Source: a virus
Reading direction: 5' to 3' (one strand)
Length of the DNA: 38,246 nt
Virus record (IMG/VR): IMGVR_UViG_3300010371_000071
Coordinates: 1-38,246 of that record
The notes beneath the pieces were generated by a model. It was not told the origin of the DNA, ran no database searches, and saw only the letters and a program-made list of their open reading frames with translations. The translations under genes and the position numbers were made by a program. Positions 1-38,246 of this stretch are shown one piece after another. Every line of letters begins with the position of its first letter. Within the stretch, counting starts at the first letter, position 1.

Positions 1-80
1 CTCGCGTACGCATGCCGACGATGTCGGGTTTCAAAATACCGGGATTTGTATACCGATTGCCACCACGGGTGGAGGGCTGA
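1..80 (+). CDS. 3' end of an upstream gene (partial, hypothetical)
   Basis: The frame ending in TGA at 78-80 is open back to the window edge and stops one base before the ATG of the next gene, as is typical of tightly packed phage operons. Only about 25 codons are visible and they carry no recognisable motif. An open frame this short could occur by chance, so this is a tentative call. Confidence 0.35.
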   Translation, partial: RVRMPTMSGFKIPGFVYRLPPRVEG

Positions 81-533
81 ATGAACGCAATTCTGTCTGA
101 GCCGATCGACGCCGAAGCCGCTGAAGAGGCTCGAATTGACGAGCTCTCCAGGAAGATCCACGGCGTAGAGCGTTCGTGGCTCGACTCGGCCCTTAACGAC
201 TGGGGCAACTGGATCGAGCAGAACAGCGACTACGAGGGTTACCCGCGGGCCGATGCCATTGCGTCCTGGCTCGAGGGCGGCGGTGGCAGTCGACGTGGCC
301 ACCGGGTGCTGTGCCTCGACATGCCGCACCGGATCTACAGCATGCACGCCCGCTGGCTGCTGCTCCCCGAGCACGAGCAGATAGTCGTCTGGACAGAGTA
401 TGTTCCCAGGCTGAAGGAAACCAACGAGGTCTGGACGAGTGTCGAGAAGGCGTCACGGATTGGGGTGGGGCCGAACGTCTACCGGAAGCGGTTGCAGCGC
501 GCGCGGCTTAGGATCCTCGGGCTGGCGGTGTAG
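81..533 (+). CDS. Phage antitermination protein Q-like regulator
   Basis: The 150-residue protein starts at an ATG preceded by a strong GGAGGG ribosome site. A central segment with WGNW near residue 41 and a YP element, followed by a C-terminal helix-turn-helix-like part (IGVGPNVYRKRLQRAR), matches the general plan of the phage-82/PF06530 type of Q antiterminators, which resemble sigma region 4. Such proteins load onto RNA polymerase paused near the late promoter and let it read through terminators. The context fits: a promoter with two intrinsic terminators lies about 430 bases downstream, before the whole late region. The family call is by eye; a sigma-like late activator is the alternative. 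Confidence 0.65.
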   Translation: MNAILSEPIDAEAAEEARIDELSRKIHGVERSWLDSALNDWGNWIEQNSDYEGYPRADAIASWLEGGGGSRRGHRVLCLDMPHRIYSMHARWLLLPEHEQIVVWTEYVPRLKETNEVWTSVEKASRIGVGPNVYRKRLQRARLRILGLAV

Positions 534-565
534 GCTAGAGCCGGACTGGGATTACCGAGTGGCAC

Positions 566-961
566 ATGAAAGCAATCTTCGTCTCGATCTCAGTGCTGCT
601 TGCTGGGTGCGCGTCCATTAATGCCGCGATGCCTTACGCCGGGGCTCAGCCGCAAAGAATTCCGGCAAGCGTAGCGGCCATGAGTATCGACGAGCTCGAC
701 GTGCGCAGATCCGTCAAGCGTCCCGGAAAGGTTTGGGTGTCGCCGCCCGATGGGAAAGTTCTGGCGCTTGCGTATACCTGGCGCGACACGCAGTGGGCCG
801 CGATGTTGTCAACCACGGTCGAGCCAGCCTATCGTGCTGCGGCATTGGTCGCGCTTCGCGAAACAGAGCAGGGCTCGTGCTCCGTCACCGATCAGACTCC
901 ATGGCCGGATCAGTTCGCTATCGAGTACGCCTTTAGCTGCGACACGCTCGCCGCAAAGTAG
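566..961 (+). CDS. Small lipoprotein of unknown function
   Basis: The 131-residue product begins with a lysine, a hydrophobic stretch and a clear lipobox, LLAGC, with the lipidated cysteine at residue 15. It should be exported by Sec and anchored by signal peptidase II. The mature part is soluble and unrecognised. It contains two further cysteines near residues 104 and 124 that could pair in the periplasm. It lies between the Q-like gene and the late promoter, so it is probably expressed with the delayed-early genes. A role in superinfection exclusion is possible, but only by analogy with other phage lipoproteins. Confidence 0.75.
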   Translation: MKAIFVSISVLLAGCASINAAMPYAGAQPQRIPASVAAMSIDELDVRRSVKRPGKVWVSPPDGKVLALAYTWRDTQWAAMLSTTVEPAYRAAALVALRETEQGSCSVTDQTPWPDQFAIEYAFSCDTLAAK

Positions 962-964
962 GAG

Positions 965-993
965 TTGACGCCAAGTCACAGTAGGGGTATACA
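965..993 (+). promoter_or_regulatory. Candidate late promoter (pR'-like)
   Basis: TTGACG at 965-970 and TATACA at 988-993 are separated by 17 bases, a near-consensus sigma70 promoter. It lies just after the Q-like gene and its lipoprotein neighbour and points toward the structural genes. Transcription would start near base 1000, only about 55 bases before the first intrinsic terminator, as at lambda pR'/tR'. Confidence 0.6.
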
Positions 994-1053
994 GACGGGC
1001 AGTGTCGGATAGTGCGCTCAGACCATAAGCGATAACCGACATCCGTAATCACG

Positions 1054-1077
1054 AACCCGCCCATGTGGCGGGTTTTT
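1054..1077 (+). terminator. Intrinsic terminator 1 in the late leader
   Basis: An 8-bp stem (AACCCGCC at 1054-1061 paired with GGCGGGTT at 67-74 of the same block) with a 5-base loop is followed by five T residues. It lies about 55-80 bases downstream of the candidate late promoter, so transcripts should stop here unless the polymerase is modified. Confidence 0.8.
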
Positions 1078-1105
1078 CGTTTCCAGGTCCCTCCCGACCT
1101 CCCCT

Positions 1106-1328
1106 GCCGCGCCGAGCAACGCGCGGCTATTTCGCCGTCATGGCGTCTCAGCCCTGCCCCCGCAGGGCTTTTTTATTTTCGCGAGCCGCAAGTGAAGCCA
1201 ACTGCGTATCAGTTCTTGCGCCGCATTCTACGGAACGGTTGCAAGCCAAAGGCTTGCGCTTGGTTTGAGACTCGCTACGGCGTTCGCGTGCGCACCGGGC
1301 CGTGCACCTGCGCCAAGCGGCCAACGCC
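1106..1328 (+). promoter_or_regulatory. Structured non-coding leader, remaining part
   Basis: The gap between 962 and 1328 has no convincing gene. Apart from the promoter and two terminators it contains a 7-bp inverted repeat at 1106-1112/1121-1127 and a perfect GCAAGCC-AAA-GGCTTGC hairpin at 1241-1257. It is the largest non-coding stretch upstream of the terminase genes, so it is also the best place in the window to look for cos, although I see no direct proof of a cos site. Confidence 0.4.
1150..1179 (+). terminator. Intrinsic terminator 2 in the late leader
   Basis: An 8-bp stem, AGCCCTGC (1150-1157) with GCAGGGCT (1162-1169), and a CCCC loop are followed by TTTTTATTTT. With terminator 1 it forms a double stop before the structural genes. 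Confidence 0.8.
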
Positions 1329-2057
1329 ATGAGCGTGACATTCAGCCGCCGCAGCAACTTCCAGTATCAGCCGCCGGCTGCCGCTATCTCATCGCTGCTG
1401 CTGGGCGATCACGGCAAAGACTTCGATCTCGACACGCAGGGCACCTCGCCCTCATCGGTCACGCTCAACACGCAGACGAGTGGCAGCACGATCCTGGTGC
1501 TGCGCGGCTGCGAGTTCGCGAACACCAACGCGCCGACCGACAACAAAAGCAACACCTACACCCAGGTTGGAAGCAACCAGGGATATGCGGGCGGCCTCTG
1601 GCCTGGCTTCGGCATTCAGATATGGGCGAAGGCTGGGGCCACTGGCGGCTCGTCGCACACCGTCCAGTTCACGAAGTCAGGTAGCTCAGGCGAAGAGTCG
1701 AGCCTGATTGTGGCGGAGATCAAGGACGCCGGGTCCATCCACACGAGCGGCTTTGTGGCTCGAGCGTCCTCGGGCGCTGGAGCTACGCATGCGAGCGCAT
1801 CGATCACGACGTCTGTGCCGTGCCGGTTGATCTCGCTGTGGAGCGGAGATGGCGTGACTGGCACGCCTGATTTCACCGCCAATCCATCGGCTGGGTGGAC
1901 GTCCTTCGAGTTCGATTTCCGCCCCACCGGCACGGCCTACATCCAGATGGCAGCCGCTGTGCGTGACGTTGTGGTGCCGGCTGGAACGTATTCGATGAAC
2001 TGGATCCCGGTGTCTGACCAAGGCTCGTCTATCGGACTTGTCGCGGTGGCTGCATGA
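1329..2057 (+). CDS. Putative virion protein, first of a paralogous pair
   Basis: The 242-residue protein is rich in Ser, Thr, Gly and Ala and looks all-beta; there is no signal peptide or membrane segment. It carries a DNKSNTYTQVGSNQ motif (residues about 62-75) that recurs as DNKGNSANYTLVGTEQ in the next gene, so the two share a fold. Related phage proteins are usually annotated as hypothetical structural or tail-associated proteins. The frame is open to a GTG at 1302, but the ATG at 1329 is preferred. It is the first gene after the double terminator and ends by ATGA overlap with its paralogue. The function is not known. Confidence 0.7.
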   Translation: MSVTFSRRSNFQYQPPAAAISSLLLGDHGKDFDLDTQGTSPSSVTLNTQTSGSTILVLRGCEFANTNAPTDNKSNTYTQVGSNQGYAGGLWPGFGIQIWAKAGATGGSSHTVQFTKSGSSGEESSLIVAEIKDAGSIHTSGFVARASSGAGATHASASITTSVPCRLISLWSGDGVTGTPDFTANPSAGWTSFEFDFRPTGTAYIQMAAAVRDVVVPAGTYSMNWIPVSDQGSSIGLVAVAA

Positions 2058-2767
2058 GCGCAGCAGTCGGTATCGCGGTCAAGGGCGCTGCCGTTGGCAC
2101 CGCGACCACGGCATCAGGCGCTTCGCAGGCAACAGGCTCGACGTTCTACATCTTCATGGTGTGGGACTCGTTCTCGACGTTTACGAGTGTCGCCGACAAC
2201 AAAGGCAACAGCGCTAACTACACGCTGGTTGGCACTGAACAGACGGTCGGGTCGTTCAAGACGCGCCTGTACAAGTGCGTCAACGGCGCAGGCGGTTCAG
2301 GCCACACGGCGACGGTGGTCGTATCTGGCGGCGGACAGCCGACTGTATTCTTGATCGAGGCGACAGGTTGCGACACGTCAACGCCTGTCGATCAGAGCGA
2401 TCGGCGTGCCGACAGCACTACGCCATTCACGCTCGCTGCGGGCCTAACGACCACGCAGAACAATGAACTCCTGCTGACGTTCCTCGGCGGCGATAGCAGC
2501 AGTAACCCGACGACGCTTGCGGAGAGCGGTCTCGGCAGCTCGACCATTGTGGTGTCGGAGACGAACGGTGCCGCGAACTGGACCAGCGGAATTGCGTGGT
2601 CTTACAAAACGTCTACCGGAACATTCAACCCGAGTTGGACGTCGAGCGGCGCGACTAACACGATCGTCTATCTAGAGACGCTGAAAGAAGCCGCTGGTGC
2701 AGGCTCGAGTACGCCAGGCAAGACCTGGCAGGCGCAGGGCTCCATGGGCGTCATGGTCTCAATGTAG
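2054..2767 (+). CDS. Putative virion protein, second of a paralogous pair
   Basis: This 237-residue, Ser/Thr/Gly-rich, probably all-beta protein starts in an ATGA overlap with the preceding gene. A DNKGN..YTLVGTEQ motif (about residues 56-71) matches the neighbour. The C-terminal third has extra beta-like sequence ending in KTWQAQGSMGVMVSM. Its low-complexity, strand-rich composition suits an exposed virion or adhesion protein. It is placed with virion genes only by composition and location; no catalytic motif is visible. Confidence 0.7.
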   Translation: MSAAVGIAVKGAAVGTATTASGASQATGSTFYIFMVWDSFSTFTSVADNKGNSANYTLVGTEQTVGSFKTRLYKCVNGAGGSGHTATVVVSGGGQPTVFLIEATGCDTSTPVDQSDRRADSTTPFTLAAGLTTTQNNELLLTFLGGDSSSNPTTLAESGLGSSTIVVSETNGAANWTSGIAWSYKTSTGTFNPSWTSSGATNTIVYLETLKEAAGAGSSTPGKTWQAQGSMGVMVSM

Positions 2768-2783
2768 GTAACGCAGAGTTCAC

Positions 2784-3107
2784 ATGAAGCAGCACTTCGG
2801 CTCTACGCTGGTGAAAGCCGGCGCGCAGTTCATCACCGAGAACTACGTGAGCAGCCCACCGGCTGCGTGGGTCGTGGACTCAGCGGGCGCCGTGTTCGAG
2901 CTCGGCACGCAGCGCTACGTTGATCCTAACGCCACTGCCTTCCGGCAGCGTTACGACACCGACCCGCGCGGTCAGTTCGCATTCAACGTGATTTGCAATG
3001 GCGTCGATACGGGCGAGTTTGCAAGCACCATCGAGCGCCGCAAAGGCCGTATCCGGATCTACACCCGCGAGGGTTGGAAGGTTTGGAACGGCCGATCGTT
3101 TTTCTGA
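2784..3107 (+). CDS. Hypothetical protein, 107 aa
   Basis: This short, soluble protein has alternating aromatic and charged residues, with RRKGRIRIYTREGWKVWNG near the C-terminus suggesting beta strands. It shows no signal peptide and no family I can name. It starts 16 bases after the previous gene with a weak GAG ribosome site, and belongs to the block of likely virion proteins upstream of the packaging genes. Confidence 0.65.
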   Translation: MKQHFGSTLVKAGAQFITENYVSSPPAAWVVDSAGAVFELGTQRYVDPNATAFRQRYDTDPRGQFAFNVICNGVDTGEFASTIERRKGRIRIYTREGWKVWNGRSFF

Positions 3108-3146
3108 TCCTCCGTCCTATGACGGGCTAACTATTGGAGATTGACT

Positions 3147-3635
3147 ATGTCCCGTGAATATATCGTAGGTGGAGGTGGCCTCACTCTGGCGAACCAGGCT
3201 GTGACTCTCGTCTTCATCAACCCTTCGTCCACCATCGGCATCGAGATCCTTCGCTGCTGCGCCGGCCAGACCGGCACGACCACGAGCGCGCAGCAGCGCG
3301 TTCAGCAGAATACGCAGGTCACGGCGTTCCCGACGCTGACCTCTGCGACGCCTGCCAAGACTCGCTTGAGCGATCCGACGTCCGGCATCACTGGCGGCAC
3401 CGCAGGCGCAGCTGGCACCGCGGGCATCAACGCCTCTGCGGAAGGTGCGGGATCGAAGACCGTGATCGACAACGACACGTTCAACAACCTGAACGGCTAT
3501 TTGTGGGTTCCGACGCCTCGCGAGACGCGCATCATCGGCGCCGGTGCTTCGTCCGGGTTCGGCTTCCACTTGCCGGTTGCTCCGGGCACGCTCACTAACT
3601 GGCAGTGCTCTGTCACGTTCGGCGAGGTCGGCTGA
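3147..3635 (+). CDS. Putative abundant virion (decoration-like) protein
   Basis: The protein has 162 residues, is Gly/Ala/Thr-rich and lacks export or membrane signals. The ATG at 3147 is chosen over the TTG at 3141 because it sits 6 bases after GGAGA. That leader resembles those of the capsid (9520) and tail-tube (16484) genes, the two products needed in most copies. The gene is closed by a strong terminator (3646-3673). Middle segments such as GGTAGAAGTAGINASAEGAG look flexible. A head-decoration or other high-copy structural role is inferred from these signals, not from a recognised family. Confidence 0.65.
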   Translation: MSREYIVGGGGLTLANQAVTLVFINPSSTIGIEILRCCAGQTGTTTSAQQRVQQNTQVTAFPTLTSATPAKTRLSDPTSGITGGTAGAAGTAGINASAEGAGSKTVIDNDTFNNLNGYLWVPTPRETRIIGAGASSGFGFHLPVAPGTLTNWQCSVTFGEVG

Positions 3636-3645
3636 GCTAACTAGG

Positions 3646-3673
3646 ACGGGGGAGGCAACTCCCCCGTTTTCTT
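3646..3673 (+). terminator. Strong intrinsic terminator overlapping a ribosome site
   Basis: A 9-bp stem (ACGGGGGAG with CTCCCCCGT) and GCAA tetraloop are followed by TTTTCTT. The next gene's ATG comes immediately after the T-tract, and its only Shine-Dalgarno-like sequence (GGGGGAGG) is inside the left arm and loop of the hairpin. Confidence 0.85.
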
Positions 3674-4693
3674 ATGAGCCACTTTCGCGTACCGCCGCCA
3701 GTTTTTGTCGGTGGTCGCCAGCCGTACGCGCCGCGGCTTGGCATAGCGCAGAGTGGGCCGACGCCGGATCAACCTCCGGTATTGACGCGCGCGAATCTGG
3801 CCATTGTGCTGGATTCCTGGAAGCTGCCTTTTGCGTACCCGCAAGGGTATCAAGAGATAGCGCCGCTTGTTCCGGTTGCGGCGGCTCCGTCAGGTCCTCC
3901 GATACGGTCTAACAACCTAACGCCTGCGATTCTCGCAGCGTGGGTTACGCAGCCGACAGCGATCTCGCTGGCGTCGTTCGCTGGGCAGTTGGTATCCGAC
4001 CAGCCGCCTGCGCGGACGTACGAAAACTTAACGACGATCCTGAACGCATGGCGTCCGCCGTTCGTTCAGACGCAGGGCGGTGGGGAAATCGCGCCGCTAC
4101 TGGCGGTTCCGGTTGTTCCAGACCAGCCGCCGGTACCCGGCAAGCAAACGCAAGCGCTGGTGGTCGCGTTGTGGCAGCCGCCACACGTGATATCGCAAGG
4201 GTATGCGGACATTGCGCCGCTCGCCCCTGCGCCAGTGGCACCTGATCAGCCGCCGATTCCGGGCAAGTCGACGACGGGCTTGGTGATCGCATCGTGGCAA
4301 CCGCCGCATGTGATCTCTCAGGGCTACGCAGACATTGCGCCCATTGTTCCGGCGCCGACTGTTCCCGACGCGCCGCCGATTCCTGGACGTGTCACGTCGG
4401 CGCTGGTGGTTGCGAGCTGGCAGAGGCCGTTCTATTTGGCGCAGAGCGCCGAGTGGATCGCGCCGCTGGTACAGGCGCCGGTAGTCAGCAATCCGCCGTT
4501 CACGCAGCAGGCGATACAGATCGCGTTCGGCACGTGGCGCGTTCAGTACCAGGCAGCGCAAGGATATGGCGACATTGCGCCGTTCGTGCCGCCGGATTCC
4601 GTCGCGGATACGCCGCCGTCGACTCGGCAGGTCACGGTCAGCGTGACGACGACCATCGTCGTCAACGCGTCGAGCGGCATCACAGTTCATTGA
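3674..4693 (+). CDS. Proline-rich 41-residue tandem-repeat protein
   Basis: The 339-residue protein is built from about seven repeats plus a partial unit. Each has a PP pair, a short variable part, an A(L/I)(V/L)..SW segment, then QGY.DIAP and a Pro/Val/Ala linker. PP pairs fall at residues 34, 75, 111, 152, 193, 234, 274 and 314, so spacing is 41 except one 36-residue unit and the last two at 40. Units 4 and 5 are nearly identical. The tail (residues 320-339) is a beta-like Thr/Val stretch. No signal or membrane segment is seen. An elongated virion appendage or spacer is the best guess. The start lies directly after a terminator. Confidence 0.75.
   Translation: MSHFRVPPPVFVGGRQPYAPRLGIAQSGPTPDQPPVLTRANLAIVLDSWKLPFAYPQGYQEIAPLVPVAAAPSGPPIRSNNLTPAILAAWVTQPTAISLASFAGQLVSDQPPARTYENLTTILNAWRPPFVQTQGGGEIAPLLAVPVVPDQPPVPGKQTQALVVALWQPPHVISQGYADIAPLAPAPVAPDQPPIPGKSTTGLVIASWQPPHVISQGYADIAPIVPAPTVPDAPPIPGRVTSALVVASWQRPFYLAQSAEWIAPLVQAPVVSNPPFTQQAIQIAFGTWRVQYQAAQGYGDIAPFVPPDSVADTPPSTRQVTVSVTTTIVVNASSGITVH
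3764..4618 (+). repeat. Coding tandem repeats of about 123 bp
   Basis: The 41-residue units of the protein are visible in DNA as repeats of 123 bases, most alike between about 4118 and 4363 (two adjacent units encoding QPPHVISQGYADIAP). One unit is 15 bases short (five residues). Synonymous differences between units show that the duplication is not brand new. Confidence 0.8.
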
Positions 4694-4708
4694 GGCAACG
4701 CACGCACG

Positions 4709-4975
4709 ATGCTCCCGCTCAAGAGTCCCGGTGACTCGATCGATTTTCAGATGACCTGGGCGAATATCTCGCCGGCAACGCTGTCGTCCGTGACGCACAC
4801 GGTGCCGACCGACGTATCCAAGGTCAGCGAGTCGAACACGACGACGACGAGCACGGTTCGCGTGTCAGGCGCGAAGCATGGCAAGGTTTACCAGATTGTG
4901 GGTACGGCGACGCTGAGCTCTGGCCGCACGCTCGAGCGCACGTTCCCGCTCACCTGTTTCTACGGTGCTGGCTAG
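4709..4975 (+). CDS. Conserved small phage structural protein (putative)
   Basis: The 88-residue protein has an Ig-like or beta-sandwich pattern: DFQMTWANISPATLSSVTHTVP near the N-terminus, then VSGAKHGKVYQIVGTATLSSGRTLERTF and a terminal cysteine. Small proteins of this pattern are frequent near packaging or tail genes of proteobacterial phages and are normally listed as hypothetical. Its stop overlaps the next gene's GTG by one base. I regard it as a virion or assembly protein by context. Confidence 0.65.
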   Translation: MLPLKSPGDSIDFQMTWANISPATLSSVTHTVPTDVSKVSESNTTTTSTVRVSGAKHGKVYQIVGTATLSSGRTLERTFPLTCFYGAG

Positions 4976-5319
4976 TGGCGTTTGCGCCTCCCGTTCACCG
5001 TCACGACGGTTACCGGACGCCTGAGCAGCGCCGAAAGGCGGAAGACGAACGCCGCGGCAACGCTCGTTCACGCGGGTACGACCGTACTTGGGAGAGTGTG
5101 CGCCGGGAGTTCCTCGCGCAGCATCCACTCTGCGAGTGCGACGAGCACAAGGGCAAAGACTTCACGGCGTTCTCTCAAGTTGTCGACCACCGGCAGTCGA
5201 TTGCAGAGCGCCCTGATCTTCGCCTTGAGTGGTCGAACCTGCGCGCGATGACCAAGCGCTGTCACGACAAGCGAACCGCCAAAGAACAAGGGTTCGCTAT
5301 GTGCGGAGTGCAGCGATGA
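4975..5319 (+). CDS. HNH endonuclease next to terminase
   Basis: A 114-residue protein with the beta-beta-alpha-metal nuclease layout: CxC at residues 53-55, DH at 71-72 (general base His72), Asn88 and His97. The N-terminus is basic. In HK97 and many cos phages a small HNH protein is encoded beside the terminase and stimulates specific cos cleavage by TerL; the position here directly before TerS fits that role. It starts at a GTG overlapping the previous stop and ends in an ATGA overlap with terS. Confidence 0.85.
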   Translation: MAFAPPVHRHDGYRTPEQRRKAEDERRGNARSRGYDRTWESVRREFLAQHPLCECDEHKGKDFTAFSQVVDHRQSIAERPDLRLEWSNLRAMTKRCHDKRTAKEQGFAMCGVQR

Positions 5320-5819
5320 GGATGACGAGCGATCAGTCGAAACGTGCCGCAGGGACGTATACGCCGGCCCGCAAGCGGACGCCGCTCAACGTGCCCACGG
5401 GGAAACCTACGGCGCCTGCGTGGCTCTCAGAAGGCGCCAAGGCCGTCTGGAACGATCTCATCAAGGATCTTGCGAAGACCGGAATTATGGCGCGCGTCGA
5501 CTGGGTCACGTTCGCGCCGCTGTGCGAGTTGATGGCGGAGTTTTCCGAGGATCCGCGTGGCTTCTCTGTGGGGAAGCTGAAGGAGTTGAGACTCCTGGCG
5601 GGCGAACTCGGTTGCTCGATCCACTCGCGATTGAAGATGAAGTCGCCGGAAGGCGTTGATCCAGCGGACGACGAGCCGCAGGAACCCAAGGAACCGCAGT
5701 GTCCGCAAGACGCGAAAGTGGTGAGTATATCGAGTCTGCTATCCGGTACGCGCAAAGCGTCGTTGCCGGAGACATCCCAGCCTGCCGATATGTCCGCCTC
5801 GCCTGCCAGCGACAGCTAG
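5316..5819 (+). CDS. terS: Terminase small subunit (P27-like)
   Basis: The 167-residue protein matches the P27/TIGR01558 type: a basic N-terminus with P.WLS..AK.VW..L...L...G as APAWLSEGAKAVWNDLIKDL, followed by a helical region ending in a variable acidic/proline tail. TerS recognises the packaging site and regulates TerL. The start at ATG 5316 (ATGA overlap) is preferred because the frame upstream lies within the HNH gene. The last 121 bases also encode the start of TerL in another frame. Confidence 0.85.
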   Translation: MRMTSDQSKRAAGTYTPARKRTPLNVPTGKPTAPAWLSEGAKAVWNDLIKDLAKTGIMARVDWVTFAPLCELMAEFSEDPRGFSVGKLKELRLLAGELGCSIHSRLKMKSPEGVDPADDEPQEPKEPQCPQDAKVVSISSLLSGTRKASLPETSQPADMSASPASDS

Positions 5820-7396
5820 ACGAACTCGAGCGCGCAGAGCGGGGTGATTTCCCGTTTCGCTTCGATATCGATCGGAGCGAAGACGTTTGCCGATTCATCG
5901 AATCCCTGCCGCACATCCGCGGCAAGTGGAAGACGGCGAATATCCGGCTCGAGCCGTGGCAGTGCTTCATCCTCACGACCGTTTTCGGGTGGGTGGACGA
6001 ACACGGTAACCGCAGATTCCGCGCGGTGTACATTGAGGTCCCAAGGAAGAACGCGAAGTCGACGCTGACCGCTGGCGTCGGGCTTTACATGCTCGCCGCG
6101 GACGGAGAGGTGGGCGCCGAGTGCTACAGCTTGGCGACGAAGCGCGAACAGGCGCTTGCCGTGTGGACGGTGGCGCGCTTCATGGCGAAGCGTGAACCGA
6201 AGCTGTGCCACAAACACGGCATCGAGGTTCGCGCGCGTAGCGTGATGGCGGAAGACGGTGCGGCGCACTTCCAGGCGCTGTCATCGGACGACAACGGCCT
6301 AGATGGCCTGAATCCGCATTTTGCGGGGATCGACGAGCTCCACGCGCATCGCACGCGAGCCGTGCATGACGTCATGGATTCGGCAACAGGCGCGAGATCG
6401 CAGCCGCTGCTATGGGAGATCACGACGGCGGGTTCCGATACGTCGGGAATCTGCTTTGAGATCCGCGACTACAACATCAAGGTGTTGGAGTCGACGGTCG
6501 ACGATCTGCAGCAGTTCGGCATCATCTACACGCTCGACAAAGAAGACATCGAGGCCAAAGACTTCTTCTCGGAGACGTCGTGGGCCAAGGCTAACCCTAA
6601 CTATGGGGTGAGCGTGAATCCGCTTGACATGCGGAGAAAGTCGAAGAAGGCGATTGCATCGCCTGGCGCGCAGTCTGAATTCCTGCGCAAGCATCTCGAC
6701 GTCTGGACGCAGGCTGACAGTCCCTGGATGGACATGGCGGCATGGGCCGCATGCGAGGACAAGTCGCTCACGCTCGAGGACTTCCGCGGAGAGCGGTGTT
6801 TCATCGGCGAAGACTTGGCGTCGAAGGTCGACATCGCAGCAAAGGTTCGCGTGTTCGTCGTCGGCGAGATGGTCTACATCGTGACGGCCGGCGGAAGTTT
6901 CTTCCTGCCTGAAGCGCGAGTCGCCCAGGCGACGAACGCAAGCTATGTCGCATGGGTCGAGAGCGGGTATTTGAAGACCACGCCCGGCAACATCATTGAC
7001 TTTGACGATATCGAAAACTCGTTGCGCGAAGACTCGAAGATGTTCGAGGTTGCAGGCATCGGGTACGACCCCCACCAGGCGACGCGACACGCGACAGCGT
7101 TGTTAGCCGAAGGCTTGCCGATGGTTGAGGTCAGGCAGACGGTGCTGGCGCTGTCTGAGCCCATGAAGGAATTCGAAGCGCTCGTGCTCTCGGGGAAACT
7201 CAAGCACGACGGTAACCCCGTACTCACTTGGATGGTTTCAAACGTGGTGGCGCACTTGGACGCGAAGGACAACATCTATCCGCGTAAGTCGCGTCTGGAG
7301 AACAAGATCGACGGCGCAGTCGCCGTGATCATGGCTCTGGCATTGGCTGCGAAAGAGCGCGAGGGCTACGCCGAAGGTCGAGTGGTCGGCCTGTGA
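5699..7396 (+). CDS. terL: Terminase large subunit (Terminase_1 type)
   Basis: The 565-residue packaging motor has an N-terminal segment AGDIPACRYVRLACQRQLDEL (residues 23-43), LEPWQ.F (84-90), a Walker A-like VPRKNAKST (114-122), a Walker B-like IDELH (211-215) and a C-terminal RNase H-fold nuclease part including GEDLASKVD. It translocates DNA into the prohead and cuts it. The GTG start has AAGGA 7 bases upstream. The family-conserved ACRYVRLACQRQL lies inside the terS overlap, so the overlap is genuine. It ends in a GTGA overlap with the portal gene. Confidence 0.95.
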   Translation: MSARRESGEYIESAIRYAQSVVAGDIPACRYVRLACQRQLDELERAERGDFPFRFDIDRSEDVCRFIESLPHIRGKWKTANIRLEPWQCFILTTVFGWVDEHGNRRFRAVYIEVPRKNAKSTLTAGVGLYMLAADGEVGAECYSLATKREQALAVWTVARFMAKREPKLCHKHGIEVRARSVMAEDGAAHFQALSSDDNGLDGLNPHFAGIDELHAHRTRAVHDVMDSATGARSQPLLWEITTAGSDTSGICFEIRDYNIKVLESTVDDLQQFGIIYTLDKEDIEAKDFFSETSWAKANPNYGVSVNPLDMRRKSKKAIASPGAQSEFLRKHLDVWTQADSPWMDMAAWAACEDKSLTLEDFRGERCFIGEDLASKVDIAAKVRVFVVGEMVYIVTAGGSFFLPEARVAQATNASYVAWVESGYLKTTPGNIIDFDDIENSLREDSKMFEVAGIGYDPHQATRHATALLAEGLPMVEVRQTVLALSEPMKEFEALVLSGKLKHDGNPVLTWMVSNVVAHLDAKDNIYPRKSRLENKIDGAVAVIMALALAAKEREGYAEGRVVGL

Positions 7397-8709
7397 CGCG
7401 ACAGGTTTTCGATACCGAGCTGTGGAAGTCGACCATGGCGGTATTGCCGTCCATGATCGAGGAGAAGGTTCACACCTTCGGCGACAGCGATCCGCTCGCG
7501 CGACTCATTGCGATTGCTCGTGGCGACACTGGCGACGTAACGCCTGAGAACTGCGAGCGGTCGCCGACCGTCAAGGCAATTATCACGGCGATCACGCGGC
7601 GTTTCGCTGTGACGCCGGTGCACATTTACAAAAAAGGCGTCGTCAACGGTCGAGAGACCAAAACGCGCCTCCCCGATCACCCCGTTGCGAAGCTTCTCGC
7701 GTATCCGAATTCTTTTCAGTCGCGAGTCGACTACTGGATGGACGCGTCGAGCAGATTGGCGCGCTATGGGCGCTTCTACGCGTGGAAGTCTCGCGGCAGC
7801 ACTGGACCGATTCGCGAGCTGATCCCGATGGATCCGCGACAGATTACGGTCAAACAGGACCCCACTACTTGGGACCTGAGCTTCGATTGGAACGCTGGCC
7901 AGAACTCCGAGACCTACACCTCGAAGCAGATGCACCACGTGCGTGGTCCTGCGCGCAATGGATACTGCGGCGACTCACCGGTCGACGACGTCAAGCAGAC
8001 GATAGCGCTCGAGATAGCGGCCGAGAGCTTCGGATCCTCGTTCTTCGCGAATGGCGCGATTCCGCTGATGATCTTCCAGCTCATGGCTGGCTCCGCGGGA
8101 TTCAAGACCAAGGAAGACGAGAAGGGATTTATAGATAGCTTCCAGGAAGCGCTGAGCGGCAATAAGCGCCATCGCGCATTGCTGCTGCCGAAAGGCATCG
8201 AGACTGGCGATCCTATCAAGATCGAGAACGACAAGGCGCAGTTCCTGGAGACACGGAAGTACCAGCGCACGGTGATTGCTGGTGCGTGGGGCGTGCCTCC
8301 GCACCTGGTTGGTGATCTTGAGCGCGCGACGTTCAACAACGTCGAGCAGCAAAGCGGCGACTTCACGCTCAACGTGATTCAGCCGTACGCGACGATGTTC
8401 GAGGCCGCGATGGAGCGCGATCTTCTCACGGACGCCGACGTTAATGCCGGCGTCGTGATCCGCTTCAACTTGGATTCGATCCTACGCGCCGACTTCAAGA
8501 GCCGGCAGGAAGGACTTCGTATCCAGCGCGAGGACGGGATCATTTCCCCGAACGAGTGGCGCGAGATCGAGGGCAGAAACCCGATCTCCAAAGACGATGG
8601 CGGCGAGGAGTACATCCGGCCGGCAAACATGACTCTCGCGGGCCAGCCGCCCGCCGTACCAGCTCCGCCACCGAAGGCAGGGCCGACATCACAGGGCAAT
8701 TCAGAATGA
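7393..8709 (+). CDS. HK97-family portal protein
   Basis: The 438-residue protein has hallmarks of HK97-type portals: an N-terminal CPTVKAIITAI-like core (SPTVKAIITAITRRFA), LLAYPNSFQSRVDYW, a central clip/stem region with HVRGPARNGYCGDSPVDDVKQTI, and AWGVPPHLVGDLERATFNNVEQQ near residue 300, followed by RREDGIISPNEWRE-type sequence and a proline-rich tail. It forms the dodecameric DNA portal at one vertex. It is coupled to terL by GTGA and to the protease by ATGA. Confidence 0.95.
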   Translation: MTRQVFDTELWKSTMAVLPSMIEEKVHTFGDSDPLARLIAIARGDTGDVTPENCERSPTVKAIITAITRRFAVTPVHIYKKGVVNGRETKTRLPDHPVAKLLAYPNSFQSRVDYWMDASSRLARYGRFYAWKSRGSTGPIRELIPMDPRQITVKQDPTTWDLSFDWNAGQNSETYTSKQMHHVRGPARNGYCGDSPVDDVKQTIALEIAAESFGSSFFANGAIPLMIFQLMAGSAGFKTKEDEKGFIDSFQEALSGNKRHRALLLPKGIETGDPIKIENDKAQFLETRKYQRTVIAGAWGVPPHLVGDLERATFNNVEQQSGDFTLNVIQPYATMFEAAMERDLLTDADVNAGVVIRFNLDSILRADFKSRQEGLRIQREDGIISPNEWREIEGRNPISKDDGGEEYIRPANMTLAGQPPAVPAPPPKAGPTSQGNSE

Positions 8710-9455
8710 AACCGACGCTGACAGTTTCGCTCGAGATCAAGTCTCTCGACGATCGGCAGTTTGAAGGTCACGGCTCGGTATTCAAGAACGTCGATTTGGG
8801 TGGCGACATTGTCGCGCCTGGTGCGTTCAAGCGTTCGCTCGCCTATCACAAGAAGGTGGGTTCACTGCCGCAGATGTTCTGGATGCACGACCCGTCGCGC
8901 GTCCCTGGCAAGTGGCTCTCGATGAGTGAGGACGATACCGGCCTTGCCGTGAAGGGCGTCCTCGCGCAGACGGATCTCGGCAACGAGATCCACACGCTAT
9001 TGAAGATGGACGCCGTGCGCGGTCTATCTATCGGCTATGTGTCGAAGGATATCGACTTTGACGATGAGGGTAACCGCATCATCAAGGAAGCGGACCTGTG
9101 GGAAGTGTCGGTGGTCAGTCTTCCGATGAATCCCCTCGCGCAGATCGCGCATGTGAAGTCTCGGATGTCTGCGGAGGGCGCCTATGTGCCGACCCCGCGT
9201 GAGTTCGAGAGTGAATTTCGGCGCATGGGCTGTAGCAAGAAGGTTTCACGCCAACTGATTTCAATGATTTTCTCCGGTGCGACGCCGGAGGACGATCTCG
9301 ATGACAGAGATGAGACGGGTGGGACGCTCGTGGAATCTGAGAAGACTGCGCTTGAGGCTACTCCGCGGTGCGATGCCGATGAGGAAGCATTGAAAGCGCT
9401 TGAAGAGCTGAACAATTCGCTGATCGCCGCGCAGTTGAAGACTCGACTCGGCTAA
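8706..9455 (+). CDS. Prohead protease (HK97 family)
   Basis: A 249-residue serine protease. Residues 17-43 (DRQFEGHGSVFKNVD, GDIVAPGAFKRSL) and FWMHDPSRVPGKW give catalytic His61; RGLSIGY gives Ser108; an acidic residue around 127-133 (EADLWEVS) completes the site. The enzyme removes the capsid delta domain during head maturation. The acidic C-terminal part (residues 195-249) may aid capsid recruitment. The start ATG at 8706 overlaps the portal stop; the frame upstream belongs to the portal gene. A terminator follows. Confidence 0.93.
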   Translation: MKPTLTVSLEIKSLDDRQFEGHGSVFKNVDLGGDIVAPGAFKRSLAYHKKVGSLPQMFWMHDPSRVPGKWLSMSEDDTGLAVKGVLAQTDLGNEIHTLLKMDAVRGLSIGYVSKDIDFDDEGNRIIKEADLWEVSVVSLPMNPLAQIAHVKSRMSAEGAYVPTPREFESEFRRMGCSKKVSRQLISMIFSGATPEDDLDDRDETGGTLVESEKTALEATPRCDADEEALKALEELNNSLIAAQLKTRLG

Positions 9456-9477
9456 CAGCGTCCCTAACCCCCGAAAG

Positions 9478-9500
9478 AACCCGCCTCGTGCGGGTTTTTT
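9478..9500 (+). terminator. Intrinsic terminator upstream of the capsid gene
   Basis: The stem AACCCGC (9478-9484) with GCGGGTT (9490-9496), a five-base loop and TTTTTT tail form a standard terminator 20 bases before the capsid ATG. No promoter is visible between it and the gene. Confidence 0.85.
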
Positions 9501-9519
9501 CATTTCTGGAGAAGATTTC

Positions 9520-10824
9520 ATGGCTGGCAATGCAATTGTTGAAGCGATCGAAAACGTCAACAAAGGCGTGCATGACCTGCGCGCCGACAACGACCGCTCG
9601 CTCGAAGAGCTGAAGAAGGGCAACGATGCCCGCTTCCGCGAACTGCAAGAGAAGTGCGACCGTCAAGAAGCGACGATCACGGATCTCATCAAGACCCGCA
9701 ACGACATCGAGCGCAAGAAGCAGCTCATGGAAGAGCGCATCGACATCCTCGAAGCCATCGCGAATCGTCCGAAAGGCGACATCGTCAAGAAGATGGTCGA
9801 CGAAGATCTGCATCACTTCGACAAGTGGGTGCGTTCGGGCTTCAAGGACGTGGACGCCAAGGCGGCCCGCGACAAGCTGAAGGCGAAGGAACTTGAGCTC
9901 AAAGTCGACACCGTCACCGCCGGCACCGCGCTTCTCGGTGGCAACGCTGTTCCGAAGGTGATCAGCGATCAGATCGAGCGCCTGGTTCTCAAGACCTCTG
10001 GCGTCGTCGACGCGGTCGGCATGAAGACTGTCGGCACTTCCGACTATCACCGTGTCGTCACGATCTCCGGCCAGTCTGGCTCCTGGGCCGCGGAACTCGG
10101 TTCCCGCTCGCAGGGCAACGCGCCGAATACGCGCGACATCAAGCCGACGCAGGGCGAGCTCTACTCGTTCCTGTACGCGACGAAAGAATCCATGATGGAC
10201 ATGGCTTTCGACGTGCAGAGTTGGCTGATCAACGACGTGGCCGAGTGCCAGGCCGTGCAGCTCGCGACCGCGATCTATAACGGCAACGGTACCGGCAAGC
10301 CGACTGGCATGACGAACACCGCGCCTGTTGCGACCGCGGACTATGCGTCCCCGATGCGCGCCGCTGCGGCGTATGAGTTCGTCTCGCACAACGGCGTTGA
10401 CACCTCCTCGCCGAACAAGCTCACCCTCGACATCCTGCAGGCGGCTATCTCGAAGCTCGCTCCTGGATATCGCGACGGCAGCAAGTTCGCGATGAGCTCT
10501 GTCACGCAGGGCATCGCGCGTCGTCTCAAGGACACCACGAACCAGTACCTCTGGCAGCCGTCCGTTCAGGCCGGTCAGCCCGATGTGCTGTTTGGCTACC
10601 CGGTGTTCACGTGGGAAGACCTTGCGTCGGGCAATACGGTTGACGGCCTCGTTGCCGCGTTCGGCAACTGGTCGCGCTCCTACGAGCTTGTGGCCCGTGG
10701 ACCGCTCGAAATCGTGGTCGATAACCTCACCACGATCGGCACGACGAAGTTCTGGGTGTCCCGCCGGTTCGGCGGCATCCCCTGCAACAACGACGCGCTG
10801 AAGTTCGTGAAGAACGCTGACTAA
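9520..10824 (+). CDS. Major capsid protein (HK97 fold) with N-terminal delta domain
   Basis: The 434-residue protein starts with a long charged coiled coil (about residues 10-95, with EELKKGNDARFRELQEK), the delta/scaffold domain expected to be cut off by the prohead protease, probably around residues 110-135. The HK97 fold follows: VPKVISDQIERLV, GSWAAELGSRSQG, ESMMDMAFDVQSWL, and a C-terminal FGYPVFTWEDL...GTTKFWVSRRFGG typical of the P-domain/E-loop family. A GGAGAAG ribosome site with 6-base spacing suggests strong translation. It is flanked by terminators. Confidence 0.95.
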   Translation: MAGNAIVEAIENVNKGVHDLRADNDRSLEELKKGNDARFRELQEKCDRQEATITDLIKTRNDIERKKQLMEERIDILEAIANRPKGDIVKKMVDEDLHHFDKWVRSGFKDVDAKAARDKLKAKELELKVDTVTAGTALLGGNAVPKVISDQIERLVLKTSGVVDAVGMKTVGTSDYHRVVTISGQSGSWAAELGSRSQGNAPNTRDIKPTQGELYSFLYATKESMMDMAFDVQSWLINDVAECQAVQLATAIYNGNGTGKPTGMTNTAPVATADYASPMRAAAAYEFVSHNGVDTSSPNKLTLDILQAAISKLAPGYRDGSKFAMSSVTQGIARRLKDTTNQYLWQPSVQAGQPDVLFGYPVFTWEDLASGNTVDGLVAAFGNWSRSYELVARGPLEIVVDNLTTIGTTKFWVSRRFGGIPCNNDALKFVKNAD

Positions 10825-10833
10825 TAGTGGCGA

Positions 10834-10873
10834 AAAAGAAGCGGCGGGTTCGCAAGAGCCCGCCGCGCTCTTT
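10834..10873 (+). terminator. Terminator downstream of the capsid gene
   Basis: A GC-rich stem (GCGGCGGG at 10841-10848 with CCCGCCGC at 10859-10866) is extended outward by AAAGAA/CTCTTT with one bulged base. It has A-rich 5' and T-rich 3' flanks, so it could act in both directions, but the T-tract is short. Confidence 0.6.
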
Positions 10874-10902
10874 GAAGCGGCCAGCGCCGGAGAACAAGGC
10901 AC

Positions 10903-11607
10903 GTGGTTTCGCCCCGGAAAATAAGTCGCTGCTGGGAAGGTGAACCATGTGTCGTCGCGGCGTCAGGTCCGTCATTAACGGCAGACGTAGCGCATCGTGT
11001 GCGCATGGCGCGATGGACGGGCGGGTGGCGTGTGCTGTGCGTGAACGACGCATACCGTCTACTGCCACGCGCAGACGCTTTGTATGCGTGCGACTGGAGC
11101 TGGTGGAGATACCACCAGGGAGCGAAAAGTTTTGATGGCGAGCGCTGGACGAGTCACAGCGAAAGTACCTCGTTGATTGATGACAAGTCGCAAGTAGCTC
11201 ACGAGTTCGACGTCAACCTGGTGCGCGCAGTGGATGCCGCGGGGTTCTCATCGGATCAGTCTTTCATCCACTACGGACGGCCGCAGGCGTCGAGTGGGTT
11301 TCAGGCCGTGAACTTGGCGCTTCTCATGGGCGCATCGAAAGTTGTGCTCATCGGTTTTGACGGCCATGCAAAGAATGGCAAGCATTTTTTCGGTAACCAC
11401 CCTGAGCACCTCGACAGGTGTGGCGATGAGGGTTACCGGGATCTGGCCCGCGCGTTTGTCGCGGATGACCGGATCGTGAACGCGACACCTGGTAGTTCCA
11501 TCGAGGTTTACGAGCGTGTCGATCTCGAGGAAGTTCTCAGGGACGGTAGTGTGCATCGGCACCGGCCCGTCGCTGACGCAGGAGCAGATCAATGCCGCAC
11601 AGCGTAA
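10903..11607 (+). CDS. GPSL-motif glycosyltransferase-like protein A
   Basis: The 234-residue protein has a Rossmann-like start CVVAASGPSLT (residues 16-26), VNDAYRL (48-54), a WSWW segment, then SSGFQAVNLALLMG (130-143) and KVVLIGFD (146-153). These elements match the DUF115/MptE-like and GT42 sialyltransferase-like architecture (GxGPSL near the N-terminus, SG..A...A...G...I.L.G.D later). The enzyme would bind a nucleotide or nucleotide-sugar; the acceptor is unknown. GTG 10903 has AAGG close upstream and no later start keeps the GPSL motif. Its last 92 bases overlap the next gene. It is the first gene of the capsid-adjacent cassette. Confidence 0.75.
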   Translation: MVSPRKISRCWEGEPCVVAASGPSLTADVAHRVRMARWTGGWRVLCVNDAYRLLPRADALYACDWSWWRYHQGAKSFDGERWTSHSESTSLIDDKSQVAHEFDVNLVRAVDAAGFSSDQSFIHYGRPQASSGFQAVNLALLMGASKVVLIGFDGHAKNGKHFFGNHPEHLDRCGDEGYRDLARAFVADDRIVNATPGSSIEVYERVDLEEVLRDGSVHRHRPVADAGADQCRTA

Positions 11608-12154
11608 GGGATTCGCTCTTGCGGGATGCAACAACGTCTGGCGCCTGTGCGGTTTGGATATCCACTACGCCTGCAACGAAGGGTGGTGGGACGAATACTG
11701 GTGTGACGAGCTCAAGCAGTACGCTGCCGAGAAGTGGACCTGCAATCTGGACGCCGCAAAGCGATACGGACTTAACTGGATCGCAGAGAAAAACGCGCCT
11801 GGATTGTCCGCTGATCCTTCCGTAATCCACCACGGACACGGCAGCGGTTACACGCTGCTGAATCTGGTCTATCTCATGGGCGCGACGCGTATCGTGCTCT
11901 TGGGCTACGACATGAAATACGCACCGGACTACGACGGCAGAACGCAGCAGATCGGGTCTACGCCGCGTCACTACTTCGGCGAGTACCCAGCAAGGTTGCA
12001 GCACTGGCCCAAGGTTCATGTGCGCAATGGTGTGCACGTCGAGTTGTTAGACCTTTACCGCAGCGTTGCGCGACAAGGGTTGGTTGAGATCATTAACGCG
12101 ACGCCGGATTCCGCTCTCGATTGTTTTCCGAAGGTGCCAATCAGTGCTCTCTGA
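11516..12154 (+). CDS. GPSL-motif glycosyltransferase-like protein B
   Basis: The 212-residue paralogue of the previous gene has VVCIGTGPSLT (residues 11-21), CNNVWRL (38-44), NEGWWDEYW, then a GSGYTLLNLVYLMG segment and RIVLLGYDM. After that come an H-rich loop (RHYFGEYP) and an INATPDSALDCFP end, a motif also near the end of protein A (VNATPGSSIEVYE). The shared layout indicates a tandem duplication followed by divergence. A nucleotide-sugar-dependent transfer is likely by family; substrate unknown. The GTG start at 11516 lies inside the upstream gene, and the stop overlaps the methyltransferase gene by 11 bases. Confidence 0.75.
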   Translation: MSISRKFSGTVVCIGTGPSLTQEQINAAQRKGFALAGCNNVWRLCGLDIHYACNEGWWDEYWCDELKQYAAEKWTCNLDAAKRYGLNWIAEKNAPGLSADPSVIHHGHGSGYTLLNLVYLMGATRIVLLGYDMKYAPDYDGRTQQIGSTPRHYFGEYPARLQHWPKVHVRNGVHVELLDLYRSVARQGLVEIINATPDSALDCFPKVPISAL

Positions 12155-12692
12155 TCGCGAAATGTACGAGCGCATGGCTAACGGCTGGCGCATGGGGATG
12201 TCTGACGGCACGGTCTGCGGCAATGGTTCCACGATGGCCAATACCGCGAATGTTCGCGACTGGCTACCGCAGATCGTCGAGACGTACAACATCGCATCGA
12301 TCAACGATGCCGGTGCTGGTGACCTTCACTGGATCAAAAAGGTTCAGTGGGGCCGGCCGATTGCTTACCGTGCGTTCGATCTGATACCGCGCCTGCCATC
12401 GGTGACCGCGCTCGATATCACGCGCGACGTCATGCCGGCGTGTGACGCAATCCTGTGTCGGATGGTGCTCAACCATCTCGACGAGGAACGGATCGTTATG
12501 GCGCTCGAGCGTTTTCGGCTCTCGGCGCGCTACTTGATCGCCACGCAGTTCGACGGGGAAAACCTACCAAAGCGGTCTCCTCAATTCACCCGGCTCGATC
12601 TGCGTGGCGCTCCTTATTTCCTTGGTGATCCGTTGGGCTCGGTGCAAGACGCTGTAGAGAGCGCGTGCACGTTAGCCATCTGGAAGCTGTGA
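12144..12692 (+). CDS. SAM-dependent methyltransferase (class I, putative)
   Basis: The 182-residue protein has a SAM-binding signature INDAGAGDLHWIKK (residues 53-66), an acidic end of strand 2 (AFDLIPR, Asp79), and CDAILCRMVLNHLDEERIVMAL (100-121), which matches motif IV/post-motif IV of small-molecule and glycan methyltransferases. The start is GTG 12144 with AAGG upstream; the earlier frame lies in protein B. No DNA-specific target domain is present, so a DNA methylase is less likely. In this cassette it may cap or decorate a sugar, which is inference. Confidence 0.7.
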   Translation: MLSDREMYERMANGWRMGMSDGTVCGNGSTMANTANVRDWLPQIVETYNIASINDAGAGDLHWIKKVQWGRPIAYRAFDLIPRLPSVTALDITRDVMPACDAILCRMVLNHLDEERIVMALERFRLSARYLIATQFDGENLPKRSPQFTRLDLRGAPYFLGDPLGSVQDAVESACTLAIWKL

Positions 12693-13369
12693 TGGTCAAT
12701 GTCGTTTGCGTGAAGTGGGGCAAGCGGTATAGCGCGCACTGGGTGCTGCGCTTGAAGGCGATGGTAGAGAAGCACCTGAGCTTCACCCACCGCTTTGTCT
12801 GCCTGACTGACGATCCAGTGCCTGGTGTTGAGTGCATTCCGTTCGCCACGGATCTCGTCGGCTGGTGGGCGAAGATCGAGCTGTTCCGGCCGGACCTGTT
12901 TACTGGCTCAACGCTTTACTTTGATCTGGACGTAGTGCTTACGGCGTCAGTCGACGGCATCGTATTGCAGGCCGCGTCGGATCCGTCGCGCCTGTGGATG
13001 CGCGATGACTTCTCGTACTCGCTCGTGAAGCCGCGCACCGACTTGGATCCGTCTGCGCGCAGACTGCTCGGCGGTCCCGGTTGCTGCAATAGCTCGGTTA
13101 TGGCGTGGCACGGCGACAACGTCCGCATCATTTGGGATGCGTTTGACCGCAAGGTCATGGACGAGATGCACGGCGATCAGAACTATATCTCTCGCCTGCT
13201 GTATCCCGACAAGCTGGGGTTTCTGGAAAACGCGTTCGTGGATTCGTACAAGTATCGGATCCGCGCTGGACGTCCGATGGCGCCGGTCATGGTGTTCCAC
13301 GGGAGTCCGAAGATGGACGAGCTGCCGCGTGGTGACTCGCTACGGGCGATTTGGGAAGCCGCGGCCTAG
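12692..13369 (+). CDS. DXD-type glycosyltransferase
   Basis: The 225-residue GT-A-like protein starts with VNVVCVKWGKRYSAHWVLRL, continues with HRFVCLTDD (residues 33-41), then WWAKIELFRPDLF and STLYFDLDVVL, where the DLD at 78-80 is the metal/nucleotide-sugar motif. MHGDQNYISRLL and a late VFHG complete a pattern common in GT8-like and related small glycosyltransferases of phages and capsule loci. The ATG overlaps the methyltransferase stop (TGATG). Acceptor and donor are not predictable from sequence. Confidence 0.8.
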   Translation: MVNVVCVKWGKRYSAHWVLRLKAMVEKHLSFTHRFVCLTDDPVPGVECIPFATDLVGWWAKIELFRPDLFTGSTLYFDLDVVLTASVDGIVLQAASDPSRLWMRDDFSYSLVKPRTDLDPSARRLLGGPGCCNSSVMAWHGDNVRIIWDAFDRKVMDEMHGDQNYISRLLYPDKLGFLENAFVDSYKYRIRAGRPMAPVMVFHGSPKMDELPRGDSLRAIWEAAA

Positions 13370-13948
13370 GTGCTGGCAGATCGACTGCGCACGGCGTCTC
13401 TCATAGAGGACCCGTGGCCTCATCTTGAGTTGCCGCAGTTCCTGGATGATGAAGACGCGCGCGAGATCGCGAGCAAATGGCCGACGACTGGCTTTAGCTG
13501 GCTGCGTCACTCGGACGTCGCACAGCCTGACGGCACGTCGCTGCGCAAGATTCAGCACCTGAGTGCGCTGTTCCCGGAGATCGACGCGCGGATCCGTAGT
13601 GATGCGGTTAAAGACGAGTTCAGCGATGCGCTTGAAGTAGACGGCAAGCTGTACCCGATCTGCCTGTTGGTTGAAGACCTGCCTGGATACAAGATCCGCA
13701 GGCACACCGACTGCGCGGGGAAGGTGATCACTTCCCAGGTCTATCTGGCTGACGACGAATCAGCGCACGACCGCGGAGTGGTCCTGCAGACGCTTGACGG
13801 AAAGAACTGGAAACGGATCCCGTACTCGTTCAACCACGGCTACGCGTTCAAGGTGACGCGCTGCTCGTGGCATCGAGTTGCGGCCTCTAGCGGTGTTCGG
13901 AAGTCGCTGCAGCTCATCTATTACGACACGCCGACCCCGAAGCTGTGA
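13370..13948 (+). CDS. Fe(II)/2-oxoglutarate-dependent oxygenase-like protein
   Basis: The 192-residue protein contains the double-stranded beta-helix signature: HTD at residues 112-114 (HxD iron ligands), a distal His168 in CSWHRV, and Arg177 in GVRKSLQLIYY for 2-oxoglutarate. Around them are YKIRRHTD, SQVYLADDE and YAFKVTRCSWHRV, all typical of the family. It probably hydroxylates an amino-acid side chain or a sugar. It begins at GTG directly after the glycosyltransferase stop. The next gene begins in a GTGA overlap, so the genes are translationally coupled. Confidence 0.8.
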   Translation: MLADRLRTASLIEDPWPHLELPQFLDDEDAREIASKWPTTGFSWLRHSDVAQPDGTSLRKIQHLSALFPEIDARIRSDAVKDEFSDALEVDGKLYPICLLVEDLPGYKIRRHTDCAGKVITSQVYLADDESAHDRGVVLQTLDGKNWKRIPYSFNHGYAFKVTRCSWHRVAASSGVRKSLQLIYYDTPTPKL

Positions 13949-14658
13949 AGGTAACGATTCACGCGACACCGTCGATCGCGTGGCAGGTTAGGCGTGGTGC
14001 CTTCTTCGCAGAAGGCTTGAAGGCTGTTGGCGTTGATGTCGAGATCACTAGCGACAGGTTCCGGCACGATGGGTTCCCCATCCTGCTCGGCACTACGTTC
14101 TGGAAGCCGATCGAGAATGACGGCGGGGAATTCCTGCTAGTCGATCGCTGCTCGTTTGGCGATACAGACAAGTTTGTCCAGCTCGTGAGGAACGGTCATG
14201 GCCGGCGTGGTGACCATCGTGTTGCGCGTCCGGATGACGCTTCGAGATGGGAAGCCATGGGCGTGGATCTGGTGCCGTGGCGGGAAGGTAATTCATCTGT
14301 CGTCTTGTGCGGCCAGATCGAAACATTCTCTCCGTACTTCGCGACGCCGGACGATTGGTATCAAGTCTCCGCAGAACATGCGACGCACTTCCGTCCTCAT
14401 CCCGCTGGTTTAAATCCAACTCGACTTCCGACGCTACTTAGCTTCGATGGCGTGGGGCGAGTGCTGACTTTGAATTCATCGATCGGCGTCAAATGCGTGC
14501 TCGATGGGATCGTGACTGAGTGCGATGACGAGGGCGCCATGGCGTTCTCCGTGAGCGGCAAGCAATGCGACCGCCTCCCCTGGTGCCACTGGCTCGCCTG
14601 GACGCAGTGGTCGGATGACGAAATACGCGAAGGAGTTCCGTGGGCCTATCTGTTGTAA
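13945..14658 (+). CDS. Putative polysaccharide-type glycosyltransferase (GT-B-like)
   Basis: The 237-residue protein has LLGTTFWKP near residue 48, SSVVLCGQIE (about 118-127), then THFRPHPAG (146-154), VLTLNSSIGVKCVLDGIVTECDDEGAMAF at 173-201, and a C-terminal WLAWTQWSDDEI. The RPHP element followed by a serine-rich LNSS..V...L.G...V stretch resembles the nucleotide-sugar side of capsule/CDP-glycerol transferases. The first half is unusually short for a full GT-B enzyme, so activity is uncertain. It ends 19 bases inside the connector gene. Confidence 0.6.
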   Translation: MKVTIHATPSIAWQVRRGAFFAEGLKAVGVDVEITSDRFRHDGFPILLGTTFWKPIENDGGEFLLVDRCSFGDTDKFVQLVRNGHGRRGDHRVARPDDASRWEAMGVDLVPWREGNSSVVLCGQIETFSPYFATPDDWYQVSAEHATHFRPHPAGLNPTRLPTLLSFDGVGRVLTLNSSIGVKCVLDGIVTECDDEGAMAFSVSGKQCDRLPWCHWLAWTQWSDDEIREGVPWAYLL

Positions 14659-15248
14659 CGGCTGCGACGCAAGAGCCTATCTCGATTGCCGAGATGCGCG
14701 ATCACTTGCGCATCACGTCGACTGAAGAAGATGGCCTGCTCGCGGCCTACATTCTCGCGGCTCGCGATTGGGTCGAGAACGAGACAAAGACTCGTCTCGT
14801 CACGCAGACGCTGGACTACACGATCGACTATTGCTGGCCGCACCACGTCTCTGGCTACTACTGCAACGCTCGTATCGAGCTTCCGGTTCGACCCGTTGCC
14901 AGCGTCACCTCGATTACCTACGTAGACGGCAATGGCGCCACGCAGACCCTGAACTCGTCGCAGTACGTGTTTCACGCCGATGCCGCGGCTCCTTACATAG
15001 ACGCGGCTTATGGCGTCACGTGGCCCACGGTTCGCGCGCAGAGCGCCGCCATTACGGTCCGCTTCGTTGCTGGCTGGGCCGCGCCTGATGTGCCGCACTC
15101 GTTGCTGCAGGCGATCCGGTTCCTGACCGCGCACCTGTACGCAACGCGCGAGGCGGTGACTACCGCCAACGGCGCGCAGCAGATTACGGAAGTACCGCTT
15201 GCGCTTGAGGCAATGATCTCCTCGCACCGCTACTCGAGATTCGTGTGA
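14640..15248 (+). CDS. Head-tail connector (gp6/phiE125 gp8-like)
   Basis: The 202-residue protein shows the family pattern: PISIAEMRDHLRITSTEEDGLLAAYILAARDWVEN (residues about 13-47), LPVRPVASVTSITYVDGNG in the middle, and AGWAAPDVPHSLLQAIRFLTAHLYATRE near the end. It docks under the portal as the adaptor ring. GTG 14640 lies in the preceding gene's coding end, an overlap of 19 bases. Its position after the glycan cassette marks the return to normal HK97-like gene order. Confidence 0.85.
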   Translation: MGLSVVTAATQEPISIAEMRDHLRITSTEEDGLLAAYILAARDWVENETKTRLVTQTLDYTIDYCWPHHVSGYYCNARIELPVRPVASVTSITYVDGNGATQTLNSSQYVFHADAAAPYIDAAYGVTWPTVRAQSAAITVRFVAGWAAPDVPHSLLQAIRFLTAHLYATREAVTTANGAQQITEVPLALEAMISSHRYSRFV

Positions 15249-15568
15249 GGGCGGGAGACCTTGACCGGCAGGTCACGCTGCAACACGTAACGGTTGCGGC
15301 TGCGGATGCGAACGGCAGCAAGGCGCAGACGTTCGCAGACTACGCAACGGTGTGGGCGCAGAAGATCGACGCTGGCGGGCGGGAGTTTTTCTCCGCCGGC
15401 CAGGAACAGGCTGAGATCGATACGCGGTTCAAGATCCGATATCGCTCGGACGTGCTGATCACGGATCGGCTAACGGTTGACGGCCTGACTTACGAGATCA
15501 ACCACATCCAGGAACTGGGGCGCCGCGAAGGGCAGATGTTGTTCGCGAGTGCGATACGCGGTGGCTGA
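15245..15568 (+). CDS. Head closure / head-tail joining protein
   Basis: The 107-residue beta-barrel protein has MRAGDLDRQVTLQH at the start, ADYATVWAQKIDAGGREFF and TRFKIRYRSDVLITDRLTVDGLTYEINHI, the standard pattern of the SPP1 gp16/PF05521 family. It seals the connector after DNA packaging. Start and stop overlap with both neighbours (GTGA at 15245 and 8 bases at the end). Confidence 0.88.
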   Translation: MRAGDLDRQVTLQHVTVAAADANGSKAQTFADYATVWAQKIDAGGREFFSAGQEQAEIDTRFKIRYRSDVLITDRLTVDGLTYEINHIQELGRREGQMLFASAIRGG

Positions 15569-16112
15569 CCAGATCGATGTCTCCGGACTCACGGAGCTTC
15601 GCGAAACACTACTGAAGTCTCTGCCGGAAGCCTTGCAGGGCAAGGCGTCGCAGGCCGCGCTGACCAAGGCAAGCGCGCCCATTGTTCAGTCGGCAAAGCT
15701 CAAGGCGCCATCGCGTAAGCCTCGCGGATTTGTCGGCCCCACACAGCCAGACTCCAAGAAGGGGAGGCTGCGTGCGTCGATCTACTCGTTCAGGAATCGC
15801 GAGAGCAACAAGACCTATGAATCACGCTTCATCGGCGTGAAGGGTCGCGCCTGGTACTGGCGCTTTATCGAGTTCGGCCGCGGCCAAGTTGAGATCGCAA
15901 GAGGCTCTCTGGGTACGCCAATCAAAGGGTTCTTCGGCAAGGCTGTGCGGGCCTTTCCTGCGCATCCTTTCCTGCGTCCAGCGTTTGAGGAAAACGTGCA
16001 AGTCGCGCTTTCCATCTATCAGCGCGAGTTAATTCCAGCGATCGAGAAGGTCGCACGCAAAGCATACGAGCGTTCGACGCGTCGTCTGCGCAAAGCCATC
16101 ACGGGGATTTAA
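15561..16112 (+). CDS. HK97 gp10-like tail completion protein
   Basis: The 183-residue protein begins MADQIDVSGLTELRETLLKSLP and has KLKAPSRKPRGFVGP, WYWRFIEFGRG (about residues 93-103) and FPAHPFLRPAFEENV, the usual signature of HK97_gp10/PF04883-like tail components. GTG 15561 gives the family-like N-terminus; GTG 15549 in the same frame is possible and adds MRYA. It sits between head closure and tail terminator. Confidence 0.85.
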   Translation: MADQIDVSGLTELRETLLKSLPEALQGKASQAALTKASAPIVQSAKLKAPSRKPRGFVGPTQPDSKKGRLRASIYSFRNRESNKTYESRFIGVKGRAWYWRFIEFGRGQVEIARGSLGTPIKGFFGKAVRAFPAHPFLRPAFEENVQVALSIYQRELIPAIEKVARKAYERSTRRLRKAITGI

Positions 16113-16471
16113 TGACAGTCGCCATCGCGCGTGCGGTGCTGGTCGCCGCTGCGCCGGTGACTGCGCTCGTTGACGCTGAACGAATCGAAGCGCTTCGGCG
16201 TACGCAGACCTTCGCGGTCCCTGCGATCACGCTGCAGGAAGTCTCGCTGACTCCTTACAACCATCTGCGCGGTTCCTCTGGCCTCGACGCATACAGCGTC
16301 CAGATCGACAGCTACGCCGAAACGTACACCGGCGCACTTCAAGTAGCAGCCGCAGTGCGGACTGCACTCGAGGCCGCCGGGCATCTATTGCAGCAGCAGT
16401 TAGAGCAAAGCGAGCCCGAGAACAATCCCGAGCTTTTTCAAATCACTCAGACCTGGTCGGTCTATTCGTAG
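16112..16471 (+). CDS. Tail terminator / DUF3168 family protein
   Basis: The 119-residue protein has ALVDAERIEALRRTQTFAVPAITLQEVS in its first half and LDAYSVQIDSYAETYTGALQVAAAVRTAL near residues 64-92, matching the DUF3168 tail-terminator pattern. It would cap the tail tube and bind the connector. The start overlaps the previous stop (TAATG). Confidence 0.82.
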   Translation: MTVAIARAVLVAAAPVTALVDAERIEALRRTQTFAVPAITLQEVSLTPYNHLRGSSGLDAYSVQIDSYAETYTGALQVAAAVRTALEAAGHLLQQQLEQSEPENNPELFQITQTWSVYS

Positions 16472-16483
16472 GAGAGAATTTCA

Positions 16484-17128
16484 ATGGCTCAGAAAACACA
16501 GGGCGCCGTTTGTGCTGTTGGTACGGCGACCGCCGCGACCAAGACGATCACCGCGATCACGGCCGCGAACCCGCCGCAGGTCACATCGGCCACGCACGGC
16601 TACGCCAACGGCGACCTCGTCTATATCGATGGCGTCGTGGGCATGACGCAGGTCAACAAGCGCGTGTTTGTGGTTGCTAACCAGGCGACGAACACCTTTG
16701 AACTCAAGGGTGTGGACGGCACCGCGTACTCAACCTACACGTCCGGCGGCACGGCCGCGAAGAAGACCATGACGACGGTCGGCGAGTGCAAGGCGTTTGG
16801 CCCAGGCCTCGATGGAGAAGCCGCGGAACTCGAGACGACCAATCTGCAGTCTGTCGCGAAAGAATTTCTGCTTGGCCTTGCGGACAGCGGGAACCTCGCG
16901 TTTCAGGTCTATATCCCGACGACCGCTGACACCGGCCAGAGTCGCATCCGCGCGCTCAAGGAGAGCGGAACCGCAGAGGCGTTCTCTGTGACCATGCCGA
17001 GCGGCCAGGTACTTGCGCTTATGGGTCTTGTGAAATCGTTCGGCATCAGCGAGATCGGCGTTGACGGCGTGGTACTGGCATCAGGCAGCATTCGCGTCAG
17101 CAATGCGCCGGGGGCGTTCTTCGCATGA
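16484..17128 (+). CDS. Major tail tube protein with an inserted E1_FCCH-like segment
   Basis: The 214-residue protein starts after a strong GGAGAG site (6-base spacing). Its N- and C-terminal parts are typical tail-tube sequence (GLDGEAAELETTNLQSVAKEFL; ALKESGTAEAFSVTMPSGQVLALMGLVKSF). Residues about 21-90, ITAITAANPPQVTSATHGY...GDLVYIDGVVGMTQVNKRVFVV, match the HG...GD.V.I.GV.GM..LN motif of phage proteins annotated with a ubiquitin-activating E1 FCCH domain. This extra domain probably projects from the tail surface. It assembles with the chaperone and tape measure genes downstream. Confidence 0.88.
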   Translation: MAQKTQGAVCAVGTATAATKTITAITAANPPQVTSATHGYANGDLVYIDGVVGMTQVNKRVFVVANQATNTFELKGVDGTAYSTYTSGGTAAKKTMTTVGECKAFGPGLDGEAAELETTNLQSVAKEFLLGLADSGNLAFQVYIPTTADTGQSRIRALKESGTAEAFSVTMPSGQVLALMGLVKSFGISEIGVDGVVLASGSIRVSNAPGAFFA

Positions 17129-17445
17129 GCGAGGTTCGCGAAACGCAACTGGTCGAACTCAAGACCCGCCCGGATCTCAAGCTCTACGTGCGCGCGCTCA
17201 ACGCGGTGGAAGCGATCGAGCTTCACAGCAGGCTTGGCGGTATCGACAAGACCCCGGAGCTCGTGGCTGAGCAATTGGCGACGCTCGTTTGCAAGCAGGA
17301 CGGCACGCCGGTGTTTGCCGATCGTGCGGCTGCGCTCGAGTTCATGAAGACATCGCGCCCGAACGTGGTCGCGAAGCTCGCCAAGGCTGGCACCGCGTTC
17401 AACGAACTCAACGACGAGACGATCGAGGACGCAAGAAAAAACTGA
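17125..17445 (+). CDS. Tail assembly chaperone, zero-frame product (G-like)
   Basis: The 106-residue protein, starting in an ATGA overlap with the tail tube gene, is the shorter of two products from this locus. Its N-terminal LVELKTRPDLKLYVRALNAVEAIELHSRL and C-terminal LAKAGTAFNELNDETIEDARKN fit lambda-gpG/DUF-type tail chaperones. It ends at TGA 17443-17445, just after a slippery heptamer that extends a fraction of ribosomes. Confidence 0.85.
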   Translation: MSEVRETQLVELKTRPDLKLYVRALNAVEAIELHSRLGGIDKTPELVAEQLATLVCKQDGTPVFADRAAALEFMKTSRPNVVAKLAKAGTAFNELNDETIEDARKN

Positions 17446-17675
17446 TGGCCCGGCCGTGGCGCCGGGTTCTCATCGGTCTATCTATTCGTCTAGGCATCAG
17501 CGTTCGCGAGCTTGAGCGATACGACATAGCGACGGTTCGTCAATACCTCGCGATGCTCGACGAGATCAACAACCCAGCACGGAAGCCAGCCACTGACCCG
17601 AAGTCAATGGCGCAGCAATCACCCGAGCAAATGATGTCCGCCGTTGGTGCGGCCTTAGGTCACCTCAAGGGGTAA
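17125..17675 (+). CDS. Tail assembly chaperone, -1 frameshift product (GT-like)
   Basis: Slippage at 17436-17442 joins the first 105 or so codons to a frame ending at 17675, about 183 residues in total. The T-like extension runs MARPWRRVLIGLSIRLGISVRELERYD and ends near PEQMMSAVGAALGHLKG, a helical pattern seen in phage gpT domains. It would bind the tape measure protein and tail tube during tail assembly. The ATG at 17445 could also start a separate short protein by coupling (TGATG). Confidence 0.82.
17436..17466 (+). promoter_or_regulatory. Programmed -1 ribosomal frameshift site
   Basis: The heptamer A AAA AAC (17436-17442) is in the correct phase of the G-like frame and is followed after six bases by a 6-bp hairpin (CCCGGC 17449-17454, GCCGGG 17461-17466), the classical combination. 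The zero-frame stop comes directly after the slip site. It sets the ratio of G-like to GT-like chaperone. Confidence 0.85.
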
Positions 17676-17678
17676 TGC

Positions 17679-19370
17679 GTGGCGAATAAGATAGGCCAGC
17701 TTGTTATCGAGCTAGCCGCGAACACCGCTCGCCTGCAAGGCGACATGGGTAAGGCGGTCGGCATTGCCGAACGCGGCGCGGCGCAGATCAAGAAGGCGTT
17801 TTCGTTTGTCACGGCTGGTGCCGGCGGCGGGCTCATCGGCACAGCGCTTATCGGTGCAGCGCGCAACGCTATCTCGTTTGGCGACGAGTTAAACAAGGCC
17901 GCGATCAAAGCCGGCATCGGCGGCAAGGCGATTTCCGAGCTTGCCTACGCGGCGAAGCTCGCCGACGTCGACATCGCGTCGCTGTCGACCGCCATCAAGA
18001 AAATGCAGGTCTCGATCTCCGAGGCTGCATCGGGCGGCAAAGATCAGATCGCGGCGCTCAAGGCGCTGGGCCTTACTGTCGACCAGTTGCTATCGAAGCG
18101 GCCCGATAAGCAGTTCGAGCTGCTTGCCGATCAGATTTCGCGACTCAAGGATCCGGCTGACAGGGCTCGCGCGGCAACCGAGATATTCGGCAAGGCCGGC
18201 GCAGACCTGCTGCCTCTGTTCTCGCAAGGCGCGGAGGGCATCCGCAAGGCGCGTGAGGAAGCGGAGAAGCTAGGCTTCTCGTTCGGCGATGAGTCGCTGA
18301 AGTCGCTCGGAGAGGCGGACGACGCGGTCAAGCGCCTCAATGCTTCGTGGGAAGCGTTCTCGACAACTCTTATCGCAAAGGCGGCGCCCGCTATCACGCG
18401 CGTGCTTAACGCTGCGTCTAGCGGTTCATTCTCTAACGTCGGTGCAGGATTTTTGAAGGGCGGCTTCGTCGGCATGTTCCGTGCTGGCCTCGACGAGCGC
18501 CAGAAACAGGACGACGCGGCATGGAATGAGGCTCATAGCGGCACGATCGTTCGCCACGAGGCGACGACGCCTATTGGATTCGCCGCCGCCAATGCCGCGG
18601 CAGAGTCTAAGAAGGCGGCCGAGGCGTCCGCGAAGGAAATGCAGAAGTTCGTCGACAGCTACCACGACGCCGTGCGCGACATGAACGCGGACGTTGATCG
18701 CGAAGCTGACGCATCCCTTCGCCAACGCATGGACGACTGGGGCGATGCCCAGGATGCCGCCGACGAGTATTACCGGCGACTCAAGGAAAGCGAGAAAGAG
18801 TTGACCGTCTACCGCGAGAAGCAGTGGGCGGAATCCATGCAGGTATACCGCGATTACTTCGTCAACGCGATTGAAGACATGATCAATACGGGCAAGTTCA
18901 AGTGGCGAGACTTCCTGACGTTCATCGTCGCAGAGATTACGAAGCGGAAGATTGGCCAGCTCTTTGATGCGATCTTTGCGAAGTACGGCAGTGGCGGCGG
19001 CAGTGGTGGAGGCGGCAGCGGAATCTTCGGTTCGATCCTGAGCGCCATCATAAGCAACGTAGGCGGTGGAGGTGGATCTGCCGGCGCTATCGATGGCAAA
19101 GCATCTGGCGGCGCAGTTTCAGCAGGCCGCACCTATTTGGTTGGAGAGCAGGGTCCGGAGCTATTCCGCAGCGGATCATCAGGCTGGATCACGCCTAATC
19201 ACGCTATGGCAGGCGGCCCTAACGTCACTGTGGTGAATCATATTGACGCACGCGGCGCTACTGTCGACGCAGTGAAGTTGTTGCCGTCGTTTGGCAAGCA
19301 GATTTCCGACATGACAGAGCAGCGTGTCGTCGAACGCCTGCGCCGCAACTATTACGGGTTCGACACGTGA
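17679..19370 (+). CDS. Tape measure protein (lambda gpH-like C-terminus)
   Basis: The 563-residue protein has a helical N-terminal half (LVIELAANTARLQGDMGKA; KAFSFVTAG), a hydrophobic Gly-rich patch at about residues 45-65, long alpha-helical stretches and a C-terminal domain with RDYFVNAIEDMINTGKFKWRDFL and ITKRKIGQLFD resembling Tape_meas_lam_C, then Gly-rich linkers and YLVGEQGPELF. Tape measure length sets tail length; using the usual rule of about 0.15 nm per residue, a tail near 85 nm would be expected (inference). GTG start follows an AAGGGG ribosome site. Confidence 0.9.
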   Translation: MANKIGQLVIELAANTARLQGDMGKAVGIAERGAAQIKKAFSFVTAGAGGGLIGTALIGAARNAISFGDELNKAAIKAGIGGKAISELAYAAKLADVDIASLSTAIKKMQVSISEAASGGKDQIAALKALGLTVDQLLSKRPDKQFELLADQISRLKDPADRARAATEIFGKAGADLLPLFSQGAEGIRKAREEAEKLGFSFGDESLKSLGEADDAVKRLNASWEAFSTTLIAKAAPAITRVLNAASSGSFSNVGAGFLKGGFVGMFRAGLDERQKQDDAAWNEAHSGTIVRHEATTPIGFAAANAAAESKKAAEASAKEMQKFVDSYHDAVRDMNADVDREADASLRQRMDDWGDAQDAADEYYRRLKESEKELTVYREKQWAESMQVYRDYFVNAIEDMINTGKFKWRDFLTFIVAEITKRKIGQLFDAIFAKYGSGGGSGGGGSGIFGSILSAIISNVGGGGGSAGAIDGKASGGAVSAGRTYLVGEQGPELFRSGSSGWITPNHAMAGGPNVTVVNHIDARGATVDAVKLLPSFGKQISDMTEQRVVERLRRNYYGFDT

Positions 19371-20956
19371 CCGACTACGTCTTACCGCTCAATCTGCGCC
19401 AGGCTCGGTCGAGCTTTCGTTACGTCGATTCGACCGGCGTCACGCGCGGCGCTTATACCGGCGTCCCTCAGACCACTAACTACGGTGGCGACCGCATTGG
19501 GGCGACGATCGATTTCACGCCGATGGGCGGAAAGATTGCGAGCGATCAGAGTCTGCGCCGGCAATTGATCGCAATGCTGATGAGGCTGCGCGGGAGGACT
19601 AACCGCGTCTACCTGCGCGACTCGAGTTATGTGCAGGGCGGATCGTTCTCGGCCCCTGAGTTGTTTAGCAATTCAGATTTCTCGACTTCAGCAGGTTGGA
19701 CCGTTGACGCGGGAACGCTCAGCGCATCCGACGGTGTTATGCGGCTCACTGCGGATCAGGGCGGCGCAAGCACCGAATTTCGGCAGCAGGTTACGCTAGC
19801 TGCGTACACGCCGTATGCGCTTCGATCGATCATCCTCGATGGCGCGCAGTCGAGCGGCCTTCAGATCGGCACGTTTCTGTCGACCAGCGGCAGCGATGGT
19901 GTCTCCGACTACCAGACGACGCGTGGCTACCGCGTGAGCAGCGGTGTCTCTGTGGCCGCCGCGACGTTGAACCAGTACCCGACGGTTTTCGGCACCGTGA
20001 CTGGTTTCACCGCAGGCGCCTATGTGCTCGTGCCGTTCACGTCCCTCTCTCGCTGCTTCCTAGTAGATGGCGGTGCGAATCTCCTGCTGCGATCCGATGA
20101 GTTCGACAATGCGTCGTGGGTGAATTTCCGCAGCACTGACGCTGCCAACGCGGCCACTGCGCCTGACGGCACGGCGACCGCCGACTCGATCATCGAAGAC
20201 GCGACGGCGAGCAATACGCATGGTATTAGCCAACAGGCCACCATCACGAGCCCCGCTGCCGAGGTGTGTTTCTGCGTCGCGCTCAAGGCGGGCACGCGTA
20301 CGTGGGCCCGTCTCACGATGACAGAGGCGACCGGGGCAACCGTTGCCGGCGCGTACTTCGACGTTGCGAACGCGGTGGTTGGCACGCTCGCGACTGGCGC
20401 GCAGTGGGCCAATACGCGGGCGTTCTGTGTGCCCCTCGGGAGCGGCTGGAGCCTGTGTTACATCGTATCCAGGAAGACGAACCTGGCGACCGCAGTCACG
20501 TTCGGAATCAGACTCGCGACTAGCGATGGCGGAGAATCGTATACCGGAAACGGCGCCTCACTCATTTACGCGTGGCGTGCGACTGCGGCGATGTCTGCGG
20601 TGCCGACTCGGCTGCGTCAAACCACGAGCGCCGCAGCGTCTGCGGAGTCGCAGACAGGCTCCAGTCTATTCGTGAAAGGACTGCCGGAGTCGCAGACCGG
20701 GCTCCTACTCGCAGGCGACCAAGTTGAGATCGACGGGCAGATCAAATTCCTGACTGCGCCGCTTGACTCAAATGCTGCAGGTTTAGGACATCTACAGTTC
20801 TCGCCGCCGTTGCGACGATCCGTCGCTGACAATGCCCCGATCATCGTGTGCAAGCCGATGGGGCGGTTCATGATCGCCGGAGATTCGTCTGGGTGGTCGA
20901 ACGAGCCAGGCGTCTTCAGCACGGCCGCCCTCGACCTCGAGGAAGCGTTCGGATGA
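19367..20956 (+). CDS. Distal-tail-like protein carrying two carbohydrate-binding-like domains
   Basis: The 529-residue protein has tail-protein-like ends (residues 1-96: VLPLNLRQARSSFRYV; 425-529: LLLAGDQVEIDGQIKFL, FSPPLRRSV, MGRFMIAGDSSGWS) separated by two beta-sandwich inserts. The first (about 97-220) starts ELFSNSDFSTSAGWTVDAG; the second (about 235-400) starts NLLLRSDEFDNASWVNF, patterns typical of CBM/LamG-like carbohydrate-binding modules. The likely role is tail-tip assembly with added glycan contact. It starts in an overlap with the tape measure gene (GTGA). Confidence 0.75.
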   Translation: MTDYVLPLNLRQARSSFRYVDSTGVTRGAYTGVPQTTNYGGDRIGATIDFTPMGGKIASDQSLRRQLIAMLMRLRGRTNRVYLRDSSYVQGGSFSAPELFSNSDFSTSAGWTVDAGTLSASDGVMRLTADQGGASTEFRQQVTLAAYTPYALRSIILDGAQSSGLQIGTFLSTSGSDGVSDYQTTRGYRVSSGVSVAAATLNQYPTVFGTVTGFTAGAYVLVPFTSLSRCFLVDGGANLLLRSDEFDNASWVNFRSTDAANAATAPDGTATADSIIEDATASNTHGISQQATITSPAAEVCFCVALKAGTRTWARLTMTEATGATVAGAYFDVANAVVGTLATGAQWANTRAFCVPLGSGWSLCYIVSRKTNLATAVTFGIRLATSDGGESYTGNGASLIYAWRATAAMSAVPTRLRQTTSAAASAESQTGSSLFVKGLPESQTGLLLAGDQVEIDGQIKFLTAPLDSNAAGLGHLQFSPPLRRSVADNAPIIVCKPMGRFMIAGDSSGWSNEPGVFSTAALDLEEAFG

Positions 20957-21171
20957 GGCTGTATCGAGTGAGCGTCTACTTCGCTCGCGGTATTAGCTCA
21001 TGGCAGGAGAAGCTAGACGACCGCGACGTAGTGTTCCGCACACACACCCCTTGGCGGTGGCTCGCGCGCTGGATTGCGCGTGGCAACCTGGGGAACTGTG
21101 GCCGTCTCGCTTATGTGATCGACACCACTGATGGCGTCATCGACGAATACGTACCTGAGCCAGCACAGTGA
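20953..21171 (+). CDS. Small hypothetical tail-region protein, 72 aa
   Basis: The 72-residue, basic-centred protein (TPWRWLARWIARGNLGNCGRLAY) starts at ATG 20953 overlapping the previous stop (ATGA) and ends in a GTGA overlap with the next tail gene. No membrane segment, signal or known domain is seen. Its coupling to two tail-tip genes makes it a real gene, but its role is unknown. Confidence 0.65.
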   Translation: MRLYRVSVYFARGISSWQEKLDDRDVVFRTHTPWRWLARWIARGNLGNCGRLAYVIDTTDGVIDEYVPEPAQ

Positions 21172-21794
21172 GCTGGTTTACAGACGCCAACTGCGAGGCT
21201 GCCTCACAGCTTGAGCATGCGCAGGTCTGTTATGCAGTCGATCTTGACTTCCCATCTGGCCACGTGCGCCTGCATACCGCGCTCGGCGATCTCTCGATCG
21301 GCGGCAATACGTATACCGGCGTGGGGCAGATAGGCACGATTCAAGGAACTCCTGACCGCGCGAAGCTGGCTTCAGAGCGTTGGACGTATGGATTGATTGG
21401 CGTTGACCCATCGGTCGTGCCGGAATCTGAGATTGATAACTGCTTCGGCCGCTCCGTTGCGGAATATGAGGTGTGGTTCGCTCCGGCAACCGGAGCGACG
21501 ATCGGATTCGAGACGAACCGCGAGGGCCGCATGGGACGAGTTCGTCGTATCCATGGCGGCCCAACACCTCTTATTGAGGTGAGCTGTGAAAATCGCCTTG
21601 TCCTTCTTGATCAGGCAGACGCCTGGCGTTGGACCGATGAGCATCAGCAACAATACTTCTCCGGCGATCTCGGCTGCGACCAAGATAAGAACCTCGATTC
21701 CAAAGAAGTGATCTGGGGCGGCTCACGCATCACGCCTGGGACAGGGCCATGGTGGCGTGGCGGCGGAACCGGTCCGCGGCGCGGCCCAGGGTGA
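21168..21794 (+). CDS. DUF2163-like tail protein
   Basis: The 208-residue protein has the DUF2163/BR0599-type pattern: VCYAVDLDFPSGHVRLHTALGDLSIGGNTYTGVGQ (residues about 20-54), VSCENRLVLLDQADAWRWTDEHQQQYFSGDLGCDQDKN and a Gly-rich tail. Members are tail-tip components located before the NlpC/P60-like protein and the central hub, as here. The start is a GTG overlapping the preceding stop. A distal tail function (like lambda gpL) is inferred from family and order. Confidence 0.78.
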   Translation: MSWFTDANCEAASQLEHAQVCYAVDLDFPSGHVRLHTALGDLSIGGNTYTGVGQIGTIQGTPDRAKLASERWTYGLIGVDPSVVPESEIDNCFGRSVAEYEVWFAPATGATIGFETNREGRMGRVRRIHGGPTPLIEVSCENRLVLLDQADAWRWTDEHQQQYFSGDLGCDQDKNLDSKEVIWGGSRITPGTGPWWRGGGTGPRRGPG

Positions 21795-21798
21795 GCCA

Positions 21799-22194
21799 AT
21801 GAAACTAGAAGATTGGTCGGTTCGCCTGCAGCCCGTTCTCGACGATGCGCAGTTCCGTCGCTTCGAATGGGGCGTGCACGATTGTTGTGAGTTCATCGCG
21901 AGATGCTCGGAAGCCGTCACGGGCTGCAACTTCCGCGCGGCGTTTCCCGCGTATCACAGTGAGACAGAGGCGCTCGAGCTTCTCGAGCAACACGGTGGCA
22001 TGCGCGGACTGCTGAGTGCTGCATTCGGCGAACCGCGCCCGCCGGAAGATGCGCGAGGTGGCGATATAGTTTTGATCGATACGAACTTGGGCGAGCAGCC
22101 AGCGCTCTGCCTTGGCCGCGAGTGCTGCGCGCCGGGCGCTAAAGGGCTCGTCATCGTGTCGAAGTTTGGCGCACGCTGCGCATGGATTCTCTGA
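21799..22194 (+). CDS. NlpC/P60-like tail peptidase (DUF6950-type)
   Basis: A 131-residue protein with FEWGVHDCCEFIARCSEAVTG (residues 24-44), where the HDC(C) element carries the probable catalytic cysteine, and ARGGDIVLID then GLVIVSKFGARCAWIL, as in compact NlpC/P60-like domains encoded between DUF2163 and the tail hub in many siphophages (functionally like lambda gpK). It may cut peptidoglycan during DNA entry or mature the tail tip. The start at ATG 21799 has AGGGTGAG upstream; the frame before it overlaps the previous gene. Confidence 0.75.
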   Translation: MKLEDWSVRLQPVLDDAQFRRFEWGVHDCCEFIARCSEAVTGCNFRAAFPAYHSETEALELLEQHGGMRGLLSAAFGEPRPPEDARGGDIVLIDTNLGEQPALCLGRECCAPGAKGLVIVSKFGARCAWIL

Positions 22195-24456
22195 ATGCCG
22201 CAGGCCTATCCCGCCATCGCCGCACTGGTTGCGAGCCAGGTGGTCCGGCAGATCCTTATCACGATTGTTCTCACGCTTCTGCAGAAAGCTCTGCAGAAAA
22301 AGCCGCAGCGCGGTGCCTTCGTTCAGAACATCACGATTCGATCCACAATCGCAGAGCGTCACCTGATCATTGGCACGGCGCGCGCGACTGGCGCGATCGT
22401 GTTCTACGGCACGTCGTCGGGAGGCGGCAACTCGTTCAAGTATCTCTGGTACGTCGTGGCCTACGCCACGCATCAGTGCTCAGCGCTCAAGGATTGCTGG
22501 CTCGATAAGCTCAAGATTCCCGCTGCCGATATCAATGGTTCGACCGGCGCTGTGTCGACCGCGTCGTTCAATGGAAAGCTCAAGATCTGGGATCACTTGG
22601 GCACCGGCGCGCAGACCGCCGACTCTAATATTGAGCCAGAGTTCACGGAGTGGACGACGAATCACCGCCTGCGCGGCGTCTGTTACCGCGTGGTGAGATT
22701 CGAACGCAACGCCGACGCATTCCCGGCTGGCGCGCCGCAGTCCGTGACGAGCTTAGTCGACGGCGCGCTGCTCTACGATCCGCGGCTTGACACCACGAAC
22801 GGCGGTGCGGGCACACATCGTCGCGATGACCCATCGACGTGGGCGTTCTCGCATAACTGGGCGCTAGGAGTTCGCTGGTTCCTATCCGGTGGATCCGTCG
22901 TCAATGATCAGTCAACGCGGATGATCAAGTTCGGCTTGCAGGAAAGCGATAGTCGGATCGACGACGCCTACACGATCACAGCTGCGAATATCGCTGATCA
23001 GAGCTTGAGCGGTGGCAATGCGCCTCCATCCGGTGCTCAGGCGCGGTACACGCTCGATATCGAGGTGAGCTGCGGCCAGACGCGTCGCGACATTTTGGAA
23101 GAGCTACTGATGTGCGGCGGGCCAGGGCAGCTTATCTATTTACATGGCAAGTGGCGAATTTACGCCGCGGCGTACGATTCGCCGGTTCACACGTTCACGC
23201 AAGACGATCTCGTCGCGCAGATCGAAGTCGTCGACACGACCGACGAAGAAGACCGGTTCAATGTGGTGAGCGCGGTCCACATCGACGCGTCGAAGGACTA
23301 CGGCGAAGCGACGTGCTCGCCGCGCACGAACTCGGCCTATGTGACGCAGGACGCAAGCCAGACGATTCCGCGCGAGATCCAGATTCGTGGTTGCATCGAT
23401 ACCTATCGAGCGCAACGGATTTGCGAGCTCGTGCTGCGCGATTCGCGACAGATGCGGGTCGCTAAGTTCCCGTTCGGCCGACAGGGTTTGAAGGTTGCAC
23501 CGTGGGAGACGTTCTCGTTCTCGCATACCGCGTTCGGCTGGTCGGGCCGTATCTGGCGCTGCATTGAGCGCGATGTTCAGCGAGACGAAGACGGCGGAAT
23601 GTTCGTGCTGATTACGGCCAAGGCTGTCGACTCGAGCATCTATACCGACCTCGTAACTGCTGACTACACGTCTGGAACTAGTTCGACGAACAGCCTGCAG
23701 AGCGAACCGCCAGATGAGCCTACGGCGCTTACCATCACCACCAGAGCTGGCTCGATGTATTTCGAGATCACCGTCTCAGAGTTCTGGAAGCTGAACGGCA
23801 TCTTCGAGCTGTGGGAATACACGGCGAACACGCCGTTCGCCAGCGCGACGAAGATTTGGGAAGGCCGCACCACGACATGGACGATCGAGAAGGCCGACAC
23901 GACGACTCGCTACTACTGGGTCCGCGTGCGAACGATTGGCGGGCAGACGAGTGCCACGTTCCCAACCACAAATGGCCAGGCAGGCGCTGCCTATTACCCT
24001 GTTATTGCGCCGACGACCGCCGATACACCGGCTGATGGAAACATTGCTTACACGTCAGGCACTCAGCCCCGTGTCGAAGTCTCCGGTATCAGCTCGCACA
24101 TCACGTACACATCGCCAGCCGGAATCGCAACGCGCTGCATCGTCAGCTATTCGGGGCAGGCGGACGTTAGCGCCACAACGAGCGGCGTAGCGGTTGGTTA
24201 CGCATCCATGCAGGTAACGGTACAAGTAAACGGCTCTACGGTATGGACTCGCGACCGCAGGCTCGACGCAGTGCTCAATTCCACTGACGCGTGGGCTGAG
24301 CTCACTGGCTCCAAGTCCTTCGACGTACCAGCAGGTCAAGCCATCGACGTGTTCATGAACGTCGGGCGCACGTTCTCGACAGGTGGTTCAAGTCCAGCGC
24401 AAACGATTTACTGGCGGGCCTGCCATACCGAGATCATGCCGACGAAGCAGACCTAG
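22195..24456 (+). CDS. Central tail hub / host-specificity protein (J-like)
   Basis: The 753-residue protein starts immediately after the previous stop. A hydrophobic N-terminal helix (residues about 5-31, ALVASQVVRQILITIVLTLL) precedes a beta-rich body with WYVVAYATHQ, WALGVRWFLSGG, CGGPGQLIYLHGKWRIYA and IPREIQIRGCIDTYRAQRICELVLRDSR, the pattern of phage tail-tip J-like proteins. An Ig/FNIII-like region (EPPDEPTALTITTR onward) and a beta-sandwich C-terminus would form the receptor-facing part. It forms the baseplate hub with the preceding proteins. Its TAG overlaps the TAG of the opposing lipoprotein gene. Confidence 0.88.
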   Translation: MPQAYPAIAALVASQVVRQILITIVLTLLQKALQKKPQRGAFVQNITIRSTIAERHLIIGTARATGAIVFYGTSSGGGNSFKYLWYVVAYATHQCSALKDCWLDKLKIPAADINGSTGAVSTASFNGKLKIWDHLGTGAQTADSNIEPEFTEWTTNHRLRGVCYRVVRFERNADAFPAGAPQSVTSLVDGALLYDPRLDTTNGGAGTHRRDDPSTWAFSHNWALGVRWFLSGGSVVNDQSTRMIKFGLQESDSRIDDAYTITAANIADQSLSGGNAPPSGAQARYTLDIEVSCGQTRRDILEELLMCGGPGQLIYLHGKWRIYAAAYDSPVHTFTQDDLVAQIEVVDTTDEEDRFNVVSAVHIDASKDYGEATCSPRTNSAYVTQDASQTIPREIQIRGCIDTYRAQRICELVLRDSRQMRVAKFPFGRQGLKVAPWETFSFSHTAFGWSGRIWRCIERDVQRDEDGGMFVLITAKAVDSSIYTDLVTADYTSGTSSTNSLQSEPPDEPTALTITTRAGSMYFEITVSEFWKLNGIFELWEYTANTPFASATKIWEGRTTTWTIEKADTTTRYYWVRVRTIGGQTSATFPTTNGQAGAAYYPVIAPTTADTPADGNIAYTSGTQPRVEVSGISSHITYTSPAGIATRCIVSYSGQADVSATTSGVAVGYASMQVTVQVNGSTVWTRDRRLDAVLNSTDAWAELTGSKSFDVPAGQAIDVFMNVGRTFSTGGSSPAQTIYWRACHTEIMPTKQT

Positions 24457-24671
24457 CGGCAGCTACCGTCAGGCTGCGGCCGGCAGCTCGGTCCTGGCCC
24501 CACTGCTCCAGGCTCGCTAGCTGGGGCAGTGCTTCCGCCGTTATGCGCCGCGATGGCGCCGACGACGAGAACGCCGACAGCGGCCGTCGTCCACTCTTTC
24601 TGTCTTTCCGTCATGGACGCGCAACCGGATATCGCAAGGACCGCGGCGAGGGCTGTTAGTGCCTTCTTCAT
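24453..24671 (-). CDS. Small lipoprotein on the opposite strand (moron-like)
   Basis: The 72-residue product has a clear signal and lipobox: a lysine pair, hydrophobic stretch and AISGC with the lipidated Cys at residue 17. A second hydrophobic segment (TTAAVGVLVVGAIAAH) may sit in or near the membrane, then a Gly/Pro/Ser tail. It is the only minus-strand gene in the late region and has its own promoter (24710-24737) and an AAGGGG site. Small phage lipoproteins can block superinfection (Cor-like), but this is only an analogy. Confidence 0.75.
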   Translation of the reverse strand: MKKALTALAAVLAISGCASMTERQKEWTTAAVGVLVVGAIAAHNGGSTAPASEPGAVGPGPSCRPQPDGSCR

Positions 24672-24709
24672 TGAATCCCCTTAAGGGCTGTTAGTTAGGT
24701 ACGGCAACG

Positions 24710-24737
24710 ATTGTAAGGCCGGTACCGCGAAATCCAA
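24710..24737 (-). promoter_or_regulatory. Promoter for the minus-strand lipoprotein gene
   Basis: On the minus strand TTGGAT (24737-24732) and TACAAT (24715-24710) are separated by 16 bases. The -10 matches five of six consensus bases and the -35 four of six. Transcription would start near 24703, about 30 bases before the ATG at 24671. Confidence 0.5.
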
Positions 24738-24758
24738 AGTTAATAACCGAGGCTCGCT

Positions 24759-25262
24759 ATGCGTTCCGTGATGCTGTTCCTCATCTTGGCGGCAGGGGCT
24801 TTTGCGCCCGCGCACGCCTGCGACATCACGGCGGGGCCAGGTGCTGTAGTTCGGTACTCGGAAGGCCAGACGGGCGGCGTCGCCTCTGTTGGTTGCGTCG
24901 CGTCAAAGTGGGAAGTGCGGCTTTGGTACGTCGGCGAGCAGCGCCTGTACCACGGATCCATCTCGGTTGACGGGTATCCGGCGCTATCCGCCTCGCGACT
25001 CTGGACGTTCCGTGAAGGCCGCAGGATCGAGCCAATTCTGGGTGTCGGTCTCCTAGTCAAAGGCGCGGATCGCTGCGCGTACGACGGCGAAACCAACTGT
25101 AACCGCCAACTCCCTCTGCCATTCGCATTCCTCGCTACCGCTGGCGTCCGAGTCGGCGACGTTGTCTTCACCTTATTCCACGCCAGCAATTCGAGCCTCG
25201 ACCACGGGGCTGAGAAAAAAAATCTCGGTCTCGACGGTCTGCGCGCGGAGGTGTGGTTTTGA
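24759..25262 (+). CDS. PagL-like outer-membrane lipid A deacylase (putative)
   Basis: The 167-residue protein has a Sec signal peptide (MLFLILAAGAFAPAHA, cut after about residue 20) and a predicted small beta-barrel ending in WF, as in many outer-membrane proteins. The FTLFHASNSS segment carries His141 and Ser143 in the HxSN pattern of PagL-type lipid A 3-O-deacylases, with Glu152 a possible third catalytic residue. Mature length (about 147) fits the family. It would remove an acyl chain from lipid A. Alternative: a barrel of other function, since only the short motif, signal and length support the call. Confidence 0.6.
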   Translation: MRSVMLFLILAAGAFAPAHACDITAGPGAVVRYSEGQTGGVASVGCVASKWEVRLWYVGEQRLYHGSISVDGYPALSASRLWTFREGRRIEPILGVGLLVKGADRCAYDGETNCNRQLPLPFAFLATAGVRVGDVVFTLFHASNSSLDHGAEKKNLGLDGLRAEVWF

Positions 25263-25302
25263 GCGACCAACGCATATCCGACCTCGAAGACCAGGTGCAG
25301 GT

Positions 25303-25512
25303 ATGAGCGACATAGACGAGCAGCCTATCGACTACGCCGAGCCGCGCGTAATCGTCCTCACCGACGCGCAGATAGACGCCATTGCGCAGCGTGTCGAGGA
25401 CCGCATGCTGATCCGCATCGGCCGGCGAGTAGTCGAGAAGGTGCTATGGGCCATCGGCATATGTGCGGTGGCGTTTGCGCTGTGGCTGAACGCCAAGGGG
25501 ATAAAGCAGTGA
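25303..25512 (+). CDS. Small membrane-anchored protein, 69 aa
   Basis: The ATG at 25303 has AGGT upstream and gives a 69-residue protein with an acidic N-terminus (SDIDEQPIDYAE), an amphipathic helix and one transmembrane segment near the C-terminus (residues 45-60, VLWAIGICAVAFALWL). Its stop overlaps the DUF5675 gene start. A single-membrane-pass protein directly before the lysis genes could be an antiholin or pinholin-type regulator, but there is no direct evidence. Confidence 0.65.
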   Translation: MSDIDEQPIDYAEPRVIVLTDAQIDAIAQRVEDRMLIRIGRRVVEKVLWAIGICAVAFALWLNAKGIKQ

Positions 25513-25964
25513 AGCTCATCCTCCACCGCGAGAAAACGCAGCCCGCTAATACCGACTGCACGCTTGGCCTGCTCTTCATCGAGGGCCTGTCGCTCGTCAC
25601 CATCGAGCGGCCATGGATACCTGACGTGCTAGGGCCGGGTGGAACCAAGGGCATCTCCTGCGTTCCTGTCGGCACGTACAAGCTACTGCGCCACGACTCC
25701 GAAGCGCATCCGCGCACATGGGCACTCTTCAATGAAGAGCTCAACGTCATCCACTACCCGAACGCGAATCGGCCTACCGCTCGGACTGCTGTGCTCATTC
25801 ATCCTGGGAATTGGGCTTTTGAGCTACGTGGTTGCATTGCTCCTGGAACTCGCACTGCCTTGGATGCGCAAGGTCGCTACATGGTTTGCGACTCGCGTAA
25901 AGCGATGGGGTTGATACAGGACCGGCTCCCTTGGACTGATGAACACGAACTGGTGATTTCATGA
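25509..25964 (+). CDS. DUF5675-like protein, candidate endolysin
   Basis: The 151-residue soluble protein has the DUF5675 pattern: LGLLFIEGLSLVTIERPW, KGISCVPVGTYKLLR and VLIHPGNWAFELRGCIAPG (residues 94-112), where a histidine, HPGN and a GC form an active-site-like set similar to L,D-transpeptidase (YkuD) domains. It occurs between a small membrane protein and a holin, the slot of the endolysin. No other muralytic enzyme is recognisable nearby. I propose that it cuts or modifies peptidoglycan at lysis; this is inference. GTG start overlaps the preceding stop. Confidence 0.65.
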   Translation: MKLILHREKTQPANTDCTLGLLFIEGLSLVTIERPWIPDVLGPGGTKGISCVPVGTYKLLRHDSEAHPRTWALFNEELNVIHYPNANRPTARTAVLIHPGNWAFELRGCIAPGTRTALDAQGRYMVCDSRKAMGLIQDRLPWTDEHELVIS

Positions 25965-26221
25965 ACCTCGACAAGTACGGCCCGATCATGAAGGGCGTCG
26001 TTTCCATCCTCGTCATCGGCGCATTTCTCGGCTGCATCGCCGCGCTGTTCGTCGTGACCTATCGCGAGAAGGATTTCCCGCCGGGCGTCAAAGAGACGTT
26101 GCTGGTGCTGGTCGGCGTGCTCGCCGGCTCATTCAAGGATGTCGTCGGCTACTGGTTAGGCGGGTCGCACTCGTCAGACCGCAAGACCGAACTCATGGCT
26201 TCAACTGGAGAGACTAAGTGA
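25961..26221 (+). CDS. Holin (two transmembrane segments)
   Basis: The 86-residue protein has two hydrophobic helices (residues about 11-33 and 44-63) and a C-terminal GYWLGGSHSSDRKTELM hydrophilic tail, the pattern of class II-like phage holins. It would form inner-membrane lesions at the set time, letting the endolysin reach the wall. It is coupled to the DUF5675 gene by ATGA and to the next gene by a GTGA overlap. Confidence 0.8.
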   Translation: MNLDKYGPIMKGVVSILVIGAFLGCIAALFVVTYREKDFPPGVKETLLVLVGVLAGSFKDVVGYWLGGSHSSDRKTELMASTGETK

Positions 26222-26820
26222 ACAAGTTCTACCGCTACTCCCTCGTCCTCGTCGGCCTGCTAGCTACCGCCGCGCATGCCGACACTGTCACCATCACCTG
26301 GACGAACCCGACCACGAACACGAACGGGAGCGCAATCCCCGACACGGGCGCGGGCTCTCTGCAGAGCTGGCGCTTCGAGTACGGCACGTGCTCGGCGCGC
26401 AACGTGTTCGGCACCAAAGTCGGCGAGTTCCCTCGCACGCGACCGACCGGCGGCGCCGCGCTCACGACGACGACGAACAACTTCGATCCGGGCACGACCT
26501 GCCTGCGCGGATACGTGACGAACACCTACGGCATCGAAAGTGCCGTGAGCAACGTCACCTCGAAGACGGTCACGCCGCCGCAGCCTGGTCCGATTCAGTT
26601 GGTGTCGATCGCTCCCACCGTCTACGAGGTTCGACCCAATGAGCAGACCTTCGCCTTCGATCGCGGCCGCGCTGTCGGCACGATCAAGCTCGGCGCTGCC
26701 TGCGACGAGGATCGCACCACGGGACAGGACTTCTACGCCATCGAACGCCCGTCGCGGGTATCACTTACGCGACAGCCTCGGTCGGTGGCGCTCGTCGCCA
26801 AATGCGCCGCAGGTGCGTAG
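26218..26820 (+). CDS. Secreted FNIII-like protein, unknown function
   Basis: The 200-residue protein starts with a signal peptide (SLVLVGLLATAAHA, cleavage after about residue 21). The first mature part, VTITWTNPTTNTNGSAIPD, then FEYGTC and CLRGYVTNTYGIESAVSN, resembles a fibronectin III-like sandwich; the second half has four or more cysteines and a second strand-rich domain. It is co-transcribed with the holin (overlap). Periplasmic or secreted location, perhaps helping lysis or host interaction, is inferred only from the signal. Confidence 0.7.
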   Translation: MNKFYRYSLVLVGLLATAAHADTVTITWTNPTTNTNGSAIPDTGAGSLQSWRFEYGTCSARNVFGTKVGEFPRTRPTGGAALTTTTNNFDPGTTCLRGYVTNTYGIESAVSNVTSKTVTPPQPGPIQLVSIAPTVYEVRPNEQTFAFDRGRAVGTIKLGAACDEDRTTGQDFYAIERPSRVSLTRQPRSVALVAKCAAGA

Positions 26821-26920
26821 TGGGTACCGGGCGGTGAAGCGGTACACGGGCCCCGTGATGGTCGTGCGCTACTTCGCGGCGGGCGCCTGGCGGGAGTGCG
26901 TGGTGGGGGAGGGGAAGTGA
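26813..26920 (+). CDS. Very small hypothetical protein (35 aa)
   Basis: A GTG at 26813 overlapping the previous stop by 8 bases opens a 35-codon frame with a plausible soluble sequence (AVKRYTGPVMVVRYFAAGAW). The next 97 bases (26921-27017) have no gene and no clear signal. It may be a real small gene or a chance frame; no homology is recognised. Confidence 0.3.
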   Translation: MRSGYRAVKRYTGPVMVVRYFAAGAWRECVVGEGK

Positions 26921-27017
26921 GGCCGGACTTTCACCGACTCCGCCTGCCGGACCAGAACCATAGGCGGGCCTTGCACGCGTGTCTCTCCACGCCGCTCACT
27001 TCAAGGACGATTCTAAC

Positions 27018-27644
27018 ATGAAACGCCTTCTCCTCTTTCTATTCGCCACCACAACCCTCGCCGGCACCACCGCCACCCAAAAGCCCGGCGACTGGGCGTT
27101 GAAGAAGCAGGGCGACCAAGTAGTCATTAGTCGCCACGCCAGCCTCGATGAGTGCGTCAAGGCGTCGCCTGCGGGGAAGTACAAGTGCGATACGAGCGTG
27201 GCGCTGGATGTCGCGCAGAACTGCGAGGGCGAGAAGCCCCCGAAGCTGTACCTCTCGAAGGAAACGACGGACGGCACCGAATACTGGGTGCTCCCCGGCG
27301 CTGGTTGGACCGACGATACGTTAGTCGAGGTGGCGAACCTCTACGTGCACGGCCCATCGTGGCCTGCGGGCTACCCGAACTGCTGGGTACGTGGTGAGGC
27401 TCCGCGCTTGGAATGGCGCATGAACTCCAAGGATGAGCCCGGCAAGGCGTTCATGGAACTGCGTACGCCAGACATGCCTGCCGGCGACCTGATCGCAGAC
27501 GAACCGAACGACGAGACGCCCGCTGGCACGCCTCCCGGCTTCCAAGAGGAATACCACACCCTCGCAGCCGAAGCTGTGCGCCACGAAACCTGCGTGTGCT
27601 ACTCGGACGATCTCACGGCGTGTCCGGAGAAGTGTCCGACGTGA
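27018..27644 (+). CDS. Secreted cysteine-containing protein, unknown
   Basis: The 208-residue protein has a signal peptide (LLLFLFATTTLAGTTA) with AAGGA 10 bases before ATG 27018; an upstream GTG at 26979 would only add a non-signal prefix. It has cysteines at several sites (CVKAS, KCDTS, NCEGE, NCWVR, CVCYS, CPEKC) and an acidic, Pro-rich hinge. No family is recognised. It is the second exported product between the holin and spanins. Disulfides and periplasmic location are predicted by composition. Confidence 0.7.
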   Translation: MKRLLLFLFATTTLAGTTATQKPGDWALKKQGDQVVISRHASLDECVKASPAGKYKCDTSVALDVAQNCEGEKPPKLYLSKETTDGTEYWVLPGAGWTDDTLVEVANLYVHGPSWPAGYPNCWVRGEAPRLEWRMNSKDEPGKAFMELRTPDMPAGDLIADEPNDETPAGTPPGFQEEYHTLAAEAVRHETCVCYSDDLTACPEKCPT

Positions 27645-28108
27645 CAGCGCTCCTCGCCTTCATCCACGCGCGCAAATGGCTTGTCGAACTGATCCTGTTC
27701 GCAGCCCTAGCCGCCGGCATCGCGTGGTTCTGCCATCACCTCATCGGAGTCGGTGTGCAGCGGCAGAAGGACGATGACGCGCGCGAACTCGAGGCGCAGA
27801 GAAAAGAACTCACAGCGAAAGCGGAGACCGCAAGCCATGCGCACGATAAAGAGCTACTGGAGCTTACTTCTTACGTTAATAGCCATCCTCTACATGGAAG
27901 CCTGTGCCAGCGCCCCCGTGTGCCGGCCGCTGGTTCCGCCGTCAGCTTCAATGCTGGCGCCGGCGCCGCCACCTGGGATCTTCTCCCGGTGCCTTCGGGA
28001 GATCATCGCAGCGACGCCGGAGAACCCGATCAGCTCCACATGCTCGACCTTCTTGGACGGCGCGCAGACGAAGTGAGCGCTGGGCTGAGGGAGTGGCAGG
28101 GGAGATAG
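27641..28108 (+). CDS. Rz: i-spanin (Rz)
   Basis: The 155-residue protein has one N-terminal transmembrane helix (residues about 13-37, LVELILFAALAAGIAWFC) and a charged coiled-coil (QRQKDDDARELEAQRKELTAKAETA) that should span the periplasm. Starting at GTG 27641 (GTGA overlap) removes a non-signal leader. With Rz1 it bridges inner and outer membranes for the last step of lysis. Confidence 0.8.
   Translation: MTALLAFIHARKWLVELILFAALAAGIAWFCHHLIGVGVQRQKDDDARELEAQRKELTAKAETASHAHDKELLELTSYVNSHPLHGSLCQRPRVPAAGSAVSFNAGAGAATWDLLPVPSGDHRSDAGEPDQLHMLDLLGRRADEVSAGLREWQGR
27837..28076 (+). CDS. Rz1: o-spanin (Rz1), nested in Rz
   Basis: In the +1 frame inside Rz, a 79-residue protein starts with MRTIKSYWSLLLTLIAILYMEAC; Cys23 is the likely lipid site, though the YMEAC lipobox is atypical (Glu at -2). 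The mature part is proline-rich (PLVPPSASMLAPAPPPG), as expected of Rz1. Nesting of Rz1 within Rz is the classical arrangement. It is in frame and of normal size. Confidence 0.75.
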   Translation: MRTIKSYWSLLLTLIAILYMEACASAPVCRPLVPPSASMLAPAPPPGIFSRCLREIIAATPENPISSTCSTFLDGAQTK

Positions 28109-28396
28109 ATGAAGGCCTTCACCCTTCCAGTTGCTCATGTCAACTACCGGGTGGTCTTCCAGAAGTCCGTCAAACACAACGGCAGGGCCGTCCACGGCCT
28201 GTGCGATGTCACCAAGCGAGTCATTCGCGTCGAGATCAAAGACAACATGGAACTCATCCGCCAAATCATCTGGCATGAGTTCCTGCACGCGTTGTTCTAC
28301 GAGATAGACCAGATCATCGACGGCGAGAACGAATCAGTCACCGACACCGTAGCCACCGCAATTATGCGGGTTCGTGTCGAGTGCAGTTGGCTATGA
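28109..28396 (+). CDS. Small HEXXH metallopeptidase-like protein
   Basis: The 95-residue protein carries IWHEFLHALFYEID (residues 54-67), a HEXXH zinc-binding motif, and an acidic third-ligand candidate (Glu in ENESVTD). Upstream it has a beta-like VAHVNYRVVFQ. It looks like a minimal zincin domain of the SprT/ImmA/IrrE or phage hypothetical type. Whether it cleaves a repressor, cell-wall protein or anything is unknown. GGGGAG ribosome site; ends in an ATGA overlap with the exonuclease. Confidence 0.65.
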   Translation: MKAFTLPVAHVNYRVVFQKSVKHNGRAVHGLCDVTKRVIRVEIKDNMELIRQIIWHEFLHALFYEIDQIIDGENESVTDTVATAIMRVRVECSWL

Positions 28397-29187
28397 GTAC
28401 CGGCCCCCGCATCTGCGTCCTCGACATCGAAACCAGTCCTATCGAAGCCTACGTATGGGGCCTCTGGGACCAGAACATCGGGCTCGAGCAAATTAAGCAG
28501 GACTGGACGATTATCAGCTTCTGCGTGAAGTGGTTAGGCGAAAAAGAATTAGTCTACGAGGACACTGGCGGGCGCGGTGTTGGCAAAGTCCGCGACGACA
28601 GGAAGCTACTCAAGCAGCTCTGGCAGATCCTCGACGACGCGGACATCGTGGTCGCGCAGAACGGGCGGAACTTCGACATCAAGAAGATCAACGCCCGCCT
28701 GATCCAGCACGGCTACACGCCCTATAGCCCCATCAAGATCGTGGACACGCTGGAGGCTGCCAAGAAGCACTTCGGCTTCACATCGAACAAACTTGCCTAC
28801 CTGTCATCGAAGCTCGCCCGGACGCGGAAGTACGAGCACAAGGAATTCCCCGGCTTCGAGCTCTGGAAGGAGTGCTTGGCGGACAACCCGAAGGCGTGGG
28901 CTGTCATGCGGAAGTACAACCCGCTTGACGTGATCTCCACAGCCGAAGTCTACGAAGCCATGCGCCCGTGGATCACGTCGCACCCCAACCACGGCGTCTA
29001 TATCCAGGATAAAGAACTGCGGTGCCCGAAGTGCGGATCTAAGTCGCTCCAGCGTCGCGGCTACTCAGCCACCATGCTGAACACCTACCCGCGCTTCCAG
29101 TGTCAGGACTGCCATGGGTGGCTGCGGGGAAAGCAAACCGAACTACCCCGCGATATACGGAAAGCATTGTTGACCAATATCGTGTGA
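28393..29187 (+). CDS. DEDD-type 3'-5' exonuclease with zinc ribbon
   Basis: The 264-residue protein begins ICVLDIETSP (residues 7-16; Asp11 and Glu13), has AQNGRNFDIKKINARL (a second Asp) and YNPLDVISTAEVY (Asp), which fit the RNase H-like DEDD fold of DnaQ/YprB-like exonucleases. A C-terminal CPKCGS...CQDCHG zinc ribbon may bind nucleic acid. It would act in the cytoplasm on DNA or RNA ends. It is the last gene of the rightward late block, and a replication/recombination type of enzyme in that position is unusual. Confidence 0.8.
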   Translation: MSTGPRICVLDIETSPIEAYVWGLWDQNIGLEQIKQDWTIISFCVKWLGEKELVYEDTGGRGVGKVRDDRKLLKQLWQILDDADIVVAQNGRNFDIKKINARLIQHGYTPYSPIKIVDTLEAAKKHFGFTSNKLAYLSSKLARTRKYEHKEFPGFELWKECLADNPKAWAVMRKYNPLDVISTAEVYEAMRPWITSHPNHGVYIQDKELRCPKCGSKSLQRRGYSATMLNTYPRFQCQDCHGWLRGKQTELPRDIRKALLTNIV

Positions 29188-29245
29188 CCGTCCGCACGCT
29201 AACAACGCTCCCGTTATCGTGCGCGCTCAACGTTAAAACCTAGAA
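29188..29245 (+). other. Short non-coding gap after the late block
   Basis: 58 bases without a gene, between the exonuclease stop and a lone small gene. No convincing terminator, promoter or hairpin is visible; a palindromic GCACG..CGTGC pair is too weak to call. Confidence 0.3.
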
Positions 29246-29500
29246 ATGGCACAGCACGAAACCCTAACTCCCGTCTACGGCCCCGCCGCGCTCGAGATGG
29301 AGCGGGTGGAGACGTGGCGCACGGGGGAGCCGCCGGAGCCTGGCTTCTACCTCGTCACCGTCGAGGTCGATATATTCGACGACGGCAACGTGTCGCGGTC
29401 GGTACGGATGGAGCGGTGGGATGGGGAGCGATTCCCGCTCATGGGTGGCTACGCTACATTCGTGGCTTGGATGCCGCTTCCACGGCCGTTTTCTTTTTGA
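29246..29500 (+). CDS. DUF551-like small protein
   Basis: The 84-residue protein has VETWRTGEPPEPGFYLVTVEVD and ends FVAWMPLPRPF, the DUF551-like pattern (a conserved W, a Pro-Gly turn, WMPLP). These proteins are frequent phage accessories of unknown function. The ribosome site is weak and the last 47 bases overlap the end of the minus-strand endonuclease gene. Confidence 0.6.
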   Translation: MAQHETLTPVYGPAALEMERVETWRTGEPPEPGFYLVTVEVDIFDDGNVSRSVRMERWDGERFPLMGGYATFVAWMPLPRPFSF

Positions 29501-30266
29501 GGTTTGATCCAATCAAAATCGCCTCGTGTATGCCGTGCTTTTTGATCCGCTTCAAAAGCGAGTGATAGTGAATACCGAGATGCTTAGCCCATTCAGCTAA
29601 GTATTTTGTCTGGCCATCTGCGGTTATGCGCTTTACGTTGGATCTATTGGCCGCCTGTTCCGCCATTGGTATCCACTTGCAATTGCCGGGCTCATAGTTG
29701 CCATCATTGTTGATGCGCTCTATCGAGTATCCAGGCGGTTTTGGCCCCATGTCGGCGAAGAAGTTAGGAAAGCTCCAGCGCCACCTTTCGCAAACCTTGA
29801 TGCCTCTGCCTCCGTATCTTTGCCACTTCGGGTCTTTGGGATTGGTGCATCTTCCCTTCATCTTGTTCCACGATTGCCATGCGCCTTTAGTGGCGGGGTC
29901 TCTTCTCCATTTATTGACCTGAGGCTTCTTGCTGCGCAGTTTTTTCTGGACAGGGAATACGCCATAGGTGGTCAGCGCCCAATGCCTGATTGTCTGGCAT
30001 CCACAAGAAGCAATCGGATTGCGCTTCAGTTTGTTTGACGATGCGGTAACTATCGTGCCGCACACACATGCGCACTTCCAATAGGCGCCGTTCCCATTTG
30101 ACTGCGCCGTCTCTAAGGGACGCAGATACCCAAATACATGGCCGCGCAAATCCTCAGTGCGCCCGTCCAAAAGCTTTGGGAACTTACGTGGTTTTTCGCC
30201 AGTTTCTGGCGAGTTACCGCTTGGTTTGTTTTGGACAAGATCAGATGGATTTTCGTTGCCAGACAC
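29454..30266 (-). CDS. HNH/AP2-like homing-type endonuclease
   Basis: The 270-residue protein has an N-terminal CACVCG...CGCQ zinc-knuckle region (residues about 58-82), then GRCTNPKDPKWQRYGGRGIKVCERW and SIERINNDGNYEPGNCKWI, the phage motif with an HNH-like beta-beta-alpha site. A basic C-terminus probably binds DNA. GTG 30266 is favoured over GTG 30278, which overlaps the AAGGAG ribosome site itself. It follows integrase (64 bases downstream of its stop) in the same direction and has its own -10 element. Such genes often insert at neutral phage sites. Confidence 0.75.
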   Translation of the reverse strand: MSGNENPSDLVQNKPSGNSPETGEKPRKFPKLLDGRTEDLRGHVFGYLRPLETAQSNGNGAYWKCACVCGTIVTASSNKLKRNPIASCGCQTIRHWALTTYGVFPVQKKLRSKKPQVNKWRRDPATKGAWQSWNKMKGRCTNPKDPKWQRYGGRGIKVCERWRWSFPNFFADMGPKPPGYSIERINNDGNYEPGNCKWIPMAEQAANRSNVKRITADGQTKYLAEWAKHLGIHYHSLLKRIKKHGIHEAILIGSNLKKKTAVEAASKPRM

Positions 30267-30382
30267 AGCCCTACGCACTCCTTATATAAGTGGTGCTGCA
30301 TTATAGCCGTATGTGACGAAAACAGCTTGTTTTCTAGCGTTTTCATCGCGTCTTGTCCAAAAGACTTTTGGACTGTCCAAAA
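30165..30382. repeat. Cluster of GTCCAAAA motifs (possible attP arm/core sites)
   Basis: TTGTCCAAAA or a 9- to 10-base variant occurs at 30353-30362 and 30373-30382; its exact reverse complement TTTTGGACAA is at 30229-30238, and GTCCAAAAG again at 30165-30173. At 30355-30373 two copies form a perfect palindrome GTCCAAAAG-A-CTTTTGGAC. They cover the 3' end of integrase and the endonuclease gene. Clustered direct/inverted repeats near an integrase are typical of attP arm or core sites, but no att core is proven. Confidence 0.45.
30300..30305 (-). promoter_or_regulatory. -10 element for the minus-strand endonuclease gene
   Basis: A perfect TATAAT on the minus strand (30305-30300) lies 22 bases before the AAGGAG ribosome site of the endonuclease gene. 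The -35 is weak (no TTGACA-like hexamer at 16-18 bases), so it is a partial promoter call. Confidence 0.4.
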
Positions 30383-31332
30383 CTCGGACCCTCAGCAACC
30401 GTAGCATCTCGATCACGCAGATACCGATCGGTCTGGATCACGTTGGTGTGGCCAAGTAGGGCGGTGGCGTTCTGCCCCTGTCGCTTCGCCCACGTCGCGG
30501 ACATCGCGCGTAGATCATGCAGGTGCGCGTCAGTGACATTGGCGCGTTCGCACGCCAGGTCCCATTGCTGGCGCACCGTGCGGTAGTCCGGCGTTTTGCC
30601 TCTGCGGTTGTGTAGCAGCGTCAGTGCGCGGATATTGGCGTGCAGCCCCTTTGCTCGATCGACCACTTCACGAATCTCGCTGTTCCACGCTATGACGACC
30701 TTGGCGCCGGTCTTCTGCTGGCGGAACTGGATTCCCTCGGGCAGCAGATCAGCCCGCCTGATAGCCAATACGTCGCCTACGCGTTGTCCGGTGCGTAGCA
30801 GCAGATCGATGATGACGCGAAGCCTTGGGCCGGCTTGCTGGTAGATCGCCGCGAGTTCTTCGTACGTCACCAGCCGATCGCGCTTCGCTTCTTTGTGGCG
30901 CCTGATCCCAACGCACGGGTTGGCAGTGACGTAGATCCCTAGGGCATACTCGAAGACGTTCCGTAGCAGCGACAGGCAGCGATTCGCCATGTTCGGCGTG
31001 GCGCCCATGTCCTGCATCATTCGCTTCACGTCAGCTTGCGTGACTTCCTCTGGCTGGTACTCAGCGAACACCTTCGCGAGCTTCCTAGCCGCAATCTCAT
31101 ACTGCTTGGCGGTGGTGGGCTTCACCTTGGCCAGTATCGACGGCAGCGCCTTTGCAATGAGCGCAGGCACCGTGCCTTCCTGCGCCTCGTAAAGGCCGGC
31201 GTAGCGGTTCAGCGCTTCTTTTAGCGTCTTGCCCAGCCGCGTCCACTTCCCGCCCTTCACGAAATAGTAAGCGCCATGGCGGAGATACACGTTCCGTGGC
31301 AGGTGCTTGTCGTGAATGCGTGGCCGATTCAT
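30343..31332 (-). CDS. int: Tyrosine-recombinase integrase
   Basis: The 329-residue protein has an N-terminal arm-binding-like segment (residues 1-45, RNVYLRHGAYYFVKGGKWTRLG), a core-binding domain (about 55-145) and a catalytic domain with Arg184, Lys207 (QQKTG), HDLR (His272, Arg275), LGHTN (His295) and Tyr304 (TDRYL). All standard residues are present, so it should be active in integration and, with an accessory protein, excision. It begins 8 bases after the DUF4224 gene stop, on the minus strand. Confidence 0.93.
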   Translation of the reverse strand: MNRPRIHDKHLPRNVYLRHGAYYFVKGGKWTRLGKTLKEALNRYAGLYEAQEGTVPALIAKALPSILAKVKPTTAKQYEIAARKLAKVFAEYQPEEVTQADVKRMMQDMGATPNMANRCLSLLRNVFEYALGIYVTANPCVGIRRHKEAKRDRLVTYEELAAIYQQAGPRLRVIIDLLLRTGQRVGDVLAIRRADLLPEGIQFRQQKTGAKVVIAWNSEIREVVDRAKGLHANIRALTLLHNRRGKTPDYRTVRQQWDLACERANVTDAHLHDLRAMSATWAKRQGQNATALLGHTNVIQTDRYLRDRDATVAEGPSFGQSKSLLDKTR

Positions 31333-31340
31333 CGGCGGAT

Positions 31341-31535
31341 TTATCCGGCTCTCAATTGGGGCGCCCTCCGCGTATCTTGCTTGCCTTCCACATCCGACCG
31401 CAACACGGCCAGCGTTCCGTCAGGCCGACGGCGGTAGCGAATCCTCATATCGTCCAGCACGCGCGCCTGCCACGCGCCGTACTTCCGGTGCGTCAGTTCC
31501 TCGAGCTCGGAGGCGGTTAAGAACATTCCTTCCAT
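31341..31535 (-). CDS. DUF4224-like protein (putative excisionase-type partner)
   Basis: The 64-residue protein starts MFLTASELEELTHRKYGAWQARVLDDMRIRYRRRPDG, a match to DUF4224 (FLT..EL.ELT..K...Q...L......). These small helix-turn-helix-like proteins commonly lie directly upstream of phage integrases and may control direction of recombination. It is 8 bases from the integrase start. The ATG at 31535 or the one at 31526 could be used. Confidence 0.75.
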   Translation of the reverse strand: MEGMFLTASELEELTHRKYGAWQARVLDDMRIRYRRRPDGTLAVLRSDVEGKQDTRRAPQLRAG

Positions 31536-31735
31536 CCGTTCGCCAGCGCGCTACGATGGCATCTCCTCTTAAGCGCCGACCTTTTTGCAATTCGCATCAA
31601 GTGTTCTGCAACCTGCTCGCTACAATCCATGGTTTGAATCACTTTCCAATCTGCCCGTGTCGTAAGGATGCGTTGATGTGTGTCTAGACAACGCAGAATC
31701 CAAAACCCTTTCTCTGGCAGATATTCAAGGTGCAT
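31517..31735 (-). CDS. Hypothetical early protein, 72 aa
   Basis: The 72-residue protein (MHLEYLPEKGFWILRCL...) has an N-terminal hydrophobic/charged part and a basic C-terminus (RIAKRSALKRRCHRSAL). The upstream AGGA fits a start at 31735. It overlaps both neighbours (19 and 11 bases), as is normal in this operon. No family is recognised. Confidence 0.55.
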   Translation of the reverse strand: MHLEYLPEKGFWILRCLDTHQRILTTRADWKVIQTMDCSEQVAEHLMRIAKRSALKRRCHRSALANGWKECS

Positions 31736-32096
31736 GTGGCTTCTTCCTAGATAGATATCGACTGATTTCTATCTTCAAGGAGCTTGGCAATTCATGGCCG
31801 ATCGCAGCCGCTAGCAAGTCATCTGCCTCACTCTCCGTCATCACTCCCATCGCCAGCCGGCCGGCGGGGGGAGAGGGGCTGGCGGAGCGGCGGTTCCATG
31901 CGGCAACATCTTCGGCGACGTCTAGATTGACTACGGGCAACTTCTGCCCGAAACAGCCATCTGTTACGCACTTCGCGCGAGGATTTGCGCCGGTTGCTCT
32001 GATATTCAATGCAACGCCGCACCACGGGCACGGCTTGATGGGCTGAGAGCGGCGGCCTATCTGCATTCCATTATGCGGCGGAGGAAACTCACTCAC
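31725..32096 (-). CDS. Lar-like zinc-binding protein (restriction alleviation family)
   Basis: The 123-residue protein has IKPCPWCGVAL (CPWC knuckle) and a later CVTDGC, then DVAEDVAAWNRRSA, the CPFCG...C..C...A...WN.R pattern of the Lar family. Lar in the Rac prophage relieves type I restriction; the exact activity here is not known. GTG 32096 is preferred because it has GGGAGG 5 bases upstream and its start overlaps the previous stop; a long open frame before it is non-coding-like. Confidence 0.7.
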   Translation of the reverse strand: MSEFPPPHNGMQIGRRSQPIKPCPWCGVALNIRATGANPRAKCVTDGCFGQKLPVVNLDVAEDVAAWNRRSASPSPPAGRLAMGVMTESEADDLLAAAIGHELPSSLKIEISRYLSRKKPHAP

Positions 32097-32482
32097 GGTT
32101 GCCTCCCTCGTCGCGAGAATTCGCCCTCGCGCTCGGCGGCGGGCTCTGCTGCTAACGCACGCCAGTTCGGCCCATGCTTCGCAACGAAACAGCGCGCCTC
32201 CCATATGGCCGCGATGAATCGACGCCAGCGTCCGAGTGCAATCTGAGAGCCGCCAGCGCCCATGTTCTCGGTCTCGTACAGCGCCTCCTTCTCGAAGTAG
32301 GCGACGGAGTCGTCGAGGTCGGCGAGCAACTTGGAAACGTCGGCCTGCTCTGCTGCTGGAGCGCGGGCGGTGCAGTCAGCGTTGGGAGGTTTCTCCACTG
32401 ATGGGATGCCGATGACTTGATCGCAGTACGGGCATGCCATGTGCCCGGCTTCGTCTATCGCGCCAACGTTGATGCGGCTCAT
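32093..32482 (-). CDS. Hypothetical early protein with CPYC motif
   Basis: The 129-residue protein starts MSRINVGAIDEAGHMACPYCDQVIG (ATG 32482 in an ATGA overlap) and has a helical acidic middle (DVSKLLADLDDSVAYFEKEAL) and a basic C-terminus. A single CPYC gives half a zinc site. No family recognised. Confidence 0.6.
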   Translation of the reverse strand: MSRINVGAIDEAGHMACPYCDQVIGIPSVEKPPNADCTARAPAAEQADVSKLLADLDDSVAYFEKEALYETENMGAGGSQIALGRWRRFIAAIWEARCFVAKHGPNWRALAAEPAAEREGEFSRRGRQP

Positions 32483-33159
32483 TTCACTGTCACTCCGGTT
32501 CCATTGCACTTGTCGCAGTAGTCGATTACGACGTTACCTGTGCCGTCGCAGCGCTCGCACTTCCCCTGCGTCTGTGGCGTCTGGGCCGGCGGGGTGGCAT
32601 GGCGGGAGAGATCGGCAAGCTCGTCGATGACGTGGCGCAACCTGTCTTCCAGTTTCGATGCCAGTTCGCACTTCGCTTGGTCGAGTCCGGCATATGGCGG
32701 GATGACAACATCGCTCCATGCGCTGCACGCTTCCCGGCGAAGCTGGTGGGCGCGTTCACGTAGAGACTGGTCGAGCAGAACGTCGCGCGGTTTGTCCGCC
32801 TCTTTGCGCTCCGTGGAGGAGAGGGTCGCCTCCATATAACCCAGCGCTTCCAGCAGCACCTGATCGTTTGGCACATTGCCACTGACGATGCCGTCGATGA
32901 TGTCGCGCGCGGTGCTGAGTTGCCCCCGCATCTCGGCGAGCTGCTGTTCGTGCTCTGCGTACGCAACCTCGAACGGCAAGAGTCTGTCCCGCTCCCGCTG
33001 TAGCTCGGCAAGCTGCTGGCGGAGGGCGGCAATTGCCGCGTCGTGCTCCGAAGCCAGGACGATCCAGGTACGCGGAGCGATCCCGACAGGAGGGTCACCG
33101 AGAATGTCGGTGCGGTATCGCTTCACCTCGCTCACCGCGCCTGCGGGGTCGGTACTCAT
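32479..33159 (-). CDS. Coiled-coil protein with DnaJ-like zinc repeats
   Basis: The 226-residue protein starts with a VKRY-containing segment (residues 12-15), then a long coiled coil (AIAALRQQLAELQRERDRLL onward) and a C-terminal CERCDGTGNV...CDKCNGTGV, two CxxCxGxG motifs like those of DnaJ. The zinc element may bind a partner or nucleic acid. The protein shares the VKRY start with two smaller proteins downstream of the operon's start. Its function is unknown. Confidence 0.7.
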   Translation of the reverse strand: MSTDPAGAVSEVKRYRTDILGDPPVGIAPRTWIVLASEHDAAIAALRQQLAELQRERDRLLPFEVAYAEHEQQLAEMRGQLSTARDIIDGIVSGNVPNDQVLLEALGYMEATLSSTERKEADKPRDVLLDQSLRERAHQLRREACSAWSDVVIPPYAGLDQAKCELASKLEDRLRHVIDELADLSRHATPPAQTPQTQGKCERCDGTGNVVIDYCDKCNGTGVTVK

Positions 33160-33362
33160 GGAATTACCACTCCGAATTGGTTGGGCTGATTCTCCGGGTC
33201 AATGAGCGAGCGCAACAGCGCGGCTTCCGCCATCGTGGTTGAGTAGTAAGGCTCTGGGTAGAGCGCTTCCTCAGACCACTTTTCAGCATCCGCTTCTAGA
33301 GCGGAAATTGCGTGCTTGATAGCGCTGCTGAGGGTAGCGCCTGCGGGGTCGGTCGGGGTCAT
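33156..33362 (-). CDS. Hypothetical early protein, 68 aa
   Basis: A 68-residue, acidic-helical protein (ATLSSAIKHAISALEADAEKWSEEAL) starting at ATG 33362 with ATGA overlap on both sides. No domain recognised; its position and packing are the main evidence. Confidence 0.6.
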   Translation of the reverse strand: MTPTDPAGATLSSAIKHAISALEADAEKWSEEALYPEPYYSTTMAEAALLRSLIDPENQPNQFGVVIP

Positions 33363-33712
33363 GGCGACTCCTTCGCAATGGCGGCGGCGTACGCGGGCGG
33401 CAGCGGCGCGGACCAGTAGGCGACTGTGTAGCTAGACCAATGGGCCGGCGACATCCACATGTAGTGGAAGCTGCCCGTCACCCGATCTTTGACTGCCGTG
33501 TAGTACTGATGGCAATCGTCGATGTGATGGCATGCGCCCGGCTTCCACGGCACCCACCTCGGCTCGTTCTGCGCGCAGGAGCGGAGTGTGGAAATAGCGT
33601 TGTGGATGACATGCGCCTGCTTCGTGGTCAAACAGCCAAGGGCAGCAATGTCCCATAGTTGCTTGCACTGCTCCTCCACACGCTCACGCCCAACCGGATT
33701 GTCGTTACTCAC
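33359..33712 (-). CDS. Hypothetical early protein, 117 aa
   Basis: The 117-residue protein begins at GTG 33712 and contains SPAHWSSYTVAYWSAPLPPA near the C-terminus, plus His/Cys-rich HHIDDCHQYY in the middle. No known domain; overlaps the previous gene's end by 8 bases and the next gene by 4. Confidence 0.6.
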   Translation of the reverse strand: MSNDNPVGRERVEEQCKQLWDIAALGCLTTKQAHVIHNAISTLRSCAQNEPRWVPWKPGACHHIDDCHQYYTAVKDRVTGSFHYMWMSPAHWSSYTVAYWSAPLPPAYAAAIAKESP

Positions 33713-33908
33713 TTCTCATCTCCTTCACGATCGACATAGCCAGCAGTAGACGCATATCCGCCGTCAGCGGCCCGTGGATCATCTGCGAGTACATGCCCCT
33801 GTCTTCCCTCACCGCAACCAAACGCAGCGCCAGGTTCAACTGGCAGCTAGGGTGGCGGGCGGCTTTTAACGCCTGCATCAGGTCGAGGTAGGGCGAGAGG
33901 TCGTCCAC
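33705..33908 (-). CDS. Hypothetical early protein, 67 aa
   Basis: The 67-residue protein starts at GTG 33908 with GAGGT six bases upstream, right after the ssb stop. It is a helical sequence (DLMQALKAARHPSCQLNLALRLVAV) with a terminal EMRSE. No family is recognised. Confidence 0.55.
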   Translation of the reverse strand: MDDLSPYLDLMQALKAARHPSCQLNLALRLVAVREDRGMYSQMIHGPLTADMRLLLAMSIVKEMRSE

Positions 33909-33916
33909 TAGCTACC

Positions 33917-34318
33917 TCAAAACGGGCAAGGATCATTGAAGTCCTCGTCCACTGCCGGCGCCGTCCCTCTCGACTTCTCCGCCAGCGTCTGCGGCGGGTC
34001 TTGATCGCGCCTCTCGCCGCCGCCCTGGAGCGTGATCCGCTGGACGTTGCAGGTCAGTTCAGCCTTCGGCGTGCCGTCCTTCGCCGCGTACGCGCGAACG
34101 TCGATGTCGCCGCTGACGGCTACCTTCGTGCCGCTGGTGAGGTACTGCTCGAGCTTCTGGCCGCGAGCGCCCCAAAGAGCGCACCCGACCCAAAGCGTCG
34201 ATTTCTTCTCGCCGAAGCCGGTGTTCACGGCGAGTGAGAAGTTGGTCACCGTGGTGTCGCCCACGGTCTTGGTTGATGCGTCGCGGCCGATGTTGCCTGC
34301 GAGGGTTCCGGTGTTCAT
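33917..34318 (-). CDS. ssb: Single-stranded DNA-binding protein
   Basis: The 133-residue protein has an OB fold: MNTGTLAGNIGRDA (residues 1-14), TTVTNFSLAVNTGFGEKKSTLWVGCALWG (28-56), a TSGTKVAVSGDIDVRAYAAKDGTP segment (67-90). The Gln/Arg linker leads to an acidic tip DEDFNDPCPF, a variant of the canonical DDDIPF partner-binding end. The start 34318 overlaps the Sak4-like gene (ATGA). It partners with the recombinase upstream. Confidence 0.9.
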   Translation of the reverse strand: MNTGTLAGNIGRDASTKTVGDTTVTNFSLAVNTGFGEKKSTLWVGCALWGARGQKLEQYLTSGTKVAVSGDIDVRAYAAKDGTPKAELTCNVQRITLQGGGERRDQDPPQTLAEKSRGTAPAVDEDFNDPCPF

Positions 34319-35265
34319 GCTGCTTTTTCCTGCTTTTTGATTGCGTCGAGATACTTCTTGATAGCCGCCCGCGACGATGCCGGGATGAGTTTCCAAACCT
34401 CCCCGTATTCGTCGATGCCGAACTCTCGAAGCTCGTTGTGGACCGCCATGACGGCAGCGCCGACTGCGGCTTCGTGCTCCTCCTCGGTCGTGCCGAGATC
34501 GCCAGGCGGGTTCAGCGCCTGCGCAAAACGCAGGGAGATATCCTCCCGCCGCTTCGCGATCACGTCAGCCTCAGCGCGCGGCGCTTCGACTCCGTTCTCC
34601 AGCCACGCCAGCAACCGCTTGCCGGTGTCGGCAGACAGGTGTGCTGGGTTCGCGAACAACTGCGTGCGGTCCTTCGTCGCGATGGCGAGATGCGAGCTGT
34701 GATCGATCTCCCACACCACGGAGAATTCGTACTCGACGCTCGCGCGCTGCTCGATCTTCATGCCGACCTTGCGGACCTTCTTGTCCTCGCCCTGTACGGT
34801 CTCGGTCTTGCTCCTGGCCGTCGCGATCACGTGCATGTTGCACTGGAGCATGGCATCGATGAACGCGCGGTGGCGGGGCGTGCTATCGCTCCACGCCGAC
34901 CACGTATTGCCTCGGTACTTAGCCTGGGCTAACTGCTCGTTGATTTCGAGGACGCCACCGGCTCCGTCCCACTCGTGGGTGATGGAGTCGATGATGAGGT
35001 TTTGGTAGCCGGCAGCCTCTGCCGCTTGGATCGCCTCAATAAAGCGCTCTGGCGAATACGGCGGACCGAGATCCAGCGCGTCGAAGTCGAAGCGGTCACT
35101 GTAGTGACTCGCGCTCGCCCTCTCGGTGTCGATCACGGCGGTTCGCCCACCGAGCCCACTCGCGATACTCAGCGCTCCCTGCGTCTTCCCGCCACCCGCT
35201 GGGCTCGCGATCAGCACGCGTAGCTTTACACGCTTGCGTGTTGCTTTCTGAAATTGCATTGACAT
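34315..35265 (-). CDS. Sak4-like RecA-fold recombination ATPase
   Basis: The 316-residue protein has Walker A IASPAGGGKTQ (residues about 19-29), a GGRTAVIDTERA, a Walker B NLIIDSITH (about 88-96) and a KVGMKIEQRASVEYEFSVVWEID segment typical of the AAA_24/Sak4 family. Sak4 proteins are single-strand annealing or RecA-like recombinases that depend on SSB; the ssb gene follows directly. A gap-free start at ATG 35265 has GAGGAG upstream, and a stop codon lies in frame before it. Confidence 0.85.
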   Translation of the reverse strand: MSMQFQKATRKRVKLRVLIASPAGGGKTQGALSIASGLGGRTAVIDTERASASHYSDRFDFDALDLGPPYSPERFIEAIQAAEAAGYQNLIIDSITHEWDGAGGVLEINEQLAQAKYRGNTWSAWSDSTPRHRAFIDAMLQCNMHVIATARSKTETVQGEDKKVRKVGMKIEQRASVEYEFSVVWEIDHSSHLAIATKDRTQLFANPAHLSADTGKRLLAWLENGVEAPRAEADVIAKRREDISLRFAQALNPPGDLGTTEEEHEAAVGAAVMAVHNELREFGIDEYGEVWKLIPASSRAAIKKYLDAIKKQEKAA

Positions 35266-35377
35266 TGGTTAACTCCTCTTCGTACCTACAACGTTCATCG
35301 TCTAATGCTTTCCACCACGTAGCGTCGTCGGATGCATCCCCTCCCGCATCCTCGCGCCCTAAGTCGGTCGCGGTCAT
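35096..35377 (-). CDS. Hypothetical 93-aa protein overlapping the recombinase
   Basis: ATG 35377, two bases after the previous stop, opens a 93-codon frame (MTATDLGREDAGG...). Its first 37 codons fill an otherwise empty 114-base gap; the rest overlaps the Sak4-like gene by 170 bases in another frame. The sequence is charged and has no known domain. It could be a real overlapping gene or a chance frame whose first part only is used. Confidence 0.4.
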   Translation of the reverse strand: MTATDLGREDAGGDASDDATWWKALDDERCRYEEELTNVNAISESNTQACKATRADREPSGWREDAGSAEYREWARWANRRDRHREGERESLQ

Positions 35378-35379
35378 GG

Positions 35380-35499
35380 CTAACCCCAGCGCCCGCGCTC
35401 ACGATCCTTGCGCAGCGCGCGAATCGTGAATGCGCAAATCACAAGAGTGACGGCGGAAGCGCCGATGGCTAGCCAGCTAAAAACTTCTGCGGCGCTCAT
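35380..35499 (-). CDS. 39-aa single-pass membrane protein
   Basis: A 39-codon frame begins at ATG 35499 in an ATGA overlap and ends at TAG 35380. Its first half is one hydrophobic helix (VFSWLAIGASAVTLVICAF) and its end is strongly basic (RALRKDRERGRW). It is too short for many gene finders, but spacing, overlap and sequence support it. Confidence 0.6.
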   Translation of the reverse strand: MSAAEVFSWLAIGASAVTLVICAFTIRALRKDRERGRWG

Positions 35500-35612
35500 G
35501 CCAGCCACCAAAAGAAGGCCAGCTGCGCGGCGATAACCAACACGCACACCGCCCAGTGAACGTCGCGAGACACGGCACTACGCGGCGTGTCGTATGCGCC
35601 GAACCCGGTCAT
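35496..35612 (-). CDS. 38-aa single-pass membrane protein
   Basis: Start ATG 35612 overlaps the previous gene's stop (ATGA); an in-frame ATG at 35633 is possible. The protein ends with a hydrophobic helix (VCVLVIAAQLAFFWWLA). It is followed directly by another tiny membrane protein in an ATGA overlap, which suggests the two work together. Function unknown. Confidence 0.6.
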   Translation of the reverse strand: MTGFGAYDTPRSAVSRDVHWAVCVLVIAAQLAFFWWLA

Positions 35613-35791
35613 ACTCGATGCACCGAGAACCATGAACAGCGGTTCAGGAGGCCACGCAGATCCTCGGCGTCTTCCTTACTTTCGCAGGCCATTTCGATGG
35701 CATGCTCATCCATTAGCAGCTGGACATTGAATCCGTCGTCTTCATTGCCGGTGATAACGGCAATGTCGCTATGTTCGCGTTTTGTGTTCAT
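35609..35791 (-). CDS. Hypothetical 60-aa acidic protein
   Basis: The start is ATG 35791, 7 bases after AAGGAG; the upstream ATG at 35797 is only one base from that site. The 60 residues (MNTKREHSDIAVITG...) are acidic in the middle (ESKEDAEDLRG). No family recognised. Confidence 0.6.
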   Translation of the reverse strand: MNTKREHSDIAVITGNEDDGFNVQLLMDEHAIEMACESKEDAEDLRGLLNRCSWFSVHRV

Positions 35792-35809
35792 TGTCATTCT
35801 CCTTTGTAG

Positions 35810-36055
35810 TTAGCCTAGTAACGCCTCTCCCGCGCCTGCCGAAAAACATCCCTCGTCGGCTTGAACGCGGTCCATTTTTGTAGACGAGCCCTGTGCATCC
35901 TCTCCAGCCGCTTGCGGAGGCGGCGTCTGATGCCAACTACCCACGACGACCACCAAGGCAGCAGGCGCTGTAATCGGATCATCTGTCTCGATCTCCCTAT
36001 GCTCGTTGTAGAATGCGGCGGTCTCGTACCAGGGGCCGAAGTTGGTGAGGCGCAT
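35810..36055 (-). CDS. Hypothetical 81-aa protein
   Basis: ATG 36055 overlaps the previous stop (TAATG). The protein begins MRLTNFGPWYETAAFYNEHREIE and becomes low-complexity near the C-terminus. No known domain; part of the overlapping early operon. Confidence 0.55.
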   Translation of the reverse strand: MRLTNFGPWYETAAFYNEHREIETDDPITAPAALVVVVGSWHQTPPPQAAGEDAQGSSTKMDRVQADEGCFSAGAGEALLG

Positions 36056-36222
36056 TAGCCACGCTCCAGAATGCGGCGTACGATGAGGCGCCATTCGTCT
36101 TCAATGGCCACGCTGTCCGAGAACAAAAGCGCGTCCCACTCGTCACCAAGACCAGAGCGATTTCGCAGGTCCTTGACGATGGCGTCCACGATCTCCTCTG
36201 ACTGTTCGCCGATGCCCGTCAT
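36055..36222 (-). CDS. Hypothetical 55-aa protein
   Basis: ATG 36222 in an ATGA overlap opens 55 codons, helical and acidic (EEIVDAIVKDLRNR, WDALLF). The open frame upstream belongs to the neighbour. No family recognised. Confidence 0.55.
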   Translation of the reverse strand: MTGIGEQSEEIVDAIVKDLRNRSGLGDEWDALLFSDSVAIEDEWRLIVRRILERG

Positions 36223-36425
36223 GACAACTTCTCCCTCAGCCACTCCTCGATGACGAGGCGGCGGTAATAGGCCATATCCACGAACCGATCCAAGCGCCAG
36301 GCGATGCGCTCGAGAGCGCGGTCTATCCACCGATCCCACGACGGGAAGGCGGCGAAACCGTAGAGCGCGAGCAGTCCCACCAAAGCGCCGATGGCGAGTG
36401 CTGCGGGCCAGGCTTCGTTAGTCAT
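36219..36425 (-). CDS. 68-aa membrane protein
   Basis: Start ATG 36425 (ATGA overlap). Residues 7-25 form a hydrophobic helix (PAALAIGALVGLLALYGFAAF), followed by a basic, aromatic cytoplasmic part (RALERIAWRLDRF). Unknown function; another small membrane protein of the early operon. Confidence 0.65.
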   Translation of the reverse strand: MTNEAWPAALAIGALVGLLALYGFAAFPSWDRWIDRALERIAWRLDRFVDMAYYRRLVIEEWLREKLS

Positions 36426-36679
36426 GGCGTGGCTCCGAGCAACACATCCACGATGTCGCAGATACGGTTGCATGAGTCGATCGCGTTAGCTCCCTCATCG
36501 GCAGCCTCGCAATGGATCTTGCGCAACGCCCGCTCAAGCTCCTCGCAGCGCCGCTCAATGGCTTCAAAGGCTGAGGCGAGGACCATCGGCTCGCTGTCGT
36601 GCGGAGAGCGCGGGCTTCCGTCCTCCTCGATCACGCCGTTCATGTACGACACGCGGTACCGCTTCACGTTGTTATCCAC
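36422..36679 (-). CDS. VKRY-family small protein, 85 aa
   Basis: GTG 36679 is chosen because AAGGAG lies 6 bases upstream; it overlaps the previous stop by 8 bases. The protein starts MDNNVKRYRVSYMNG and has a helical AFEAIERRCEELERALRKI segment. The N-terminal VKRY element matches the 36672-36902 and 32479-33159 proteins. Confidence 0.65.
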   Translation of the reverse strand: MDNNVKRYRVSYMNGVIEEDGSPRSPHDSEPMVLASAFEAIERRCEELERALRKIHCEAADEGANAIDSCNRICDIVDVLLGATP

Positions 36680-36902
36680 GGCTTTCTCCTTGGGCGCGGA
36701 GGGCGTCATCGATCATGCCGATATATGGCTCTGCACTAGCCCATCCGGAAAGCCATTCGCGAGCCGCTAACAAGGTGTTCCGAAGACACTCGTTATCGCG
36801 AACTACCGCGTCATAGTCTTTGGACAGCACATACTTGCCGTCCTTGTGCTCGCGAGGAAAGCCAGTGGACAGCGCGTACCGCTTCACGTTGTCAGCGCTC
36901 AT
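36672..36902 (-). CDS. VKRY-family small protein, 76 aa
   Basis: ATG 36902 in an ATGA overlap opens a 76-residue protein, MSADNVKRYALSTG, then KDGKYVLSKDYDAVVRDNECLRNTLL, the same VKRY...YV...DYDA pattern seen in many phage small proteins. The adjacent 85-aa protein is probably a paralogue. Function unknown. Confidence 0.7.
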   Translation of the reverse strand: MSADNVKRYALSTGFPREHKDGKYVLSKDYDAVVRDNECLRNTLLAAREWLSGWASAEPYIGMIDDALRAQGESRG

Positions 36903-37072
36903 CGCTGCTCTCCTTGGGCGGCGGCAATGCCCTCCGCAATCCACTCCATCTCCTGCTTCGTGTACGCGCTTGGGTTGATCTGCGCGGCGAAGCGTGTGAC
37001 GTATTCCAAGCGCTCGATACGCGGCTCGTAGACGAGCTCGGCGAGGCGATCGGCAAGCTGGTAGGTGTTCAT
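36899..37072 (-). CDS. Hypothetical 57-aa protein
   Basis: ATG 37072 overlaps the zinc-protein stop (ATGA). The 57 residues (MNTYQLADRLAELVYEPRIER) are helical and soluble. No family recognised. Confidence 0.55.
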   Translation of the reverse strand: MNTYQLADRLAELVYEPRIERLEYVTRFAAQINPSAYTKQEMEWIAEGIAAAQGEQR

Positions 37073-37245
37073 GCGCCCACTCCAAACGCGCCGTTGCACT
37101 GTGGGCACGTCGCAGCGTCCTTCTCGTGCTCGCACGTCTCGACGCAGAACGGGCAGACGAACGGCCCGTCCTCGAACATGTAGTCGTGGTCGCACGAGGT
37201 CCCGCACTTCTCGCAGTAGACTGCGACGGTGGTGGCGGAGGTCAT
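37069..37245 (-). CDS. 58-aa multi-cysteine zinc-binding protein
   Basis: From ATG 37245 a 58-codon frame reads MTSATTVAVYCEKCGTSC, then CPFC, CEHEKDAATCPQCNG. With CxxC pairs at CEKC, CPFC and CPQC, it should bind one or two zinc ions. It is coupled to the SLOG gene (ATGA) and to the next gene. Too short for the usual length cut-offs but convincing. Confidence 0.65.
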   Translation of the reverse strand: MTSATTVAVYCEKCGTSCDHDYMFEDGPFVCPFCVETCEHEKDAATCPQCNGAFGVGA

Positions 37246-37682
37246 GGCGTTTCTCCGCGGGCGGCCTTGAGGGCGGCGCTATCAATAGCCAGCGAGATCC
37301 GCAACGCGGCCTGCTGCGCGCTGACATCAAACGCTTGGACTACTTGGATCTTCGCGGCCTTGCATCGCTCCAACATGTCGGCGGTTCCGTTGTTGCCGGG
37401 GAATGCGATGCCGAGATGCGGACGAAGCTCAACCATCGCTTGGTTGCGCATCGGGCCAGCCTTCTTGCCGTGCTGCACCCATAGGGCGGGGCAGCGCACA
37501 GGTTGGCGACCGCGCAAGATGGCCCATTCGTCGCAGAGTTTGTCGGCGCCCGCGTAGTCGCCGTGGATCAGGTGCGAGATCGGGAACTGCAGGTCCATCT
37601 CATCGAGCCACGCAAATACGTTGGCGCGGTCCTTGTAGCCGCGGCCACCGAATCCAACGACTCGGTAGTAGATGCGGCTCAT
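37242..37682 (-). CDS. SLOG/DUF2493 (YAcAr-type) nucleotide-sensing domain protein
   Basis: The 146-residue protein matches the family: GFGGRGYKDRA (residues 10-20), HGDYAGADKLCDEWA (40-54), GKKAGPMRNQAM (71-82) and AFPGNNGTADM (93-103). It is a Rossmann-like SLOG fold that binds nucleotide or nucleotide-derivative ligands, in phages often a stand-alone early protein. Possible roles include nucleotide signalling, processing or counter-defence, none proven here. Confidence 0.8.
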   Translation of the reverse strand: MSRIYYRVVGFGGRGYKDRANVFAWLDEMDLQFPISHLIHGDYAGADKLCDEWAILRGRQPVRCPALWVQHGKKAGPMRNQAMVELRPHLGIAFPGNNGTADMLERCKAAKIQVVQAFDVSAQQAALRISLAIDSAALKAARGETP

Positions 37683-37909
37683 GTGCGCACCACGAACTCA
37701 GGATTCACGCGGACCGTCTGCGCGACGCAGAAGTCCCAATCGTCATAACGCTCGTCGCCGCTCTCGTCCATGAAGCATTCGCCGGTCCAGTAGACGAGCG
37801 CGCCGTCGCGATCACTGCCGTCGTCGTCAGTGACGAACAGGCAGTAGAGGATTCCGGGAACGAGGTCCGCGCGCGCAGTAATGCGCGTCGGCGTGCGGGC
37901 GGCGCTCAC
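37679..37909 (-). CDS. Hypothetical 76-aa early protein
   Basis: GTG 37909 overlaps the stop of the small membrane protein upstream (GTGA). The 76-residue product (MSAARTPTRITARADLVPG...) has a Tyr/Asp-rich body (LVYWTGECFMDESGDERYDDWDF) and looks soluble. No family recognised. Confidence 0.55.
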   Translation of the reverse strand: MSAARTPTRITARADLVPGILYCLFVTDDDGSDRDGALVYWTGECFMDESGDERYDDWDFCVAQTVRVNPEFVVRT

Positions 37910-38001
37910 AGCAGCACCATCGCAACCACGCACCCCACCACAGCCGCGAGCCCCAGCCAGATCGCGATAGGCTCTAACTTCTCGTAGATGTCGAGGGTCA
38001 T
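37906..38001 (-). CDS. 31-aa single-pass membrane protein
   Basis: ATG 38001 (ATGA overlap) opens a 31-codon frame with one long hydrophobic helix (IAIWLGLAAVVGCVVAMVLL) after a short charged start. It is a member of a set of tiny membrane proteins in the early operon. Unknown function. Confidence 0.55.
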   Translation of the reverse strand: MTLDIYEKLEPIAIWLGLAAVVGCVVAMVLL

Positions 38002-38195
38002 GGCTGCTTCTCCAGTTCGCGAAGGAGGGCGTCGGCGTGCGCAACGCTGTCGCGGGCGAGCTGCTCAGGAAGAAGATGCGAGCCGGGGACACCACCGAGC
38101 GCTCCCTGCATCGCCATCGCGGCGAACAACCGGCGCTCCTGCTCGCGTGAGAGCTGGTGGTTAATGGCGCTCGTGATGTCGACTGATGTGCTCAT
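37998..38195 (-). CDS. Hypothetical 65-aa helical protein
   Basis: The 65-residue protein starts at ATG 38195 and is helical (INHQLSREQERRLFAAMAM). It is coupled by ATGA to the downstream gene. No family is recognised. Confidence 0.55.
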   Translation of the reverse strand: MSTSVDITSAINHQLSREQERRLFAAMAMQGALGGVPGSHLLPEQLARDSVAHADALLRELEKQP

Positions 38196-38198
38196 GGC

Positions 38199-38246
38199 TC
38201 AGCCCGCCTGGCGCTTGAACAGCGCGCCTTCGGAGTAGGTGGGGGA
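38199..38246 (-). CDS. 3' end of a gene cut by the window edge
   Basis: The minus-strand frame ending at TGA 38199-38201 is open to the window edge (SPTYSEGALFKRQAG). It continues the tight early operon, so it is likely the end of a longer gene. Too short to identify. Confidence 0.4.
   Translation of the reverse strand, partial: SPTYSEGALFKRQAG

Follow-up and report, generated by a model that had tools for sequence, protein, structure and literature searches.

A co-directional block of six putative glycan-synthesis genes between the capsid and connector genes of a temperate phage

The head operon of a temperate phage carries six genes, placed between those for its HK97-type capsid protein and its gp6-like connector, whose predicted products point to the assembly of a glycan. 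We propose that this block is a late-transcribed, soluble and cytoplasmic glycan-synthesis module that most likely has a protein of the phage particle as its acceptor, with the capsid protein as first candidate and another head or neck protein as second, and we hold this reading with moderate confidence. Glycan synthesis is well supported by the predicted gene content, because variant blocks add genes for a sugar-nucleotide epimerase (2e-38), a GT8 enzyme (5e-15), a pyruvyl transferase and methyltransferases, some of the Methyltransf_24 type. A virion acceptor is suggested by the location of the block, its linkage to one capsid lineage, its solubility and the analogy with Maf enzymes; the late position does not in itself prove action on the virion.

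The window is the whole stretch of DNA that was analysed, the 38,246 nucleotides of IMG/VR record IMGVR_UViG_3300010371_000071. A first-pass annotation had described positions 10903-14658 as a six-gene cassette inside the head operon with all genes in the late direction, and this description holds: there are six co-directional plus-strand ORFs, with capsid and connector borders identified by Pfam.

9520..10824, plus strand: major capsid protein (HK97 type), candidate acceptor; Pfam Phage_capsid, E 3e-44; the cassette adjoins related capsid genes
10843..10868, plus strand: perfect 11-bp G+C-rich hairpin with a GCAA loop, found by folding, about 19 nt 3' of the capsid stop and upstream of the cassette
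10903..11607, plus strand: ORF1, GPSL-motif glycosyltransferase-like protein, predicted Maf/GT42-like fold family; phrog_4603, 3.6e-30 over residues 20-213; relatives D3 orf7 and P1 PmgO
11516..12154, plus strand: ORF2, second GPSL-motif protein; phrog_4603, 4.9e-23 over residues 14-210; structural match to Maf and Cst-I
12144..12692 (likely; longest ORF from 12066), plus strand: ORF3, class I methyltransferase; phrog_3382, 1e-22
12692..13369 (likely; longest ORF from 12665), plus strand: ORF4, DXD glycosyltransferase, GT8-like; phrog_1962, 1e-19; homologue of P1 PmgQ
13370..13948, plus strand: ORF5, Fe(II)/2-oxoglutarate oxygenase; PF13640 in five of five homologues
13945..14658, plus strand: ORF6, glycosyltransferase-like, similar to retaining beta-Kdo transferases except for substitution of the catalytic Asp; Foldseek, PDB profile and motifs
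14640..15248, plus strand: head-tail connector (Ad1, gp6-like), downstream border; Pfam Phage_connect_1, 4e-13, and phrog_442, 1e-29

The translational overlap noted earlier is also present, and with longest-ORF starts the cassette neighbours overlap by 92, 89, 28 and 4 nt and otherwise abut. Since homologues begin at equivalent sites, ORF3 probably starts at GTG 12144 and ORF4 at ATG 12692, and two of the overlaps are therefore shorter. None of the cassette proteins has a membrane segment (the highest 19-residue mean hydropathy is 1.57). An integrase gene is present, and the phage is temperate.

All six genes occur in identical order in two further contigs, with protein identities of 44-76%, and the block is thus not a chance assortment. 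The proposed check for co-occurrence near capsid genes elsewhere was run, and the families do recur together: of 38 distinct ORF6 clusters, 34 have head or tail genes no more than 6 kb away and 31 lie directly upstream of a connector-region gene. Next to the capsid gene, no part of the block is as constant as the GPSL genes, and their presence there follows capsid identity, with a GPSL gene in 16/16 contigs at 43% identity or above (the contigs of this capsid lineage with enough sequence), in 12/17 at 37-42% and in 0/34 below 37%. This linkage may reflect shared descent. The first-pass interpretation of the cassette, in which a virion protein or a sugar is modified, stands as regards glycan enzymes in the head operon, their co-occurrence, the late direction and the lack of membrane segments; its premise that this slot normally holds nothing or a tiny gene was wrong, as D3-like phages have a GPSL gene there and so does every one of those 16 contigs. 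No single acceptor sequence is implied, because unrelated head modules also accompany the block (at loci L009, L104 and L111) or GPSL genes (in D3 and PAJU2). Against our reading, comparison of the capsids revealed no Ser/Thr-rich loop or insertion that marks the cassette-bearing ones, only lineage differences.

ORF1 and ORF2, described from the outset as paired GPSL glycosyltransferase-like proteins, both match phrog_4603, which carries the label 'alpha-2,3-sialyltransferase', and structural prediction places them in the sialyltransferase fold family of Maf and CstII. The predicted ORF2 model (pLDDT 91.7) aligns with Maf 5mu5 at Z 14.6 over 178 residues and with Cst-I at Z 11.7 over 185 residues, the range for Cst-I and Cst-II being 11.7-10.4 and unrelated structures scoring at most 4.9; the best PDB profile match of ORF2 is CstII (E 0.0035). 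The common fold extends across nearly the whole GPSL protein, although identity to Maf and GT42 enzymes is only about 15% and the putative GPSL enzyme is a single domain of about 210 aa, compared with 632 aa for Maf. Maf enzymes transfer nonulosonic acids onto Ser/Thr of flagellin, and Kdo instead if the native donor is absent (PMC11339370), and they act before export (PMC4065374).

ORF6 matched no named family among the Pfam and phrog profiles. As regards a modified GT-B fold, the top five Foldseek matches of its model (pLDDT 64) are all KrkA/WbbB (E 1.5e-4 to 1.5e-3), and its best PDB profile match is WbbB (E 0.026); a VIA Z of 7.8 for the same model is level with common folds, and KpsC is weakly placed in the structural alignment (Z 6.5). 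With the retaining beta-Kdo transferases WbbB (GT99), KrkA and KpsC (GT107) it shares the HP and NSS motifs and an acidic residue in DR/ER, the HP lying in a near-invariant FRPHP (H152-P153) that aligns with the HP of WbbB. However, the nucleophile Asp, four residues after a conserved Gln (D232 in WbbB), is missing and is F128 in ORF6, so that Q-V-E-D-D232 of WbbB corresponds to Q-I-E-T-F in the clade of the window's ORF6. Tyr, Phe or Trp occupies this position nearly throughout that clade, and Asp is found in distant relatives only, which keep QVxxD. The diverged active site offers a test case for the interconversion of retaining and inverting CMP-sugar transferases.

This resemblance to LPS and capsule Kdo transferases bears on a different reading, in which the block alters LPS or capsule on the host cell, either late in infection or during lysogeny, giving superinfection exclusion or keeping released particles off debris. 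As surface sugars, Kdo and sialic acids are consistent with such a role, and so is the temperate character of the phage, but the block encodes neither a membrane protein nor a flippase nor a lipid-linked sugar transferase, and its position is fixed in the late head operon rather than where lysogenic-conversion genes lie. It differs likewise from seroconversion (gtr-type) cassettes in having neither a membrane flippase nor membrane glycosyltransferases, no hydrophobic segment being present. The O-antigen-conversion genes of D3 are separate and lie elsewhere in its genome, which also counts against this explanation, and we consider it unlikely.

A second alternative makes the GPSL proteins part of the virion, whether or not they are also active as enzymes, with the glycan reading as secondary. 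The PAJU2 record is in keeping with this, and with our main reading too, as its GPSL protein ORF010 is among four ORFs labelled 'structural protein' without 'putative', alongside the capsid and the major tail protein, and so is the constancy of GPSL genes next to the capsid gene. Against it, the GPS motif is invariant and His and Asn positions are conserved, as fits an enzyme, the proteins have a sugar-transferase fold, and sugar enzymes are encoded alongside; we regard this possibility as improbable. We give very little credence to the GPSL proteins being pterin or nucleotide enzymes like archaeal MptE in a block that makes a small molecule, since the Pfam MptE-like (PF01973) matches that favour it reach only 19.9 and 20.6 bits for ORF1 and ORF2 (curated cut-off 34.6), the top Foldseek match of the GPSL model, M. 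jannaschii HPPK, falls in full structural alignment to Z 10.8, behind Maf (14.6) and Cst-I/II (11.7), and the neighbours are glycosyltransferases, with a sugar epimerase in variants.

The remaining assignments of the first-pass annotation, a class I methyltransferase, a DXD glycosyltransferase and an Fe/2OG oxygenase, are borne out by profile matches. In the ORF4 family Y85-x-D87-L-D89 and D171-Q are invariant, and the best PDB profile matches of ORF4 are to GT8/glycogenin (E 0.025). ORF5 scores 3.4e-4 (21.9 bits, under the curated cut-off of 27) against Pfam 2OG-FeII_Oxy_3 (PF13640), the best E among its five homologues being 1.8e-5, and its HxD...H metal triad and distal Arg (H112, D114, H168, R177) are invariant across all five; its best PDB profile match is a putative hydroxylase (E 0.033). 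The oxygenase gene is a rare accessory, present in just 5/38 ORF6 clusters. We therefore rejected the oxygenase as a general part of the cassettes; being optional, it cannot be their general first step, and it may be a tailoring step in those few phages that carry one.

Some phage base-hypermodification systems likewise combine an oxygenase with glycosyltransferases, and one could suppose that the substrates here are phage DNA bases, worked on by oxygenase, glycosyltransferases and methyltransferase alike. Such DNA modification had been disfavoured from the start and we find it scarcely credible, as in Pfam the five ORF5-type oxygenases match 2OG-FeII_Oxy_3 alone with no Tet_JBP domain, ORF3 matches no base-modifying methyltransferase family in Pfam or phrog profiles, the oxygenase is mostly absent while other cassette genes persist, variants carry a sugar epimerase, GT8 and pyruvyl transferase, and the genes lie 3' of the capsid gene.

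For glycan synthesis on a virion protein, we infer an acceptor, sugars, an order of steps and a benefit as follows. A Maf-like GPSL protein would begin by linking a CMP-activated sugar to Ser/Thr of a freshly synthesised virion protein, either ahead of particle assembly or in its course; chain extension would then fall to the other GPSL protein together with the GT8-like and Kdo-transferase-like enzymes, and the methyltransferase would cap the chain. Where the Fe/2OG oxygenase is present, as in this subclade, it would hydroxylate the acceptor residue or a sugar, and the benefit could be shielding of the particle or changed adsorption. The fully specified version, in which the capsid or another head protein is hydroxylated by the phage oxygenase and then receives a methylated glycan, made from CMP-activated ulosonic acids by paired Maf-like enzymes and a Kdo-transferase descendant with a remodelled active site, would amount to virion glycosylation that depends on hydroxylation and is encoded within the head operon; as a whole it is doubtful.

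To our knowledge, virion glycosylation has so far been proven in a few mycobacteriophages only. Che8 and Corndog themselves encode the enzymes that glycosylate their capsid and tail proteins (PMC12363180); for virion glycosylation by Che8, Corndog and Myrna, PMC12363180 and PMC11256854 cite Freeman et al. 2023. The block shares with these three phages the encoding of glycosyltransferases and the virion as proposed target, and Che8 gp108 has a methyltransferase domain of the TylF/Methyltransf_24 type, some variant blocks encoding Methyltransf_24 enzymes. However, the Che8 glycosyltransferases are of GT2 and GT25 types and gp108-110 match none of our six family models (GT2, TylF and GT25 instead), and their genes are found close to the 3' end of the genome rather than in the head operon; in Che8 the glycan itself has been measured.

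A reduced set occurs in P1, where PmgO-PmgP-Ppp-PmgQ comprises GPSL proteins in tandem and, after them, an ORF4-type glycosyltransferase. Homologues of ORF3, ORF5 and ORF6 were not found within that set, which lies outside the capsid operon rather than between capsid and connector and is named merely 'putative morphogenetic'; this location and the dispensability of PmgO, PmgP and PmgQ weigh against our reading. In D3 and PAJU2 the GPSL gene adjoins connector genes, with a further uncharacterised gene and an annotated methyltransferase gene slightly downstream; they differ in having a single GPSL gene and split positions, and homologues of ORF4, ORF5 and ORF6 were not found there. If our reading is correct, virion glycosylation would be modular and widespread among tailed phages rather than a mycobacteriophage peculiarity, with a reduced form in P1, under that 'putative morphogenetic' label, and in D3, both of them much used in laboratories, and it would bear on how antibodies, hosts and surfaces see phage particles. 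As P1 carries PmgO-PmgP-PmgQ, laboratory tests are possible now, and the question is directly testable given that PmgO, PmgP and PmgQ are known to be non-essential (PMC10695390).

Within the open-licence literature searched there was no prior description of the six-gene block, and no DNA-level relative of this phage was present among 50,697 phage records. Host assignment via the phylum of L134 (a Planctomycetota MAG) gave no result, with 2/392 genomes matched, one of them that MAG, and neighbours that do not resemble phage genes. Between 9000 and 15600 we found no promoter-like sites, and terminator-like sites at chance level only. The hairpin at 10843..10868 was rejected as a cassette-specific regulator and belongs to the capsid gene: stems of at least 9 bp lie 3' of about 80% of related capsid genes, whether or not these have a cassette, as compared with 0-12% of other genes.

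The six-gene cassette of the window (ORF1 to ORF6) occupies 10903-14658 as the first-pass annotation had it, with all six genes on the + strand; an HK97-type capsid gene precedes it and a gp6-like connector gene follows. Neighbouring ORFs overlap or abut, and comparison with homologues places the starts of ORF3 (12144) and ORF4 (12692) downstream of the first possible codon; no strong overall contrast in G+C was seen between the block and its flanks. The six families recur together beside capsid genes in two other loci (L004, which is one contig with L088 and L138, and L005), where all six genes lie in the same order in the capsid-to-connector interval, and four more (L002, L003, L006, L007) carry parts of the block. 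A profile search with ORF6 recovered 48 viral contigs, which collapse at 95% identity into 38 clusters; in 34 of these the ORF6 relative has a head or tail gene no more than 6 kb away, and in 31 a connector-region gene directly downstream. General closeness to virion genes is expected because the collection consists of viral contigs, but the constancy of the position is not. Genes for the glycosyltransferase-like GPSL proteins (ORF1/ORF2 type) are present in 20 clusters, ORF4 in 25, ORF3 in 13 and ORF5 in five. All these cluster counts, those of head, tail and connector-region genes included, are lower bounds since many contigs are short. Accessory genes in the cassette slot of variants encode a nucleotide-sugar epimerase, a GT8 enzyme, a pyruvyl transferase and several methyltransferases.

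In a reverse search from the capsid (contigs not dereplicated), every one of the 16 contigs with at least 43% capsid identity and enough sequence has a GPSL gene after its capsid gene, against 12/17 at 37-42% and 0/34 at lower identity. The same enzymes accompany different head modules in L009, L104 and L111, where the block sits between the head-tail connector Ad1 and Hc1; GPSL genes occur with other head modules in D3 and PAJU2, and the capsid-to-Hc1 interval of Tetraselmis virus S20 encodes two GPSL proteins with several glycosyltransferases and methyltransferases. The block is therefore modular: its place is the head operon, and it moves between capsid types. The L009, L104 and L111 blocks lack the oxygenase, and between portal and Ad1-glycan block these loci encode a collagen-like protein (L009 4292-5281, Pfam Collagen 1e-24; homologues L104 3642-4631 and L111 2525-3496).

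Both ORF1 and ORF2 match phrog_4603, labelled alpha-2,3-sialyltransferase. GPS, W58, H152, G155 and N194 are invariant in an alignment of 20 GPSL proteins, whose top PDB profile match is the sialyltransferase CstII. Structural alignment of the confident ORF2 model (pLDDT 91.7) groups the predicted fold with Maf, a glycosyltransferase of flagellin (Z 14.6), CstI/CstII (11.7 to 10.4), MptE-type HPPK (10.8), SteA (10.6) and human sialyltransferases (9.5), before a drop to 4.9. ORF3 and ORF4 match phage methyltransferase and glycosyltransferase families, respectively; ORF4 retains Y-x-D-L-D and GDQ motifs, and its top PDB matches, all weak, are GT8 enzymes and glycogenin. All five ORF5 homologues match 2OG-FeII_Oxy_3, with H112, D114, H168 and R177 invariant.

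ORF6 matched no named family in any library searched. The best five Foldseek matches of its low-confidence model (pLDDT 64) are KrkA and WbbB only, all retaining beta-Kdo transferases, and independently WbbB is the top PDB sequence-profile match (E 0.026, covering the HP and NSS motifs). The modelled fold is thus likely that of these transferases, short of proof because the KrkA alignment (Z 7.8 across 193 residues) is equalled by common folds. The WbbB nucleophile is Asp232, within QVEDD (PMC9587256), and distant ORF6 relatives retain QVxxDxS at the WbbB spacing. In the window clade this position is Y, F or W almost throughout (Q-I-E-T-F-S-P in the window), the HP histidine is retained and DRC stands in place of the ERG motif; because the nucleophile is lost, we do not place ORF6 among the retaining Kdo transferases. 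Relatives of ORF6 also occur in contigs from Planctomycetota MAGs or genomes (L133, L134, L137), where the neighbouring genes do not appear phage-like; in L137 the relative adjoins a methyltransferase-like ORF.

That this class of block synthesises a glycan is close to certain. We infer that the acceptor is most plausibly a head protein of the phage, which the soluble block enzymes would decorate, because enzymes of Maf-like kind are encoded among head-assembly genes. Maf enzymes offer the best working analogy for the mechanism: they attach nonulosonic acids to flagellin Ser/Thr, one of them also accepting CMP-Kdo in E. coli (PMC11339370), and act before export (PMC4065374); methylation of flagellins is known as well (PMC9290775). 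The suggestion that the oxygenase hydroxylates the acceptor as the initiating step does not hold in general, since ORF5 is too rare (5/38 ORF6 clusters, a lower bound); its target could be a protein residue or a sugar.

Virion glycosylation is known in mycobacteriophages (PMC12363180, PMC11256854), although the enzymes are unrelated to the six here and the Che8 genes lie elsewhere in the genome rather than in the head operon. No description of the present block was found in the searchable literature. By its probable mode of action the block is a candidate virion-glycosylation system. In the PAJU2 depositors' record, 'structural protein' without 'putative' is given only to ORF003 (capsid), ORF010 (the GPSL protein; L221, AP009624, 7780-8349), ORF015 (major tail) and ORF023, which suggests, short of proof, that a GPSL protein was detected in particles. 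Most neighbours of ORF010 are labelled differently. In P1, PmgO is a GPSL protein and PmgQ an ORF4 homologue; beside PmgO, PmgP (L216 3638-4264) is a second GPSL/MptE-like protein (GSGPS motif; Pfam MptE-like 3.4e-4), a character absent from the annotation of the P1 record. All three are encoded in a single run of genes that includes Ppp, a phosphatase, and a CRISPRi survey found each of them non-essential (PMC10695390).

Other features of the window are:
10843-10868, + strand, hairpin with a perfect G+C-rich stem and tetraloop, just 3' of the capsid stop
30343-31332, - strand, integrase
32479-33159, - strand, early region, DnaJ central (zinc-finger) domain protein, match below cut-off
34315-35265, - strand, early region, AAA_24 protein

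The integrase suggests that the phage is temperate. Of related capsid genes, 78-81% are followed by a stem of 9 bp or longer, whether the cassette is present or absent, compared with 0-12% of other head, tail and cassette genes and 0.5-2.3% for shuffled capsid 3' regions. The stem is kept while its sequence diverges widely, and the hairpin probably either stops part of the transcription or stabilises the mRNA, raising capsid output over that of downstream genes.
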